DNA of 64,000 nucleotides, from assembly GCF_000191065.1 (NCBI RefSeq), contig NZ_GL872282.1, positions 1,264,198 through 1,328,197 on the forward strand, read 5' to 3'. The notes under the pieces were generated by a model, which saw only the letters and a program-made list of their open reading frames with translations, made no database searches and was not told where the DNA came from. Positions within the stretch are counted from its first letter, which is position 1. Every line of letters starts with the position of its first letter. Position numbers and translations under genes: made by a program. The stretch comes from Prevotella multiformis DSM 16608 (lineage in GTDB: Bacteria > Bacteroidota > Bacteroidia > Bacteroidales > Bacteroidaceae). Below are positions 1-64,000 of this stretch, piece by piece.

Positions 1-1
1 G

Positions 2-1603
2 AACATCCAGACGGAGAACATCCTCACTTACAACCTCGCCCTTCCGCACGAGCACAAACTCGAGCTGATGGCAGGTATGACCTACAACTACGACCTGCTG
101 CAGAACCTGAACGGTACGGCAAAGGGCGGTCCTACCAATTCCATCAAGTATGCCGGGGAGGGATGGCCCTCGCTGCTGAACGACGGCGGTACGACGAGAG
201 CCGCGCAGACTTTTCGCACCGACAAGCAGGAGCAGGCTCTTGTCAGCTTTCTTGGCCGGGCGGCTTACAGCTATAAGAAGCGTTACATGGCCGAGCTGTC
301 CATCCGTTCGGATGGTTCGAGTGTGTTCGGACGGGATGTGCGCTGGGGTACTTTCCCCTCGGTAGGTCTCGGCTGGGCTTTCAGTGAAGAACGGTTCATG
401 AAGAAGCTATGGTGGCTGAGCTTCGGCAAGCTGCGTGCCTCATGGGGCAAGTCGGGGCAGAAGTTCCAGGAGCCTTACCTCGCCTTGGGTGTGATGGAGG
501 AAAGCAATGTCTTCAACGGAAAGCTGGGACTGATACCGCAGTCTATGGCGAACAAGAAACTGACGTGGGAGGAGAGCGACCAGTACGACCTCGGTCTCGA
601 CCTGCAGCTGCTGGATTACCGGCTGAAACTCAAGCTGGACTATTACTATAAGTATTCCAGCAAGCTGCTGATGCAGTCCTATCTCCCGGGCAATGTCTTC
701 CTTGCAAACAACATGTGGGACAATGCTTCCGCCATCTCCAACGAGGGTATCGAGTTTGAAGCACAGTATGATGTTATCCGCAAGAAGAACTGGAACTGGA
801 GCGTAGGCATGAACCTCTCGCACAACAAGAACATGCTGCGCAAGACCTACAACGGTGAAGATCTCAACGACAAGGTGCTCGGCCGCCCGGTCTACGGCAT
901 CTATACGTTCAAGGACGAAGGAATCGTCCAGAAGGAGGAAGACATCCCGATGTACCGCAACGCATCGGGCAAGCTGATACCGCTGTATTTCCAGTCTATC
1001 AACAACCCGCTGCGTGTCGGCGGCAGGAAGATCAAGGATCAGAACTATGACGGTGTGATCGACGACAAGGACCTTTACTATGCCGGCAGCACCCTCCCCG
1101 CTGTCTACGGCGGTCTGAACAGTCACCTTGCATGGAAGGGGCTGAGCCTCGATGTGCTCTTCAGTTATACGATCGGCCGCAAGGTGATGAACATGTACAA
1201 GAACAGCGCCTTCACCTTTACAAAGGACTTCGGGGTCATCATGAACTACTTCCATGCCAGCGACTTCTGGACACCGGAGAACAGAGATGCGAAGTATCCG
1301 TCGCTTGAGTTTGCCGACAAGGATTACATAGGACAGTTCGACGGCAATGTCGACTCCAACATCGAGAACATCAGTTTCCTGCGTCTGAAGCAGTTGGTCA
1401 TTGGCTACCAGCTGCCGAAGAACTGGCTGAAAGGCTCGTTCATCAAGGATGTCAGCCTCTACCTCAGCGGCGAGAACCTGTTCCTGATTACCAACTATTC
1501 GGGTGTGGATCCGGAGGTCATCAATCCTTATACCGGCAAGGACGACGGTACGCAGTACCCCTTGAACCGGAAAGTCACATTAGGTCTCAACTTAAAATTC
1601 TGA
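2..1603 (+). CDS. SusC/RagA-type TonB-dependent outer-membrane transporter, C-terminal part
   Basis: This is the last ~530 residues of a SusC-type transporter. The frame is open from base 2, so the signal peptide, carboxypeptidase-like domain and plug lie upstream of the window. What remains reads as a beta barrel: alternating aromatic and polar strands with long polar loops, ending in VTLGLNLKF with the terminal Phe expected for outer-membrane insertion. A near-terminal NYSGVDPEV segment is typical of the SusC family. Such proteins import glycans or peptides through the outer membrane using TonB energy, capped by a SusD lipoprotein. The next gene, 6 bp downstream, is that SusD partner. The substrate cannot be read from this part. 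Confidence 0.95.
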   Translation, partial: NIQTENILTYNLALPHEHKLELMAGMTYNYDLLQNLNGTAKGGPTNSIKYAGEGWPSLLNDGGTTRAAQTFRTDKQEQALVSFLGRAAYSYKKRYMAELSIRSDGSSVFGRDVRWGTFPSVGLGWAFSEERFMKKLWWLSFGKLRASWGKSGQKFQEPYLALGVMEESNVFNGKLGLIPQSMANKKLTWEESDQYDLGLDLQLLDYRLKLKLDYYYKYSSKLLMQSYLPGNVFLANNMWDNASAISNEGIEFEAQYDVIRKKNWNWSVGMNLSHNKNMLRKTYNGEDLNDKVLGRPVYGIYTFKDEGIVQKEEDIPMYRNASGKLIPLYFQSINNPLRVGGRKIKDQNYDGVIDDKDLYYAGSTLPAVYGGLNSHLAWKGLSLDVLFSYTIGRKVMNMYKNSAFTFTKDFGVIMNYFHASDFWTPENRDAKYPSLEFADKDYIGQFDGNVDSNIENISFLRLKQLVIGYQLPKNWLKGSFIKDVSLYLSGENLFLITNYSGVDPEVINPYTGKDDGTQYPLNRKVTLGLNLKF

Positions 1604-1609
1604 CAGCAA

Positions 1610-3157
1610 ATGAAGAAGATTATCTTACTCTCGATATGCGGTTGCCTCCTCTCCTCCTGTAGTCTTGACCTGCAGCCGGAGAACGGGCTTACTTACAGCA
1701 ATTCGTTCAACAATGAAAAAGAACTGGATGCGACGACCACGTCCATCCAGTACTTCATCAATACGGTTGTCGGCGACAACTATGTTCTTGCGACAGCCGG
1801 CATGAAGGCCGACGAGGTGCTGAATGCCAGTCAGCTGCGCGAATGGAACCCGCGGACGGTCATCTCAAGCGAGTATTCATGGAAGAACCTGTACAACATT
1901 ATCTTTGAGAGCAATCTGCTGCTCGACAACATCGACAAGCCGAAGGATCTGACACCTGACCGCCGGGATTTCCATGTGGGGCAGGCGGAGTTCGCTCTCG
2001 GACTGTCTTATTTCCTGCTGGCACAGCGTTATGGCGAAGCCATCATCACAGAGAACTCTTCCGAGATCAAGCCTTATCCGTTGTCTTCCAAGACGGAAGT
2101 GCTCAATGCGGCCGTCGACCATGCGAAGAAGGCACTCGACCTCCTGCCTACATGGGACAAGCTGAAGGACCTGAACGGCGTGGCGATAACCAACCGGCAG
2201 ACGGCCTCGAAAGGTACCGCTGCGGCCCTGCTGGCACAGATCTATGCCTGGAAAGGCAGTGTGACGGAGCTTTACAGGCTGCAGGGGAACGCACAGGAAG
2301 ACTATCGGAATGCGGTTAAGTACGCCACGGAACTGATTGATGGAAAGGCTGGCAGTTACCAGCTGTGTGCTTCTCCGGAGGAACTGTGCAAGTATCTGTC
2401 CAATGAGAAGAGCCCCAACCCAGAGGCGATCTTCAGCCTGCTGTTCGACAAGACACGTTCGGAATACGTCGTCTCGCCCAACGAGGTGGCGCAGAACTTC
2501 GTGAGCTGGCCTGTACGGGAAGACCATACGCTGGCCGACCTGCCTTCAAACACCACCTACCAGCTCTACAAGTCGACCGTCGACCAGCTCTTCCCCGATG
2601 CTGCGGACCGGCGTCCCAAGGCTTTCTTCTACGAGTGGGGGACGCCGCACGAGGTCGACGGACAGGATTATGCCGTCATGTACAAGTTCCGGAAGGCCAT
2701 CATGGATCCTGACCAGTATTCGCCGAGCGGGAAGAGTTACCGCACGGTAGATGCCGACTATGTGTACTGGAGACTGGCCGATATTTACCTTCTGCGGGCA
2801 GAATGTTATCAGAAGCTGGGCGATGCGGCCCATGCCATCACCGACCTGAATGTGATCCGGTCGCGGGCGGGCGCACAGCCCTATCCCTCGGTCTATGATA
2901 CGGAAGGCCTGAAGAAAGCCATCTTCCTCGAGAGGGAGAGGGAGTTCATCGGCGAGAACGATGCACGGTATGCCGACATCATCCGCAATGGTTACGTGAA
3001 GGAAGAACTGCAAGGTAAGTTCAAGCTGCTGACCAACCAGAACATTCAGGGCGGCGCACTCTTCCTGCCGCTGCCCAAGGATGCATGGCAGGACAAGGAC
3101 GGACACGTGATCAACAACAGGCTGCGGCAGAAACCTTACTGGCAGTCTTACAACTGA
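1610..3157 (+). CDS. SusD/RagB-family surface lipoprotein
   Basis: Predicted 515-residue SusD-like lipoprotein, the nutrient-binding lid of the preceding SusC transporter. The N-terminus MKKIILLSICGCLLSSC ends in a lipobox, so Cys17 should be lipidated. The C-terminal half holds the helical repeat signature of the family (ADIYLLRAECYQKLGD, then NVIRSRAG and FLEREREFIGE). Length is normal for SusD. It starts 6 bp after the SusC stop, so the two are one transcript. No carbohydrate-active enzyme is in view, so this may be a non-glycan uptake locus or the tail of a larger one. Confidence 0.95.
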   Translation: MKKIILLSICGCLLSSCSLDLQPENGLTYSNSFNNEKELDATTTSIQYFINTVVGDNYVLATAGMKADEVLNASQLREWNPRTVISSEYSWKNLYNIIFESNLLLDNIDKPKDLTPDRRDFHVGQAEFALGLSYFLLAQRYGEAIITENSSEIKPYPLSSKTEVLNAAVDHAKKALDLLPTWDKLKDLNGVAITNRQTASKGTAAALLAQIYAWKGSVTELYRLQGNAQEDYRNAVKYATELIDGKAGSYQLCASPEELCKYLSNEKSPNPEAIFSLLFDKTRSEYVVSPNEVAQNFVSWPVREDHTLADLPSNTTYQLYKSTVDQLFPDAADRRPKAFFYEWGTPHEVDGQDYAVMYKFRKAIMDPDQYSPSGKSYRTVDADYVYWRLADIYLLRAECYQKLGDAAHAITDLNVIRSRAGAQPYPSVYDTEGLKKAIFLEREREFIGENDARYADIIRNGYVKEELQGKFKLLTNQNIQGGALFLPLPKDAWQDKDGHVINNRLRQKPYWQSYN

Positions 3158-3199
3158 TCCGGCATCCCAAGCTGCATAACAAATATAATTGTCTGAAAA

Positions 3200-3832
3200 A
3201 TGAAAAAGATTATCTATATCGCAATGGTGTGCCTGACGGCGGGACTGTTCGCCAGCTGCACCCAATACAATTTCGACGATACCGGACTTGCCAACGGCAA
3301 GCACGAGACCACCATGTGGGATTACTTCAAAGGCGACAAGTACAACTGGGAACTCCTGTGCGAAATGACGGAGCGTGCCGGCCTGGTTCCGCTCTTCCAG
3401 GGGACAAGCCGGTATGGAAAGGACTTCACGTTCTTCGGCCCTACCAGCCACAGCATCCGCCGTTATCTGTTAGACAACGGCATGGAGACGGTCGCTGACA
3501 TGCCTGTGGCCGACTGCCGGACGTTTATCCTGAACTGTGTCCTCCCCGGCAGGCGCGTGATGCTTGACGACTTCAAGGAGGGCGTCAAGTCGTCAGACCC
3601 TTCCACACCGATCGGAAAGGGAGGCGAGCAGGTGCAGATGGCTTCGGGAAAGCGGCTGTGGATCTACACCTTCCGCGAGGCTTACAACAATGTGCCGGGC
3701 AAGGGGCCTCTGCGGATTCATCTTGTCTCGCCTGCGACGACGCAGACCACGGATGTCGCTTCCTGTAACATCGAAACGCTTACAGGGGTCGTCCACTCAC
3801 TTGATTACAACTTCAAACTAACGGACTTTTAG
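3200..3832 (+). CDS. FAS1 (fasciclin)-like lipoprotein
   Basis: A 210-residue lipoprotein with signal MKKIIYIAMVCLTAGLFASC and lipidated Cys20. The body resembles one fasciclin-like (FAS1) domain: an early FTFFGPTSHSIRRYL segment (the family's 'TvFaPtn.Af'), a central ILNCVLPGRRV, and a late ETLTGVVHSLDY close to the usual 'ngvvHvID'. FAS1 domains mediate adhesion or binding. FAS1-like lipoproteins are known in some Bacteroidetes SusCD loci, where they may serve as surface binding proteins. It lies 42 bp after susD and 3 bp before the next lipoprotein gene, consistent with one operon. The FAS1 call rests on motif similarity by eye. Confidence 0.7.
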   Translation: MKKIIYIAMVCLTAGLFASCTQYNFDDTGLANGKHETTMWDYFKGDKYNWELLCEMTERAGLVPLFQGTSRYGKDFTFFGPTSHSIRRYLLDNGMETVADMPVADCRTFILNCVLPGRRVMLDDFKEGVKSSDPSTPIGKGGEQVQMASGKRLWIYTFREAYNNVPGKGPLRIHLVSPATTQTTDVASCNIETLTGVVHSLDYNFKLTDF

Positions 3833-3835
3833 AAC

Positions 3836-4309
3836 ATGAAAAAGATGAAGAAAAGGATCGCCCTGCTCTGCCTGACGGCGCTCACGATAGGTTTCATGGC
3901 ATCCTGCCGCAGGATGGATGTCGGCTACCTGCGGACGACAGGAGCTTCATTTACCCCCGATTCGATCAACGTTTTCCACAACATCGACCCGACGAGCGAC
4001 CGTGCAGTCGGCAATCTCCCGTTCGTTTCGACACGTATCCAGGGCGTTGCCGGCACCAATCCCGTCAATTTCGAACTGGCCGGTGTCAAAGCCGGCAGCC
4101 CGGAGCAGGAGCAGCTCTTCCTGAAGCTCTGCCGGGAGGGCGAAATCTCGGTGACGGGCGGTCTGGTCGTTGTCTCGCTGAAAGCGGTGAAACAGCTGCC
4201 GAATGGCAGATACCAGCTGTCGTTCAGGGTGTATAACGAAGATCATGAGGCCGTTCTGGAGAATGTCTTCAAGGTTGTCGTGACCGACGACGAACTGCCT
4301 TTGGACTGA
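3836..4309 (+). CDS. Small lipoprotein of unknown function in the SusCD locus
   Basis: A 157-residue predicted lipoprotein (ALTIGFMASC lipobox) that I do not recognise. After the Cys the chain is largely beta-type with no Cys and no clear enzyme motif, and it ends in an acidic DDELPLD tail. A start three codons later at 3845 (also MKK) is equally possible. It begins 3 bp after the FAS1-like gene, so it is probably the last gene of the SusCD operon and may be another surface-exposed accessory protein. The array of dyads just downstream separates it from the thioredoxin gene. Confidence 0.7.
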   Translation: MKKMKKRIALLCLTALTIGFMASCRRMDVGYLRTTGASFTPDSINVFHNIDPTSDRAVGNLPFVSTRIQGVAGTNPVNFELAGVKAGSPEQEQLFLKLCREGEISVTGGLVVVSLKAVKQLPNGRYQLSFRVYNEDHEAVLENVFKVVVTDDELPLD

Positions 4310-4351
4310 CGCTGAAGACAGTCGGAGGACAGGCCGGCGGCTGGGACTGCT

Positions 4352-4437
4352 GTTCCCGACCGGTTGGGAACAGTGCTCCCAGCGGCTGGGAACATCGTTC
4401 CCGACGGCCGGGAATGTGAATCCCGGCGGCAGGCCGG
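4352..4437. repeat. Tandem CCC/GGG dyad array, ~22-bp period
   Basis: Four imperfect units start at 4352, 4375, 4397 and 4419 (spacings 23, 22 and 22). Each is a small inverted repeat, for example GTTCCC-N8-GGGAAC in the first and GTTCCC-N9-GGGAAT in the third. The region just upstream (about 4331-4350) looks like a more decayed unit. The array lies in the gap between the SusCD operon and the thioredoxin gene. Its stems could fold in RNA and weaken read-through, but there is no T-run. Function unknown. Confidence 0.75.
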
Positions 4438-4508
4438 TCTGCTCCAGCCGACAGGATCCGGAACGATCAGAAACAAAAAGATTATAAACCATTTTAATCA
4501 GATTGATT

Positions 4509-5843
4509 ATGAAAAGAAGTAGATGTGTCCTGTTGCTTGCAGCCTTTCTCCTGCTGGCAGTACAGGGACGTGCACAACAGGGTGCGACATCCGATGCTGC
4601 AAACGGAATCGCTTTCTTTAAGGGTACATTCGGAGAGGCACTTGCAAAGGCGAAGCAGGAGAACAAACCGCTCTTTGTAGACTTCTACGCCGTGTGGTGC
4701 GTGCCGTGCAAGAAGATGGCCAAGACCGTCTTTACGCAGGAGGAAGTCGGGAAGTATTTCAACGAACATTTCATCAGCCTGCAGTTGGATGCCGAGAAAG
4801 GCGAGAATGTCGAGATTGCCAGAAACTATAAGGTGGCAGCTTATCCGACGGTAGCCTTCATTGCACCTGACGGCAAGGCCCTGTCGGTAAATACGGGTGC
4901 TATGGACAAGGACGAACTCATGGAAGCGGCGAAGATCGTCGCAGGCGAGCGGGTCAGCTTTGAAGAACTGTACAACAAGTACAAGGCCGACAACAGCGAC
5001 CTTGACGTACAGCAGCAGCTCCTCCTGAAGGCTCCTTCTTTCCTGCAGGCGCAGGAGGGAATGGAGGCCGACAAATGGGTGACCCGTCTGCAGAAGCTCT
5101 ATAAGAACTACATTGCGGCCAAAGCACCGTTGAAGCTCATCAACGAGAACGACTACAAGATCATTCTGACGCTTGAGGGCGACGAGGACAAGGAGCACAA
5201 GCAGTATGTGATAGACCTCATCAACGACCATCTCGACGACTGGACAAAGGCTGTCGGAAAGGCACCTTCCTATTACATCGTCGAAGCCAACGATCTCTTT
5301 GCGGAAGACCTAGCAAAGGACGGGAATGCAAAGTATAAAGAGTATGTGGAGAAGGTGAAGAACCAGTACGCAAAGGCATACGGGGTCGTCGGGCTGAAGG
5401 GCATCACTCCCTACGAGAAATCCAGACTCTATTTCGACGCCCTCTACAATCTGTACAAGAACAAGGACGTGGACGGCTATGTGAAGGCGATGCAGATCTA
5501 TTTCGGCAAGATGGAGGGGAACCTTCGGTCGGCGGATTATGGCAAGGCGGCGCAGAATCTCTATATGGCGGCCGGCAAGAGTCTGAAGAGCAAGGATCAT
5601 GAGGTGGCCATCCAGTGGGCTGAAAAGGCTCTGGCACAGGAAGACGCCGTCATGGACCGTGTGAACTACATGGTGATGATCGGCGATTCCTACCGTGAAC
5701 TGAAAAACTACGCCAAGGCACGTGAGTTCTACAACCAGGCTTTTGCCGAGACGCTCCGGCTGGAGAATATGGAGATGCCGCAGGCGATGCTGCAGGGAGC
5801 CATCAAGCAGAAGCTCTCCACACTCGAACTCCTTGAAAAGTAA
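4509..5843 (+). CDS. Exported thioredoxin-fold protein with helical C-terminal region
   Basis: A 444-residue secreted protein. The signal peptide runs to about residue 23 (ends GRAQ). The thioredoxin fold follows at ~35-145, with the redox motif WCVPC at 63-67 and the cis-Pro loop AAYPTVAF near 115. Residues ~150-444 are mostly helical with TPR-like pairs (for example AIQWAEKALAQ), so a thioredoxin head on a helical scaffold is likely. A TTG two codons earlier is possible, but the ATG at 4509 gives the better signal peptide. The stop abuts the start of the M16 protease, so the two are co-transcribed. Probable role: disulfide reduction or folding in the periplasm. Confidence 0.88.
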   Translation: MKRSRCVLLLAAFLLLAVQGRAQQGATSDAANGIAFFKGTFGEALAKAKQENKPLFVDFYAVWCVPCKKMAKTVFTQEEVGKYFNEHFISLQLDAEKGENVEIARNYKVAAYPTVAFIAPDGKALSVNTGAMDKDELMEAAKIVAGERVSFEELYNKYKADNSDLDVQQQLLLKAPSFLQAQEGMEADKWVTRLQKLYKNYIAAKAPLKLINENDYKIILTLEGDEDKEHKQYVIDLINDHLDDWTKAVGKAPSYYIVEANDLFAEDLAKDGNAKYKEYVEKVKNQYAKAYGVVGLKGITPYEKSRLYFDALYNLYKNKDVDGYVKAMQIYFGKMEGNLRSADYGKAAQNLYMAAGKSLKSKDHEVAIQWAEKALAQEDAVMDRVNYMVMIGDSYRELKNYAKAREFYNQAFAETLRLENMEMPQAMLQGAIKQKLSTLELLEK

Positions 5844-8702
5844 ATGACGATGATGTTCAAGAATCTCATTCAACGCCTCACGGGCATGGCGCAGGCACTG
5901 CTCGTGGGCTTCCTGCTTTTGTCCTCCGGTACGGCCCGTGCGCAGATGCGGGGTCTGCGGACGGGGAAGCTGCCGAACGGGCTCACCTATTATATATACA
6001 ACGACGGCTCGGCCTCGGGTGAAGCGCAGTATTACCTCTATCAGAATGTGGGCGCCATCCTGGAGACGGACGGGGAACTGGGGCTGGCACACGTGCTGGA
6101 GCACCTGGCGTTCAATACCACCGACCACTTCCCCGGTGGTGTGATGAACTTCCTCCGCAGCCACGACCTCAACGACTTTGAGGCGTTCACCGGTGTCGAC
6201 GATACCCGGTATGCCGTACACAATGTGCCGGCGGGGGATGCGAAGCTCAATGAAGATGTGCTCTGGGTGCTCCGTGACTGGTGTCATGGCATCAGGATGC
6301 TGCCGAAGGACATAGAGAAGGAACGGGGCATCATCCTCGAAGAATGGCGTCATCGGGCGGGGGTGGACCGCCGGCTGACAGATGCCATTGCGCCTGTCGT
6401 CTATAATCATTCAGGATATGCGACGCATAATGTCATCGGCTCGCGGAAGCTGTTGGAATCGTTCCAGCAAAAGCAGGTAAGGCAGTTCTATGACAAGTGG
6501 TACCGTCCGGACAAGCAGTTTGTCGCCGTCATCGGCGACGTCGATCCCGACCGGGTGGAGCAGCGCGTCCAGGCTGTTTTCAAGACGCTTCCTGCCAGGC
6601 AGACACCTCCGGTGAGTCCGCAGGCAAGGCAGATTCCCGACAACGCCACGCCGTTGTATATGCGTTTTGTCGATCCGGAGAACAAGAGCGCATCATTCGG
6701 ACTTTACCAGCGTTATGCGGTGAAAGGCGATGCTCCCGAGGACGACCGTGTGCGGCAGTTCCTCTTCATGCAGTTTTTCAATTTGCTTGCTACCAAGCGT
6801 TTTGCCCTGTTGAAGAATGCCGGCAAGGAACGGTATATTGCCGCCGAAGTGAGTCTTTCGTCTCTGGTAAGAGGCTATTCTCAGATGGCGTGGGACATGG
6901 TGCCGTACCGGGGCAGTGAGCAGGAAGCGTTGCACCAGCTGCTGGCGGTACGTGAGTCGCTGCGTGACAAAGGATTTACGGCGGCCGAGTTCAATGAGGA
7001 GAAAGAACGGATGTACGACGGGATGAAAGGCGTGTTGGGCGAGAAGGGACTGGGCACACCAGACAATGCCCTGATGCTCTTCCGCCAGAACTTCCTCTAC
7101 GGTATTCCCGTACAGGACTTCCGCACACAGATCAGCCGCAACATAGAGACACTGGTCGAACTGGAGGCGGAGGACATGAACGCATGGATGAAATCCCTGC
7201 TCAACGACGACAACCTTGCTTTCGTCACCTATTCCAAGACACCGGACGGGATGAATATCACGGAGGCCGACTTCAGGGAGGCTTTGAATGCAAAGGGATC
7301 GTATGGCGGTCTGATACATATCGACAGCGTCAAGCCGGTCAGGCAGCTTGTCGATTTCAATCTGACACCGGGGAGGATCGTTGCGGAGAAGCCGTTGAAC
7401 CGCCTGCAGGCAAAGGAATGGACGCTCTCTAACGGGGCAAGGGTGCTGTACAAGCACGTGCCGGAGCTGCAGGACAGGTTCTTCTTCGTCGGTTCTGCGG
7501 AAGGCGGGAAGTCGATCGTGCCGGCAAAGGAACTTGCCGATTACACGGCCATGCGTTCGCTGCTGATGCAGTCGGGGGTGTATAACTATGACCGCAACCA
7601 GCTGGCGCGGTGGCTGCAGGGGAAGAACATCGATCTCTCGCTCTCCTTGGAGGATTACAGCGACGGGGTAGGGGGCAACGCTCCTGCCGGCAACGCCGAC
7701 GACTTCTTCGGTTATCTGTATCTGGTCCTGTCCCGCCAGAACTTCTCGAAACCGGTCTTTGACAAGTATGTCCAGCGCAGCCTTTATGTCTACGAGAACC
7801 GTGCGAAGAGCGGTATGGATGCCGTCCAGGATTCTATCCGGCAACTGCTTTATCCGGTCAGTGCGATGAACCCGCGTCAGGATGAGGCTTTCTTCAAGTC
7901 CGTCCGGTATGACGGGCTGCAGGAGCAGTTCCAGAAGCATCTGGGAGATGCTTCCCGTTTCACATACTGCCTGATCGGCGACCTGCCGGAGGCGAAGGCA
8001 AAGGACTTGGTACTGCGTTACATCGGTTCGCTCAAGGGAGGGGGTAAGCCTGTGAAGACGGAGGCGAAGCCTATGGACTTCTCATCCGCCGCACCTGTCA
8101 TCAGACATACGTTCGTTGCCGAGACCGAAGGAGACATGGCGGAGATTGAGATTTCGTTTGTCAATAAGCTGAAGCTGTCCGACCGCGAGCAGGCCGCCAT
8201 GGAGGTGATGCGTGCCCTGCTGGAACGCCGCTGTTTTGACGTTCTGCGTGAGAAAGAGCACCTGACTTATACCGTAGGTGTCCGCGCTGACTATACTCCC
8301 CGTCCTGAAGCGAACGAGCATCTCAGCATCCACCTCTCTACGGCAAGGGAGCATGTGGACAGGGTGCTCACGCTGATTCATCAGCTTCTTGACGACATCA
8401 AGGCGCAGCGTTTTACTGCTGACGACTTCAAGGCGGCCATGGTGCCTCTTGCCATCCGGGAGGAGGAACCGGAGTCTCCCCAAGGTGAAAACAAACTGTC
8501 GGAGTGGATGGGACTGCTCAATGTCTATGCCGAGACCGGAAAGGAGCTTTCGCCGGATGACGAAGCCGTCGCCACACCTGTATTCAGTACGCTTACGCCG
8601 CAGGAAATTGCCGGCGTAGCCATGAAGGTCACGACCGGTGCCAGACAACGTGAAATCATTGTCAGGCCGGCCGTACAAGAAGGAAAACGTACATTCGAAT
8701 AG
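5844..8702 (+). CDS. M16-family zinc metalloprotease (pitrilysin-like), exported
   Basis: A 952-residue two-lobe M16 peptidase with a signal peptide (cleavage near ARAQ, residue 34). The inverted zinc motif HVLEH is at 83-87, and the third ligand lies in ERGIILEEW near 166. Further M16 domains follow, including a C-terminal one around 690-900 that lacks the HxxEH motif, as usual for the inactive lobe. It degrades peptides inside a closing chamber, here in the periplasm. It starts immediately after the thioredoxin gene's stop (0 bp). ATG codons at 5850 and 5853 are alternative starts. A strong hairpin follows the stop. Confidence 0.93.
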   Translation: MTMMFKNLIQRLTGMAQALLVGFLLLSSGTARAQMRGLRTGKLPNGLTYYIYNDGSASGEAQYYLYQNVGAILETDGELGLAHVLEHLAFNTTDHFPGGVMNFLRSHDLNDFEAFTGVDDTRYAVHNVPAGDAKLNEDVLWVLRDWCHGIRMLPKDIEKERGIILEEWRHRAGVDRRLTDAIAPVVYNHSGYATHNVIGSRKLLESFQQKQVRQFYDKWYRPDKQFVAVIGDVDPDRVEQRVQAVFKTLPARQTPPVSPQARQIPDNATPLYMRFVDPENKSASFGLYQRYAVKGDAPEDDRVRQFLFMQFFNLLATKRFALLKNAGKERYIAAEVSLSSLVRGYSQMAWDMVPYRGSEQEALHQLLAVRESLRDKGFTAAEFNEEKERMYDGMKGVLGEKGLGTPDNALMLFRQNFLYGIPVQDFRTQISRNIETLVELEAEDMNAWMKSLLNDDNLAFVTYSKTPDGMNITEADFREALNAKGSYGGLIHIDSVKPVRQLVDFNLTPGRIVAEKPLNRLQAKEWTLSNGARVLYKHVPELQDRFFFVGSAEGGKSIVPAKELADYTAMRSLLMQSGVYNYDRNQLARWLQGKNIDLSLSLEDYSDGVGGNAPAGNADDFFGYLYLVLSRQNFSKPVFDKYVQRSLYVYENRAKSGMDAVQDSIRQLLYPVSAMNPRQDEAFFKSVRYDGLQEQFQKHLGDASRFTYCLIGDLPEAKAKDLVLRYIGSLKGGGKPVKTEAKPMDFSSAAPVIRHTFVAETEGDMAEIEISFVNKLKLSDREQAAMEVMRALLERRCFDVLREKEHLTYTVGVRADYTPRPEANEHLSIHLSTAREHVDRVLTLIHQLLDDIKAQRFTADDFKAAMVPLAIREEEPESPQGENKLSEWMGLLNVYAETGKELSPDDEAVATPVFSTLTPQEIAGVAMKVTTGARQREIIVRPAVQEGKRTFE

Positions 8703-8732
8703 GCAGACAGTCATCCGGATGATGCAATGAAG

Positions 8733-8774
8733 AGAGGCTGTATCAAGCATGTGGAATGTCTTGATACAGCCTCT
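8733..8774. terminator. 15-bp stem hairpin after the M16 gene
   Basis: AGAGGCTGTATCAAG at 8733-8747 pairs perfectly with 8760-8774 across a 12-nt loop, 30 bp after the protease stop. Only a short T-run follows. It probably ends transcripts converging from both sides. In the rest of the 324-bp gap (8703-9026) I see no gene. Confidence 0.75.
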
Positions 8775-9026
8775 TTGCCGTTTCGTATGGATAAGTGCGG
8801 TGAAGGGGAGGACGGAAGATGTGGAGAAGGGCAGAACACCGGCACGATGCGGTCCTTGCCGTTGCGGGGTGGGATTGCGAGGTTTTTATCGGTCATGATG
8901 TTCCCCGGACACGGTGTGGAATTGGAATGTCGGACGGTGATGCATGTTGTCGGCATCGGCATTCCAGCCTCATTCTGCCGCCTGTCGGCTTGCGTCCGGC
9001 TGCTCTGTTGGCTGGAGAACAGTCCG

Positions 9027-9578
9027 TCAGGAGTGTTTTTCAGGTCTCCCCTTGTGCTTCTGAGGAGAATCAGGTCTGACCAGTTCTCTGTTCAGATGGG
9101 TGACGACAATCTGCCGTGCATCTCTGTCGAAAGCGACTTTGTAGAGACCCCCGGTCTTGTCTCTTCGTTCGTACGTGTATGAGTTCCTGCCGATGTTCCA
9201 GCAGGTATCCTGCTGTGCGGCAAGGTCGACGGCTTCGTAAAAATGCTTGCCGGGAATCGTGTCAAGCAGCAGGACGGCTGTGTAGTTCCCGCTTGCAACG
9301 GTTTCTTCATCGGCCGCCAGACTGACCGAATCCGGGACAAAAGGGGTCGCTTTCGACAGTTTGTATTTAGGAAACCGGACAGCGGTGATACGCTGCAGAC
9401 TGATGTCGGGCTTTCCGCTCTCCGTCTGGGGTTCAAATTCGGAGGCAGCCACGGTGTCGCCGTTGTCGGTTCCCTCGATGGCTCTGCTGTGATGGCAGGA
9501 GGCTATCATGGCAGTTACGAGGATGATGCAGAGGATGATGGTCGTTATGATTTTTGACAGATTTCTTTTCTTCTCCAT
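9027..9578 (-). CDS. Small membrane-anchored protein of unknown function
   Basis: A 183-residue protein not recognised by family. MEKKRNLSKII is followed by a hydrophobic segment ending ILVTAMIASC, which could be a lipobox or a single anchor. The rest is a soluble domain predicted to lie outside the inner membrane, with few distinguishing motifs. The frame extends upstream into the helicase gene, but the ATG at 9578 is chosen because it places the hydrophobic signal at the N-terminus and starts 8 bp after the helicase stop. It is therefore the last gene of a helicase operon. Confidence 0.7.
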   Translation of the reverse strand: MEKKRNLSKIITTIILCIILVTAMIASCHHSRAIEGTDNGDTVAASEFEPQTESGKPDISLQRITAVRFPKYKLSKATPFVPDSVSLAADEETVASGNYTAVLLLDTIPGKHFYEAVDLAAQQDTCWNIGRNSYTYERRDKTGGLYKVAFDRDARQIVVTHLNRELVRPDSPQKHKGRPEKHS

Positions 9579-9586
9579 AATCGTAT

Positions 9587-11350
9587 CTATTGCTTCCGGT
9601 AAGTTGCGGGTTTCAGCTTTTTCAGCCGTTTCAGTGCCGTGGGGTTGTCGGGGCAGAGCGTGACAGCTTTCTCGTAGTTGGCTATGGCCGCCTCGGTCAT
9701 GCCCTCGTGTTCGCATTCCTTTCCCATCATGACATATTCCACAGATAGTTTTTTGAGATATGCTTTCTGTTCCTCCATCTGCTCTTTCAAGCGGCCGTTC
9801 TCGTCGCGCAGCCGGTTGATGACATCCAGTTTCCGCCGTATGAGGCGTTTCGCCGCAGGACGTTCTATGTCGTACCGGCTGTGGATGGCGAGGAAGAAAT
9901 TGTGCAGGAAGGCATCGAAGTTCCCCTTGTCGAATGCTTTTGCGGCATCGGAGTATTCCTTGTCCGCCTTGCTCTGCCTGAGCGCTGCCGATATGATGTT
10001 GTGGTCGTTGTAGTGTCTGGCAAACTGTACCACCTCGCTCCTGACGAACACCTCGTTGCGGCGGAGCGGCTCTTTGAGGGTGATGCCTTCCAGACTTGTA
10101 CAGCGTGAGAGGGCGACATAGGCCTGTCCGCCGGCGAAGACACCGCCCGTGAAGTCGATGTTGACATTCCGGAAGGTCAGCCCCTGACTCTTATGCACCG
10201 TGATGGCCCATGCCAGCTTGATGGGGAACTGCACGTAGGTGCCGATCTGCTCCTCCACGATCTTCTGTTCGGTTTCATTGAAATGGTAGCGTACGTTCTC
10301 CCACATCTCCCGCTGTACCTGCAGGTCGTCGCCGTCTTCTGTGTGTATGTAGAGCAGGCCGGCCTCTTCGTCAATGCCGATGACGAGTCCCAGCGTGCCG
10401 TTTACCCACTGCTTCTCCGCATCGTTCTTGATGAACATGACGTGTGCGCCTGCCTTGAGGTTGAGCTCGACGGGCGTGGGAAGACTGCTCTCCGGAAATT
10501 CTCCTTTGACTTCACCGAGGAACGTCACGGGGTCACCTTTGAGGCTTTCCAGTCCCTGGTTGTTGATCCAGTCTACCGTGTCCCGCCGGGTAGACAGGGT
10601 GATGGTGAAGGTTTCTTCTGCCTTTTCTATCTGTGTCCCGACACGGGTGTTGATGTATCTGATTTCTTTCTCGGAGACCTGGTTGGTACGGATATGGTCG
10701 AGGATGGAAATGAAGGAGGGGTCGCTCTGCCGGTAGACTTTATTCAGTTCGATACTTACCAGCGGGTAGTCCTGGAAGACTTTTGCATCGAAGAAGTAGC
10801 TGCTGGCATAATAAGGCTGCAGGAGCTGGCGGTCTTCCTCCTTGAGGACAGGTTCCAGCTGGTAGATGTCGCCCACCAGCAGAAGCTGTTTTCCACCGAA
10901 CGGTTCACGCATGTTGCGGTTGTAAACACGGAGTACTTTGTCGATGAAGTCGATGATGTCGGATCTGACCATGCTGATTTCGTCGATGATAATCAGTTCC
11001 ACTTCGCGCAACAGCTTGCATTTGTCACTGTTGTATTTCAGCGTGCTGCGGAGGTTGCGTCTCGTGTATCGTTTGTCGGTGGGGACAAGCGGGTAGAACG
11101 GGAGTTTGAAGAAGCTGTGCAGTGTGCTGCCGCCGGCATTGATGGCGGCAATGCCGGTCGGTGCGAGGATAACGTGTTTTTTCTTTGTGGTCGCAGCTAT
11201 ATACCGTAGAAACGTAGACTTCCCTGTTCCAGCCTTGCCGGTCAGGAACAGGGAATTGTTTGTGAACTGGATGATCTGGAGCGCCTTCTGTAACTCCGGG
11301 TTATCCAGGTCTATCGCCTTTGCATCTATGGCTTGGTTCTTCTGCGACAT
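9587..11350 (-). CDS. Pif1/RecD-like superfamily 1 DNA helicase with C-terminal TPR
   Basis: A 587-residue SF1 helicase. The Walker A motif GKAGTGKST is at ~38-46, APTGIAA is motif Ia, IIIDEISMV near 117 is Walker B, and the C-terminal motif AITVHKSQGLTF followed by YVALSRC is typical of Pif1/RecD2-type 5'-3' helicases. The last ~110 residues hold a coiled-coil stretch and a TPR-like pair (AIANYEKAVTLCPDNPTAL), an extension not present in the minimal enzyme. It likely unwinds DNA, perhaps at forks or structured DNA. It starts 15 bp after the PBP gene stop. Confidence 0.88.
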   Translation of the reverse strand: MSQKNQAIDAKAIDLDNPELQKALQIIQFTNNSLFLTGKAGTGKSTFLRYIAATTKKKHVILAPTGIAAINAGGSTLHSFFKLPFYPLVPTDKRYTRRNLRSTLKYNSDKCKLLREVELIIIDEISMVRSDIIDFIDKVLRVYNRNMREPFGGKQLLLVGDIYQLEPVLKEEDRQLLQPYYASSYFFDAKVFQDYPLVSIELNKVYRQSDPSFISILDHIRTNQVSEKEIRYINTRVGTQIEKAEETFTITLSTRRDTVDWINNQGLESLKGDPVTFLGEVKGEFPESSLPTPVELNLKAGAHVMFIKNDAEKQWVNGTLGLVIGIDEEAGLLYIHTEDGDDLQVQREMWENVRYHFNETEQKIVEEQIGTYVQFPIKLAWAITVHKSQGLTFRNVNIDFTGGVFAGGQAYVALSRCTSLEGITLKEPLRRNEVFVRSEVVQFARHYNDHNIISAALRQSKADKEYSDAAKAFDKGNFDAFLHNFFLAIHSRYDIERPAAKRLIRRKLDVINRLRDENGRLKEQMEEQKAYLKKLSVEYVMMGKECEHEGMTEAAIANYEKAVTLCPDNPTALKRLKKLKPATYRKQ

Positions 11351-11365
11351 TGTACTTTGACGGGG

Positions 11366-13891
11366 TTATATCTCCATGTCTTCGCTGTGTGGCCGCTTTG
11401 CCTTTTTGATGATCTGTTGTGTCTCGTTGCCGTTGTTGCCGTGCCGTTCGGGTGCAGGTTGCGGGGCGGTCTCCAGTTCGAAGCCTCCTTCCTCGTTTCC
11501 TTCAGCCCCCTCTTCGGGGACTTCTTCCCCTTGTCCCTGATGATGGTGGCGGGCCGACGATGCGCCGCGCAGCGAATCGGGCAGCTGACGGCGGACAACC
11601 ACCGGCTGGCAATTGTACATGGTCGGGTCTATGTCCTCGTCGGGATCCAACTGCCATTTGGCATGATACTTCTGGAAAGCCTTGTCGCGCATGAGGCTGT
11701 AGATGAACTCTCCACAGACAGGCAGTGCGGTCTTCGACCCCTGTCCTAATGCTCCTGTACGGAAGTGGATGGAACGGTACTCGCCACCGACCCATGCACC
11801 GACGACAAGGTTGGGGCTTACGGCCATGAACCAGGCGTCAGAATGGTTGTTGGACGTACCGGTCTTGCCTCCCCAGTCGGTGTCGTTGAAGATGAAGTGG
11901 CGCAGAGCCTGACTGGTTCCGCCGGCTTCATTCACACCGCCCTTCAGCATCTCCTGCATGAGGAAAGCCGTACGGTAAGGAAGGGCTTTCTCATGGTCTT
12001 TCGGTGCGACATAGACCTCATTTCCGTCTTTGTCGAGGATGCGTGTGACGACGACCGGGACATGATGTTCTCCGTCATTGGCCACGGTACCGTAGGCATT
12101 GACCATCTCCAGCAGGTTCACGTCACTGGATCCGAGAGCCAGTGAGGGCTCGTCGTCCAGCGGACTCTTGATGCCCATGTCCTGAGCAGTACGGATAATG
12201 TTCTTGATGCCCATCTCCTGACCGAGCCGTACTGCCACGGAGTTGATGCTGCGCCCGAAGGCACTCTTCAGCGTGAGGGAGTCGTTGGAGAATCGTCCGT
12301 TGGCATTGTGTGGTGTCCAGGTCTTCATCTGTCCTGTCTTCTTGTCGAGTACCTGCATGCTGATGTACTCATCACGGCGTTTGTCACAAGGTGTAAGTCC
12401 CTGGTTGAAGGCCTCTGAGTAGACGAAAAGCTTGAAGGTAGAACCCGGTTGTCGCTCGGCCACGACCTTGTCATACTTCCACGTCTTGAAGTCGATGTCA
12501 CCCACCCAGGCCCGCACGGCACCTGACTGTGGCTCCATAGCCACCATCGCACAGTGCATGAACTTCACCATGTAACGGATGGAGTCCATGGAAGACATCT
12601 CCTTTTCAATCTGTCCTTTCGCATAGTCGAAGAGCCTTACCTTGTGGGGCTTGTTGAGATAATAAAGCACGCTGTCAGGCTGGCTGGGGTATTTCTGCAC
12701 CAGTTTCTTATAGAACGGCTGGCGTTCCGCGATCCCTTCGATGAAGCCCGGTATCTCATCTCCCTTTGCATCTCGCCATGGCTGCATGCCGCGCCAGTGG
12801 TTGTCGAATTGCTGCTGTACCTTCTCCATCTGCTTTGAGACAGCCTGCTCGGCATACTTCTGCATACGTGTGTCGATGGTGGTGTAAATTCTCAGTCCGC
12901 TGCTGTAAAGGTCGTAGCCGTTGTCCTTCATCCAGTTCTTGAGATAGTCGGCGACATACTCGCGGAAGTACTGTGCCTGTCCCTCATAGTTCTCTTCGAC
13001 ATGTATATCCAGCTTCAGCGGCTGCCGGGAGTATTCGTCATACTCGGTCCGGGGAAGTGCATTATGCGTCACCATATTGTATAATACGGTGTTGCGGCGG
13101 CGTATGGAGTTCTTGGCATGGGTAATCGGATTGTAGTAGGTAGTCGCTTTCAGCATGCCCACGAGTGTCGCGGCCTGGTCGACCGACATCTTTGCAGGAG
13201 TGGTGTTGAAGTAGGTCTTGGCTGCGGTCTTCACTCCGTAGGAGTTGTTTCCGAAGTCGACGGTGTTGGCATACATCGTCAGAATCTCCTTCTTGGAGTA
13301 GATCATCTCCAGCTTTACGGCAATGATCCATTCCTTGCTTTTCATGATGAGCATGCGGAGACCCGGCACATGTCCGAGCAGTCCGGCAGAATACTGCGTA
13401 CGGACACGGAACATATTCTTGGCCAGCTGCTGCGTGATGGTCGACGCACCACGTCCGTCGCCGCGGGTCACTGCATCCTTGATTGCTCCTCCGATGCCCA
13501 TGAAGTCGATGCCGTGATGACTGTAGAAGCGTTCATCCTCTGTACTGATGAGCGCCTTCCAGAAGGCCGGAGTCACTTCTTCATACTTTACCGGTGTACG
13601 GTTCTCCTTGTAGAATCTGCCGATAAGTACCGAATCGGCACTGTATATTTCAGATGCTGCGTAGGTCGGCGGCGTCTTTATTTCCACGAAGCCCGGTGAC
13701 TTCCCGAAGAGCCACAGGAAGTTGATGTCCACCATTCCCAGGTAGAGGAAGATAGCGACAAAGAACGAGACGATGCCTATTGCGCCTTTTGTATACCAGG
13801 CACGCCCTTTATAAAGTCTGGCATACCACGGGAAGAAGTGAATGACACCACGGATAATGCTCCTGATGAACTTTGAGAATTTCTTTACCAT
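11366..13891 (-). CDS. Class A penicillin-binding protein (glycosyltransferase plus transpeptidase)
   Basis: An 841-residue bifunctional peptidoglycan synthase. One membrane helix lies near residues 38-58. The GT51 domain shows EDERFYSHHGID with the catalytic Glu and RGASTITQQLAKN. The transpeptidase domain has GSTFK (SxxK, Ser nucleophile), SIN (SxN) and GGKTGTS. All key motifs are intact. The tail after ~775 is charged, low complexity and ends with KRPHSEDMEI. It polymerises and cross-links lipid II on the outer face of the inner membrane. A second class A PBP is encoded at 26.6-28.9 kb, so the two may divide the work. Confidence 0.95.
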   Translation of the reverse strand: MVKKFSKFIRSIIRGVIHFFPWYARLYKGRAWYTKGAIGIVSFFVAIFLYLGMVDINFLWLFGKSPGFVEIKTPPTYAASEIYSADSVLIGRFYKENRTPVKYEEVTPAFWKALISTEDERFYSHHGIDFMGIGGAIKDAVTRGDGRGASTITQQLAKNMFRVRTQYSAGLLGHVPGLRMLIMKSKEWIIAVKLEMIYSKKEILTMYANTVDFGNNSYGVKTAAKTYFNTTPAKMSVDQAATLVGMLKATTYYNPITHAKNSIRRRNTVLYNMVTHNALPRTEYDEYSRQPLKLDIHVEENYEGQAQYFREYVADYLKNWMKDNGYDLYSSGLRIYTTIDTRMQKYAEQAVSKQMEKVQQQFDNHWRGMQPWRDAKGDEIPGFIEGIAERQPFYKKLVQKYPSQPDSVLYYLNKPHKVRLFDYAKGQIEKEMSSMDSIRYMVKFMHCAMVAMEPQSGAVRAWVGDIDFKTWKYDKVVAERQPGSTFKLFVYSEAFNQGLTPCDKRRDEYISMQVLDKKTGQMKTWTPHNANGRFSNDSLTLKSAFGRSINSVAVRLGQEMGIKNIIRTAQDMGIKSPLDDEPSLALGSSDVNLLEMVNAYGTVANDGEHHVPVVVTRILDKDGNEVYVAPKDHEKALPYRTAFLMQEMLKGGVNEAGGTSQALRHFIFNDTDWGGKTGTSNNHSDAWFMAVSPNLVVGAWVGGEYRSIHFRTGALGQGSKTALPVCGEFIYSLMRDKAFQKYHAKWQLDPDEDIDPTMYNCQPVVVRRQLPDSLRGASSARHHHQGQGEEVPEEGAEGNEEGGFELETAPQPAPERHGNNGNETQQIIKKAKRPHSEDMEI

Positions 13892-13971
13892 TGATTGACA
13901 ATCTTCGCGTTGATAATTTCCTTGTCAGCTTTATAAGGAAGCAGTGCGGCAAGGAAGTCTACTATCTGCCT

Positions 13972-14003
13972 GCAAAAGTAGTTATTTACTTGTATCTGAT
14001 AAA
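13972..14003 (-). promoter_or_regulatory. Probable promoter of the class A PBP gene
   Basis: On the minus strand the -7 box reads TACTTTTG (13979-13972). A TTTA, close to the -33 TTTG, sits 20 bp upstream at 14003-14000, inside the end of miaA. It would give a leader of about 75 nt. Confidence 0.55.
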
Positions 14004-14893
14004 GCAGTGTGGATATATTTTAAGATTTCTTCAACGTTGTCGGGTTCGAACCACCGGAGACCCGCATCCTTTTTATACCATGTAAGCTGTTTGCGGGCAT
14101 ACCGGCGTGTATTGCTCTGTATTTTGAAGATGGCTTCATCGAGCGTTGTCAGCCCGTCGAGGTACTCGAACAGTTCCTTATATCCCACGGTGTTGAGCGA
14201 ATTGAGTGCCCGCTTTGGATAGACGCGCAGCGCTTCCTCGATCATTCCTCCGTCGATCATCTGTATGACACGGCGGTTGATGCGGTCGTACAGTTCTTCC
14301 CGGTTGCGGCTCAGTCCTATCTTGAGGATGTTGAATGGGCGTTCTTTGCTGGTGTCAGAACGAAAGGAGGTGTAGGTCTTTCCTGTCTGTATGCAGATTT
14401 CAAGGGCATGGATGACACGGCGTGGATTGTTCCGGTCGACGGTCTCCCAGTGTTCGGGATCCAGTTCTTTCAACAGTCCGCACATCTTCGCAAGTCCTTC
14501 CGTCTCCAGCCTCCTTTTCATTTCCATGCGTGTCTCCGGCAGAATGGTCGGTATGTCGTCGATGCCTTTGCAGACTGCGTCGATATACATCATCGACCCG
14601 CCGGACAGGAGTGCAACAGAGGAGGGCATGCTGCGGACCAGCTTCAGCACCTCCTGTTCGTACAGGCTTGCCGAGTAATAATCCTCCAGATGTCGGCTTC
14701 CCACGAAGTAGTGCCGCACTCTCCGTTGCTGTTCGGCGGTCGGAGCGGCTGTGCCGATCGGTATCTCGGAGAATATCTGACGTGAATCGGCATTGATGAC
14801 CGGTACATTGAAGTGTTCGGCGATACGCAGTGTCGCTTCGGTCTTGCCTACTCCTGTAGGGCCTGTGATGACGATGAGTGTTTTGTCTTTCAA
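13982..14893 (-). CDS. miaA: tRNA dimethylallyltransferase
   Basis: A 303-residue MiaA that adds a dimethylallyl group to A37 of tRNAs reading UNN codons. The P-loop GPTGVGKT is at 11-18, the substrate-binding [16 protein letters not shown] follows near 34-49, and the C-terminal half has [15 protein letters not shown]. Length is normal for the family. It ends 90 bp before the PBP start. A small tandem repeat separates it from lpxA, and the same-strand order suggests it may be transcribed with the lipid A genes. Confidence 0.96.
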
Positions 14894-14928
14894 GATGATG
14901 AGCCTCCTCGGAATCCATCAGAGGGTGC

Positions 14929-14995
14929 GTAGGCGGTGATAAGTTGGGGTAGGCGGTGATAAGCGGGATAGGCGGGGGTAGGCGGTGATAGGGGG
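14929..14995. repeat. Short tandem repeat between lpxA and miaA
   Basis: GTAGGCGGTGATAAG occurs at 14929 and again at 14949 (20-bp step). A third, slightly diverged GTAGGCGGTGATA sits at 14979, after a shortened unit (TAGGCGGGG, about 14970). It fills most of the 108-bp gap between lpxA and miaA. It looks like a minisatellite; no function is evident. Confidence 0.8.
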
Positions 14996-15001
14996 AACCC
15001 C

Positions 15002-15772
15002 TTACTTGATGATTCCCCGCTGTGAAGTCTCTGCAAAATCGATGATGTGCTGGATTTCCGGTGTGACCTGCAGCTCATTCTTGATCTTCGCAATGTTCTC
15101 CGCACGTGTGCCGGTCCCGTAGAGGATGCGGTAGGTGTTGTGTATCAGTTCGATCAGTTCATTGGAGAATCCCCGCCGGCGCAGTCCGATGAGGTTGATG
15201 CCCATGTAGCGTGCAGGCTCCTTGCCTACGATGATGTACGGAGGAATGTCCATGGAGAACCGGCTGCCCCCCTGTATCATCACATATCCGCCGATGCGGC
15301 AGAACTGGTGACAGAGGATATTGGCCGAGATGATGGCATTGTCCTCCACGATGACTTCACCGGCGAACTTCGTCGAGTTGCCGATGATTTCGCCCGAACC
15401 GATGATACAGTCGTGCGCAATGTGTACGCACTCCATCAGCAGATTGTTGCTGCCCACCTTGGTCGTACCCTTCGATGCCGTACCGCGCGAGATGGTGACA
15501 TTCTCCCGGATGGAGTTGTTGTCTCCCACCTCACAGATCGTTTCTTCCCCCCGGAATTTCAGATCCTGCGGTTTTGTCGATATGCTCGCTCCGGGGAAAA
15601 TCTCGTTGTTGCTGCCCAGCCGTGCACCGTAGTTGATCGTCACGCTGTTCTGGAACACATTGTTGTCGCCGATGACGGTGTTCCTGTCAATATAGCAGAA
15701 CGGGCCGATGATGTTGTTGTCACCAAGTTTTGCCTCTGGATGAACAAAGGCCAATGGGCTTATCTGGTTCAT
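15002..15772 (-). CDS. lpxA: UDP-N-acetylglucosamine acyltransferase
   Basis: A 256-residue LpxA, the first enzyme of lipid A synthesis, which transfers a 3-hydroxyacyl chain from ACP to UDP-GlcNAc. The left-handed beta-helix hexapeptide repeats run from MNQISPLAFVHPEAKLGDNN to about residue 180, with the catalytic-His segment MECVHIAHDC near 115. The C-terminal helical domain is present. It begins 16 bp after the lpxC-fabZ stop, and the order lpxD, lpxC-fabZ, lpxA on one strand is the usual Bacteroidetes lipid A operon. Confidence 0.97.
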   Translation of the reverse strand: MNQISPLAFVHPEAKLGDNNIIGPFCYIDRNTVIGDNNVFQNSVTINYGARLGSNNEIFPGASISTKPQDLKFRGEETICEVGDNNSIRENVTISRGTASKGTTKVGSNNLLMECVHIAHDCIIGSGEIIGNSTKFAGEVIVEDNAIISANILCHQFCRIGGYVMIQGGSRFSMDIPPYIIVGKEPARYMGINLIGLRRRGFSNELIELIHNTYRILYGTGTRAENIAKIKNELQVTPEIQHIIDFAETSQRGIIK

Positions 15773-15788
15773 TGTTTCCTTTAATTCC

Positions 15789-17177
15789 TTACTTGTTCTT
15801 TACTATCTGTGCGGTGAATGTCGCCTCAGCGACAACATGGTCGCCGACGAACATATATCCTTTCATCGAACTGATTCCGTGGCGGACAGGTCCGAGCAGT
15901 TCGACGCGGAACAGCAGTGTGTCGCCCGGGACAACCTTCTGCCGGAACTTCACGTCGTCGATCTTCAGGAAGTAGGTGGACCACCGTTCCGGCTCTTCCA
16001 CCTGTGAGAGGACGAGAAGTCCGCCGCATTGTGCCATGGCCTCTACCTGCAGTACGCCCGGCATGACCGGCTCCTGCGGGAAGTGCCCCTGGAAGAACGG
16101 CTCGTTGCTCGTCACGTTCTTGATGCCGATGATGCTCGTCGATCCCATGGCGACTACCTTGTCGACCAGCTGCATCGGATAGCGGTGGGGCAGCAGTTCG
16201 CGGATGCGGATGTTGTCCATCAGCGGTTCGTCGTTCGGGTCGTAGATGGGAGCCTGTACCTCATGCTTGCGGATTTCCTTGCGCATCAGGCGGGCGAACT
16301 TGTTGTTCACCGTGTGTCCGGGACGTGTCGCGATGATGCGTCCCTTGATGGGCTTTCCTATGAGTGCCATGTCGCCGATGATGTCAAGCAGTTTGTGCCG
16401 TGTACACTCGTTGTGCCACATCAGCGGCTTGTGCTGTATGTAGCCGATGTTGTTGGCATCCATGTGGGGCACTTTCAGCAGGTCGGCAAGCTGGTCGAGC
16501 TTCTCCTGCGACACCTGCTGCTCATAGATGACGATGGCATTGTCCAGATCGCCGCCTTTGATGAGGTTGGCCTGCAGCAGCGGCATGATGTCGCGTACGA
16601 AGACGAACGTGCGGGCCGGTGCGATCTCGGTCGCATAGTTCTCGATATTGTCCAGTGTGGCGAACTGGCTGCTGATGAACTTCGAGTCGAAGTTGCACAT
16701 GGCCGTAATCGAAAACTGCTCATCCGGGAGGAGGGTGATGACGGAGCCGTTGTCGTCCTTGATCTCGATCTTCTTGCGGATGATGTAGTAGTCCTTCGGG
16801 GCGTTCTGGTCGATGATGCCCACCTCGTTGATTTTCTCTACATACATCATTGCGGAACCGTCGAGAATCGGAAATTCCGGGCCGTTGATCTGAATCAGGC
16901 AGTTGTCGATGCCCATTGCATAGAGGGCTGACATGCCGTGCTCTACGGTGCTGATGCGGACATCCCCCTTTGCCAGAACCGTTCCGCGCTGGGTGTCGAC
17001 CACATTCTCGGCGACGGCATCGACGGTGGGCTGGCCCTCGAGGTCAATCCGTTGAATCTTGTACCCGGTGTTCTCCGGTGCAGGATTGAAGGTCGCCGTG
17101 AGGCTCAATCCTGTGTGAAGTCCTTTCCCGAAGAGGGAGAAGCTCCCTTTCAGTGTTTTCTGCTTGACAGTGTCCAT
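15789..17177 (-). CDS. lpxC: Bifunctional UDP-3-O-acyl-GlcNAc deacetylase / 3-hydroxyacyl-ACP dehydratase
   Basis: A 462-residue natural fusion known in Bacteroidetes. Residues 1-~305 are LpxC, the committed zinc deacetylase of lipid A synthesis, with STVEHGMSAL carrying one zinc His and HKLLDIIGDMALIG carrying another His and the Asp. Residues ~315-462 are FabZ, with the HRYPMQLVDKV start and HFPQEPVMPGVLQVEAMAQ holding the catalytic His. The fusion links use of 3-hydroxyacyl-ACP for lipid A with its dehydration in fatty acid synthesis. A 172-bp GC-rich spacer lies between it and lpxD upstream. Confidence 0.97.
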   Translation of the reverse strand: MDTVKQKTLKGSFSLFGKGLHTGLSLTATFNPAPENTGYKIQRIDLEGQPTVDAVAENVVDTQRGTVLAKGDVRISTVEHGMSALYAMGIDNCLIQINGPEFPILDGSAMMYVEKINEVGIIDQNAPKDYYIIRKKIEIKDDNGSVITLLPDEQFSITAMCNFDSKFISSQFATLDNIENYATEIAPARTFVFVRDIMPLLQANLIKGGDLDNAIVIYEQQVSQEKLDQLADLLKVPHMDANNIGYIQHKPLMWHNECTRHKLLDIIGDMALIGKPIKGRIIATRPGHTVNNKFARLMRKEIRKHEVQAPIYDPNDEPLMDNIRIRELLPHRYPMQLVDKVVAMGSTSIIGIKNVTSNEPFFQGHFPQEPVMPGVLQVEAMAQCGGLLVLSQVEEPERWSTYFLKIDDVKFRQKVVPGDTLLFRVELLGPVRHGISSMKGYMFVGDHVVAEATFTAQIVKNK

Positions 17178-17349
17178 GTATGTATATCTGATATTTCGCT
17201 GTTTCCGTTCCGTCTGGAGGCGGAAAGGCGTCCGGAGCTTTTAGCGGGGAGCCGGGGACGGTACCGGTCTCCGGTGTCCTGCCTGCGGTTTCCGCATGGT
17301 GCGAAGCGCTTTCCGGCCTCGCTGTCTCTTCTCGCCTGCGGACGTTTTG

Positions 17350-18390
17350 TTATCTGTTCTTTTTCAGTTCTTCAATCTCTTTCTGCAGGGCGTTCAGCTG
17401 TCTGTACATCTCCGGCAGCCGCTGGAAGATGGCCTGCGACTTGAAGTAGGGACGCTGTTCCATCGGCGGTGTGCCGATGAGCTGCTGGTTGCTTTTCAGG
17501 CTGCCCGGCACGCCCGACTGTGCGCCGAGGAATACTTTGTCGCCGATGGTGATGTGTCCGGCAATGCCTACCTGCCCGCCGAACATGCACCACTTTCCCA
17601 CTTTCGTAGAGCCGGCGATGCCCACCTGGGCCGACATGACGGTATTCTCGCCGATGTCGTTGTTGTGTGCTATCTGTACGAGATTGTCGAGTTTCACGCC
17701 CTTGCGCACGTAGGTGCTGCCCATGGTGGAGCGGTCCACGCAGGTGTTGGCGCCGATCTCGACGTCGTCCTCGATCGTCACGATGCCGATCTGTGGGATC
17801 TTGTCGTAGCAGCCGGTCTCCGCATTGGGAGCGAAGCCGAAGCCGTCGGCTCCGATGACCGCGCCGGAATGCAGGATGACGTTGTCGCCGATCTTGCAGC
17901 CGTGGTAGATGCTGGCGTTGGGATAGACGATGCAGTTGCTGCCCAGCTGTGCCCCGTCCATGACGGTCGCATGGGGGTATATCTGGCAGCCGTCGCCCAG
18001 CTTCACGCCGTCGCCGATGTAGGCGAAGGCGCCGATGTAGACATCTTTGCCGAGGGTCGCCTTGGGGGAGATGAAAGCGAGGGAGTCGATGCCCTGCCTT
18101 TTCGGTTTCATGCTTTCGTAGAGCTGCAGCAGCTTTGCCACGCAGTCGCGTGCGTTCTTCACCCGGATCAGCGTGGGCTGCACGTCTTTTTCCAGCTCTA
18201 TGCCCTCGTCGACCAGGACGACGGACGATTCCGTATCATATAGATAATGTGTGTATTTGGGATTGGCAAGGAAGGAAATCGCCCCTTTCCTGCCTTCTTC
18301 AATCTTGGCGAAAGTGTTGACGGTGATGTTCTCGTCACCTTCCACACGGCCTTGTATGAATTGCGCGATCTGTTTCGCAGAGAATTCCAT
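17350..18390 (-). CDS. lpxD: UDP-3-O-(3-hydroxyacyl)glucosamine N-acyltransferase
   Basis: A 346-residue LpxD, the third step of lipid A synthesis. An N-terminal uridine-binding domain ([16 protein letters not shown]) precedes hexapeptide repeats from about residue 100 to 300. Catalytic His candidates lie in [20 protein letters not shown] and [12 protein letters not shown]. The C-terminal helix ([16 protein letters not shown]) matches the family. It is the first gene after the -7 element at 18422-18429 and probably heads the lpx operon. Confidence 0.97.
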
Positions 18391-18421
18391 TTAAATTACC
18401 GTTTATGGGTTTTCAATTGTG

Positions 18422-18429
18422 CAAAGATA
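18422..18429 (-). promoter_or_regulatory. -7 promoter element for the lpx operon
   Basis: TATCTTTG on the minus strand, about 32 bp upstream of the lpxD start. No TTTG is seen at the expected -33 spacing, so this is a partial match. Confidence 0.5.
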
Positions 18430-18440
18430 GGTAAATTTTA

Positions 18441-19661
18441 TCAGAATCGTTGATAACAGAGGTAATATTTACATATTTTTTTAGACAGCAGCTCGATGTT
18501 GAGAATCTCAGAGGCTTCGGTGATGTCCCGTAAAGTGCCGTCTTTGTAAAGTATGCTGATGTGGTCGTCGAAAGGATTGTACATGTCTTTCTGCACCCTG
18601 TCGACCCCCACCAGATAACTGCTGTCGGCAAGGCTCACCCCGTACCGGGCGGCTATCTGTTCCTTCAGCCGGGTCATCTCTCCGGCGGTCGGTTCTTCCT
18701 CCCGTACCTCCACCTTGAAGAGTCTCCGGTTGACGATGTTTGACGACAGGCGTGCGAGAATCCGGTCGTCGTGTTGCTGCCACACCTTCAACGCACTCCA
18801 TATATCGTTGTCGTCCAGAGCGATATAGTTGTCCAAGGCCTCGGCGTGGGTGTGGAACGAGCGGGCCGTGATGTCGTCGTACAGAAAATAACGCAGGGCA
18901 GGTGAAGCGAACAGCTCCGTTCCCGTCCTTGCCAGCTGCTTGGCACGGCGCAGGGCGTTGATGAGGATATGCTCGCAGCCCACGGTGGTCTTGTGCAGGT
19001 ACACCTGCCAGTACATCAGCCGGCGGGAGGTGAGGAAATTCTCGATGGAGTAGATGCCGTTCGACTCCACCACCAGGGCATCGTCCACCACGTTGAGCAT
19101 CTTGATGATGCGTGCCGACCCGATGTTTCCCTCTGTCACTCCTGTGAAGAAACTGTCACGGCGCAGGTAGTCCAGCCGCTCCATGTCGAGCTGGCTGGAA
19201 ATCAGCTGGTGGAGGAACGACTTGGGGTATTCGTTCTTGAAGATGCTGATGGCGAGATTCAGCGCACCGTGCATTTCACGGTTGATGCGGTCCATCATCA
19301 TCAGCGAGATCTCCTCGTGGGTGATGCCGCTGATGAGGGTGTTCTCCAGTACGTGCGAGAAAGGGGCGTGTCCGATGTCGTGCATGAGGATGGCCGCCTG
19401 CACCGCCTCCGCCTCGCTGTCGAAGACGAACACGCCTTTCTGCCGCAGGGAAATGAGCGCCTCGCTCATGAGATGGAATGCTCCTAACGAATGCTGGAAG
19501 CGCGTGTGCTGTGCGCCGGGATAGACCTCCTGCGTGAGTCCCAGCTGCTTGATGCGTGCCAGCCGCTGGAGAAGCGGATGGCGGACGATGTCGAGCAGCA
19601 GGCCTCGCGGTACCTTGATGAATCCGAACACCGGGTCGTTGATGATCTTCGAGTCTGTCAT
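18441..19661 (-). CDS. HD-domain phosphohydrolase (dGTPase-like, COG1078 type)
   Basis: A 406-residue metal-dependent phosphohydrolase. The first metal ligand is in TRFQHSLGAFHLM, the HD pair in ILMHDIGHAPFSHVLE, and a later Asp in QLDMERLDYLRRDS. The family includes dNTP triphosphohydrolases and less characterised enzymes, so the substrate is open. The frame continues 50 codons upstream, but the ATG at 19661 is chosen because a complete promoter lies at 19698-19729 and would be inside the longer reading. It stops 50 bp before lpxD. Confidence 0.9.
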   Translation of the reverse strand: MTDSKIINDPVFGFIKVPRGLLLDIVRHPLLQRLARIKQLGLTQEVYPGAQHTRFQHSLGAFHLMSEALISLRQKGVFVFDSEAEAVQAAILMHDIGHAPFSHVLENTLISGITHEEISLMMMDRINREMHGALNLAISIFKNEYPKSFLHQLISSQLDMERLDYLRRDSFFTGVTEGNIGSARIIKMLNVVDDALVVESNGIYSIENFLTSRRLMYWQVYLHKTTVGCEHILINALRRAKQLARTGTELFASPALRYFLYDDITARSFHTHAEALDNYIALDDNDIWSALKVWQQHDDRILARLSSNIVNRRLFKVEVREEEPTAGEMTRLKEQIAARYGVSLADSSYLVGVDRVQKDMYNPFDDHISILYKDGTLRDITEASEILNIELLSKKICKYYLCYQRF

Positions 19662-19697
19662 CGTGCCTGTTTTGATTTTTCTGTCGTCGTTTGCCTG

Positions 19698-19729
19698 CAA
19701 AGATACCACATAATGCTGTAATGCGCAAA
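19698..19729 (-). promoter_or_regulatory. Promoter of the HD phosphohydrolase gene
   Basis: Minus strand: TTTG (19729-19726), a 20-bp spacer, then TATCTTTG (19705-19698). This matches the Bacteroidetes consensus TTTG-N19-21-TAnnTTTG. It decides the start of the gene at 19661. Confidence 0.8.
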
Positions 19730-19896
19730 ATTCTGTTGCGATTTCTTTGCAGGGCGGCTGTGGGGGAAGTCGCCCCCTCCATCTACTGCCATTCGAGGCA
19801 GTCGGGCACATTGCGAAATATGTTTACAATCCGGGCGGTTCTCACCCTCTCTTTTATCCGTCATGACGAACGGTCTGAGGGCGGAGAACGCTCCCC

Positions 19897-20028
19897 TGTT
19901 CTGCAACATGGCGTTACTTGTGTTCCAATCTGTGCCCGATTGGACTTCAAGGGGTGCTTGTTTGCATGCCGACTGACGGTCGTTTGCACCGCAAGGGGGC
20001 ACCGTTTGAAATGATGATTATAACAGGT
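19897..20028. repeat. 22-bp periodic array, TTG N5 CAA family
   Basis: Six consecutive units of exactly 22 bp begin at 19897, 19919, 19941, 19963, 19985 and 20007. Units differ in sequence but keep a dyad at the same phase: TTGTGTTCCAA, TTGGACTTCAA, TTGCACCGCAA (read from the base before each unit start), usually with GC a few bases later. It lies in the 587-bp gap between two divergently transcribed genes. Besides the two promoters and this array I see nothing else in the gap. Confidence 0.8.
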
Positions 20029-20220
20029 TGTCTGTTAGGTGTTTATGTTGTGCTGGAAAAGCGGATGCGTGACGTTGCTCCTGTTCGGCCCTGATGGGGC
20101 AGGAGGCATGGACGGGCTGTGTTTCAAAGGATCTCCCGGAGGATGATTTTTTATGACAGAATATACGTCTTTCCGTTACTTTATCGGTCATGGTGCCTCC
20201 CATAATCAGGAATATTTTGC

Positions 20221-20228
20221 TAACTTTG
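20221..20228 (+). promoter_or_regulatory. -7 element of the DUF3943 gene
   Basis: TAACTTTG lies 20 bp upstream of the chosen ATG at 20249. No good -33 TTTG is visible. Its position argues against the in-frame ATG at 20153 as the start. Confidence 0.5.
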
Positions 20229-20248
20229 CACTGACAACAACTCTTTTT

Positions 20249-22639
20249 ATGATGCGGAAACATCAGCTGATCATCTGGATAGTCTTGCTTTGCAATGTGT
20301 CGCATGCCGTTGCCCAGTCGAGTGCGGACACTGTCCGCGGGCTGAATCTCGGGCCGGTGGCGGCTCATGTGCGGGGGGAACTGACAGGTATTCAGGCGAG
20401 TATCATCGTAAACGATGCGCGTGAGGTGAAGGGAGTCCAGCTGGCGGGGCTTGGCAATCTCTGCCTTACGCCCCTCTATGGTGTGCAGATTTCACCGTTG
20501 AACAACCTTTCCCGAGGTGTCAGGAAGGGTGTCCAGCTTGGCGGCCTCAACATCACTTCGGGGGATATGCGGGGCGTGCAGGGTGGCGTCTACAACTATG
20601 CCGACACGCTCTGCGGCGTGCAGATAGGGCTTGTCAATGTCAACGACCGCAATCCCAGGGGATTCCAGTTCGGTTTCATCAACCTCAGCAATGATCTCTC
20701 CGGCGTGCGTCTCGGACTGCTCAACGTCGGTCCCGCCACGACGACCGACCTGCTTGTCTTCGGAGGAAACAGCACGGCCGGGAACATCGCATGGCGTTTC
20801 CGTAACCGCAGTGCTTACAGCATCATAGGCACCGGGTTCTATTATGCCGATTTCGACCGCCGTTTCTCCGGTTCGGTCTTCTACCGTATGGGACGTTATT
20901 TCCAGCTTTCCTCGCGCCTGACGGTCAGTGCTGACATCGGTTATGCGCACATCGAGACTTTTGAAGAGAAATCATCTGACCGCCCGCAGCGGTTGTTCTC
21001 CCTGCAGGGGCGTTTATCCATAGACTATCAGTTCGGCCGGCACGTCGGGGCATTCGTCACGGGCGGATACGGTCATACCCGCTGGTATGCCCATCATGAG
21101 AGGTTCCGCAACAAACCGGTCCTGGAGGCAGGAATGACGTTCCGTCTGACACCTGCACACGATGAGCAGCCCGGTTTCTCGCACAGGATGAGAACGCTGG
21201 AAGAGGAGACGCTCGCCCTTGCCGGAGACAGCGCAGAATCCGTCCGGCAGCAGCTTTTTGCCTGCCATGACCCCCGGGCAGGGAGGAGGCGTCCCTGGAG
21301 AGCCGTCGCCGAGGTGGCAGGCATCAACCTGCTTGTAAATTCGGCCGACCGTTTCATGCTGCATTACGACTATGCGAAGACCAGCGCGGCGACTGTATGG
21401 CGCAATATGAAGAACGGCTTTGTGTGGGACAACGATTACTTTTCGACCAACCAGTTTGCTCACCCTTACCACGGCAATCTTTATTTCAATGCGGCACGCA
21501 CCAGCGGCCTGGGGTTTCTCGCCTCTTTCCCCTATGCACTCGGGGGCAGCCTGATGTGGGAGCTGGCCGGCGAAACCGATCCTCCCGCTCTCAACGACAT
21601 CGTCTCGACCTCCATCGGAGGAGCCGCTATCGGCGAGGTGTTCTACCGCACCAGCAGCCTCCTTCTTGATGATCGTGACAGAGGCTTCTCACGCTTTCTG
21701 CGCGAGCTGGGAGCCGGTATCCTGAATCCCGTAAGGGCATTCAACCGCATCGTGACAGGACAGGCATGGCGGGTCCGGTCGGATCATGCGCTGTACCATG
21801 ACTTCATGCGTCTGCCTGTCGATCTCTCGCTTTCCTTCGGCGTACGCTATCTGGCCGACGGCGGAGCCATGACACGCGGAGAGTACAGCCCCTTCCTGAA
21901 CGTCCACCTGGAGTATGGCGACGCCTTCAACGAGACGACTGTCCGGCCCTATGACTTCTTCACGGCCGACCTGAGCCTGATGCTGGGCGGCAGCCAGCCT
22001 TTTGTCAGTGGGATACATCTGATGGGGCGCCTCTGTTCCAGGCAGATACGGAACGGCAATCATGTGAAGATGCAGGCGGGCATTTTCCAGCATTTCGATT
22101 ATTATGCTTCTGAAAAGATTACCCACGGCTCGGACAACATTCCCTACAAAATCTCCGAGACTGCGGCATTCGGTCCCGGACTGATCTATCGGATCAACGG
22201 AATCGGATCGCTGAAGCGTCTGGAACAGCGCATCTTCCTCAATGGAATCCTGCTGGGAGGCGTGAAGAGCGATTATTACAGCGTGCTCGACCGTGATTAC
22301 AATATCGGATCAGGATACGGCATGAAGTCGTCTACCCTCATGCAGTTCCACCGTTTCGGGAAATTCTCTTTCCATGCGGCGTTCTATCACCTGTGGACGT
22401 GGAAAGGATACGAGGAGCGTGACCTGGCCGGGGTGGACCCTCACTTCTATAATGTCCAGGGCGACCATAGCCATGCGAGGCTGATCGTCATTTCGCCGAA
22501 CTATCGCCTTCGGCTCCGTCATGGATGGGAGCTTTCCGTTTCCGGAGCCTCCTACAGCAGGGTGACGACGTATCACAGCCATGACCAGGTTTATCTGCAT
22601 ACCTACGAAATTCTGTTAGGCATGGCCTACCGCTTCTGA
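20249..22639 (+). CDS. DUF3943 outer-membrane protein with surface repeats
   Basis: A 796-residue exported protein. MMRKHQLIIWIVLLCNVSHAVAQ is a signal peptide. Residues ~30-190 contain repeated GVQLGGLN / GVQIGLVN / GFQFGFIN units like the LA_2272 surface repeat, predicted to form a beta structure. A barrel-like middle follows, then a DUF3943-like domain from ~380 (INLLVNSADRFMLHYDYAK, AHPYHGNLYFNAAR). The final strand ends GMAYRF with a terminal Phe. It is probably an outer-membrane beta-barrel of unknown role. The upstream ATG at 20153 would lie before the promoter and destroy the signal peptide, so it is rejected. Confidence 0.82.
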   Translation: MMRKHQLIIWIVLLCNVSHAVAQSSADTVRGLNLGPVAAHVRGELTGIQASIIVNDAREVKGVQLAGLGNLCLTPLYGVQISPLNNLSRGVRKGVQLGGLNITSGDMRGVQGGVYNYADTLCGVQIGLVNVNDRNPRGFQFGFINLSNDLSGVRLGLLNVGPATTTDLLVFGGNSTAGNIAWRFRNRSAYSIIGTGFYYADFDRRFSGSVFYRMGRYFQLSSRLTVSADIGYAHIETFEEKSSDRPQRLFSLQGRLSIDYQFGRHVGAFVTGGYGHTRWYAHHERFRNKPVLEAGMTFRLTPAHDEQPGFSHRMRTLEEETLALAGDSAESVRQQLFACHDPRAGRRRPWRAVAEVAGINLLVNSADRFMLHYDYAKTSAATVWRNMKNGFVWDNDYFSTNQFAHPYHGNLYFNAARTSGLGFLASFPYALGGSLMWELAGETDPPALNDIVSTSIGGAAIGEVFYRTSSLLLDDRDRGFSRFLRELGAGILNPVRAFNRIVTGQAWRVRSDHALYHDFMRLPVDLSLSFGVRYLADGGAMTRGEYSPFLNVHLEYGDAFNETTVRPYDFFTADLSLMLGGSQPFVSGIHLMGRLCSRQIRNGNHVKMQAGIFQHFDYYASEKITHGSDNIPYKISETAAFGPGLIYRINGIGSLKRLEQRIFLNGILLGGVKSDYYSVLDRDYNIGSGYGMKSSTLMQFHRFGKFSFHAAFYHLWTWKGYEERDLAGVDPHFYNVQGDHSHARLIVISPNYRLRLRHGWELSVSGASYSRVTTYHSHDQVYLHTYEILLGMAYRF

Positions 22640-22703
22640 TTCTTCCGGTCGCCCCTTTGAGCGTTGACCGTACCTGCTCCTCCTGTTTTTTTCTTTTTAT
22701 CCC

Positions 22704-22734
22704 TTTGCCATGTCTGGGAATTTTCGTACTTTTG
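22704..22734 (+). promoter_or_regulatory. Promoter of pheT
   Basis: TTTG (22704-22707), a 19-bp spacer, then TACTTTTG (22727-22734), 34 bp upstream of the pheT ATG. A textbook Bacteroidetes match. Confidence 0.85.
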
Positions 22735-22768
22735 CACGTATTTCGGAATATAACAACATATCGATAGA

Positions 22769-25237
22769 ATGAAGATTTCATACAAATGGCTTAAGGAATA
22801 CGTCGATTTTGACCTGACCCCGCAGGAGACAGCGGATGCGCTGACTTCCACGGGACTTGAGGTGGATGCACTGGACGAGGTGGAAACAATACGTGGAGGA
22901 CTGAAAGGACTCTTCGTCGGCAAAGTGTTGACCTGTGGGGCGCACCCCAACTCTGACCATCTCCACGTGACAACCGTCGATCTCGGCAAGGGCGGACCGC
23001 AGCAGATTGTGTGCGGCGCACCGAATGTGGCTGCAGGACAGAAAGTCATTGTGGCTGATCTGGGCTGCGTGCTCTATGACGGCGACAAGGAATTCACCAT
23101 CAAGAAGAGCAAGCTGCGTGGCGTGGAGAGCTTCGGTATGATCTGTGCCGAGGACGAAATCGGCGTCGGTACGAGCCATGACGGCATTATCGTGCTGCCG
23201 GAGGATGCACCTGTCGGACAGCCTGCCGCCGAGTATTATCATCTGGACAGCGACTGGCTGATTGACATAGACATCACGGCCAACCGTGCGGATGCGCTGA
23301 GCCATTACGGTGTGGCCCGTGACCTCTATGCCTGGCTGACGCAGAACGGTTACAAGACATCGCTTCATCGTCCGGACTGCAGTGCCTTCAGGGTTGACAA
23401 CCACGACCTTCCTGTCGATGTGACCATCGAGAATACGGATGCCTGCCGGCGCTATGCCTGTCTGAGCATAACCGGCTGCGAGGTGAAGGAAAGCCCGAAG
23501 TGGCTGAAGGACAAGCTGAATGTCATCGGTCTGCGCCCGATCAACAACATTGTCGATATTACCAATTACATCATGATGGCCTATGGCCAGCCGATGCACT
23601 GCTTTGATGCGGACATGGTCAAGGGGCATCGTATCATCGTCAAAGACAAGAACGAAGGTAAGAAGTTCGTCACCCTGGACGGAGAAGAACATACGCTCGG
23701 GGAGCATGACCTCGCTATCTGCAATGCGGAAGAACCGATGTGCATAGCCGGTGTTTTCGGCGGGAAGGGTAGCGGAACCTATGAGACAACGAAGAATGTC
23801 GTGCTGGAGAGTGCTTATTTCCATCCGACATGGATCCGCAAGAGCGCGCGCCGGCATGGCCTTTCGACTGATGCCAGCTTCCGGTTCGAGCGTGGTATTG
23901 ACCCGAACGGGGTGGTCTATGCGCTGGAGCAGGCGGCTATCCTCTGCAGGGAACTGGCCGGCGGAAAGGTCAGCATGGAGGTACGTGACGAGTATCCGAC
24001 GAAGATGGAGGATTTCCCCGTCCGGCTGAACTATGAATATTGCGACCGCCTCATCGGCAAGAAACTGGGTCATGAGACCATCAGACGCATTGCCGAGAGC
24101 CTTGAAATGCGGGTGCAGAAGGAAGATGCCGAGGGGCTTGACCTGCTTGTTCCTGCCTATCGCGTAGACGTCCAGCGTCCGTGTGATGTGGTCGAGGATA
24201 TCCTCCGTATCTACGGATACAACAACGTGGAGATTCCGACAGAGCTGAAGTCATCGCTCACGATTGCGGAAGAAGCCGACAGGAACTACCATCGGGAGAA
24301 CATCATCGGCGAACAGCTGGTGGGCGAGGGCTTCTCTGAAATCATGAACAATTCCCTCTCCAAGAGCTCCTATTATGAGGAGACAGAACTCAATGCCTAT
24401 CCCTGGGAGGAGACGGTAAAGGTAATGAATCCGCTGTCGGCCGATCTGGGCGTAATGCGCCAGACGCTTCTCTTCGGCGGTCTGGAGAGCATTGTCCGTA
24501 ATGTGAACCGCAAGGCACAGAACCTGCGCTTCTTCGAGGTGGGCAATGTCTATAAATACAATAAGGAGAAATGGACGGAGGAAAGTCCCATCAAGGCCTA
24601 TGTGCAGGACTATCATATGGCGTTATGGGTGACCGGAAAGCGTGTGCAGGGTTCGTGGGCGCACCCTGACGAGGAGAGTTCTTTCTATGAACTGAAGGCA
24701 TACGTTGAGAATGTTCTCCGCCGTATCGGCATCGCACAGGGCCTGCTCGTCAGTGAGAAATCCGATAACAATGTGTTCGACAAGGCGATTGCCTTGAAGA
24801 CACGGGGCGGTAAGGTGCTGGTGGAAATGGGTATTCTCAGCCACAGGCTCCTGAAGAGTTTCGGCCTTGAGCAGAAGGTTTACTATGCCGAACTGGACTG
24901 GGCTGGGCTGATGAAGGCCATCCGAAAGAACAGACTCCAGTTCCAGGAAATATCCAAGTATCCGGCTGTCAGCCGCGACCTTGCACTGCTGGTTGACGAC
25001 AAAGTAGAGTTCGCACAGATTGAGGAGATTGCCCGTCAGACCGATAAGAAGCAGCTGAAGCGTGTCGAACTCTTCGATGTCTATCAGGGAAAGAATCTGC
25101 CGGAGGGCAAGAAGAGCTATGCTGTCAATTTCATTCTTCAGGACGAGAGCAAGACGCTCAACGACAAGGCGATTGATGCCATCATGCAGAAACTAATCAA
25201 GAATTTAACAAATAAACTCGGAGCAGAACTCCGTTAA
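22769..25237 (+). CDS. pheT: Phenylalanyl-tRNA synthetase beta subunit
   Basis: An 822-residue PheT, which with PheS charges tRNA-Phe. Domains in order: an N-terminal B1 segment (MKISYKWLKEYVDFDLTP), an EMAP/OB-type tRNA-binding domain at ~42-155 (CGAHPNSDHLHVTTVDLG), the B3/B4 editing domain at ~215-390, the B5 domain at ~410-485, the catalytic-like core, and the C-terminal FDX-ACB anticodon-binding domain (ISKYPAVSRDLALLVD) at ~730-822. pheS is not in the window. The short gap to the next gene (12 bp) suggests co-transcription. Confidence 0.97.
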   Translation: MKISYKWLKEYVDFDLTPQETADALTSTGLEVDALDEVETIRGGLKGLFVGKVLTCGAHPNSDHLHVTTVDLGKGGPQQIVCGAPNVAAGQKVIVADLGCVLYDGDKEFTIKKSKLRGVESFGMICAEDEIGVGTSHDGIIVLPEDAPVGQPAAEYYHLDSDWLIDIDITANRADALSHYGVARDLYAWLTQNGYKTSLHRPDCSAFRVDNHDLPVDVTIENTDACRRYACLSITGCEVKESPKWLKDKLNVIGLRPINNIVDITNYIMMAYGQPMHCFDADMVKGHRIIVKDKNEGKKFVTLDGEEHTLGEHDLAICNAEEPMCIAGVFGGKGSGTYETTKNVVLESAYFHPTWIRKSARRHGLSTDASFRFERGIDPNGVVYALEQAAILCRELAGGKVSMEVRDEYPTKMEDFPVRLNYEYCDRLIGKKLGHETIRRIAESLEMRVQKEDAEGLDLLVPAYRVDVQRPCDVVEDILRIYGYNNVEIPTELKSSLTIAEEADRNYHRENIIGEQLVGEGFSEIMNNSLSKSSYYEETELNAYPWEETVKVMNPLSADLGVMRQTLLFGGLESIVRNVNRKAQNLRFFEVGNVYKYNKEKWTEESPIKAYVQDYHMALWVTGKRVQGSWAHPDEESSFYELKAYVENVLRRIGIAQGLLVSEKSDNNVFDKAIALKTRGGKVLVEMGILSHRLLKSFGLEQKVYYAELDWAGLMKAIRKNRLQFQEISKYPAVSRDLALLVDDKVEFAQIEEIARQTDKKQLKRVELFDVYQGKNLPEGKKSYAVNFILQDESKTLNDKAIDAIMQKLIKNLTNKLGAELR

Positions 25238-25249
25238 CAGACAAATCCA

Positions 25250-25990
25250 ATGGGTAGAGCATTTGAATACCGCAAAGCTACTAAGCTCAAGAGATGGGGT
25301 CACATGGCCCGTACATTCACCAAGTTAGGCAAGGAAATCGCCATCGCCGTCAAGGCAGGCGGTCCGGAACCTGAGAACAACCCTCGCCTTCGTGCCATCA
25401 TCGCTACTTGCAAGCGTGAGAATATGCCGAAGGACAATATCCAGCGTGCCATCAAGAATGCGATGGGCAAGGACCAGAGCGACTACAAGGAAGTGCCGTA
25501 CGAGGGCTATGGGCCTCATGGGATTGCCGTGTTCGTCGATACTCTGACGGACAATACGACACGTACGGTAGCGGATGTCCGTTCGGTCTTCAACAAGTTC
25601 AACGGCAACCTCGGCACGCAGGGGTCGCTCGCTTTCCTCTTCGACCATAAGGCGGTCTTCACCTTCAAGAAGAAGGAAGGGCTGGACATGGAAGAACTGA
25701 TCCTCGACCTGATTGACTATGGGGTTGATGATGAGTACGATGAGGATGACGAAGAGGATGAAATCACGATTTATGGTGAGCCGACAAGGTTTGGTGATAT
25801 TCAGAAGCATTTGGAGGACAATGGCTTCGAGATCACTTCTGCCGAGTTCACCCGCATTCCCAATGATCTGAAGGATGTGACACCTGAACAGCGGGAGACC
25901 ATCGACAAGATGGTTGAGAAGCTGGAGGACTTCGACGATGTGCAGAATGTCTATACCAATATGAAGCCGGCGGCCGATGAGGAGGCATAA
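25250..25990 (+). CDS. YebC/PmpR-family (DUF28) regulatory protein
   Basis: A 246-residue YebC-family protein. The N-terminus MGRAFEYRKATKLKRW is the Bacteroidetes form of the family's 'GHSkw.nIk' start, followed by TKLGKEIAIAVKAGG, NPRLRAIIATCKRENMPKD and YEGYGPHGIAVFVD. An acidic insert (DDEYDEDDEEDE) is near 163-174. The family was first described as transcription regulators; some members are now linked to translation. Length is typical. It follows pheT by 12 bp, with an array and a terminator downstream. Confidence 0.93.
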   Translation: MGRAFEYRKATKLKRWGHMARTFTKLGKEIAIAVKAGGPEPENNPRLRAIIATCKRENMPKDNIQRAIKNAMGKDQSDYKEVPYEGYGPHGIAVFVDTLTDNTTRTVADVRSVFNKFNGNLGTQGSLAFLFDHKAVFTFKKKEGLDMEELILDLIDYGVDDEYDEDDEEDEITIYGEPTRFGDIQKHLEDNGFEITSAEFTRIPNDLKDVTPEQRETIDKMVEKLEDFDDVQNVYTNMKPAADEEA

Positions 25991-26096
25991 TACCTCAGCT
26001 TCTTCCATGCAGCAGGTCTCGTTCCGACGGGCATATGATATGTACCATATCGGGCGATTCCTTCTGTATATAAACGCAGGCGGATAGATGACCGGC

Positions 26097-26363
26097 TGTC
26101 CCGGACGATGAGCCTGTTGCCCATCGGCAAATGCTTTTCAGGACTTTCCCGGTTTGAGAAAGTCCCTGATAAAAGCTTGAATCGGCTCTTCTAAAGGTTT
26201 GTATCAGTCCCTGATAAAAGCTTGAGACAATCCTGACATAAGCCTAGGGGGAATCATGGTAGTAGCCTGGCCAGTGCTGGCGAAAGTATGGATTAGTCCG
26301 ATAAAAGTCTGGCAGCTCCGTCATCAACGTGGGATTGTATCCATAAAAGCTTGAGAAAGTCCC
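26097..26363. repeat. Degenerate ~22-bp tandem array, GATAAAAGCTTGA family
   Basis: About twelve units of 21-25 bp run without break. The best two, at 26161 and 26206, share AGTCCCTGATAAAAGCTTGA exactly, two units apart. Others include GGCTCTTCTAAAGGTTTG (26184), AATCCTGACATAAGCCTAG (26229), AGTCCGATAAAAGTCTGG (26295) and ATCCATAAAAGCTTGAG (26339). It fills the 589-bp gap between yebC and the PBP gene, upstream of a bidirectional hairpin. A small GATATG/CATATC hairpin sits at 26037-26051. I see no gene in this gap. Confidence 0.75.
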
Positions 26364-26368
26364 AAATG

Positions 26369-26416
26369 AAGAAGACCATTCCAAAACCCGTTTTCATGTT
26401 TTGGAATGGTCTTCTT
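26369..26416. terminator. Bidirectional terminator hairpin (19-bp stem)
   Basis: AAGAAGACCATTCCAAAAC (26369-26387) pairs perfectly with 26398-26416 across a 10-nt loop. It lies between the converging yebC and PBP genes and probably stops both transcripts. Confidence 0.85.
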
Positions 26417-26579
26417 TGTATTTTCCCGGGAAGTGTTGCTTTCAGACTACGCAGGGGGCAGTAGAAGAAGCGGCGCTTTCTCATGATACAGTCTTCTGCT
26501 CCTCCATACGCAAGGTCGTCGGCAAAGGATTCTATTGTCTGTCCGTCTGCCAGCACATCTGAACCGTCTGCGGAACGGC

Positions 26580-28883
26580 TTAGAAGTATTCTTCCTGTAT
26601 GCCGTTCACGTTGATCGTGTCAGCAGCCTGACAGGGATTGAATTTGGGAGGTATGGAAAACTTCGTGTTCTGGCTGTAGCCTAACCGTTTGTCTGCATAG
26701 ATGCTTTGCATGTAATAAGCCCAGACCGGCAGAGCGGTTGTGGCTCCCTGTCCCATTGCGGTGTTGTCAAAGTGGATGTCCCGGTCCTCACCGCCTACCC
26801 AGCAGCCGCTGACGAGATCGGGCGTGATGCCCATGAACCAGCCATCGGCATTGTTGTTGGTCGTACCGGTCTTGCCCCCGATGTCCGCAGTGAGATGATA
26901 AGCGTAGCGCAGCCGGCTGCCCGTACCTCCCTGAATGACGGCACGCAGCATGTCAATCATCTGATAGGAGCTGACTTCCGAGATGACCTCGGTCATCAGC
27001 GGCTGGAACTTTGCGATGACATTCCCATGGCTGTCTTCAATCTTCGTGACGAAGAGCGGCGCACAGCGGATTCCGCCATTGGCGAAGGTGGTATAGGCAC
27101 TGGTCATCTCGCCGACGGATACTTCGCATGGCCCGAGACAGAGCACGGGGCCTGTGTTCTTGTCTATGTCTGGATTGTTCAGACCGAAGTCGTGCAGGAT
27201 ATTGACAAACTGTGACGGTCCGAGCAGATTGATCAGATAAGCTGAAATCCAGTTGTTAGACTGCTGCAAGCCCCACCGCAGCGGCACTTCCTGTCCGTAG
27301 CGGGCGCGTGATCCGTTGCGCGGTGTCCATCCGCCGTAGGTCCGTTGTACATTCGGTGCCAGCGTGCAGGGTGTCATGCCGTTCTGCATGGCAAGTGCAT
27401 AGAGGTAAGGCTTGATGGTCGACCCCACCTGCCGCCTGCCGCCCATCACGACATCATACTTGAAGTGCTGGTAGTCGATTCCGCCCACATAGGCCTTCAC
27501 GGCTCCTGTATGGGGATCCATGCTCATGAATGCGGCACGCAGGAACGACTTGTAGTAGCGGATGGAATCTATCGGAGACATCACCGTGTCTATGTCGCCA
27601 TGATAGGTGAAGAGCGTCATCTCGTGGGGGGTACGGAAGCTGCGCTTGATCTCCTCCGGTGTTGCTCCCTGTTCCTTCATGCGCTGGTAGCGCAGGCTCT
27701 GGCGGCAGGAACGGTTCAGTATCTCTTTGATGGTGCGCCGCGAGATGTTCGACGAGAACGGCGCATTCTTCTTGTAGCGGCTGGCAAGGTTGAACTGTGC
27801 CTGCAGGTAGCCGCCCACATGCTTGCGTACCGCTTCCTCGGCATACTGCTGCATTCGTGTGTCGATGGTCGTATAGATGCGCAGGCCGTCCGTGTTCACG
27901 TTGTAAGGCTCGCCGTTGCGTTTCGTGTTCTTGTTGCACCAGCCGTAGAGCGGATCCTGTTCCCAGGCGATGGAGTCAAGGACGAACTGGCGGTTCTGCC
28001 AGGCCTGGTAGTTCTCCCGTTCGGGTTTCTTCGCCATCATGTACTGCCGGAGGAAAGCCTGGAAATAGTCGGCCGAACCGTTCACAGGCTTGGCCTTTGT
28101 GAAGTGTATGCCCAGCGGCCGCTGCGACAGTTCCGCATATTCGTCCTTCGTGACGTATCCCGACTTCACCATCTGCATCAAGACCACGTTGCGGCGCTGC
28201 ATGCAGCGTCCCGGGTGGCGGAGCGGATTGAACATGGACGGGTTCTTGCAGAGACCCACCAGCAGTGCTGCCTCCGTCACGTTCAGATTGCGCGGCTCCT
28301 TGTTGAAGTAGACATTGGCCGCCCGCTTGATGCCCACGGCATTGTGCAGGAAGTCGAAGTAATTGAAGTACATTGCCAGAATCTCCTCCTTCGTGAAGTG
28401 GCGTTCCAGCTTGACGGCAATGATCCATTCGATGGGCTTCTGCAGGAGGCGTTCCAGTGTGTTGTGTGCCTTTTCCGAGAAGAGCTGCTTCGCCAGCTGC
28501 TGGGTAATGGTCGACCCTCCGCCGGCACTCGCCTGCCGCATCACGCCGCGTTTCACAATGGCACGCCCCAGTGCGATGAAGTCGATGCCAGAATGTTCGT
28601 AGAACCGCTCGTCCTCCGTGGCAACAAGCGCATGGACAAGATGCGGCGACAGGCCGTTGTAGTCGATTGCCACACGGTTGTTGTTGTCCTGGTTCCATGT
28701 TCCGATGAGCTGCTGGTCAGCCGAATAGACCTGTGAGGCGAATTTGTCTATAGGGTTGGAAAGCTCGTCCATGTCAGGCATATAGCCTATCCATCCATTC
28801 CATACGGAAATGAAGAATACGGCGATAAAGCCTAACAGGACTGTCAGGAATCCCCAGAGGAAATGTACGAAATGCCTTCTCAT
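26580..28883 (-). CDS. Class A penicillin-binding protein (PBP1A-like)
   Basis: A 767-residue bifunctional peptidoglycan synthase. One N-terminal membrane helix lies at ~9-29. GT51 motifs are EDERFYEHSGID and GGGSTITQQLAKQ. The transpeptidase has GSTIK (SxxK), SNN (SxN) and GGKTGTTN. All catalytic motifs are present. It shares the architecture of the 11.4-13.9 kb PBP but not its long charged tail. It is divergent from pyrB and served by the promoter at 28903-28933. Confidence 0.95.
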   Translation of the reverse strand: MRRHFVHFLWGFLTVLLGFIAVFFISVWNGWIGYMPDMDELSNPIDKFASQVYSADQQLIGTWNQDNNNRVAIDYNGLSPHLVHALVATEDERFYEHSGIDFIALGRAIVKRGVMRQASAGGGSTITQQLAKQLFSEKAHNTLERLLQKPIEWIIAVKLERHFTKEEILAMYFNYFDFLHNAVGIKRAANVYFNKEPRNLNVTEAALLVGLCKNPSMFNPLRHPGRCMQRRNVVLMQMVKSGYVTKDEYAELSQRPLGIHFTKAKPVNGSADYFQAFLRQYMMAKKPERENYQAWQNRQFVLDSIAWEQDPLYGWCNKNTKRNGEPYNVNTDGLRIYTTIDTRMQQYAEEAVRKHVGGYLQAQFNLASRYKKNAPFSSNISRRTIKEILNRSCRQSLRYQRMKEQGATPEEIKRSFRTPHEMTLFTYHGDIDTVMSPIDSIRYYKSFLRAAFMSMDPHTGAVKAYVGGIDYQHFKYDVVMGGRRQVGSTIKPYLYALAMQNGMTPCTLAPNVQRTYGGWTPRNGSRARYGQEVPLRWGLQQSNNWISAYLINLLGPSQFVNILHDFGLNNPDIDKNTGPVLCLGPCEVSVGEMTSAYTTFANGGIRCAPLFVTKIEDSHGNVIAKFQPLMTEVISEVSSYQMIDMLRAVIQGGTGSRLRYAYHLTADIGGKTGTTNNNADGWFMGITPDLVSGCWVGGEDRDIHFDNTAMGQGATTALPVWAYYMQSIYADKRLGYSQNTKFSIPPKFNPCQAADTINVNGIQEEYF

Positions 28884-28902
28884 AAACTACGGAAATATTA
28901 TG

Positions 28903-28933
28903 CAAAGATAATGTAAATCAGCGGATAAGCAAA
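28903..28933 (-). promoter_or_regulatory. Promoter of the second class A PBP
   Basis: Minus strand: TTTG (28933-28930), 19-bp spacer, TATCTTTG (28910-28903), 19 bp upstream of the ATG. A near-perfect consensus match. Confidence 0.85.
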
Positions 28934-29046
28934 ATAAATGGATGTTTTTTTGCCGCTCGCAGAACTTTCCTTTTCCACGCTTCGATGGAAAGAAAATTAA
29001 TATGTACCTTTACAGACGGAAAGAACCAAAACATCACAAGCAGAAT

Positions 29047-29994
29047 ATGGAAAAGCATAACTTTGTGAATATCCAGGGGTTGGACCGTGAGCAGCTGCTC
29101 TACCTCATCCGTATGGCACAGGAATTCGAGCGGCACCCGAATCGTGAACTGCTCAAGGGAAAGGTGATCGCAACGCTCTTCTATGAGCCTTCGACACGGA
29201 CCCGTCTTAGTTTTGAGACGGCTGCCAACCGGCTCGGTGCGCGTGTCATCGGTTTTACGGATGCAAAGGTATCGAGCGTCAGCAAGGGCGAGACGCTGAA
29301 GGACACGATTCTCATGGTCTCAAATTATGCAGACGCCATTGTCATGCGGCACTATATAGAAGGTGCTGCGCAGTATGCCTCAGAGGTGGCTCCTGTACCG
29401 ATCATCAACGCCGGAGACGGTGCCCACCAGCATCCCTCACAGTGTCTGCTCGACCTTTATACGATCTGTCAGACTCAGGGGACGCTCGAGAATCTGAACA
29501 TCTATCTTGTCGGCGACCTCAAATACGGCCGGACCGTCCACTCGCTCATCATGGCGATGCGGCATTTCAACCCGACGTTTCACTTCATCGCGCCTAAGGA
29601 ACTCGCCATGCCGGAAGAGTACAAGCTCTATTGCCGTGAACATGGCATCCGCTTTGAAGAGCACGAGGCGTTTACACCGGATGTCATCGCAAAGGCTGAT
29701 ATTCTCTATATGACACGTGTGCAGAAAGAACGGTTCTCCGACCTGATGGAATACGAACGGGTGAAGAACGTCTACATCCTCCGGCGTGACATGCTCTCGC
29801 AGGCCCGCCCGAACATGAGGATTCTCCATCCGCTGCCTCGTGTCAACGAAATCGCCTACGATGTGGATGAAAGTCCGCACGCTTACTATATCCAGCAGGC
29901 CCGTAACGGTCTCTTTGCCCGTGAGGCCATCTTCTGCCACTGTCTCGGCATATCGTTAGAGCAGATAAGGAATGACAGAACCATCATCAGATGA
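29047..29994 (+). CDS. pyrB: Aspartate carbamoyltransferase, catalytic chain
   Basis: A 315-residue PyrB, the second step of pyrimidine synthesis (carbamoyl phosphate plus aspartate). The carbamoyl-phosphate loop [13 protein letters not shown] is at ~45-57, with the STRTR signature at 49-53. The dihydro-binding [13 protein letters not shown] and HPLPRVNEI segments are present. The frame extends upstream, but the ATG at 29047 matches family starts, and a -7-like TACCTTTA near 29004 would sit inside the longer version. It pairs with pyrI 193 bp downstream. Confidence 0.97.
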
Positions 29995-30187
29995 GGGAGA
30001 CGGAATGACGGATGCGGACGGCTCCTCCCGGAGAGGATGTCCCCGGCGGTGCTCCCGATGCGTGCCACTGCCTTTACCTTCTCCTCCTCATCGACAGTTT
30101 CCGTGCCCGTCCCTCGTTTCCGGCAATTCCCTTCATCACTCGATAAAAAGCCCTCATTCCTCCAACCATTAATTCCATCCTGCAAAA

Positions 30188-30643
30188 ATGTCAAAGAAAG
30201 AACGCCTTGTAGCCGCCATTGAGAACGGCACCGTCATTGATCATATTCCAGCTGAAAAGACCTTTCAGGTGGTCAACCTATTACAGCTCCAGAAGCTCTC
30301 CACGCCTGTCACCATCGGCTATAACTTCTCATCGAAGATGGTAGGCACAAAGGGAATCATCAAGGTGAGCGACAAGTTCTTCACCGATGATGAGATCTCC
30401 CGTCTGTCGGTCGTGGCACCGAACGTGGTGTTGAACATCATTAATGACTATGAAGTGGTAGAGAAGAAGAAGGTGGTGACACCGGACGAGCTTCGGAGCA
30501 TTGTAAAATGCAACAATCCCAAGTGCATCACCAACAACGAACCGATGGATACGATCTTCCATGTCGTTGACAAGGCACATGGGATTCTGAAATGTCATTA
30601 CTGCGATAAGGAACAGGTAATGGACGAGGTAGAACTGGTGTAG
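30188..30643 (+). CDS. pyrI: Aspartate carbamoyltransferase, regulatory chain
   Basis: A 151-residue PyrI, which binds nucleotide effectors and gives allosteric control to PyrB. The N-terminal effector domain contains [19 protein letters not shown]. The C-terminal zinc site is C-x4-C (CNNPKC) followed by CHYC near 135-140. The spacing to pyrB (193 bp) is larger than in most pyrBI operons; the gap has a small hairpin (TCCTC/GAGGA) but no gene. Confidence 0.97.
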
Positions 30644-30805
30644 CCGCTCTCCTGCCGGCATGGCCCGTGCCTGCAGCGTGCATGGGCTTATGCGGGGCTG
30701 AGGCCGTCGGCAGTGGGGCGATGTCTTTCCCCGGCTGCCGGATTCTGTCAGTATCGCCCTTTCCTCTGCTGAATGCCCTTGGGGCAGGGGCTTGCTGACG
30801 GGGTT

Positions 30806-31351
30806 TTACATTCTCGTCATGCGGTATCCCATGCGCTTCAGCTGTATGGCGGCGCCGAGAAGATAAAGCTGGTGAAGGGCGGCGACATAAGCGTGGAAGG
30901 CATCACTGCTGCCTGCGGCGACCGGCAGATGGCGGAGCAGACTGTCGGTCCGGGCGGCACATTCGCCGACGACGGCTGTCAGCTGCTTGTGTTCGTCAGC
31001 GGTGAGGAGCAGCACTTTCTCGCAGATATAATCGTCCATGTGGTCATAGTCGATGCGGTCGCGCAGATAGGTGTATAGGTTCTCTACCTTGTCGTACAGT
31101 TCCCAGTCTTCATCCCAGTATTTCGCTATCGCCATGCCGATGTACATCATCCAGCCGAGGGAGACGATGGGGTAAGCCGTAAATTCACGCATGCCGTCAG
31201 GCAGATAGGCTTCTGCAATCTTCTGCCATTTCTCTTCGATGTCTGCTGCTTCCGGCAGCATCTTGTCTGTAAGGTTCCTGTCCTGCAGGTAAGTGGAGAG
31301 GTCTTTCCTGAAATTCTCCTCGAATGGATATTGAGTCTGTCCGTTTTGCAT
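30806..31351 (-). CDS. Conserved-looking helical protein of unknown function
   Basis: A 181-residue protein I do not recognise. It looks all-helical and soluble, with no signal peptide and a single Cys pair far apart. The segment GMREFTAYPIVSLGWMMYIGMAIAKYWDEDW is amphipathic. A seven-codon extension upstream is possible, but the -7 element TAACTTTG (31377-31370, minus) lies across that extension, so the ATG at 31351 is preferred. It stands at the left edge of the AT-rich island, with its own promoter, and converges on pyrI. Confidence 0.7.
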   Translation of the reverse strand: MQNGQTQYPFEENFRKDLSTYLQDRNLTDKMLPEAADIEEKWQKIAEAYLPDGMREFTAYPIVSLGWMMYIGMAIAKYWDEDWELYDKVENLYTYLRDRIDYDHMDDYICEKVLLLTADEHKQLTAVVGECAARTDSLLRHLPVAAGSSDAFHAYVAALHQLYLLGAAIQLKRMGYRMTRM

Positions 31352-31369
31352 TGTGCTATGTTTTGGCGG

Positions 31370-31377
31370 CAAAGTTA
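31370..31377 (-). promoter_or_regulatory. -7 element of the uncharacterised gene at 30.8-31.35 kb
   Basis: Minus strand TAACTTTG, about 18 bp from the ATG at 31351. No clear -33 box. Confidence 0.5.
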
Positions 31378-31549
31378 CGATAAAAATCAGGATTGTCTCC
31401 CCTTTCCATGCGAAATTCCGGGTTCTTCCGTTAAATGGATAGATGGGAAACAGGATAAAGGCTTATTCACTTGCAGGGTATGACTATACAAAATCAGATG
31501 GTCTTACAAAGGGGGTAAACTACGGGATAAAAATTCAAAAAAAGTAAAT

Positions 31550-31986
31550 AGATATGCTGCCTGTCCATCGGCGTGTCTTTCCGTCTTCCACAGACAACTT
31601 ATTCCCCTATCATCGGTATTTGTAAACTGTTTTCATGCAACGCAAGGCAACACATGCCCTTTTAGCTTTTAAAAGGTGTCTGATTGACTTGCAACTGATG
31701 CTCTTTTAGCGTGTTACCAACGCCCTTTTGAAGTCCAATCAGGCACCTGTCAGAAATGACTTAATAACCAATTGATCGACTGCCGGTTACCAACCTGCTT
31801 TTTGCACGTGTTTTTTATATTTGCAGATGATTTGTTTGGAATTATGTAATGGTTTTTCAAAACCTTGTCTGTATGCCCAACATATTAAAATGAAAAGGTT
31901 TTTGTAACAAAGGATGATGACAGGATGGACAGTTGACATCCTTGGCTATGTTTTTGTTGAATGAATGACTTCGGTTCTTTCGTTAA
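31550..31986. repeat. Dispersed ~430-bp element, copy 1 (carries a 22-bp array)
   Basis: This stretch matches 59196-59612 in inverted orientation at roughly four-fifths identity by eye. It is noncoding. It contains a 22-bp periodic array at ~31660-31769 (exact 22-bp units at 31704, 31726 and 31748). Near 31815-31870 is its most conserved part, about 45 bp almost identical in both copies, with a TATATTTG promoter-like box. The right edge falls within a few bases of the cut-off exporter gene. TTCTTCCGTTAAATG at 31423 and a related TTCTTTCGTTAAGG at 31975 lie near its two ends. The 637-bp gap from 31352 holds nothing else I can name. Confidence 0.8.
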
Positions 31987-31988
31987 GG

Positions 31989-32957
31989 CTATGTGAGGAA
32001 GACGGCAAAGATACCGAGATTATAGACTGCCAGCACAACACCGAAGACAAGGAAGGTAAAAAATGAGAAAAGCAAACTAAGACTGCTCGATGTGAGGAAC
32101 TGCTCAACCCGCCGATGGTCTTCAATGCGTTGCAAAAGGTCGCCCATCAGCTTGGTATCGAAGAACTTCATCGGTAGTTTCATCAGCTTGATGAAGAAGT
32201 CTGATATGAGCGAGATGTTGATACGGGTGGAGATGTGCAGGAGTATCTTTGAGCGGATAAAGTCAATGGCGGTACGACTGAAAAGAAGCATCATCTCTGC
32301 CAGCAGCACCAACCACACAAAGCCGACATCCTTTCCCCCTATACCTGTATCTACAATAGCTTGGGTGAGGAACGGGAAGACAAGTTGCAGGAGTGAGCCG
32401 AGTAACAAACCGAGAATGAGTTGCGTAAAGAAACGCTTGTATTTCTTGAGATAGCTCCAGAGAAATTTCACTCGCCTTTGAGTCGGCACTGCTTTCGTAT
32501 CGTTTTGAGCATAGAATTGTTCTGTTGGTTCGAGGAGAAGAGCAATACCTTTCTCCTCGCCATTGGTCTTGGTGCTTATCCAATGCTCGCAGAACTCCTC
32601 CTTGGTATAGGTTATAAGTCCTTTTCCAGGATCTGCCACATAAACTTCATATCGATTACCTCTGCGTTTCTTTATCTTATAAACAACCACAAAGTGGTTC
32701 TGGTTCCAATGAATGATGCAAGGTAAGGGAACTTCTGACGTAAGCGTGTCAAAACTCAAACGACCACCGATAGTTTTAAAGCCTATCTCCTCTGCTGCTT
32801 TGCTGATACCAAGAAGAGACACTCCATCTTTGCCTAAGGAACAGATTTTCCGCAATTGCTCCTTATCAGCTTGCTGTCCATAATGTTTGGCTATCATTGC
32901 CAAACAGGAAGGACCGCAATCCATAGCATCTCGCTGTCGTTTTATTGCAAAACTCAT
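31989..32957 (-). pseudogene. Peptidase-containing ABC exporter (C39), truncated in the membrane domain
   Basis: Only the first 322 residues of a ~700-residue peptide exporter (PCAT) remain. The C39 leader peptidase is intact, with catalytic Cys14 (MDCGPSCLAM), His88 (NQNHFVVV) and Asp109 (YVADPGKG). It is followed by the first membrane helices (from ~170), and the frame ends at GIFAVFLT within the membrane domain. The nucleotide-binding domain is missing. Such proteins cut double-Gly leaders and export RiPPs or bacteriocins. The ATG at 32957 is chosen over a TTG four codons earlier. The truncation point abuts the dispersed element. AT-rich, unlike the flanks. Confidence 0.88.
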
Positions 32958-32978
32958 TATTAAAATCAAAAATTATTA

Positions 32979-35288
32979 TTATTTCTCTCCTTTAATGACG
33001 GATGATTCACTGCTTGTGTTGCTGTTTATGCGTTTTGAAGCCTCCTTGTATTTTTTACCATACGATAGGTTCAGCGTAAGGTTTAAACGTATAAGATTTC
33101 TTGTTTCATCAAGATATTCATAGCGTTTGTAAGGAGCCACGCTTGAATAGTTTTCTTGTGCGGAAATATGCTTCAAAGAAAACAGATTCAGCACATCGGC
33201 AGAAAGGCTGAGTTTATTTGTCTGATAGCCAAACGACAACATGTGGCCGTCTTCATACCGATAAAGCGTTTCTCCCCAAAACCTGTCCTGCACATTCTTG
33301 CGAAACTGCCATCTCATAGTGAATTGTTTATAGTAAACAGAAACCTGACCTCCATAGTAGGGTATTGTTTTGCGGTGAGTGTATTGATTGCCATTGCTTT
33401 TACAAAATTTCAAGCCGGTATAAACTTTGAACGACAGCAGATTGCCAAAAGGCTGCCCTCCATATTCAAATTCCGCATTATAGTTCTGAAAATTCTTGTG
33501 GTTTTCCATGGTTCTGACTACCTTTTCATTATCCAGATATGTGCATTCCATGATTGGCGACTTTGAATATGTTTCATTCAAGTAGAGAGCCAATGCTGTT
33601 TTTGTGAATTTATAATTGAATACCAACGCATTATAGAAATCAATCTGCGGCTTGAGATTAGGATTACCTCGCTGTATCTGTATAAAATCTATATCCTGTG
33701 AATAGTCAGAAATAGCCGAAAGTGTAGGCATTATATTAGAGACCGACCCCTGATAACGAAGTTCGATTTTTGGAGAAACGGTATAACGGACGAATAGCAT
33801 CGGACGAATCGTAAAGGTGCTTTGTTTTTGTTCTCCCACATGCATCCATCGCTGGTTCAGTCCAATGCCCACTCGGCAATAAAGTTCGCTCCATGCCTTT
33901 CCCCATTGTGCATAAGAATAAAGGTTGGTCTGGCGTTGGCCTGTGTGATGCTTCTGTGTCATATCGTTTCGGACTGAATTGTAGTCGCTTTTGGTAAACT
34001 GCTGGTTGAAGTTTGCTCCAATGGTCAAAGTTCCCCAATTCTGCCTGTTCTCGTATAATTGCGACAGCGCATAGCCTTTTTGAATCTCACGGACATTACT
34101 GCAGAATTGGTTGGATTCACTTTCGTTGTCTGCCTCCTGATACAGACGGTTGTATTTCCCTTTGTTGTATTGACCAGAGAGATTCATTACATATAGTTGA
34201 TTTTCTCCTATGGGCAACTGTATATATAGTTGCGAATAAGGATTTGTGGCCGATGATTTCGCATTGTCGTATAAGTTGAGTGCTTTCCCTTTATAGTGCA
34301 AATCACTGTTCCACTCTTTATACGGTGCATTTTGGATGGCTGTCCCCAGTGAAAAGTTAATTATTTTCTTGTTCTCCTGATAGTTGTAATTGAAATGTAC
34401 GTTGTGATTGTCGTATCTGTATCGTCCAGGATGCCCCAGTTCGGTTCTCGAAAAGTTCTCATTTTGCAGATTAAAGTCCTCTTCATATTCCCTGCTGAGG
34501 TGTTTCCAATTGCGGTATGCCATATTGTAGTCTAATGAAAACTGGCTGTTCCAGCGGTTGAATTTCAAGGAAATGTAGTCCTCTCCGAAACTCGTTAAAA
34601 GCCCCTGCCACAAAGAAAGGTAAACCCTTGCGCCAACTTGGTCGTTTTTGGTAATAAAATCCAAGACCACGTCTGCATTGCCATACCGTGCTTCCGGCGT
34701 GTCGTGGTATTCTACGCGCTGTATAATTTCCGGGGAAAGTGCAGCAATTTCAACGGCTGATACCTCCCTTCCGTTAAGCAATGTCTTAACGCTTCCGCCA
34801 CCGTTCAGTGTCAGGCTTTTTGTTAGTGGGTCAACATTAATCCTCGACAGGTTCATCTTGTCAAGCATAACCATAGCGTCAGGACTGTTTCTTTGAAATT
34901 CATTGGGGAAAATTCTCTTGCTTCCATTTTGAAAACTTATGCTGCTTCCCACAACGGTAACTTCGTCCAACGTAGTAAGACTGTCTTTAAGGAACATTGT
35001 CCCAATGTTCAGATCCTTTGTTATGCGGTCTATCTTTATTGTGTCAGTAGTATATCCGACATGTGATGCAACCACATAATAAAAATTGTTTTTTGCGAGA
35101 TTTGAGAATGAAAACATTCCTTTCTGTGTTTGTACGGCAGAGACAACCGTATGGCTTTTGGTGTACAGCTCTACATTGGATTCAAGGGTGTCACCATTCT
35201 CGATGAGGACTTTTCCAATAATAGAATACTGCGCATTTATGTTGCTAAATGTGCAAACCATGAACGCGAACAAAAATAGTCTTTGCAT
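32979..35288 (-). CDS. Outer-membrane beta-barrel receptor of a peptide export cluster
   Basis: A 769-residue outer-membrane protein. The signal peptide ends FSNINAQ, a carboxypeptidase-like regulatory domain lies at ~20-105 (YSIIGKVLIENGD), a plug-like segment at ~110-210 (DEVTVVGSS, VKTLLNGREVS), then a long barrel. It resembles the 'outer membrane beta-barrel family' proteins found beside RiPP maturases and C39 exporters in Bacteroidetes. It lacks a TonB box I can identify. It lies 18 bp after the maturase fragment and 21 bp before the exporter. It appears intact although both neighbours are broken. AT-rich. Confidence 0.85.
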   Translation of the reverse strand: MQRLFLFAFMVCTFSNINAQYSIIGKVLIENGDTLESNVELYTKSHTVVSAVQTQKGMFSFSNLAKNNFYYVVASHVGYTTDTIKIDRITKDLNIGTMFLKDSLTTLDEVTVVGSSISFQNGSKRIFPNEFQRNSPDAMVMLDKMNLSRINVDPLTKSLTLNGGGSVKTLLNGREVSAVEIAALSPEIIQRVEYHDTPEARYGNADVVLDFITKNDQVGARVYLSLWQGLLTSFGEDYISLKFNRWNSQFSLDYNMAYRNWKHLSREYEEDFNLQNENFSRTELGHPGRYRYDNHNVHFNYNYQENKKIINFSLGTAIQNAPYKEWNSDLHYKGKALNLYDNAKSSATNPYSQLYIQLPIGENQLYVMNLSGQYNKGKYNRLYQEADNESESNQFCSNVREIQKGYALSQLYENRQNWGTLTIGANFNQQFTKSDYNSVRNDMTQKHHTGQRQTNLYSYAQWGKAWSELYCRVGIGLNQRWMHVGEQKQSTFTIRPMLFVRYTVSPKIELRYQGSVSNIMPTLSAISDYSQDIDFIQIQRGNPNLKPQIDFYNALVFNYKFTKTALALYLNETYSKSPIMECTYLDNEKVVRTMENHKNFQNYNAEFEYGGQPFGNLLSFKVYTGLKFCKSNGNQYTHRKTIPYYGGQVSVYYKQFTMRWQFRKNVQDRFWGETLYRYEDGHMLSFGYQTNKLSLSADVLNLFSLKHISAQENYSSVAPYKRYEYLDETRNLIRLNLTLNLSYGKKYKEASKRINSNTSSESSVIKGEK

Positions 35289-35306
35289 ATAGATTATATT
35301 AAAATT

Positions 35307-35617
35307 TCAGATAGAAGGTGTTTTAATCCTCAGTTTATCCAAATGTAAACAAATACATTTTTCTATTACTCCGTTATCTTTGTAGAGTGAGCAAATGTCA
35401 AAATTCCCATTGTCAAACATATTCTTGATTCGATAAAAGGCGCATCCTCCCATGCAAATAGGTATAAATTCGCAATCCTTACATTTTTCATCTTCAAAAC
35501 AATTGGCTGATAATACATATTTTCGTATTAAATCTTTGTTTTTGAAGTCTTGATCGTTAATATAACCAATTATTTTCTTGCTATCTCCAAGTTCATTCCA
35601 ACATTTATATAACTCGT
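35307..35617 (-). pseudogene. Radical-SAM peptide maturase, C-terminal SPASM fragment
   Basis: A reading frame without a start covers about 102 residues, beginning ELYKCWNELGD and ending KLRIKTPSI at the stop 35309-35307. CKDCEFIPICMGGCAF is the core of a SPASM (TIGR04085-type) auxiliary iron-sulfur domain. KCW upstream, and CSLY and KCICLH downstream, supply the other Cys ligands. This is the end of a radical-SAM enzyme that modifies a peptide. The radical-SAM core (CxxxCxxC) is absent. Upstream the frame runs straight into a ketosynthase fragment in another frame, so the 5' part has been deleted. It is not found as a normal gene because it has no ATG. Confidence 0.85.
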
Positions 35618-35764
35618 TTTGATGCCATTTTGTCTAAGGACAATGGAACGAACCCTTGACGGATTTCCACCAATTTTTCCGATATAGTCTTCCATATCCT
35701 CATTGGCGATGGGAGAATTAGGAAGATAGGCCGATACGCTATTGATATATGCTGCTTTTTCCAT
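35570..35764 (-). pseudogene. 3-oxoacyl-ACP synthase (KASIII-like), N-terminal fragment
   Basis: The first ~50 codons (MEKAAYINSVSAYLPNSP..., NPSRVRSIVLRQNGIKT) match the start of a KASIII-like ketosynthase of the kind found in Bacteroidetes aryl polyene, flexirubin or dialkylresorcinol clusters. After GIKT the family expects RYYA, but the frame reads SYINVGMNLEIARK and stops. That tail is the maturase sequence in the wrong frame. The junction is at about 35613-35619. The active-site Cys is lost, so it cannot be functional. The start lies 7 bp from the TetR stop, implying one original operon with the regulator. Confidence 0.8.
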
Positions 35765-35771
35765 AGGAATA

Positions 35772-36398
35772 TTATTTGGTTATTAAATAGTATATTGTGT
35801 ATATTTGCTCTTTCAATTCGGAAATAGAAAGTTGGCTGCTCAATGCACTTCTGTATGACAATCCAAGATATATATTTCTAATGGAAGATATAATCTTTTC
35901 TGTTTCCACAGTTTGAGTAATCTCTCCTTTCTGTTTGGCAAGCTCTATCACCTCTTTCCACTCAAGGTTCTTTCTATTCTCATATTCTTGAAATTTCTCT
36001 TTCCAATCCGGGTAGTTGTCTTTCAGATACAAGATAAATGACATGAAATTGGCAGGAGTGACTGTGCCTTTTGTCATTATAAGAAATGATTTCATACGGC
36101 GACCGATGTTTTCTACACGATTATCAATGAAGTCCTTTAATGGTGTCGAGCTTGTAAGTTCAAGAAAGTCTGTAGCATCATTTGTCAAGAATTCAAATAC
36201 AAACCTATCAACGGCATGATTGAATATATCCTCCTTATTCTTGAAGTGATGAAACATATTGCCACGAGAAATGCCGGTAGCTTCCACTAAATCCGAAAAT
36301 GATACAGCTGCATAACCTTTTTTCAGAAACAGCCTGAACGATTCATTAAGGATAATGTCCCTTTTGCTTATGCCTTCTTTATCTATTTGTTTTTCCAT
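35772..36398 (-). CDS. TetR/AcrR-family transcriptional regulator
   Basis: A 208-residue TetR-type repressor. The N-terminal helix-turn-helix reads AAVSFSDLVEATGISRGNMFHHFKNKEDIF (positions ~31-60) and the ligand-binding C-terminal domain is variable and helical. A palindrome at 36422-36439, 24 bp upstream of the start, is its likely operator and suggests autorepression. It stands immediately upstream of the ketosynthase remnant, so it probably once controlled that cluster and is now an orphan. Apparently intact. Confidence 0.9.
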   Translation of the reverse strand: MEKQIDKEGISKRDIILNESFRLFLKKGYAAVSFSDLVEATGISRGNMFHHFKNKEDIFNHAVDRFVFEFLTNDATDFLELTSSTPLKDFIDNRVENIGRRMKSFLIMTKGTVTPANFMSFILYLKDNYPDWKEKFQEYENRKNLEWKEVIELAKQKGEITQTVETEKIISSIRNIYLGLSYRSALSSQLSISELKEQIYTIYYLITK

Positions 36399-36421
36399 TA
36401 TTTCATTATACTAGAATTAGA

Positions 36422-36439
36422 ACAGAACGTTCGTTCTGT
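36422..36439. promoter_or_regulatory. Palindromic operator for the TetR regulator
   Basis: ACAGAACG-TT-CGTTCTGT: perfect 8-bp arms around a 2-bp centre, located 24 bp upstream of the tetR ATG. The length and placement are typical of TetR-family autoregulatory sites. Confidence 0.75.
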
Positions 36440-36685
36440 GTTTATAAGTGCAATATTATGCAAATTATTTCAATCTGCCAAATTTTTCGGAGGATTTTTC
36501 TCCAAAAAGTTTCATTTTTCTTATTTTGCAATGCAAAAGAGTTGATTCTGGGTATTTTTTGCAGGCTTAATAATTAGGCTGAAAATCCCGTCAAATTCCT
36601 CCCATTAGACTTTGTATGTGATTATTTTTTAGGTGTGTTTCCTATTTATTTCCGTAAAAGCACACTGTTTTCATCAGAAAAGCAT

Positions 36686-36850
36686 TATCTTTGCACAATC
36701 AATTTAAGTGTTCTTTGAGGCATTGCAGAATAAAGAAGGAGAAAGAAACTCGCTCGTTTCCAAGTCGTAACCCATTTATCCTTTATTCATTCTTACTCTA
36801 TTGATTATCTGAAAGATACAAATTTATTGAATCTTTCACTCGCATAGTCC
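36686..36850 (+). ncRNA. Possible structured RNA or leader with an orphan -7 box
   Basis: TATCTTTG at 36686-36693 would start a plus-strand transcript near 36700. No gene follows. The first ~150 nt can fold: GAATAAAG (36728-36735) with CTTTATTC (36781-36788) enclosing GAAAC/GTTTC (36745-36749/36756-36760), then TGAAAGAT (36810-36817) with ATCTTTCA (36831-36838). There is no T-run after the last stem. A decayed gene leader is an alternative. The surrounding 854-bp gap (36399-37252) otherwise holds the operator and a 22-bp array. Confidence 0.35.
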
Positions 36851-36967
36851 GTATTATGCCTTCAAGACTTTGGAGAAGCAGGCGGCTTTCATCGGAAAAG
36901 AATGTTCACCTTTGTTTTTGGCGACAGGCTTTTTCCAACCGGGCGGCGGAATGCAAATGTGTGAGCC

Positions 36968-37055
36968 TTCAACTCGAGTGGTGTCGACCCTCAACACGAC
37001 AGGGGGCGATCCCCAGCACGGTTGGTGTCGGGCATCAATACATCGCCGGCAGGTG
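36968..37055. repeat. 22-bp periodic array, TCAACACGA family
   Basis: Four exact 22-bp units start at 36968, 36990, 37012 and 37034. They share CAA/CAG at positions 3-5 and a GGTGTCG-like block near 13-19: TTCAACTCGAGTGG, CTCAACACGACAGG, CCCAGCACGGTTGG, ATCAATACATCGCC. The reading frames crossing it look spurious. The region from here to the dipeptidase stop at 37253 shows further GC-rich, possibly decayed units but no gene. Confidence 0.65.
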
Positions 37056-37252
37056 GGAAGCCTGCGTCCTTCCTGTCATTGCGTCATATATAGCAGGCAG
37101 CGGGTGACCAGCCTATACGGAGACTGTCTGCCGGACAACGGTGGCCAGGGGCGGTCTGCCGGATGGTGTTTCATCTTCCGGCACACAGAAAGGGAGGGTG
37201 GCCGTCCTGACTTGGCAGGCGGTCATCCTCCCTTTCCGTATTGCTTTCCGAT

Positions 37253-38890
37253 TTACTTCTCCGGCATGACGAGTTTGTCACCCGTCTGCCTGATCAGTTC
37301 TCTTCTGAAAAATTCACTGTAGCCCGGACGCTGTACCCGTTCCCCGAGCCCGGTCGCTGTGCGGAGGAACTTGCCGTCTTTTTCAGGCTTGACAGCCATG
37401 TCGTTGAATTTCACAATCATGTAGATTGCCAGCTGCCGCCAGCGTGCAATCATCTCGTCGCTTTTCTGGATGGAATAGTCGTTGAGATATTTTACAGCTG
37501 CCGCCTTGTCATTGGCATAGAGTGCCTGTGCCTTGGCTTCCACATCTTTCTGTGCTGCGAAATAAGAGTTTTCGAGCGAGTCGCGTACCTCTTTCAAGGC
37601 CGGGAAAAGCTGTGAATAGCGGGGGTAGGTCATGTTGCTGACCCAGTTGCATACCCAAAAGGCATTCTTGTCAGAGAAGGTCACGGCATCGGCGCCGGGT
37701 GTATTGAAGCACTCGGGACGCTTCGTGTTGCTGCAATAGATCGGCACGTATGCCACCATGTTGCCGTCGTCGTTGCCGAACCACAGGATTCCTCCGATTT
37801 CACGTGGCAGCCAGGAACGGAGCTGTGCGACATAGGAGAAGGCGGTCTGCTGGGTAGAAGTAGGACGCTCGTTGAAGCATTTCTTCCCGTCTACCTCGAA
37901 CTGGAGCGGAGTAGGGCGGTAGGGGGAGTTCCATATTCCCTGGGCAATGTCCTTGTCGAGTGCCAGCGGTGTTCCCTCATAGTGGTCGCGCATGCAGCTC
38001 TCCATCATGGCGACATCGAGCTTCTTGTCCGGTGCGATCCAGAGCGGCATATCCTCTGCCTGTTCGTCTCTGCCCAGTGCCCAGGGGATCCAGCGGGACA
38101 TGTCCTTGAAGTGGTTGAAGAAACTCCATACGCGGGCATCGCACCAGCGGCGGCCGGTGAAATCGGGCTTTGCATAGGCCATCTTCCAGTTGAAGTCCTT
38201 GTCCTTGCCTGTGAACCAGCCCTTTGAGCGGGCAAAGCTGATGCAGTTCTTTGAAGTGATGACCTCGGTTTCATAGGTCGAGAACTGCCCGATACGGCTC
38301 TGGTTGGCGTGAGCGGAGATCATCCCGTCGGGGATGCGCACGGCCACCCATACCACCTTCTGTTTCTTGTCACCGCCGCACCCCTGCATCTCGAGCAGCC
38401 AGGCCTCGTTGGGGTCGGCGATGGTGAAGGTCTCGCCTTCAGAATTATAGCCGTAGGTCTCTGCCAGCGAAGTCATGATTCTGATGGCCTCGCGGGCGGT
38501 CTTGCTGCGCTGCAGACCGATATACATCAGTGAACCGTAGTCGATTGTCCCCGACTTGTCGACCATCTCTTCACGTCCGCCATAAGTCGTCTCGCCGATG
38601 CTGACCTGGTATTCATTGATATTTCCGATGACGTTGTAGGTGACTGAAGCCTCGGGGATGAAGCCGTGGCTTTCGTGCGTGTCATAGTCGATGATTTCCC
38701 GGCGTTCCCCCTTGGCATGTGTGCCGGCAGGATAATGGCACAGGTTGGTGAACAGGCCGTAGTCGTCGGCATTGTAAGTCACGAGGACAGATCCGTCCTT
38801 TGTCGCTCCCTTGGTTGCAATGAAATTGGTACACGCATGGGCATGCGCCATCATGGAAAGGAAGAACAGTGTTGCAAATGTTTTCTTCAT
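37253..38890 (-). CDS. C69-family dipeptidase (PepD-like), exported
   Basis: A 545-residue secreted dipeptidase of the Ntn-hydrolase class. The signal peptide MKKTFATLFFLSMMAHAHA is followed directly by CTNFIATKGATKDGS. The Cys at ~20 is the expected catalytic nucleophile, exposed by cleavage. Conserved family blocks include EYQVSIGETTYGG and ADPNEAWLLEMQG. It cleaves dipeptides in the periplasm. The ATG at 38890 is chosen over a TTG three codons upstream. It lies 17 bp after the M23 gene's stop and may be co-transcribed. Confidence 0.93.
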   Translation of the reverse strand: MKKTFATLFFLSMMAHAHACTNFIATKGATKDGSVLVTYNADDYGLFTNLCHYPAGTHAKGERREIIDYDTHESHGFIPEASVTYNVIGNINEYQVSIGETTYGGREEMVDKSGTIDYGSLMYIGLQRSKTAREAIRIMTSLAETYGYNSEGETFTIADPNEAWLLEMQGCGGDKKQKVVWVAVRIPDGMISAHANQSRIGQFSTYETEVITSKNCISFARSKGWFTGKDKDFNWKMAYAKPDFTGRRWCDARVWSFFNHFKDMSRWIPWALGRDEQAEDMPLWIAPDKKLDVAMMESCMRDHYEGTPLALDKDIAQGIWNSPYRPTPLQFEVDGKKCFNERPTSTQQTAFSYVAQLRSWLPREIGGILWFGNDDGNMVAYVPIYCSNTKRPECFNTPGADAVTFSDKNAFWVCNWVSNMTYPRYSQLFPALKEVRDSLENSYFAAQKDVEAKAQALYANDKAAAVKYLNDYSIQKSDEMIARWRQLAIYMIVKFNDMAVKPEKDGKFLRTATGLGERVQRPGYSEFFRRELIRQTGDKLVMPEK

Positions 38891-38907
38891 AATCTGCAAT
38901 TTAAGAA

Positions 38908-40545
38908 TTAATACTTTATCTTTGTCATGTATTCATGTCGGTTGTCCCGGTTGTCGACGGCTATGACCTTCAGCGTCCGTTCTTTTCCAGTAGGACGGAC
39001 GGGGGTGTCGGCCAGGTCGCAGAAGAAGACTTCCTTGTTCTTTCCGAATGCCAGGAGGATGAACTTCCCGTCGACATAAGCCTCGTATCCTTTCAGCCCG
39101 CTCCCCGTATCGGTTATCTTGAAGAAGAGGTGGTGCGGGTTGAGGTTCATCTGTGTAATTGCCGGCGAGGTTTCATCAGATGCGATGTAATAGATGCCCG
39201 ACAGCTCGCGCAGTCGTCCTGTCACCCAGCCGTCGGCATATTCACCACCGCAGAACGATGCCGGTGCAGCAGCCCCCATGCTCGTCCGCATGGCAATATA
39301 CAGTTTCTTGGGATTACGGACTACGCCTGCCGGCTTGATGCTTATCCGTGCGTAGTGGAATAGCGGGAATGACGCTTTAGAAAAACTATAACCCATTGAC
39401 AGTGCCCCGGCGGCATGGAAGTATTGCGGCTGGATCCAACTGTCCTTTGCGAGCAGTCCTCTCGGGATGTTCAGTTGCACACCGTCAGCCTTGAAGTGGT
39501 TGTCCTTGGCATAATAGAGCGGACTTGCCCCTTCCGGACGGGCAGGCTTGGGGATGGCTTCCGGTTCACCGCGCACGACGAATTCCTTGACCGTCTGGTT
39601 GCCGAAGACATCGCTTATCACGTAACGCAGGTGATAGTCGCGCTGCTGGTTGAAGTTGATGATGCCCCTGTCTTTCCCTGCCCGCAGGACAGGAAGCGTG
39701 TTGCCGGGTTCGATGTACGATTTCATGAACCAGATCTTGGTGGACAGGAAATGGTCGTAATCGCCCCATGAGTTCACCATCCGGTGGCAGCTTGTCGGGA
39801 TGTCGTTCACGTCGGAGGTAAAGACGAGCCTGCCGTCACAGTACAGGTGCGTATAGCGTACGCCGTAATTGTTGTACACGCCGTCCATGTGGTCGTTGGC
39901 CCTTACGCCGAAGCCCACCTTGCCCCATGCCTGGAAATGTCCTTTGTCGAAAGTGAAGATGCGTGAGGAAGGGGAATGCTGGAAGACACCCTCGCCCGGC
40001 TGCGGATATGTCTTGAAGGCATAGACGGCCGGTGCCGTCCTGTCTTTTACGATCCCTTTGAGGAAGTTGAGCGGATCGCAGAGGTTGTCGTTCTTCGTCC
40101 TGTGCATCTCCAGGTGGATGTGCGGCCCCTGCGACGAACCTGTGTTTCCGCTGAGAGCGATGAGCTGTCCCTTTGCGACAGGGAACTCCCCCCGGGGAAA
40201 CTTTATGTCGCAGGCATATTGGCGGTGTGCATACTGCCACTTGCGGACGGCAGCTTCTATCTGTGGTGCAAAGCGGTTGAGATGGAAATAATAGCTTGTA
40301 TAGCCGTTCGGGTGGGCGACCATCAGGGCATGACCTTCACCATATTTCTCGATGACGGCTCCGGAAATGTAGCCGTCGGCGATGGAGTAGACCCCGAGGT
40401 TGACTTCCCTGTCGGTCTTGACATCAATCCCTCCGTGAAAGTGATTGGGGCGGGGCTCGCCGAAGTTGCCTGCCAGCTGTACGGGGATGTGGACGGGCGA
40501 TCCGAAAGGCAGTGCGGATAATAAAAGATTCACTAACAGGCTCAT
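38908..40545 (-). CDS. M23-family (LytM-like) metallopeptidase, exported
   Basis: A 545-residue peptidase with an N-terminal signal (MSLLVNLLLSALPFG). The M23 domain is at ~30-180. Zinc ligands are HFHGGID (HxxxD) near 35-41 and GPHIHLE (HxH) near 140. The ~350-residue C-terminal part is beta-rich with repeated immunoglobulin-like features and unknown function. The family cuts peptidoglycan cross-links, or in some members acts as a scaffold; here all zinc residues are present, so it is likely active. Opposite-side gap to the next gene is 67 bp. Confidence 0.92.
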   Translation of the reverse strand: MSLLVNLLLSALPFGSPVHIPVQLAGNFGEPRPNHFHGGIDVKTDREVNLGVYSIADGYISGAVIEKYGEGHALMVAHPNGYTSYYFHLNRFAPQIEAAVRKWQYAHRQYACDIKFPRGEFPVAKGQLIALSGNTGSSQGPHIHLEMHRTKNDNLCDPLNFLKGIVKDRTAPAVYAFKTYPQPGEGVFQHSPSSRIFTFDKGHFQAWGKVGFGVRANDHMDGVYNNYGVRYTHLYCDGRLVFTSDVNDIPTSCHRMVNSWGDYDHFLSTKIWFMKSYIEPGNTLPVLRAGKDRGIINFNQQRDYHLRYVISDVFGNQTVKEFVVRGEPEAIPKPARPEGASPLYYAKDNHFKADGVQLNIPRGLLAKDSWIQPQYFHAAGALSMGYSFSKASFPLFHYARISIKPAGVVRNPKKLYIAMRTSMGAAAPASFCGGEYADGWVTGRLRELSGIYYIASDETSPAITQMNLNPHHLFFKITDTGSGLKGYEAYVDGKFILLAFGKNKEVFFCDLADTPVRPTGKERTLKVIAVDNRDNRHEYMTKIKY

Positions 40546-40612
40546 TCGCTATCAGATTTTTGTCTTATTCTATGTTACGGTTCAATCATGCTTGCCGAAA
40601 CGGAGGGAAGGA

Positions 40613-40843
40613 TTATTCCAGCAGTGTGTCTCCTTTGTAGGCCCTGGGCTTTCCCTCGTCGTCGAGACGTACGGTGATGGTGCCGGATAACCATTCTGTC
40701 ATGGGTTGTTCTGCGGTGAAAGGGAAGGTCATCTTGACGATGCCGTCTTCTATCACTGCTATGCCCTGTTCGATCAGGCCTTCAGGGAGTTCGATTGCAT
40801 GGGCTCCGATGCGTCTTATCGTTGTCTTTTTTTTCTTCGTCAT
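40613..40843 (-). CDS. Small conserved-looking protein, 76 residues
   Basis: A 76-residue soluble protein starting MTKKKKTTIRRIGAHAIELPEG. I do not recognise the family. It overlaps the upstream DUF4296 gene by 4 bp in an ATGA arrangement, which supports it being real and translationally coupled. It has no signal and an acidic C-terminal half. Confidence 0.7.
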   Translation of the reverse strand: MTKKKKTTIRRIGAHAIELPEGLIEQGIAVIEDGIVKMTFPFTAEQPMTEWLSGTITVRLDDEGKPRAYKGDTLLE

Positions 40844-41814
40844 GGGCGGTTTCTTTCTGGTATGCCGCGTTCTCTCATCGCATCTGCCGGTGTCCTTGCC
40901 GGTGGTGCAGCAGGCTGCTCGGGGATGGCCTGTGGGTTGACAGGCTCGCCGCCGATGGTGCGTATCGGGTCGGGATTCTGTAAAGAGTCGGCGTTCTGCA
41001 CACCTTCTCCGCGCCGAATGTGCATTCGCACGAGGTGGATGTTGCTCAGGACAAGCATCTTGAAGGTTGTCGTGGGCTGCTGTCCCCTCAACATCAGGAA
41101 GTAGCCGCGTATATCCTTGATACGTAGGGAGTCGCCTGAATCGATGGTCATGGTCTGATGAGAGTCGGACGAGATGTGCTGGTATTGCGTGTTGATGCTG
41201 TCATTGGAGTAGGTGACAGCCAGCACGACGACAGCATCCCGCATGCCATCCTGTATCAGGAACTGCGAGTCGAAACTCAGCAGCAGGCGGTCGCCCTTGT
41301 GGTAGGCCGTGTCCGCCTTGATCTCGAAGGTCTCCCGGTCTACAGGAGCGTAGGGGGAGAGCACCAGTGAACGGCTGCCATGCCAGATGTCGGTCGTGTC
41401 TCCCTTTGAAGTGATGTCGCCGTATTGGGCCAGTTCACTCTCGGATGCGCCCTGTGCTCTTGCTTCGTTTTCAAGCCGTTTGGTTAGGTCTACATAGATG
41501 TCGTGCAGTTTCTCTGTATGGCGCATATAATACTGAAGCGACCTGTCGAACTTCTCTTCCGATACGCCATACTTCTTCATCACGGCCAGCTTGAAGGCCT
41601 TTTCCCTTACGGCAGTATAACCGTCACGGCTCACCATTGCCATCGACAGATGGTAGTCGTAGAGCATGTCTTCCATTTCCGAAGGCTGGATATACTCCGA
41701 AGGAATGGCCGGCTTGCAGCTTGCAAAGAAGACTGCAGGTACAAGCCAGCAGAGCAGGGCACACAAACGCCCTCGATGTCTATTCCTTGTCATCTGACGT
41801 ATGATTATCTGCAT
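40840..41814 (-). CDS. DUF4296-type lipoprotein
   Basis: A 324-residue predicted lipoprotein with lipobox LVPAVFFASC (Cys ~33). The N-terminal third matches the DUF4296 pattern (MEDMLYDYHLSMAMV...KYGVSEEKFDRSLQYYMRH). A longer C-terminal part ends in a Pro/Ala-rich tail. The function of the family is unknown. The start overlaps lspA by 35 bp; the ATG seven codons later (41793) would overlap by 14 bp. The genomic pairing of this lipoprotein with signal peptidase II may be meaningful. Confidence 0.85.
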   Translation of the reverse strand: MQIIIRQMTRNRHRGRLCALLCWLVPAVFFASCKPAIPSEYIQPSEMEDMLYDYHLSMAMVSRDGYTAVREKAFKLAVMKKYGVSEEKFDRSLQYYMRHTEKLHDIYVDLTKRLENEARAQGASESELAQYGDITSKGDTTDIWHGSRSLVLSPYAPVDRETFEIKADTAYHKGDRLLLSFDSQFLIQDGMRDAVVVLAVTYSNDSINTQYQHISSDSHQTMTIDSGDSLRIKDIRGYFLMLRGQQPTTTFKMLVLSNIHLVRMHIRRGEGVQNADSLQNPDPIRTIGGEPVNPQAIPEQPAAPPARTPADAMRERGIPERNRP

Positions 41815-42493
41815 TGTTCTGATTGTCGGCAGCCGCCTTGTTGTCTGCGACCGGTCTGCTGCCGGCCGGAACCCAGCCGTTGAAGTCCTTGCGGAATGCG
41901 AGGAGAATGGTCATTACTCCAATGGAAATACAGGAATCGGCAAAGTTGAAGACAGGTGAGAAGAAGACAAAAGACTCGCCCCCCCACAGCGGAATCCAGT
42001 CTGGGAATGTGCCATGAAAGAGGGGGAAATAGAGCATATCGACCACTTTTCCCATCAGCACCGGGGCATACCCTTCGCCCCATGGGACGAGTGTCGCCGG
42101 CGTTGCACCCTCTATGTAATAAGGTGCTGAGGCGGTGAAGATCTGTCCATAGAAGATGGAGTCGAAGATGTTTCCTGCGGCACCGGCAGTGATCATGGCC
42201 AGTACGACGATGTATCCCGTCCTTGCTCCTTGTCTGATACGGTCGGTTATGTACCAGGCAAGGAAGACGATGGCAATGATACGGAACAGGCTGAGGAAGA
42301 GTTTGCTTCCCAGCTCCATGCCCCACGCCATACCCACGTTCTCGACGAACTCTATCTGGAACCAGTCGAAGATATGGATGGACTCCCCTAAATTCATGTT
42401 CAGCTTGACAGCCACCTTGATGACCTGGTCGATGGCGATCAACAGGACAATCAGTATGGCGGCTGTCAGAGCTTGTTTCTTCTGTTTGCTCAT
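41780..42493 (-). CDS. lspA: Lipoprotein signal peptidase (signal peptidase II)
   Basis: A 237-residue LspA with four membrane helices, which removes signal peptides from prolipoproteins. The catalytic Asp residues are in AAGNIFDSIFYG and FNFADSCISIGV. VENVGMAWGM is the conserved N-terminal block. It is longer than the ~160-residue enterobacterial enzyme owing to an extracytoplasmic insert and a polar tail rich in Asn and Asp. It overlaps the upstream DksA-like gene by one base. Confidence 0.96.
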   Translation of the reverse strand: MSKQKKQALTAAILIVLLIAIDQVIKVAVKLNMNLGESIHIFDWFQIEFVENVGMAWGMELGSKLFLSLFRIIAIVFLAWYITDRIRQGARTGYIVVLAMITAGAAGNIFDSIFYGQIFTASAPYYIEGATPATLVPWGEGYAPVLMGKVVDMLYFPLFHGTFPDWIPLWGGESFVFFSPVFNFADSCISIGVMTILLAFRKDFNGWVPAGSRPVADNKAAADNQNNADNHTSDDKE

Positions 42494-42876
42494 CAGTGGT
42501 TTTTGTTTGCTATCTTGGATGCAACGCTCAATGTTGCATGAGGCACTATGCGCAGGCGTTCCTTGGGAATCAGCTCTCCCGTGATTCGGTCGATGCCGTA
42601 GGTCTTGTTGTTGATTCTGACGAGTGCGGCCTGCAGTGCCTGGATGAACTTCTGCTGGCGCTGTGCCATCTGCACCAGCTCCTCCTTCGTCTGGCTTGAA
42701 CTGCCTTCTTCCAGTGCCTTATACGTCGGCGACGTGTCGTCCACGTCATTTGTATTCTTGTTCATCAGGATTTTCATCGTTTCCTCATAGTCGGATTTGG
42801 CAACAGACAGTTTGTCATTTACAATCGAGCGGAACTCCTCGAGCTCCTCATCGGTATAACGCTTTTTTGTTTCCAT
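42493..42876 (-). CDS. DksA/TraR-like protein lacking zinc-finger cysteines
   Basis: A 127-residue DksA/TraR-family protein. The N-terminal half is a coiled coil (SDYEETMKILMNKN) and the C-terminus has YGIDRITGELIPKERLRIVP, the family's zinc-finger region, but the Cys positions are replaced (for example YGID for the usual YGIC). No Cys is left in the protein, so it cannot bind zinc that way. Such proteins may bind the RNA polymerase secondary channel. Its overlap with lspA marks an operon. Confidence 0.88.
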   Translation of the reverse strand: METKKRYTDEELEEFRSIVNDKLSVAKSDYEETMKILMNKNTNDVDDTSPTYKALEEGSSSQTKEELVQMAQRQQKFIQALQAALVRINNKTYGIDRITGELIPKERLRIVPHATLSVASKIANKNH

Positions 42877-43010
42877 AAAGTAAAATTGAATTAGGTTTAT
42901 TGAATATGATCAGTAGAATACAGGAGCAGAGGCCGTCTCATAAGAAGACATCTTGCCTGCTGAGAAAGAGCTTCCGGGCGCATTTGCCAATGCCCCCGGA
43001 GCCCATGGCT

Positions 43011-46000
43011 TTAGTTCTTTCGTATGTCGATATGCAGTCTGAAGTCATCGAATTCGACCTCCGTACCGTTGTTTTCGCCAAGAGTGACATCATCGGCAAG
43101 CACCTGGGTCCTGATCAGTTCGCCGAATGACTCGACTGCTGCCGCCGCCGCCTTGTTCGGTTCAATGACAACGGCAATGCGGTCGGTTATCTCAAGTCCG
43201 GATTCCTTGCGCAGGTTCTGGATACGGTTGATCAGCTCTCGTGCCATACCCTCGCGACGGAGTTCGTCTGTCAGTTCAACCTCAAGGGCCACCGTCAGGT
43301 TACCCTCATTGCTGACCAGCCAGCCCGGGATGTCCTCCGAGATGATTTCCACATCGGCTGCCTCCACCTTGACCGGCTGACCTTCTACCTCGAAGCAGAA
43401 CTCGCCGGATGTCTCCAGTGTGGCGATCTCCTCCTGTGTCAGTTCGTTCATGCGGGCAGCGACCTGCTTCATCAGCTTGCCATATTTCTTGCCCATGACA
43501 CGGAAGTTACACTTCACCTTCTTTACAAGAACGCCCTGACCTTCAACGAATACGAGTTCCTTCACGTTCACCTCGTGTCTGATAAGGTCGGCCACAGCCT
43601 CTATGTACTTCTTCTGTGTTGTGTCAACAGCCGGTATCATGATCTGTGCCAGTGGCTGACGCACCTTGATGTTCACCTTGCGGCGAAGGGCGAGAACCAT
43701 TGATGTGATACGCTGTGCCATGTCCATACGTGCTTCAAGGTCAGCATCGATGACAGCCTCGTCGGCCATTGGCCAACGGTCGAGATGGATACTCTCGAGT
43801 TCTCCGCCGAGGTCCTTGTAGAGCTGGTCGGCATAGAACGGAGCGAAAGGTGCCAGCAGCCGTGCAACGGTCATCAGACTGGTGTACAGCGTGTCGTAAG
43901 CACTCTTCTTGTCAGCACTCATTTCCTTGCCCCAGAAACGTTTGCGGTTCAGGCGGACGTACCAGTTGCTGAGGTCGTTGTTGACGAAAGCGTCAATCAA
44001 CCGGCCGGCACGTGTCGGGTCAAAGTTCTCCAGCTCATGGGTAACACCTTTTATGAGTGAATTGAGTTTGGAGATGATCCAACGGTCGATCTCCGGAGCA
44101 CCGGCCTTCACCGCTTCGCAGGTTGCGGCATCATATCCGTCAACGTTCGCATAGAGTGCAAAGAAGCTGTATGTGTTGTATAATGTGCCGAAGAACTTGC
44201 GGCGGCACTCGTCAACTCCCTCCGGGTCGAACTTCAGGTTGTCCCATGGTTCGCTGTTGGTCATCATGTAGAAGCGGACAGGGTCGGCACCGTATTTATG
44301 CAGCATCTCGAACGGATCGGTCACGTTCCCCACGTGCTTGCTCATCTTGTTGCCCTTGGCATCGAGCACAAGGCCGGACGAAATGACATTCTTGAAGGCG
44401 ACAGAATCGAACACCATCGTCGCAATGGCATGGAGCGTGAAGAACCAGCCGCGGGTCTGGTCGACACCCTCATTGATAAAATCGGCCGGGAAGAAAGCCG
44501 GTGGAACGGCTGTTCCTTCGTAGGTGGAGTGTACCAGTTCCCTGCGGTATTCGGCTTCGGTCTTGCCTGTGGCCTTCAATCCTTCTGCATTGATCTCGCC
44601 CTCGAACGGATAATGCAACTGGGCATAAGGCATGGAACCGCTGTCGAACCAGACATCGATAAGGTCTGTCTCCCGGTACATGGGTCTGCCCTCCTCGTTT
44701 ACAAGAACAATCTCATCCACGTAAGGACGGTGCAGATCAATCCTGTCGTAATTCTCCTGACTGAAGTCCCCCACTACGAATCCGGCTTCTTTCAGCGGAT
44801 TCCTGTCCATCACACCGGCGGCGACAGCCTTCTCAATCTCATTATAAAGCTCCTCTACCGAACCGATGCACTTCTCGCCTCGGTTCTCGTCACGCCAGAT
44901 CGGCAGCGGAGTGCCCCAGAAGCGTGAACGGCTCAGATTCCAGTCGTTCAGGTTCTCCAGCCAGTTGCCGAAACGGCCGGTGCCTGTCGACTCCGGCTGC
45001 CACCGGATGGTTCCGTTCAGTTCAACCATGCGCGCTTTCCTTGCCGTGTCCTTGATGAACCAGCTGTCGAGCGGATAGTAGAGGATGGGTTTGTCGGTAC
45101 GCCAGCAGTGGGGATAGTTGTGTACGTGTTTCTGGATGTTGAAAGCCGTTCCCTCCTGCTTCATCTCCATACAGATGACGATGTTCAGGTCTTCCGCCTT
45201 TTCTGAGGCCTTCTTGTCCCAGATGCCATTCGGATTGAAGCGCGGATCGTAGGCATTCTTCACATAGTCACCGGCATGATGGCCGTAAGCCTTTTCGTTG
45301 ACACAAGCTTTGACGAAGTTTCTGTCCAGTTCGTCAATCGTGTAGTATTTCCCCTGCAGATCCACCATCGGGCGTGTTTCGCCTTTCTTTGATATAAGGT
45401 AGAGTGCAGGAATGTCGGCATCCCTGGCCACCTTGGCATCGTCTGCACCGAAGGTAGGGGCGATGTGTACGATGCCCGTACCGTCTTCTGTCGTCACGTA
45501 GTCGCCGAGGATGATGCGGAAAGCCTCGCTTTCCATCTCGACGAACCTGTCGCGGCCGTCCTCGCCCGTGAACACCTTCTCCGGATGGGCGGCAGCATAG
45601 TCGTTCACGAACTTAGGAGCAAGTTCACCGGTCTTCTCCACCGGCTTTACCCATGGCATGAGCTGCCGATAGTGCAGGCCCTCGAGTTCCGTACCCGTCA
45701 GTCTGGCTACGACACGATAGGGGACATACTTGTCGCCGCGCTCGTAGGACGGCAGCTCGCCGCCGTCCGTTATCTCGCCTTCCGGTTTCAGATAGGCAGC
45801 GACACGGCTTGAAGCCATGACCAGCGTCAGTTTTTCAGCATCGTAGGGATTGTAGGTCTCGATGATATCGTATTCTATCTTTGGTCCTACGCAGAGCGCG
45901 ACGTTTGAAGGCAAGGTCCAGGGAGTGGTGGTCCATGCCACGAAGCAGGGCTTTCCCCAGGCCTCCTTGGGAAGATCTGCCTTCTCTGCTAATACTTTCC

Positions 46001-46676
46001 AATCAGCAGCAGGGATGGCGAACTGCGCCGTAACGGTTGTGTCCTTCACGTCACGATAGCACCCCGGCTGGTTCAGTTCATGGCTCGAAAGGCCAGTGCC
46101 GGCAGCAGGGGAGTAGGGCTGTATGGTGTAACCTTTATAGAGCAGCCCCTTGTTGTAAAGCTGCTTGAGCAGCCACCACAGCGTCTCGATATACTTGTTG
46201 TCGTAGGTGATGTAGGGATGCTCCATGTCAACGAAGTAGCCCATTTCCTCTGTCAACTGCTTCCACTCGGCTGTGAACTTCATCACGTTCTCACGGCACT
46301 TGTGGTTGTAGTCTTCCGTCGAGATATATTTTGGGGATGCGTGGTTGTCAATGTCTTTCTTGGTGATACCCAGCTCTTTCTCTACACCTAATTCAACAGG
46401 AAGGCCGTGCGTATCCCAACCCGCCTTGCGACGAACCTGGAAGCCCTGCATGGTCTTGTAGCGGTTGAAAGCGTCCTTGATGGAACGTGCCAGCACATGG
46501 TGAATACCCGGGTGACCGTTGGCCGAGGGAGGACCCTCGAAGAAGATGAACTGGGGATTACCCTCTCTTTCATCGATACTTTTGTGGAAGATGTCTTTCT
46601 CCTCCCACGCTTTCAGGATTTCCTGGTTGGTACTTACAAGGTCCAGTCCCTTGTGCTCGGCGAATTTCCTTGCCAT
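43011..46676 (-). CDS. ileS: Isoleucyl-tRNA synthetase
   Basis: A ~1220-residue class I IleRS. The HIGH-equivalent is GHPGIHHV near 55-62, KMSK appears as NKMSKHVGN, and the editing domain lies between them (CFVAWTTTPWTLPSN). Its length and KMSKH form suggest the eukaryote-like type found in Bacteroidetes. MARKFAEHKGLDLVS matches family starts. It is served by a full promoter at 46715-46746 and precedes the DksA-like gene by 134 bp on the same strand. Confidence 0.97.
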   Translation of the reverse strand: MARKFAEHKGLDLVSTNQEILKAWEEKDIFHKSIDEREGNPQFIFFEGPPSANGHPGIHHVLARSIKDAFNRYKTMQGFQVRRKAGWDTHGLPVELGVEKELGITKKDIDNHASPKYISTEDYNHKCRENVMKFTAEWKQLTEEMGYFVDMEHPYITYDNKYIETLWWLLKQLYNKGLLYKGYTIQPYSPAAGTGLSSHELNQPGCYRDVKDTTVTAQFAIPAADWKVLAEKADLPKEAWGKPCFVAWTTTPWTLPSNVALCVGPKIEYDIIETYNPYDAEKLTLVMASSRVAAYLKPEGEITDGGELPSYERGDKYVPYRVVARLTGTELEGLHYRQLMPWVKPVEKTGELAPKFVNDYAAAHPEKVFTGEDGRDRFVEMESEAFRIILGDYVTTEDGTGIVHIAPTFGADDAKVARDADIPALYLISKKGETRPMVDLQGKYYTIDELDRNFVKACVNEKAYGHHAGDYVKNAYDPRFNPNGIWDKKASEKAEDLNIVICMEMKQEGTAFNIQKHVHNYPHCWRTDKPILYYPLDSWFIKDTARKARMVELNGTIRWQPESTGTGRFGNWLENLNDWNLSRSRFWGTPLPIWRDENRGEKCIGSVEELYNEIEKAVAAGVMDRNPLKEAGFVVGDFSQENYDRIDLHRPYVDEIVLVNEEGRPMYRETDLIDVWFDSGSMPYAQLHYPFEGEINAEGLKATGKTEAEYRRELVHSTYEGTAVPPAFFPADFINEGVDQTRGWFFTLHAIATMVFDSVAFKNVISSGLVLDAKGNKMSKHVGNVTDPFEMLHKYGADPVRFYMMTNSEPWDNLKFDPEGVDECRRKFFGTLYNTYSFFALYANVDGYDAATCEAVKAGAPEIDRWIISKLNSLIKGVTHELENFDPTRAGRLIDAFVNNDLSNWYVRLNRKRFWGKEMSADKKSAYDTLYTSLMTVARLLAPFAPFYADQLYKDLGGELESIHLDRWPMADEAVIDADLEARMDMAQRITSMVLALRRKVNIKVRQPLAQIMIPAVDTTQKKYIEAVADLIRHEVNVKELVFVEGQGVLVKKVKCNFRVMGKKYGKLMKQVAARMNELTQEEIATLETSGEFCFEVEGQPVKVEAADVEIISEDIPGWLVSNEGNLTVALEVELTDELRREGMARELINRIQNLRKESGLEITDRIAVVIEPNKAAAAAVESFGELIRTQVLADDVTLGENNGTEVEFDDFRLHIDIRKN

Positions 46677-46714
46677 ATTATCTATGCTTATTGTACTTAT
46701 TTTCTAAATACCTG

Positions 46715-46746
46715 CAAAGATACGAATAACAACTGAAAATACCAAA
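46715..46746 (-). promoter_or_regulatory. Promoter of ileS
   Basis: Minus strand: TTTG (46746-46743), 20-bp spacer, TATCTTTG (46722-46715), 38 bp upstream of the start. No T-box leader is present. Confidence 0.85.
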
Positions 46747-47271
46747 CTTTTAAGTCTTTCGTTTCGTCTGGCGGAGGTGGCTCTGTCTGAGATGGCCGTG
46801 GGGAAATCAAAAGCTGAAGTCCTCATGAAGGAATCTTAGGCAGATTCCCGGAATATTTGGGGTTATTGGCCGACTTCCAAGTGTTTTCCGGCAGGTTCCA
46901 AAAACACCTTTATTTTTTCGGGTCTTCCCGAAATATGAAGTGATAAAGCAAGCCTACTACATCATAGTGCACACGGAGAAATGGAGAGAACCGAGGTAAA
47001 CAGCCTGTCACGGAGGGGGGATGGGCACAAAAGGCGACAGAGATGCAGCGTATAAGTTACTGATGTTTTGGAATCAACGCTATTCATAGACCTTTCAGAA
47101 AAGTTCTAATACAATTTGCAAAGATCCTATGTTGCTCCACGCACCGACAGTGCCTCCGCGACTGCCGTTGCATTGTTTTTAAAAATCCTCCGCTTTCCGC
47201 CTCTCTGTGTGACATTCCGGTAAGGTTCTAAACTTGGGAGGCAAACCTAATCATTCCAAATTCCTGAATAC

Positions 47272-47333
47272 CTTTTTTATCTTTTAGGCAGGCAGTCTCT
47301 GCTTTCTTCTTGAAAGCGCATAGCAGGCTATGC
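47272..47333. repeat. ~62-bp dispersed hairpin repeat, copy 1
   Basis: Matches 54194-54255 at about 85% by eye, in the same orientation. It ends in a perfect dyad GCATAGC-AG-GCTATGC (47318-47333) and has a preceding stem GCTTTC/GAAAGC. The 1557-bp gap between ileS and the Fur gene (46677-48233) also holds the ileS promoter, a 22-bp array at 47753 and some loose TTCC-spaced repeats near 46818-46900. I see no convincing gene in it. Confidence 0.75.
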
Positions 47334-47752
47334 AGCTGGTAGAGAAGGCGAAAGATGCTGCATGAATGATGCGATGAAGAACCGGCTTGATCCCCGTCAA
47401 TAGCGGCCAGGCATGGATTTTTAGATCATGCTTATAGGGCATGTCAGACAGATTTGGCGGGAAGAGGCCTGAAAAAGGACAGGCAGCCGGTGTGGTTCGG
47501 GAACAGGTAGGCAATGTGCGTTTGGGAAAAATATGGTGGAAACCGTAAATCGAAGAGGCAGATTCCGCATACATTTCCCTTAATTTTCTGTTGTAAAAAA
47601 TTACCACCTGAATCCGGGATTCTTCAGTAGGATATGGATATGTTTTGGTTTTGAGCGGAAGCGGTGTCTTTATAAGTGCCAGACTGTTCGCATGGGATTT
47701 GCAAACCGCTTGTAATCAGCGGAGTGTACGCCTGATTTTAAAAGATGCCTGA

Positions 47753-47862
47753 TTGTGTTGCAAACGGGCGTTGGTTGGCCTGCAACTAAGCATCCCTTGA
47801 AGCCCAAGGAGTGCTTGGTTGGATGTCAACTGACGGCATATTGAAAACCAGATGATTCTTTG
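47753..47862. repeat. 22-bp periodic array, TTG N5 CAA family
   Basis: Five exact 22-bp units start at 47753, 47775, 47797, 47819 and 47841. Four of the five keep the dyad: TTGTGTTGCAA, TTGGCCTGCAA, TTGAAGCCCAA, TTGGATGTCAA; the fifth is TTGAAAACCAG. This is the clearest copy of the family. Confidence 0.85.
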
Positions 47863-48233
47863 GAGTTGATTTAGTGGCCGCCGCGGGAGGGGAAAGCAGT
47901 CGTATGGAGGGTTTGAAATGTAAAGATGTTTTCCCTTTCGGAGCAAGTCCCCGATCGTTTCCCGTTTATCGGGAAGGGCTGTTTCCACGATACAAAAATG
48001 CTCTCTCCGTCTTGGTCTTCGTTGTCTGCATAGGGAGAGGGCGGAGGCTGTCGGCATACGGTGTCAGCGGAAACCGGTGTTTCCTGGAGTTGTCCCCGGA
48101 CAGTTTCTGTAACAACAGCCTGACAGGATAGGGGGCATTGTCGGTCGGGCGGATGGTTATTTCCGGGCGGCAGGTAGCTCCTGTTACAGGCTTGCTCTGC
48201 AACGCATCCTTTCCCGGACGGAGAGGAAAGGGA

Positions 48234-48662
48234 TCAGTTCACCCCTTCCTTCTTCATCGCTTCCAGACACTTGGGGCAGATTCCCTTATAATAGAGCTGG
48301 GTATCGTCAATCTGGAATCCCTTGCCGATTTCGCCCGTATAGCGCGGCATCTCCATGGCCTCAAAGTCGTAGACCTTCTCGCAGCGTTTGCAGAAGAAGT
48401 GTGCATGTGGCTCTGTAACACCGTCGTAGCATACACGGTGGTCGTCGATGGTTATCATCAGTGCGGCCCCATGTTCCGACAGCATCCTCAGCGTGTTGTA
48501 AACCGTCGTACGGCTCACCGTCGGCAGTTGCTTCTTCAGTGCCACGAACACCTCTTCGACAGTCGGATGCGTATGGTGGGCAAGCAGATACTTCATGATG
48601 GCAACGCGCTGGATGGAAGGGCGGATGCCCAATGCGATAAGTTTATTATAAGCTGAATCCAC
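48234..48662 (-). CDS. Fur-family metal- or peroxide-responsive regulator
   Basis: A ~142-residue Fur/PerR-type regulator. The winged-helix core is RPSIQRVAIMKYLLAHHTHP and VSRTTVYNTLRML. The metal-binding C-terminal half has PHAHFFCKRCEKVYD (CxxC) and CPKC near the end, the structural zinc site. No ATG fits: the first usable start downstream of the promoter at 48762-48792 is a GTG at 48662, reading VDSAYNKLIALG. A longer frame reaching 48791 would include the promoter and is rejected. The effector metal cannot be told from sequence alone. Confidence 0.85.
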   Translation of the reverse strand: MDSAYNKLIALGIRPSIQRVAIMKYLLAHHTHPTVEEVFVALKKQLPTVSRTTVYNTLRMLSEHGAALMITIDDHRVCYDGVTEPHAHFFCKRCEKVYDFEAMEMPRYTGEIGKGFQIDDTQLYYKGICPKCLEAMKKEGVN

Positions 48663-48761
48663 GATGATGACTTTCTTTGTTGGTTTTAATTTGAAGGATA
48701 TTCTTGTTCGATTACAATAAGGTGTCGGCTCCCGTAGGGAAACCGCGCACGATACTCTTTG

Positions 48762-48792
48762 CAAAGGTACGAACTTTGTATGAATTTGCAAA
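48762..48792 (-). promoter_or_regulatory. Promoter of the Fur-family gene
   Basis: Minus strand: TTTG (48792-48789), 19-bp spacer, TACCTTTG (48769-48762). It leaves a leader of ~95 nt before the GTG start. Confidence 0.8.
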
Positions 48793-48993
48793 CAATCTAT
48801 TGTAAATAATACAATGCTTTAACGAATTTGACTTTAATTTACACTTCGTCTTTGTTTTTCCATCTTTTCATGGCTGTTAGCTGACAGTCTCATAATAAGG
48901 TGTGTCCTGAAAATCCCATCAAAGGTGTTTCTTGGAACCTCCGTAAAGCTGAAAATATCTGCTGGAGTCTGTCGTTCTGGAATATAAAATTCT

Positions 48994-49238
48994 TATTTTT
49001 GCAGTTGGATAGGAACTGGATGTCCTACATGGCAGCGGCTGCTGAAGCGTTCCCGAGGTTTCTCCTTCCGTTTGGCAGGTTCTCGTCTTTTAGAAAAAAG
49101 GCAGGGGGCTGTATTACCGGAGAGAGGCGGAGGAAGCCGTGTAGAGGCAGGACGGTGTAAAGAGGTCACCGCCCCTGTCGGTAAGGAGTGGCAAGGGAGG
49201 TGATTCAGAAGACACTACAACTATAAAACGAACATATA
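48994..49238 (+). promoter_or_regulatory. -7 box and long leader of the flavin reductase gene
   Basis: TATTTTTG at 48994-49001 predicts a 5' leader of about 230 nt before the ATG at 49239. The leader is GC-rich with several possible stems. I do not recognise a riboswitch; the FMN-riboswitch landmarks are not evident. The rest of the 576-bp gap (48663-49238) holds the Fur promoter and nothing else. Confidence 0.4.
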
Positions 49239-49766
49239 ATGAAAGAAATCAGTTACAAAGAATTGAACTTCAATCCGTTCAACCTTCTGGGGAAAGAATG
49301 GATGCTGCTGTCTGCCGGCAATGAGCAGGATGGCTGTAATACAATGACAATCAGCTGGGGACATCTGGGCTGTCTCTGGGGACATAACGACCCGACTGCT
49401 GTCGTCTACCTCCGTCCAAGCCGCTATACAAAGACGTTTGTGGACCGGGAAGATTACTTTACGCTCTGTGTCATGGACGGAACCTTCAGGCAGCAGATGG
49501 CCTATCTCGGCTCCGTGTCGGGACGTGATGAAGACAAGATCGCAAAGGCCGGACTGACGAAGGTCTTTGCCGATCACAGTGTCTACTTCAAGGAAGCCAA
49601 GCTGGTCTTTGTCTGCAAGAAAGAGTATGCAGCTGAACTGCAGGAAGGCGGATTCATCGACAAGGAAATTCTCCGGCAGGCTTATCCGGCCCATGACCTC
49701 CACACGATGTATGTCGGCCGAATCGTAAAGGTGCTGGTCCGCGATGACGAGTATCTGTCCCGGTAG
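49239..49766 (+). CDS. Flavin reductase-like, FMN-binding protein
   Basis: A 175-residue protein of the flavin reductase-like (split-barrel) family. NTMTISWGHLGCLWGHNDPTAVVYLRPSRYTK holds the usual FMN-contact region, and TLCVMDG and GSVSGRDEDK follow. Such proteins reduce free flavin or bind FMN for partner enzymes. Cytoplasmic, no signal peptide. It has a long leader, is not in an obvious operon, and converges on the FAD oxidoreductase gene. Confidence 0.88.
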   Translation: MKEISYKELNFNPFNLLGKEWMLLSAGNEQDGCNTMTISWGHLGCLWGHNDPTAVVYLRPSRYTKTFVDREDYFTLCVMDGTFRQQMAYLGSVSGRDEDKIAKAGLTKVFADHSVYFKEAKLVFVCKKEYAAELQEGGFIDKEILRQAYPAHDLHTMYVGRIVKVLVRDDEYLSR

Positions 49767-49969
49767 ACCGGTGCACGGTCTTGTTTCCGGGTGTGTGTCG
49801 GATAATCAGATAGGGTGGCTCTCTGCCAGCCAAGCTGTGCCGGAGCTCCGGCAAGAAGCATGACAATGGCAGCTGTCGGCGGCCGGGGCTGTCGGGAGGT
49901 TTAGGACATGCCCCTGTGTCTGTATAAGGAGTTCTCTGCCATGTTCCGTGGGAAGCTGGGCGCAAAGCG

Positions 49970-51544
49970 TTACAGCTGCCGGAGGTAGGCCGCGGCCATC
50001 TCGGCGCACCGCTCGCCGTCGATGCCTGCACTGACGATGCCACCGGCATAGCCGGCACCCTCGGCGCATGGGAACAGTCCCTCCAGCCGTATGTGCATGA
50101 GGGTGTCCCGGTTGCGGAGAATACGGACCGGCGAACTCGTACGGGTTTCGGAGGCGATCATCACGGCTTCGTTCGTAAGGAAGCCATGCGCCTGTTTTCC
50201 GAAGGTTTTGAAAGCCTCCTGAAGCCGTTCTGTGATAAAGGAGGGCATCCAGAAATGGATCGGACTGGAAATCAGTCCGGGTGCATAGCTCGACTTTGGG
50301 AGGTCGTACGATAGCCGGTTGTTCACGAAGTCCGCCATGCGCTGTGCGGGAGCTGTCTGGCTGCGGTTGCCCTGTTGCCATGTGTCATGCTCCAGCTGCT
50401 CCTGGTAGTGCATGATGCGGAGTAGGTAGTCTCCCTCCACGTCTTCCGGTTCGAGCTGGACGACCATTCCCGAGTTGGACCATTGCGTGCCGCGGTTGGC
50501 AGGGCTCATCCCGTTGGTTACGGTCTGTTCCGGACCGGTAGCCGAGGGGATGACGAATCCGCCGGGACACATGCAGAACGAGTAGACGCCACGCCCCTGC
50601 ACCTGTGTCACGAACGAGTATTCAGCCGTCGGGAGATATTTTCCTTTTCCGTTCTTGTTGTGATACTGTATCTGGTCGATCAGCCGGGCCGGATGTTCCA
50701 GACGTACTCCCACGGCAATTCCCTTTGCTTCCATCTCAATGCCGGCGCCGGCAAGATAGCGGTAGACATCCCGTGCGGAGTGTCCGGTAGCAAGAATGAC
50801 CGGACCGTGGAACGTACGCTTTGTGCCGGTTGCCTCCCGGTTGTCGACGGCTTCCACGCCCACGACTTTGCTGCCTTCGAGCAGCAGGGAGGTCATCTTG
50901 GTCTGGAAATGTACCTCGCCTCCGCAGGCAAGAATCGTGTTGCGCATGTTCTCGATCACACGAGGGAGCCTGTCTGTCCCGATGTGGGGATGGGCATCGG
51001 CGAGGATGGAGACCGGTGCTCCGTGCTGGCAGAAGACATTGAGGATCTTGTCGACAGGTCCGCGTTTCTTGCTGCGCGTATAGAGTTTTCCGTCCGAGTA
51101 GGCTCCGGCTCCGCCCTCTCCGAAGCAGTAATTCGACTCCGGGTCTACCGTCTGCGTCTTCTTTATCGAGGCAATGTCCGTTTTCCGGTCGCGCACGTTC
51201 TTTCCGCGTTCGAGGATTATCGGACGCAGGCCCAGCTCTATGAGCTTCAGCGAAGAGAACAGTCCGGCAGGTCCTTCGCCCACCACGATGACGGCAGGGC
51301 TGCTGCTCACATCCCGGTATTCGGTCTTCACGAAGGCATCATCCTGCGGGAACTCGTTGATGTAGACACGGACTTTCAGGTTTACAAAGATGTCACGGTG
51401 ACGTGCGTCAATAGACCGTTTCAGGGTGCGTACCCGGTAGATCGTGCGCTCGTCAAGTCCCTTTTCCCGGGCAATATATGCCTTCAGATTGTCCTCGTCA
51501 TAGGCTGCCTGTGGTAAAACACGCAGCTGGTATTCCTCTGTCAT
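49970..51544 (-). CDS. FAD-dependent oxidoreductase (HI0933/NAD(P)H-like)
   Basis: A 524-residue FAD-dependent dehydrogenase. The dinucleotide fold AVIVVGEGPAGLFSSLKL is at ~95-112, and NYCFGEGGAGAYSDGKL and ATGHSARDVYRYLAGAG follow. The C-terminus has GLFPCAEGAGYAGGIVSAGIDG, a typical FAD-closing motif. The N-terminal ~90 residues are an extra domain. The substrate is unknown. The ATG at 51544 (MTEEYQLRV) is preferred over the 21-codon extension. Confidence 0.9.
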   Translation of the reverse strand: MTEEYQLRVLPQAAYDEDNLKAYIAREKGLDERTIYRVRTLKRSIDARHRDIFVNLKVRVYINEFPQDDAFVKTEYRDVSSSPAVIVVGEGPAGLFSSLKLIELGLRPIILERGKNVRDRKTDIASIKKTQTVDPESNYCFGEGGAGAYSDGKLYTRSKKRGPVDKILNVFCQHGAPVSILADAHPHIGTDRLPRVIENMRNTILACGGEVHFQTKMTSLLLEGSKVVGVEAVDNREATGTKRTFHGPVILATGHSARDVYRYLAGAGIEMEAKGIAVGVRLEHPARLIDQIQYHNKNGKGKYLPTAEYSFVTQVQGRGVYSFCMCPGGFVIPSATGPEQTVTNGMSPANRGTQWSNSGMVVQLEPEDVEGDYLLRIMHYQEQLEHDTWQQGNRSQTAPAQRMADFVNNRLSYDLPKSSYAPGLISSPIHFWMPSFITERLQEAFKTFGKQAHGFLTNEAVMIASETRTSSPVRILRNRDTLMHIRLEGLFPCAEGAGYAGGIVSAGIDGERCAEMAAAYLRQL

Positions 51545-51600
51545 AATCGTGCTGTTTCTTCTTATAGCCACAAAATTAGTCAAATATATTGAGAAAAACG

Positions 51601-51631
51601 TTGGCAATTGGGATATTTCTTGTTATTTTTG
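51601..51631 (+). promoter_or_regulatory. Probable promoter of thrA
   Basis: TTGG (51601-51604, one off TTTG), 19-bp spacer, TATTTTTG (51624-51631). The leader is ~60 nt with no obvious attenuator. Confidence 0.65.
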
Positions 51632-51697
51632 CGCCCAAGTCCGGCCTTTCCATCATTGTAAAAGGGAGGCGGATGATAATCCCAAAAGCTATCAGCA

Positions 51698-54133
51698 ATG
51701 AAAGTATTGAAGTTTGGAGGAACATCCGTAGGTTCTGTTTCGAGTATTCTCAGCCTGAAGAAGATCGTGGAGCGGGAGGCGAAGCACCAGCCTGTCATCG
51801 TGGTTGTCAGTGCCTTGGGCGGCATCACCGACCAGCTCATAGCCACATCCCAGCTCGCTTTGAAGGGCGATGAAGGCTGGCGGACGGCATTCGATGCAAT
51901 GGTTGACCGCCATCACAGGATGATTGATGCCGTCATTACCGATCCGCAGGACCGTGAGAAGCTGTCCGGCAAGGTGGATGCCCTCTTCGAGCAATTACAG
52001 TCTATTTATTACGGTGTCTTCCTCATCCACGACCTCAGTCACAAGACACAGGACACGATTGTAAGCTACGGCGAACGCCTCAGCTCGAACATTGTGGCCA
52101 CGCTCATCGGGGGTTCCAGGTGGTTTGATGCACGTACATTCATCAAGACCGAGGAGAAGCTGGGCAAACGGAGTCTCGACACGGAACTTACCAACAGGCT
52201 TGTCTCGGCGGCCTTCTCCGACCTTCCCCGCATCTCCCTCGTCCCGGGTTTCATCGCACAGGACCGAGACTCGGGCGACATCACCAATCTGGGACGTGGC
52301 GGAAGCGATTACACCGCTTCGATCCTCGCCGCCGCACTCAATGCCGAAGTGCTGGAAATATGGACGGATGTCGACGGATTCATGACCGCTGATCCCAGGG
52401 TCATCAAAGGAGCCTATACCATCAATGAGCTTTCGTATAAAGAAGCCATGGAGCTCTGCAACTTCGGAGCGAAGGTCGTCTATCCGCCGACGATATACCC
52501 TGTGTGTGTGAAGAACATTCCTATCCGGGTGAAGAACACCTTTCACCCGGAAAGAAAAGGAACTGTCATCAAGTCGCACATAGAGAACAATGGGAAACCC
52601 ATCAAGGGCATATCGTCCATCAAAGACACGACGCTCATCACTGTGACCGGTCTGTCCATGGTGGGTGTCGTGGGGGTCAACCGGCGCATTTTCAGTTCGC
52701 TTGCCGACAACGGCATCAGCGTCTTCCTCGTTTCGCAGGCTGCATCAGAGAACAACACCTCTATCGGCGTGAAGGATGAAGATGCCGTGCAAGCCGTGAA
52801 TGTACTGAACGAGGAGTTCCGGCTTGAGATAGAGGACGGACGGATGTTCCCCATGCATGCTGAGAGCGGTCTTGCCACCGTGGCCATCGTGGGAGAGAAC
52901 ATGAAGCGCACGCCGGGCATCAGCGGAAAGCTCTTCGGCACGCTCGGACGGTCGGGAATCAGCATCATTGCACTGGCACAGGGTGCGACGGAAATGAACA
53001 TCTCCTTCGTTGTGCGGGGGACGGATCTGCGCAAATCCCTGAACGTACTGCACGATTCGTTCTTCCTGTCCGAATACAAGGAGCTGAACCTTTTTATATG
53101 CGGTGTCGGTACGGTGGGCGGAAAACTCATCGAGCAGATCAAGAACCAGTATGAAGAACTGAAGCGGCATTCCCATCTGAAACTGAATGTCGTGGGAATC
53201 GCTTCATCGCACAATGCCATCTTCAATCGTGACGGGCTGGACCTTGACAACTGTCTGGAAGATCTCCGGGCAAGCGAACCGTCCAGTCCAGAACATCTGC
53301 GTGATGTGATTCTCGGGATGAACATTTTCAACTCGGTGTTCGTCGACTGCACAGCTTCCAAGGAGGTTGCAGCTCTTTATCAGTCGCTCCTTGAAAACAA
53401 CATATCGGTCATTGCGGCCAACAAGATAGCGGCTTCCAGTGCTTACGAGAACTATTGCCGGCTGAAGCAGACAGCCCTCCAGCGTGGGGTGAAGTTCCGT
53501 TTTGAAACGAACGTAGGTGCCGGTCTGCCGATTATCGGGACGATCAACGACCTGCGCAATTCAGGGGACAGGATATTGAAGATAGAGGCTGTCCTGTCCG
53601 GCACGCTCAACTTCATCTTCGACGAAATCAGTGCGGACATTCCTTTCTCGGAGACGGTGAAACGCGCAAAGGAGCAGGGATACAGCGAACCGGATCCACG
53701 TATCGACCTCAGCGGAACGGATGTGATCCGCAAACTGGTCATCCTTACACGCGAGGCTGGCTATAAGGTGGAACAGAAAGATGTGGAGAGACGCCTCTTT
53801 GTCCCTGATGAATATTTCAAGGGATCGGTGGACGACTTCTGGAAGCATCTGCCCGAACTTGACGCAGACTTTGAACGGCGTCGCCGGAAACTCTCCGAAG
53901 AAGGCAGACGCTGGCGGTTTGTGGCGACGATGGAACACGGCAGGACAAGTGTGGCGCTGAAGGCGGTCGATGCACTCCATCCTTTCTACAACCTCGAAGG
54001 ATCCAACAACATTGTCCTCCTCACCACAGAACGTTATAAGGAATACCCCATGCAGATACAGGGCTACGGTGCCGGCGCTTCCGTGACTGCTGCGGGCGTG
54101 TTCGCCAATGTCATGAGCATTGCCAATATATAG
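51698..54133 (+). CDS. thrA: Bifunctional aspartokinase / homoserine dehydrogenase
   Basis: An 811-residue fusion that phosphorylates aspartate and reduces aspartate semialdehyde to homoserine, the start and branch point of Thr, Met and Lys synthesis. The kinase domain opens with VLKFGGTSVGSV and includes RGGSDYTASILAAAL near 203-217. Two ACT-type regulatory segments follow (~310-450, ITVTGLSMVGVVGV). The dehydrogenase starts near 463 with LFICGVGTVGGKL (NAD(P) loop) and contains NKIAAS. Length is usual. Feedback control is expected through the ACT region. Confidence 0.97.
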   Translation: MKVLKFGGTSVGSVSSILSLKKIVEREAKHQPVIVVVSALGGITDQLIATSQLALKGDEGWRTAFDAMVDRHHRMIDAVITDPQDREKLSGKVDALFEQLQSIYYGVFLIHDLSHKTQDTIVSYGERLSSNIVATLIGGSRWFDARTFIKTEEKLGKRSLDTELTNRLVSAAFSDLPRISLVPGFIAQDRDSGDITNLGRGGSDYTASILAAALNAEVLEIWTDVDGFMTADPRVIKGAYTINELSYKEAMELCNFGAKVVYPPTIYPVCVKNIPIRVKNTFHPERKGTVIKSHIENNGKPIKGISSIKDTTLITVTGLSMVGVVGVNRRIFSSLADNGISVFLVSQAASENNTSIGVKDEDAVQAVNVLNEEFRLEIEDGRMFPMHAESGLATVAIVGENMKRTPGISGKLFGTLGRSGISIIALAQGATEMNISFVVRGTDLRKSLNVLHDSFFLSEYKELNLFICGVGTVGGKLIEQIKNQYEELKRHSHLKLNVVGIASSHNAIFNRDGLDLDNCLEDLRASEPSSPEHLRDVILGMNIFNSVFVDCTASKEVAALYQSLLENNISVIAANKIAASSAYENYCRLKQTALQRGVKFRFETNVGAGLPIIGTINDLRNSGDRILKIEAVLSGTLNFIFDEISADIPFSETVKRAKEQGYSEPDPRIDLSGTDVIRKLVILTREAGYKVEQKDVERRLFVPDEYFKGSVDDFWKHLPELDADFERRRRKLSEEGRRWRFVATMEHGRTSVALKAVDALHPFYNLEGSNNIVLLTTERYKEYPMQIQGYGAGASVTAAGVFANVMSIANI

Positions 54134-54193
54134 TCTCCTGTTGCCCCGGTATGCATTTCCTTTATGGTAAGTTCTGAAAGTTTCCCTTGATGG

Positions 54194-54255
54194 CTTTTTG
54201 TCTTTCAGGCGGGCAGACTCCGCTTTTTTTCTTGAAAGAGCATGGCGGGCTATGC
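54194..54255. repeat. ~62-bp dispersed hairpin repeat, copy 2
   Basis: Second copy of the element at 47272-47333. Its terminal dyad GCATGGC-GG-GCTATGC (54240-54255) keeps the stem with a G-U pair where copy 1 has A-U, which suggests the fold matters. It lies 60 bp after thrA in a 437-bp gap (54134-54570) whose other content is the fhs -7 element. Confidence 0.75.
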
Positions 54256-54532
54256 GAATGAAAGAACGAACTGAAGCGACCACATAAAGACGGAAAGGCA
54301 CGGAAAGTTGACAGAAGTCCTGTCTGCGACAGACCGACATGGAGTTTTCAGAACAGGCCTTGTCAGCCTGTATCATCCGGCCATCCGCCTCTTGCCTGTA
54401 TGTATGTCGTGCAGGGGAGGGACTTCTCTTCTCGCTCCTGCTGTACGCATCGAAGCCTATGCCGTTTAGGTTTTACCGGACAGTATAATGATAAAAAATC
54501 TCCATTCGAAGGTGATATTCAATTTTTTTTTC

Positions 54533-54540
54533 TATCTTTG
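54533..54540 (+). promoter_or_regulatory. -7 element of fhs
   Basis: TATCTTTG, 30 bp upstream of the fhs ATG and after a T-rich run. No clear -33 TTTG. Confidence 0.6.
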
Positions 54541-54570
54541 CCCACATAACTTAACGTAAAAAATATAACT

Positions 54571-56238
54571 ATGAAATCAGACATTGAAATCGCTCGTTCA
54601 TGTAATATGAAACGGATCGAGGAAGTTGCAGCGACGGCAGGAATCCCTGCGGAAGTATTGGAACATTATGGCAAGTACATGGCAAAGATTCCTCTCTCGT
54701 TGATCGATGAGGATCGCGTAGCCTGCAACCGCCTTATTCTTGTCAGCTCCATTTCTCCCACACGTGCGGGAATCGGAAAGACAACGGTCAGCATTGGTCT
54801 GTCCATGGCACTCAACCGCATCGGGAAACGCTCTATGCTTGCCCTGCGCGAACCGAGCCTCGGCCCCTGTTTCGGTATGAAAGGTGGAGCCGCCGGCGGC
54901 GGTTATGCCCAGGTAGTACCGATGGAGAAGATCAACCTCCACTTCACGGGCGATTTCCATGCCATTACGAGTGCGCATAACATGATTGCCGCCTTGCTCG
55001 ACAACTATATCTATCAGCACCGCAGTGAAGGGTTCGCGCTGAAGCAGATCTTGTGGAAACGCGTGCTGGATGTCAACGACCGCAGTCTTCGCAATATCGT
55101 GACGGGACTGGGGAATACGACCGACGGACTGCCGGCGCAGTCAGGCTTCGACATTACGCCGGCCAGTGAAATCATGGCGGCCCTGTGCCTTGCGGACAGT
55201 GAGGATGACCTCCGCCGGCGGATTGAGAACATGGTCTTGGGCATAACTTTCGAGGACAAGCCTTTCACGGTATGCGACCTCGGGGTGGCCGGAGCGATAA
55301 CCGTCCTGCTGATGGATGCCCTCAAGCCGAATCTCGTACAGACGCTTGAGGGGACTCCGGCGCTGGTTCATGGAGGGCCGTTTGCCAATATCGCCCATGG
55401 ATGCAACAGTCTGGTCGCTACGAAGATTGCAATGTCTCTGAGCGATTATGCGGTGACGGAGGCCGGCTTCGGTGCGGATCTCGGTGCAGAGAAATTCCTG
55501 GACATCAAGTGTCGTAAGGCTGGAATCCATCCTCGTATTACGGTGCTTGTCACTACTTTACGCGGCTTGAAGATGCATGGAGGGCTCGTCGGCGGCGAAT
55601 CGCACGAGCAGGAGCGGCAGGCTCTTATCGAAGGTTTCGCCAATCTCGACCGTCATGTCAAGAACATGCAGCGTTTCGGGCAGCCTGTTGTGGTGACATT
55701 GAACAGATACGGTGATGACAGCGAGGAAGAGATCGCATTGCTTTCCGAGCATTGCAGGATGCTGGGCGTAGGCTTTGCCGAGAACAATGTGTTTGCGCAA
55801 GGCGGAGAAGGTGCAGAAGAACTGGCCCGGCTTGTCGTAGAGACGATTGACAGGCAGGGGGGGAAGGAGATCCGCATGGCATACGCGGATGATGACACCA
55901 TCGAAGAGAAGGTGAACAGGATCGCCAAGAACATATATGGTGCCCGTTCTGTTATCCTCAAGAAATCGGCAGAAAAGAAACTTGCCCGTATTCGTGCCTG
56001 GGGGATGGAACGCTTCCCTGTCTGCATTGCCAAGACACAGTTCTCGTTCAGTGAAGACCCCAAGCAGGTGGGTGCTGCCAAGGACTTTGACATTACCATC
56101 CGGGATTTCGTAATCAACGGCGGTGCGGAAATGATTGTGGCTATTGCCGGAGACATCATGCGTATGCCGGGGCTTCCGAAGATTCCGCAGGCGGAGAAGA
56201 TCGATATTGTGCATGGACAGATAGAAGGACTGGCTTAG
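54571..56238 (+). CDS. fhs: Formate-tetrahydrofolate ligase
   Basis: A 555-residue Fhs, which makes 10-formyl-THF from formate, THF and ATP. The ATP loop reads [10 protein letters not shown] (63-72; more commonly PTPAGEGKTT), and the substrate segments [20 protein letters not shown] and [14 protein letters not shown] follow. Cytoplasmic. It is monocistronic: its own promoter element and a strong terminator flank it. It supplies one-carbon units for purines and formyl-Met. Confidence 0.97.
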
Positions 56239-56267
56239 CATGATCCGCTGACTGTCCGTTTGTATCG

Positions 56268-56305
56268 GAGACGGTTCTGCCTGTTTCAGAACCGTCTCTT
56301 TTTTT
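56268..56305 (+). terminator. Rho-independent terminator of fhs
   Basis: GAGACGGTTCTG (56268-56279) pairs with CAGAACCGTCTC (56287-56298), followed by a 7-T run. It begins 30 bp after the fhs stop. Confidence 0.92.
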
Positions 56306-56422
56306 GCCTCAGGTAGACTTTCTACAGATTGAGTAAAACTGAAATCTGAAACCTGAATCTTCAGCATTTGCAGTATTTTTACACCTGCTTATGGCTTGAT
56401 GGGAATCTTATCGGATTTCCAC

Positions 56423-57133
56423 CTACTCGTAGTCATCCACCACATTGTTGATAAAGTCCATCATGGGTTTGCCGGTCTTGCAGATGTTCTCCAGTTTTCC
56501 AAGCCAGTTACCGCCTTCAAAGAAATCGTCGGGGACGGACACCCAGCAGCAGTAGTCCTTCATCCGGAGATACTGGAGGAACTCGTAGTCCTTGGGAAAA
56601 CCTTTCGGAACGGTCTTCAGGGATGCAAGGCCGAAGCCTTTCTTGCTCACCTTGTCGTCCGTCCATCGTCCTTCGTTCGGTCGGCCGAACAGCTTTGCAA
56701 AGTCCGGATTCTCCACATCTTTCCGCCATTCGTCGATGTTTGCCATGATCTCATTGCGACAGGATGTAAGGATGTTTGTAGGCAGCCAGTAGCAGCCAAC
56801 GGCCACCAGGCAGTTGCCCGGTTGTAGATGGATGTAATAGCCGCCGCGCAGAGCCTTGCGTCCGTGCGCACAGATATAGGCGCCGAAGTGGCGTTTATAG
56901 GGGCTCTTGTCGGGCGAGAAGCGTACGTCACGATAGAAGCGGTAAGTGCAGTCCTTCGCCGTCAGATGTGAAACCTCTTCGTCAAAGGTTGCCAGGCAAG
57001 ATATGACTTGGTCGACACCTTTCTCGAAGTCGGCCTTCACCGCATCATATTCAGCCTTATGTTCCTGAAACCACTGCCGGTTATTGTTCGCAGCAATGCC
57101 TTCCAGGAAGTGCATGATCTTCTTTGTATTCAT
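56423..57133 (-). CDS. DUF2461-family protein
   Basis: A 236-residue soluble protein with the DUF2461 pattern: FLEGIAANNNRQWFQEHKAEYD at the N-terminus, YRFYRDVRFSPDKSPYKRHFG around 72-92, and GGYYIHLQPG. Its biochemical function is unknown. A longer frame reaching 57307 would overlap nth by 34 bp and has no family similarity, so the ATG at 57133 is chosen. It lies 140 bp downstream of nth. Confidence 0.88.
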   Translation of the reverse strand: MNTKKIMHFLEGIAANNNRQWFQEHKAEYDAVKADFEKGVDQVISCLATFDEEVSHLTAKDCTYRFYRDVRFSPDKSPYKRHFGAYICAHGRKALRGGYYIHLQPGNCLVAVGCYWLPTNILTSCRNEIMANIDEWRKDVENPDFAKLFGRPNEGRWTDDKVSKKGFGLASLKTVPKGFPKDYEFLQYLRMKDYCCWVSVPDDFFEGGNWLGKLENICKTGKPMMDFINNVVDDYE

Positions 57134-57273
57134 TTCTTCTTGTTTTGCGGATTTATGTTTTGCTGTCAGGGAAGTCAGAAGAGTTAAAGGAGCCGGACCG
57201 AACGAATTGGGTTGAGGCATATAGCGGAATATCGCAGTTGGTCTCAACTCCTTCTGAGCCTGAAAACCACTCT

Positions 57274-57921
57274 TTATAATTTGCTGTTCTTCATCAGCTT
57301 GGGACATATAGCATCAAACGGGCAGTGCTCGCAATCAGGCTTAGCACTCTTGCAGACATACCGGCCATGCAGCAGTATCCAGTGATGAGCATCCGACACT
57401 TCCTCCGTCGGGATGTTCTTCATCAGATAGTCTTCCACCTTGCGGGGTGTGTCTGCTGTTGACGGAACCAGTCCCAGCCGATGGCTGACACGGTAGACGT
57501 GCGTGTCGACGGCCAGGGTCGGCTTGCCGAACCACACGGCCTGTATGACGTTCGCCGTCTTGCGGCCTACCCCCGGCAGCATCGTAAGTGCAATGGGGTC
57601 AGACGGCACTTCGCCGCCGAACTGCTCTACCAGCATCTTCGACATTTCCACCAGATGTTTTGCTTTCGCATTCGGATAGGACACGCTCTTCACATACCCG
57701 AACACCTCTTCGGCCGTTGCCTTGGCCATCGTCTTTGCATCCGGGTAATGGCGGAACAGTTCCGGGGTAATGGCGTTGATGCGCTTGTCCGTACACTGTG
57801 CGGACAGCAGCGTGGCGCAGAGCAGCTGGAATGCCGAGCCGAACATCAGCTCGGTTGACACGTGTCCGGTGTGTTTGCGGAAGTAATCCAAGACATAAGT
57901 ATATCGTTCTTTCCTTGTCAT
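57274..57921 (-). CDS. nth: Endonuclease III
   Basis: A 215-residue base-excision glycosylase/AP lyase for oxidised pyrimidines. The helix-hairpin-helix LPGVGRKTANVIQ holds the catalytic Lys region (~115-127), and VDTHVYRVSHRLGL holds the catalytic Asp. The [4Fe-4S] cluster Cys pattern C-x6-C-x2-C-x5-C is in CKSAKPDCEHCPFDAIC. MTRKERYTYVLDYF matches family starts, so a 16-codon upstream extension is dropped. It starts 49 bp after the peptidase E stop. Confidence 0.96.
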   Translation of the reverse strand: MTRKERYTYVLDYFRKHTGHVSTELMFGSAFQLLCATLLSAQCTDKRINAITPELFRHYPDAKTMAKATAEEVFGYVKSVSYPNAKAKHLVEMSKMLVEQFGGEVPSDPIALTMLPGVGRKTANVIQAVWFGKPTLAVDTHVYRVSHRLGLVPSTADTPRKVEDYLMKNIPTEEVSDAHHWILLHGRYVCKSAKPDCEHCPFDAICPKLMKNSKL

Positions 57922-57970
57922 CTTTCTTTTATTGTATAGGGCTGTGGCTATGCCTCCCCGCCCGATCAAC

Positions 57971-58591
57971 TTATTTTGCTTCTTTTATCACGACACTGTC
58001 TCCCACAACGGCAATGGCCTGTCGGTTTGTGATGATCTTCAAGGGCAGGTGGCTGTTCTTGTGGACGACTCTCCGTGCAGCCTCCTCAAAAGGAAAGCTG
58101 TCGAAATGTACGACAGGATAGAAGCTGACGATGCCGAGACCGCGGAAGTCCGTGAAGCCCGGTGTCAGCGCAAGATGGTCGTCCATGTCCTTGGCATATT
58201 CTATGTCGGGGGCAAGAATCATCGCTCCGGCTGATTCCCCGATGTACGTTTTTCCTTTCCCCACCTGTTCTGTGATGTATCTGTCGGCACCTGTCCTCCT
58301 CAATTCCTGCATGAGGAAAAATGTGTTACCCCCTGAGACGTAGATGCAGTCACAGTCGTTCAGTACTTCTTCCGTCTTGTTCCTGCTGCATTGAGAGATT
58401 TCCAGCTCCTTGACGATAAGTCCGAGAGCGTCAAGTGCCGCCCTGCCGTCCTCCACGTATCGTGTGTATTCCTCATGGATGCTTGCGGTAGGGATGAATG
58501 CTACTGTCTTTCCTTTCAGCGGAATGGCGACAGACTCGGACAGGACCGAAGCCACATCCGCAAAAGACGAGCATAAAAAGATTCTCTTCAT
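57971..58591 (-). CDS. Peptidase E (S51, Asp-dipeptidase-like)
   Basis: A 206-residue serine peptidase of family S51, which cleaves after N-terminal Asp. The nucleophile elbow is GESAGAMIL and the oxyanion motif YVSGGNTFFLM. His near PVVHFDSFP completes the site. Cytoplasmic. A -7 element TAACTTTG at 58720-58713 (minus) lies upstream and the divergent small membrane gene starts beyond it. Confidence 0.92.
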   Translation of the reverse strand: MKRIFLCSSFADVASVLSESVAIPLKGKTVAFIPTASIHEEYTRYVEDGRAALDALGLIVKELEISQCSRNKTEEVLNDCDCIYVSGGNTFFLMQELRRTGADRYITEQVGKGKTYIGESAGAMILAPDIEYAKDMDDHLALTPGFTDFRGLGIVSFYPVVHFDSFPFEEAARRVVHKNSHLPLKIITNRQAIAVVGDSVVIKEAK

Positions 58592-58712
58592 TGGCGTATT
58601 ATGTTTTAGTGCTTCCTTATCGTTGATGCAGCGAAGAGCCTGGACAAGGAGTAAAGCACAGTACCATGCACAGGAATGATATTACTTTGCATACCTTTCG
58701 TGTCTGATGGTG

Positions 58713-58720
58713 CAAAGTTA
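58713..58720 (-). promoter_or_regulatory. -7 element of peptidase E
   Basis: Minus strand TAACTTTG; no clear -33. About 120 bp from the ATG, so a long leader or an extra promoter is possible. Confidence 0.45.
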
Positions 58721-58738
58721 CTGAAAACCTAAAGATTA

Positions 58739-58770
58739 TTTGGTTTTTTCCGAAACTTAATGTACTTTTG
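58739..58770 (+). promoter_or_regulatory. Promoter of the 73-residue membrane protein
   Basis: TTTG (58739-58742), 20-bp spacer, TACTTTTG (58763-58770), 26 bp before the ATG. Full consensus. Confidence 0.85.
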
Positions 58771-58796
58771 CATCAGAAAATTAAATCAAATCAATT

Positions 58797-59018
58797 ATGA
58801 CAACTCCAATGATAGGACTGATTGCACTGCTCGTCATCGCACTGGTCGGGTGGGCAATCGCAGAGCAGAAAAGCAAAAGCGTAACATTCGTTCACTCAGA
58901 GGCGGAAGCTGAAGGGGAAGAGGAAATGAAAGAGGCTTACGAAGCCAATGGCAACAAAGAGCTGAACCTCAAAGACCTTCTTGCGCACAACAGCACCAAA
59001 GGTTACAAGGCTATTTAG
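58797..59018 (+). CDS. Small single-span membrane protein of unknown function
   Basis: A 73-residue protein: MTTPMIGLIALLVIALVGWAIA is one membrane helix with a short outside end, followed by a strongly acidic cytoplasmic or periplasmic segment (SEAEAEGEEEMKEAYEANG). No relative is recognised. It is a complete, self-contained unit with a full promoter 26 bp upstream and a strong terminator 22 bp downstream, so it is very probably expressed. Confidence 0.8.
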   Translation: MTTPMIGLIALLVIALVGWAIAEQKSKSVTFVHSEAEAEGEEEMKEAYEANGNKELNLKDLLAHNSTKGYKAI

Positions 59019-59040
59019 AACCAGACGGTTACAAGTATAG

Positions 59041-59085
59041 ATGGACGGGAGCCATGCGGTCGCATGATTCCCGTCCATTTTCTTT
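59041..59085 (+). terminator. Terminator of the small membrane gene
   Basis: ATGGACGGGA (59041-59050) pairs with TCCCGTCCAT (59069-59078), with an inner CATGCG/CGCATG, then a T-rich tail. Confidence 0.9.
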
Positions 59086-59199
59086 TTCTTCCGTTAAATG
59101 TGTAGATGTCTGTCATGTAGTGCATCTTACCTGACGGAAGAGCTTTTTGTTCTTCTGTTAAATGTGTGGATGCTTTTCGTGTTGCTTTAACGGAAGAGC
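59086..59199. repeat. Two tandem stem-loop repeats (TTCTTCCGTTAAATG)
   Basis: TTCTTCCGTTAAATGTG at 59086 recurs with one change at 59150. Each is followed 45-55 nt later by CGGAAGAGC. In unit 1, TCTTCCGT pairs with ACGGAAGA (59134-59141). In unit 2, TCTTCTGTTAAA pairs with 59186-59197 with one G-U. The same core occurs at 31423, left of the other dispersed element. These repeats directly adjoin element copy 2. Confidence 0.7.
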
Positions 59200-59612
59200 C
59201 GAAGTGATTCATTCAACAGAAACATAGCCAAGGCCGTCAACTGGCTATTCTATCCTCCTCCGATATAGGATCCTTCTCATTTTAATACGTTGGAAATACA
59301 GATAAGATTTTGAAAAACCATTACATAATTTCAAACAAATCATCTGCAAATATAAAAGGAACGTGTAAAAAGCAGGATTGTAACCGGCCGTCAATCAGAT
59401 GGTTATAAAGCCGTTCGTAAAAGGTGCTTAATTGGACTTCAAAAGGGCGTTAGTAACACGCTAAAGGAGCGTCTGTTGCAAGTCAATCAGGCATCTTTTA
59501 GAAGCCAGAAGAGCATGTGTCAGCTTTGAACTGCATAAAAATGTTTACAGACACCGATGATATGGGAATGAGTTGTCTGTGGAAGACGGAAAGGCATACT
59601 AATGGACAGACA
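59196..59612. repeat. Dispersed ~430-bp element, copy 2 (inverted)
   Basis: Inverted copy of 31550-31986. It contains a 22-bp array at ~59401-59511 (units at 59401, 59423, 59445 and 59466) and the conserved promoter-like block. The 1465-bp gap (59019-60483) also holds the terminator, the stem-loop repeats, a small RNA unit at 60037-60159, and a stem CTTCAGA/TCTGAAG plus GTCT/AGAC at 60222-60270. Between 59613 and 60036 I see nothing I can name. Confidence 0.8.
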
Positions 59613-60036
59613 TCGTATCAATTTGTCTTTTCTGCATTTTATCTTGTAGTTCATCCTCTTCTGTAAGGTTCTGTTCTGACAGGGTTCTGTGATGTACCCG
59701 ACTGCCGCAGGGGTTTCACGGACGAGGCGGACGGTGCCCGGGAAGCGGGCGGATTCATTCCGACCGTATAAATTCATCCGGGTCTTACGGATGGAAAAGG
59801 GCTTGAAAAGCCTTGGACGCTTTGTTTGTCTACCATTCATCAAACTGTCCGTCTGCGGAGGCACTCCGAGGGAAGAACAGCTGTCTTCCACAGAGGTACA
59901 AATGGTGCAGAGATAAAGGCGGCTCAGATTCGTCAGGAAAAGAAACGCAGTGAAGAGCGGGAGCATGTGTTGTGTTTCCCTTTTTTGCAGACAGGTAGGT
60001 AGTCTCTTTATAATCAGTTTTGGATCCGGTTGAAAC

Positions 60037-60121
60037 AAAAAAGCGATGACCTTCTCAGGTGACCGCTCTTTATCTAATAGGTATTAGCCATTTAAAAGGT
60101 AAAAGATTGTTTTCAGGATAA
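60037..60121 (-). ncRNA. Candidate small RNA, ~85 nt
   Basis: A minus-strand transcript predicted from the promoter at 60128-60159 would start near 60121 and end at a hairpin AGCGGTCACCT/AGGTCATCGCT (60067-60042, one mismatch, one G-U) followed by a T-run (60042-60037). A second perfect hairpin CTAATA-CC-TATTAG lies upstream (60087-60074). The only short frame is ATG-GCT-AAT-ACC-TAT-TAG (five codons), so a leader peptide is an alternative. No longer gene fits inside the unit. Confidence 0.6.
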
Positions 60122-60127
60122 CAGTTG

Positions 60128-60159
60128 CAAATATAGAGCTTTTTCTGTTTACCTGCAAA
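60128..60159 (-). promoter_or_regulatory. Promoter of the candidate small RNA
   Basis: Minus strand: TTTG (60159-60156), 20-bp spacer, TATATTTG (60135-60128). A full consensus promoter with no gene downstream except the short unit above. Confidence 0.8.
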
Positions 60160-60483
60160 CTTTTTGTACGTTTTTTTGTATGGAAATTGCATGTGTGCGG
60201 ACACGTTTCCGACATGGGAGGCTTCAGATCGTCTGCTGAGTGACAAATCGATCAAAAAGACCGTCTGAAGTGACGCTCCCGGCAGACAGGGTACGGCCTT
60301 GCTGTCTGGGTAGATGCAGGTTGGATCCATCCCCTTTCCCGGAAAGACAGGAGGCCGCACAGTGTGCTTCACCGCTTTCCTTCTTGAGAACAGGCGACGG
60401 CTCTGTCGGGATTCAGAGGGACTGATGGAGGTCGTCGACTTCATGCGATGCCTTCTGCAGACGCTTCCGCATTGTAAGCGGCA

Positions 60484-61149
60484 TCAGTCTCTCAGGGTTT
60501 CCAGCCGGGGAACAGTAAGGATGCTTCTGCCCATTGACAGCAGACCTTCACGTTGCAGCTGGTGGAGCATGCGGGAAACATTGATCCGGCTCTGGTGCAG
60601 TTCATGGGCAAGATCTTCCATCCTTATTCTCAGTATTTTGCGTCCGGCCTGTGTCATGCAGCGGTGACGGAGGAATGTGATGAACTGCTGTCGGATGTCG
60701 TCAGACGGTTTCTGCCAGGGGATGCGTTCCATGCGCTGTGCCTGCATCGAGAGACTGTTGAGAAAGTTCAGACGGAAGATCAGGTAGCTGTCGAGGAGAC
60801 GCAGCACCTCCGGCTTGGCCAGGGAAAGCAGACTGCAGTCGGTCTGTGCCGTGACATCCTTGGTGTAATACTGCATGAGACCGAACAGGTGTTCCGGCTG
60901 GATGACGGCCGGTGCCTTCAGTTCTTCTTCAATGCAGTAGCGGTAGCTGTCGGCATAGCTGGCGACCTGCAGCACCCCGCTCATCAGGAAAAAGAGGCAG
61001 TCACACTTCTCGTCTTTCCTTATGAGCGGCCTGCTGGCTGGCAGCTTGTGGAAACCGAACTTCGTTTGCTCAATGATGTCGGACAGCTCATCCGTGCTGA
61101 TTCCGATGAAGAGCGGCAGTTCGAGGAGTTTGTTATAGAGTTGGAGCAT
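60484..61149 (-). CDS. Crp/Fnr-family transcriptional regulator
   Basis: A 221-residue regulator. The N-terminal cyclic-nucleotide-binding-like barrel covers ~1-130 (MSGVLQVASYADSYRY) but no obvious cAMP-binding Arg-Ser pair is visible. The C-terminal helix-turn-helix reads RMEDLAHELHQSRINVSRMLHQLQREG (~175-201). There is no Cys cluster like that of Fnr. It is the last gene of the apbE operon (3 bp after apbE), so it may respond to envelope redox or flavin state, but that is inference. Confidence 0.9.
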   Translation of the reverse strand: MLQLYNKLLELPLFIGISTDELSDIIEQTKFGFHKLPASRPLIRKDEKCDCLFFLMSGVLQVASYADSYRYCIEEELKAPAVIQPEHLFGLMQYYTKDVTAQTDCSLLSLAKPEVLRLLDSYLIFRLNFLNSLSMQAQRMERIPWQKPSDDIRQQFITFLRHRCMTQAGRKILRIRMEDLAHELHQSRINVSRMLHQLQREGLLSMGRSILTVPRLETLRD

Positions 61150-61152
61150 TCC

Positions 61153-62169
61153 TTATTCCACTACTTTACCTTTCATCGACGGACTGTACCATACCCTCAG
61201 GTTTCCTTTTGCATCCGAATAGATGAAATAAGCCATCAGCTCCGGATGGCGTTCGAGCACTCTGCGTGCCTTCTCAATGCCCATCACCATGAATGAGGTG
61301 GCATAGGCGTCGGCCGTGGCACAGTTCTTGGCCAGGACGGTGGCGGAGAGCAGGGAATGCTGTACAGGGTATCCGGTCTTCGGATCGATGGTGTGGGCGT
61401 ATTTCTTCCCTCCTTTGTAGTAGAAGTTGCGGTAGTTGCCGCTTGTCGCCATGGCCTTGTCGGTGACATTGAGTACGGTCTCAAATTCCTGATTCGTGTT
61501 CAGCGTGTCGTCAGTCGGCTTCGTCACGCCGATCTTCCAGGGCATCCGCTGTTCGCTGTTGCCTTTCGTGACGATCTCTCCGCCAATCTCTACCATGAAG
61601 TTTTCTATGCCGTTGCGGCGCAGAAGACGTGCCACGGCATCCGAACCATATCCCTTGGCAATGGCAGAACAGTCGAGCATCGTGCGCCGGTCCTGTTTCC
61701 GGATGGTATTGCCGACGAGTTTCACCTTCTCATATCCCACCATCCGGCGCAGGCTGTCTATCTTCTCCTTGGACGGCCGTTGCCCTGTCTTGAAGCCGAA
61801 GCCCCAGAGGTTGACCATCGGCGCGACCGTTATGTCGAAGGCGCCGCCGGTATCCTCGGACACCTCTTCCGCCAGTGTGAAGACTTCACTGAACATCTCG
61901 TTTATCTTGACCGGCCTGTTCCGGTTGATCTGTGAAATCATCGAGTTGGGGTCGAAGGTCGAAAAGGTCTCGTTGACTTTCTTCAGTTCGGCATCAATCT
62001 GCGGCTGCAGATCCTCGTTGCTCTGATATGTGATGTGGTAGACTGTCCCGAAGATGAAGCCTGTGTTATGCTGGTAAGGCATTGCATGCTGGCAATGGAC
62101 AATGGCGACTGATCCGATAAGCAGTACAAGCAGGAAAGGTATCTGCCAATATAATTTTTTCTTGTTCAT
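61153..62169 (-). CDS. apbE: FAD:protein FMN transferase
   Basis: A 338-residue ApbE that attaches FMN to Thr of exported flavoproteins such as NqrB/C or RnfG. The N-terminal hydrophobic segment ends LIGSVAIVHC and may be a lipobox. Motifs include GAFDITVAPMVNLWGFG, DCSAIAKGYGSDAV, TIDPKTGYPV and ADAYATSFMVMG. It overlaps the preceding DUF6048-type gene by 4 bp, so they are co-transcribed. Confidence 0.95.
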   Translation of the reverse strand: MNKKKLYWQIPFLLVLLIGSVAIVHCQHAMPYQHNTGFIFGTVYHITYQSNEDLQPQIDAELKKVNETFSTFDPNSMISQINRNRPVKINEMFSEVFTLAEEVSEDTGGAFDITVAPMVNLWGFGFKTGQRPSKEKIDSLRRMVGYEKVKLVGNTIRKQDRRTMLDCSAIAKGYGSDAVARLLRRNGIENFMVEIGGEIVTKGNSEQRMPWKIGVTKPTDDTLNTNQEFETVLNVTDKAMATSGNYRNFYYKGGKKYAHTIDPKTGYPVQHSLLSATVLAKNCATADAYATSFMVMGIEKARRVLERHPELMAYFIYSDAKGNLRVWYSPSMKGKVVE

Positions 62170-62867
62170 ATTTCGAAGAGGATGTTGAAAGTTGCTCCCA
62201 GTCGCGACGAACCTCCCCGGCCGTAGCCCGGCACGTACCAGGGCTCGCCGATTTCACCTGTCTTATGCGACAGTCTGAACTTGTAGCGTACCGTCCAGCC
62301 CATGTGTATCGGCCCCCATATCTTTGCATCCACACCGCCGGCGACTTCCGCCCACAGCTGGCTGCCCTTGCTGCCGACGGCTCCGTAGGCTGCCTGTGTG
62401 CCCCAGATGGGATCGGCAATGCCCGGACTGTAAATGTCATATTGAAAGGAGGAGTAGCCTACTCTTCCCCCGACCAGGAAGCGGTAGGCATCGTGCTTGT
62501 CCTTGAGCATGTTGAAGTCGCAGCCTATCCGGAAATAAGGGGCACTTGTCTTGAATCCGGTCCCGGTTGTTTCATCGGTCTTGTCGGCCTGTCCCGCACC
62601 TGCCTCGACGACGGGAAAATACCTGTCCTTTATGTTGATGCGCAGCAAGGCTTCATACTGTCCGTAGGATGCAAGCGAACGCATGACCGGCCCGACGGCA
62701 TCGGTGCCTACTGCCATACCCCGGAAGAAGCCGACAGCGTCTTCTTTCCTCTCCGGTGCGGATGGTCTGTGCTGTGCATGGACGGCAGAGACCGGCAGCA
62801 GGGACAGCAGGCTAAGGATTAGTGAAGCGGATAAGGATGTTCTCTTTCGTACCATCATCGTCGACAT
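62166..62867 (-). CDS. DUF6048-type outer-membrane protein
   Basis: A 233-residue exported protein. The signal peptide ends PVSAVHAQ near residue 31. The body has the strand pattern of a small beta barrel (YFRIGCDFNMLK, YRFLVGGRVGYSSFQYDIY) and ends LGATFNILFEI. I assign it to the DUF6048 group by recall of the pattern. It overlaps the upstream lipoprotein gene by up to 56 bp; M4 or M5 would shorten this. No function known. Confidence 0.7.
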   Translation of the reverse strand: MSTMMVRKRTSLSASLILSLLSLLPVSAVHAQHRPSAPERKEDAVGFFRGMAVGTDAVGPVMRSLASYGQYEALLRINIKDRYFPVVEAGAGQADKTDETTGTGFKTSAPYFRIGCDFNMLKDKHDAYRFLVGGRVGYSSFQYDIYSPGIADPIWGTQAAYGAVGSKGSQLWAEVAGGVDAKIWGPIHMGWTVRYKFRLSHKTGEIGEPWYVPGYGRGGSSRLGATFNILFEI

Positions 62868-63315
62868 TAGGATTACTGATTTCTATCTGACTGATGCGTG
62901 TCCCCTTGGCCGTGACAGAAGTGAGCTTATGGAAGAAGACAGGCGAGCAGTCCACACTCTCAAAATGGCTCATGTTCGTCTTCGATACGGTCACGGTGTC
63001 GACCGTCGTCACGCCGGTCTTGCTTGTGAAGACAAAGCGCAGACGGTCGGTGTCGCCGCTGTAACTCATCGGCAGACTGAATTTCGTCGTTTTGACCATG
63101 CGGTTCAGCAGTACCGTGTCGGATCTGTTCTCACGGATGGCCGATACCGTGAGTGTATCTTGCAGCGTGTCGCCTTGGACAACATAATTCGCCAGCACGC
63201 CATTCGTCACGGAGCAGTCGATGTCGGAGCAGGAACTGATCCAGCCCATTCCTGTCACGAGGAGCGAAAGCAGGATGCCTCTCTTTGCAATGTTTCCGAT
63301 CAGTTGGTTATTCAT
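62812..63315 (-). CDS. DUF6452-type lipoprotein
   Basis: A 167-residue predicted lipoprotein with lipobox GMGWISSC (Cys ~29). The chain is beta-rich with CSDIDCSVTNGVLANY early and VDCSPVFFHK later. It resembles the DUF6452 family by pattern recall. It is coupled by overlap to the DUF6048-type gene, so the two are likely envelope partners. No function known. Confidence 0.7.
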   Translation of the reverse strand: MNNQLIGNIAKRGILLSLLVTGMGWISSCSDIDCSVTNGVLANYVVQGDTLQDTLTVSAIRENRSDTVLLNRMVKTTKFSLPMSYSGDTDRLRFVFTSKTGVTTVDTVTVSKTNMSHFESVDCSPVFFHKLTSVTAKGTRISQIEISNPNVDDDGTKENILIRFTNP

Positions 63316-63450
63316 TCCCTGTTGTTTTCTTTTGTCCGAAGCCGGAGCGGATGCCTTGTCAGTCTGTCGTAGAGGTTGTCCGACGGGCTGACGGAAGTAC
63401 TTGTCCTTGCCGGATCGGACGGTATTACATTCCCCTGCGAGGAATCATTC

Positions 63451-64000
63451 CTACATCTCTTTTTCTATCTGATAGTCGTTCCTGCGCGGGTTGCCCCGGC
63501 TGATGAGGTCGCCGATAAATCCTGCGAGGAAAAGCTGCGTTCCCAAGATCATTGCAGCGAGTGCGATGAAGAAGGACGCATGGTTGGAAAGCAGGTCACC
63601 GTAGACATCATGGGCAAGCATCACGCATTTCTCCACGATCAGCCAGAAGAATGCGATTAGTCCGATGAAGAACGTGAACGACCCCATCAGGCCGAAGACG
63701 TGCATGGGCTTTTTGCCAAAGTTGGTGAGAAACCAGAGCGTCAGAAGGTCAAGATAGCCATTGAAGAAACGGTTGATGCCGAATTTGGATTTACCGTACT
63801 TGCGCGCCTGGTGGTGTACCACCTTCTCGCCGATGCGTGCGAAACCGGCTTCCTTGGCGAGATAGGGAATGTAACGGTGCATCTCTCCGTAGACTTCGAT
63901 GTTCTTGACCACGTCGCGCCGGTATGCCTTCAGGCCGCAGTTGAAGTCGTGCAGGTTGTGTACGCCGCTGATCTTGCGCGCCGTCGCATTAAACAGCTTC
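63451..64000 (-). CDS. GT2-family membrane glycosyltransferase, C-terminal part
   Basis: The last ~183 residues of a glycosyltransferase; the frame runs off the right end of the window. NLHDFNCGLKAYRRDVV is the end of the GT2 catalytic domain, followed by GEMHRYIPYLA and then two C-terminal membrane helices (MHVFGLMGSFTFFIGLIAFF and ASFFIALAAMILG). This is the polyprenol-phosphate sugar transferase (DPM1/ArnC-like) architecture, which builds lipid-linked sugars for envelope glycans. A 135-bp gap separates it from the lipoprotein gene. Confidence 0.9.
   Translation of the reverse strand, partial: KLFNATARKISGVHNLHDFNCGLKAYRRDVVKNIEVYGEMHRYIPYLAKEAGFARIGEKVVHHQARKYGKSKFGINRFFNGYLDLLTLWFLTNFGKKPMHVFGLMGSFTFFIGLIAFFWLIVEKCVMLAHDVYGDLLSNHASFFIALAAMILGTQLFLAGFIGDLISRGNPRRNDYQIEKEM

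Follow-up and report, generated by a model that had tools for sequence, protein, structure and literature searches.

Results

Phased arrays in the P. multiformis window

The window, by which we mean the whole 64-kb stretch of Prevotella multiformis DNA that was analyzed, contains two standalone arrays of TTG-N5-CAA dyads (arrays A and B), two arrays embedded in copies of a MITE, and a further intergenic 22-bp array built on another dyad (Table 1). Within it 24 TTG-N5-CAA sites were counted. The best five-unit chains at 22-bp steps, those at 47753 and 19896, had 1 and 2 mismatches of 30, respectively; when the window was simulated 20 times with a first-order Markov model, the lowest count per simulation was 9 to 12, so that both chains lie far beyond chance. 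The earlier note on this DNA had described five 22-bp units at 47753, and these are upheld, with dyad mismatches of 0, 0, 0, 0, and 1. The six exact units it placed at 19897 were reduced to five good dyads starting at 19896 (1, 0, 0, 1, and 0 mismatches, of 6 each), the supposed sixth, at 20006, having 3 mismatches. None of the arrays at 19896, 47753, 31660, and 59401 was reported by Tandem Repeats Finder, and arrays A and B did not reach the plain lag-22 identity threshold when the window was scanned in 88-bp stretches because their cores differ and the repeating part is the dyad frame. Over lags 19 to 25 of the 88-bp scan, only lag 22 passed, at 4316-4476 and 59395-59530. The array at 4334-4458 has the same geometry as the TTG-N5-CAA family, its kinship with that family being unproven, and 22-bp arrays with further dyads (AACAC-N5-GTGTT and RCAC-N5-GTGY) were also seen in L020 (2060-2203) and L041 (1937-2064).

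Table 1. Positions of the phased arrays and associated features in the window, and of an array at an orthologous locus of genome G006
Feature	Position	Strand	Description
Further intergenic 22-bp phased array	4334-4458	.	Dyad GGGAA-N5-TTCCC; absent from the list of the earlier note
Array A, standalone	19896..20005	-	Five TTG-N5-CAA dyads: 19896, 19918, 19940, 19962, 19984
Terminal core of array A	19995-20005		GGTGC type on the minus strand
Head flank of array A	20006..20071	-	YTG-N5-CAR dyad in 22-bp register, then TTA core
MITE copy 1	31421..31989	-	Exact 17-bp terminal inverted repeat at 31421-31437; other end undetected beyond ~31989
Phased array, center of MITE copy 1	31660..31769	-	
Head flank of array B	47676..47741	+	Alignment with heads of other P. 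multiformis arrays
Array B, standalone	47742..47851	+	Terminal core 47742-47752; dyads 47753, 47775, 47797, 47819, 47841
MITE copy 2	59148..59667	+	Terminal inverted repeat at 59148-59164 with 2 mismatches; right end degraded
Phased array, center of MITE copy 2	59401..59511	+	
G006 array	L298 2819-2950		Just upstream of the orthologue of the array-A neighbor gene; AACCTATGGTT cores

Unit, core, and head of the arrays in the P. multiformis genome

A three-dyad pattern with at most 2 mismatches matched 70 sites in P. multiformis, some of them in MITE copies, compared with 3 for the control. The unit can be written as TTG-N5-CAA plus an 11-bp linker or, equally, as a CAA-N11-TTG site of 17 bp followed by a loose spacer of 5 bp. 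Its core is species-specific and is found in either orientation; the P. multiformis core pattern CAANNGGGCGTTNNTTG had 23 matches in its own genome and at most 1 in each of 21 others. The bases between the dyads had been said to vary freely, a description that does not hold for P. multiformis, where these 11 bp follow a small vocabulary (GGGCGTT, GGTGCTT, and AGGCCTT, either way around). The period was examined in 305,646 bases of P. multiformis, a sample chosen largely around arrays and with some locus overlap, in which lag 22 gave 21 hits (one of them a run of N) versus 1 to 4 for each of the remaining lags between 15 and 30. With a 5-bp center, four-dyad runs numbered 13 (12 distinct) at a period of 22 and 0 to 4 at other periods; among the other combinations, center 9 with period 27 gave 8 runs and center 7 with period 22 gave 6. 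Along the unit, GC peaks near positions 1, 9, 17-18, and 22, and the AT content does not follow a plain 11-bp wave. On one side the P. multiformis arrays have in common a loose head, in which a dyad in register is followed by a TTA core. When the heads were aligned in 24 rows, with array B entered twice, the core of this flank had T in 21 rows and A in 19; the flank resembles a promoter at most.

The MITE carrying two of the window arrays

The arrays at 31660 and 59401, which had been listed as separate related arrays, proved to be the centers of inverted copies of one dispersed MITE of ~600 bp. The two window copies are 84% alike over 269 bp, and both TTG and CAA are kept in every second unit only of their arrays. 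The array at 59401 had at least 40 matches in P. multiformis, that is, itself and 39 others, the 31660 copy not being among the matches listed. A consensus of ~600 bp was built from 41 copies, comprising the 39 other loci and the two in the window. The ends of the element are a 17-bp inverted repeat (TIR), GGTTCTTCCGTTAAATG, with 51 exact sites genome-wide and none in the reversed control; neither of the window copies has both of its ends complete. Perfect 8-bp target duplications were found in 6 of 24 pairings of ends 540-640 bp apart (two of the 24 are alternative pairings in the same locus), with a mean of 5.3 of 8 positions. Such 8-bp duplications are typical of ISL3, and we take the ends and the duplication of the MITE to be ISL3-like. 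A remnant of an ISL3 transposase lies ~300 bp inside one TIR (C1:457657), and ISL3 is therefore the likely parent family. The best ISL3 gene (C2:523014) had no matching TIR within 1.5 kb on either side. In L041 (G000 C1:457100-460700), a MITE copy split by ~1.2 kb contains a remnant of an ISL3 transposase and is perhaps a relic of the parent element. Among the 41 copies, a sample biased by having been found through the array, the variability of the spacers (0.147) was not greater than that of TTG/CAA (0.163), so that ongoing selection on the sites is not apparent in this sample. Rfam returned no match at the gathering score for the window and three MITE loci.

Similarity of units, folding, and slippage

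The similarity of units was compared within and between arrays. For the 5-bp spacers the values were 2.30 within versus 2.35 between arrays in P. multiformis (25 arrays) and 2.56 versus 2.73 in P. koreensis (32 arrays); for the 11-bp cores they were 6.12 versus 5.80 and 7.56 versus 7.55, respectively. Similarity within arrays being about the same as between them, the units do not derive from recent tandem duplication, yet they are under some constraint. Self-complementarity of the spacers at positions 2-4 was below expectation in P. koreensis (0.24 observed, 0.44 expected), with a weaker deficit in P. multiformis (0.30 versus 0.39). Arrays folded better than Markov shuffles (z of -2.2 and -3.1); against arrays with permuted units there was no gain (mean z of +0.08 and +0.26). 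The similarity pattern, together with folding that is no better than that of permuted arrays, fits double-stranded sites and not a slipping satellite or a hairpin. These two comparisons also sustain the claim that spacing and dyad are conserved while the sequence drifts. On the basis of unit similarity, a slippage minisatellite was rejected for P. multiformis and P. koreensis, though not for every species; adjoining units are identical in some other Prevotella arrays, e.g., L147, L207, and L245. A hairpin or RNA function was ruled out as the main reading by folding against permuted units, by the orientation counts, and by the spacers. Complementary cores do occur in single arrays, nested in L232 and as an outer pair in L240 of P. 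pallens.

Genomic context of the arrays

At the place of array A, a TTG-N5-CAA chain was present in 0 of 20 same-genus orthologue loci, the best three-dyad chain in these loci having 5 or more mismatches of 18. A lag scan free of any assumed dialect revealed a clear array of another dialect, with AACCTATGGTT cores, in the orthologue locus of G006; doubtful 22-bp repeats lie upstream of the same orthologue in G010 (L291) and G004 (L289). Most of the orthologous places are without an array. At a threshold of 36-of-66 identity, lag 22 passed in 5 of 21 orthologue loci that had not been picked for arrays, and each other lag from 15 to 30 passed in 0 to 3. The place of array A, a single gene locus and hence a small sample, may perhaps have been refilled in other species more often than expected. 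For the ORF at 18441-19811 of the window, matches to same-genus orthologues start mostly at residues 43 to 54, which suggests that its true start codon is probably ~50 codons downstream of the listed one.

The gene context was classified roughly, the simple gene finder used being one that misses genes: the 24 P. multiformis arrays were in tandem (10), convergent (6), divergent (3), and unclear (5) settings, and the 32 P. koreensis arrays, classified with the same reservation, were in tandem (12), divergent (7), convergent (6), and unclear (6) settings, with one of the 32 inside a low-confidence ORF. Since arrays are found in all kinds of intergenic context, no particular regulatory role is indicated, and a role as terminator or operator was rejected on these rough counts. 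A common end motif, TTTGTAA, was likewise discarded, as its inward occurrences barely exceeded the outward ones (3 versus 1 of 48 flanks in P. multiformis, 1 versus 0 of 60 in P. koreensis, and 7 versus 3 of 213 in the named loci). A longer end motif taken from G084 was enriched inward in G084 alone (14 versus 5 of 18); elsewhere its inward and outward counts were 1 versus 6 of 44 in P. multiformis, 1 versus 0 of 60 in P. koreensis, 4 versus 11 of 211 in the named loci, and 2 versus 6 of 55 in the genus loci.

Distribution and dialects

Absence from related genomes, which the earlier note had named as an outcome that would refute its reading, was not observed; the array pattern was matched in 54 of 100 genomes of the genus (P. 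multiformis included), with up to 304 sites, and among the 51 high-quality genomes it was matched in 33 and not matched in 18. Pattern counts exceeded those of the reversed control in 34 of the 100 genomes, the control exceeded the pattern in 42, and 18 had at least 10 pattern sites at 5 or more times the control. Five clusters of control sites in G058 and G089 proved to be arrays on this 22-bp frame, in which the cores are AAC-N5-GTT and TTG/CAA is weaker. As these control sites are themselves arrays, the pattern counts understate the family and mix dialects. The stretches sampled from G072, G097, G003, G018, G095, G007, and G038 held no arrays that would account for the control hits of these genomes. 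P. koreensis yielded 190 four-core windows versus 2 for the control. Its 32 distinct arrays have mostly four sites (20 arrays) or five (8 arrays), and its core, ATTGGGCGAAA, occurs in both orientations, neighboring pairs being in the same orientation 53 times and in opposite orientation 27 times.

In the named collection, the exact four-dyad pattern was present in at least 117 stretches; the titles among the matches listed were 94 of Prevotella, Prevotellaceae, Leyella, Segatella, or Hoylesella, many from few genomes, with 7 Bacteroidaceae MAGs and 16 others making up the remainder. Several of the matches outside Prevotellaceae are plain tandem repeats (L189, L213, and L224). The exact four-dyad array was also encountered in six viral-contig stretches (L353-L358) when the whole viral collection was searched. 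In a sample of the order, 45 of 198 genomes matched, and beyond P. multiformis at least 10 sites were found only in G169, G189, G218, and G244; many of the single hits from the order's other families resemble matches due to chance or to coding sequence. The period is 11 bp in G189 and G244 and both 11 and 22 bp in G169, and the single arrays of G264 (same family) and G223 have a period of 22, not 11. Arrays with an 11-bp period in other families of the order (L368-L372, L375, L378-L380, L382, and L383) repeat, for example, TTGTCATTCAA or TAGAAATACAA on a frame like T-W-G-N5-C-W-A, and L376, L377, and L381 have a period of 22 instead of 11.

Relation to PINSR

PINSR of P. intermedia is a 188-bp intergenic non-coding repeat with 177 and 184 copies in two strains and a copy downstream of tnaA in ATCC 25611, and the text of its report describes it as specific to one clade (PMC4755523). 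In G084, conservation over 29 copies delimits an array element of ~189 bp (about -71 to +117 from the array start), which agrees with the length of PINSR, and an array lies ~270 bp after a 459-aa PF01212 ORF, a probable tnaA, in agreement with the tnaA placement; the best PF01212 locus of G017 has no array. We infer the identity of PINSR with the G084 element because the PINSR consensus is printed only as a figure in the report (PMC4755523). On these features, PINSR is very probably one dialect of the 22-bp array family, the center of the G084 element being itself a 22-bp array. The 188-bp PINSR sequence is not common to the window arrays, whose cores and flanks differ and which share only the 22-bp architecture. 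Arrays whose cores differ were seen in P. pallens (L240) and P. corporis (L230); both species were in the PCR panel for PINSR but are not among the four positive species given in the text (PMC4755523). Among the 29 PINSR-like copies of G084, variability was 0.24 for the middle three spacer bases, 0.14 for the cores, and 0.00 for TTG/CAA, the last being partly forced by the search. The linker types were in the usual order in 19 of these copies and in exchanged order in 8, with a variant core in 2, and the exchanged order suggests modular reshuffling.

Searches of a set of open-access papers turned up PINSR and BrickBuilt; among the matches listed, none described the present 22-bp family. The earlier note knew of no named element of this form; PINSR very probably is one version of it, although the phased unit, here 22 bp, does not figure in the text of the PINSR report (PMC4755523).

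Discussion

Proposed reading of the arrays

We tentatively propose, at a probability of roughly 0.45, that the window arrays belong to a family, spread across Prevotella and dispersed between genes, of site arrays for a putative sequence-specific protein that binds double-stranded DNA. An array usually comprises four or five 17-bp sites (CAA, then an 11-bp core that is particular to the species and lies either way around, then TTG) set 5 bp apart, and recurrence every 22 bp, about two helical turns, would bring the sites onto one face of the DNA. The geometry, the dispersal, the dialects, the tolerance of either orientation, and the carriage by a MITE are established by the results above. Beyond these, we infer that each site is bound as double-stranded DNA by this protein, that neighboring sites are filled together by cooperative binding, and that such binding has an effect. 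The core would drift between species along with the specificity of the protein, and the 5-bp spacer, not being read, would stay loose. The arrays would spread inside small mobile elements, an ISL3-like MITE here and very probably the 188-bp PINSR in P. intermedia, and their units would persist after the flanks of the mobile element decay. Arrays of protein sites would account for the frame, CAA/TTG, the core, the spacer, the dispersal, and the lack of extra hairpin pairing, all from one assumption. Our confidence in this reading stays below one half, in part because ongoing selection is not apparent in the MITE copies.

Comparison with known systems and alternative explanations

REP/BIME sequences, and REPINs with their RAYT transposases, form hundreds of dispersed intergenic palindromic sites whose sequence is particular to the species. 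The Prevotella arrays are likewise dispersed, intergenic, and species-particular in sequence but differ in their strict 22-bp tandem phasing. The Y1 transposase (PF01797) was hit in 63 of 100 genomes, including the array-rich G061, G006, G028, and G044, and gave 0 hits in the array-rich G000, G084, G017, G046, and G039. A REP/RAYT system was rejected, as array-rich genomes without PF01797 indicate that the REP transposase is not required.

The arrays could instead be neutral minisatellites that slippage has amplified within non-autonomous mobile elements and that serve no function in the host. BrickBuilt of P. gingivalis offers a parallel, being a MITE that contains intergenic short tandem repeats; it has a 23-nt unit, IS5-type ends (GAGACC...), and similar tandem copies (PMC4596501), in contrast to the 22-bp unit, 17-bp TIR, and 8-bp duplications of the MITE described here. 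Two of the four window arrays inside a MITE, the lack of an array at most orthologous places and of a match in 18 of 51 high-quality genomes, and the identical neighboring units of L147, L207, and L245 all agree with neutrality. Neutral mobile carriage covers the dispersal but not the similarity pattern, as neighboring units in P. multiformis and P. koreensis resemble each other little more than they resemble units of other arrays, the TTG/CAA frame recurs across species despite differing cores, and lag 22 stands out against 21 and 23; we consider the neutral explanation unlikely. Somewhat less probable still are wrapping sites for gyrase or a nucleoid protein, at which phase would be read rather than exact sequence. 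The E. coli gyrase motif spans ~130 bp with a 10.75-bp GC rhythm, and BIME-2, as described in the same source, is dispersed and intergenic like the arrays (PMC6379681). Wrapping would also suit the exact two-turn phasing, the other dyads at the same 22-bp spacing in P. multiformis, and the 11-bp phased arrays of other Bacteroidales. It covers the frame but not the species-specific cores, which exceed the needs of indirect readout, and the AT content along the unit is at odds with it.

A transcribed, structured element, in which complementary units would form hairpins that act as terminators or RNA stabilizers, appears improbable. The folding advantage over Markov shuffles, the complementary cores of L232 and L240, and the promoter-like head adjoining the P. 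multiformis arrays speak for such an element, but the advantage vanishes against permuted units, neighboring P. koreensis cores favor the same orientation, the spacers avoid self-complementarity, Rfam gave no gathering-score match for the window and the three MITE loci, and gene 3' ends are not preferred. The geometry also recalls plasmid iterons of the Rep_3 type, which are tandem sites spaced about two turns; those of RK2 are 17 bp with 5-6-bp spacers. In contrast to iterons, the Prevotella arrays are dispersed over the chromosome, have mixed orientation, and as a rule have no linked Rep gene. The idea that they serve a Rep_3 replication initiator as iteron-like sites spread through the chromosomes is largely refuted and merits almost no credence: the geometry is shared and 22-bp direct repeats are present at the Rep_3 loci of G046, G010, and G063, but these repeats are not TTG-N5-CAA arrays; the Rep_3 locus of G084 is ~0.9 kb from an array, but G084 is full of arrays; Rep_3 was found in 6 of the 16 genomes tested and not in the array-rich G028, G044, G055, G075, and G039; and neither P. 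multiformis Rep_3 locus has an array.

Implications of the array family

The reading as arrays of protein-binding sites might be extended to a genome-wide site system, in which a putative fast-evolving protein, perhaps a nucleoid organizer, would read hundreds of arrays through a species code on the 22-bp frame, the 11-bp Bacteroidales arrays being older or parallel forms; we regard this extension as rather doubtful. PINSR, a repeat thought special to one clade, would become one member of a genus-wide class, one that similarity searches miss, as conservation is confined to the frame. Should a protein read the arrays, the comparison of species would show its specificity and hundreds of sites changing together; if nothing reads them, they are a clean case of spacing that persists while the sequence turns over.

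Other repeats

The 22-bp direct repeats adjoining the Rep_3 genes of G063, G046, and G010 (L395, L396, and L397) are probably true iterons. In the window, 11366-13891 and 26580-28883 are similar minus-strand genes 15 kb apart, presumably paralogues, and account for repeat families D1, D2, D4, D11, and D12. An intergenic stretch at 26151-26225 holds two copies of GGTTTG...CCCTGATAAAAGCTTGA, 45 bp apart and 87% alike over 30 bp.
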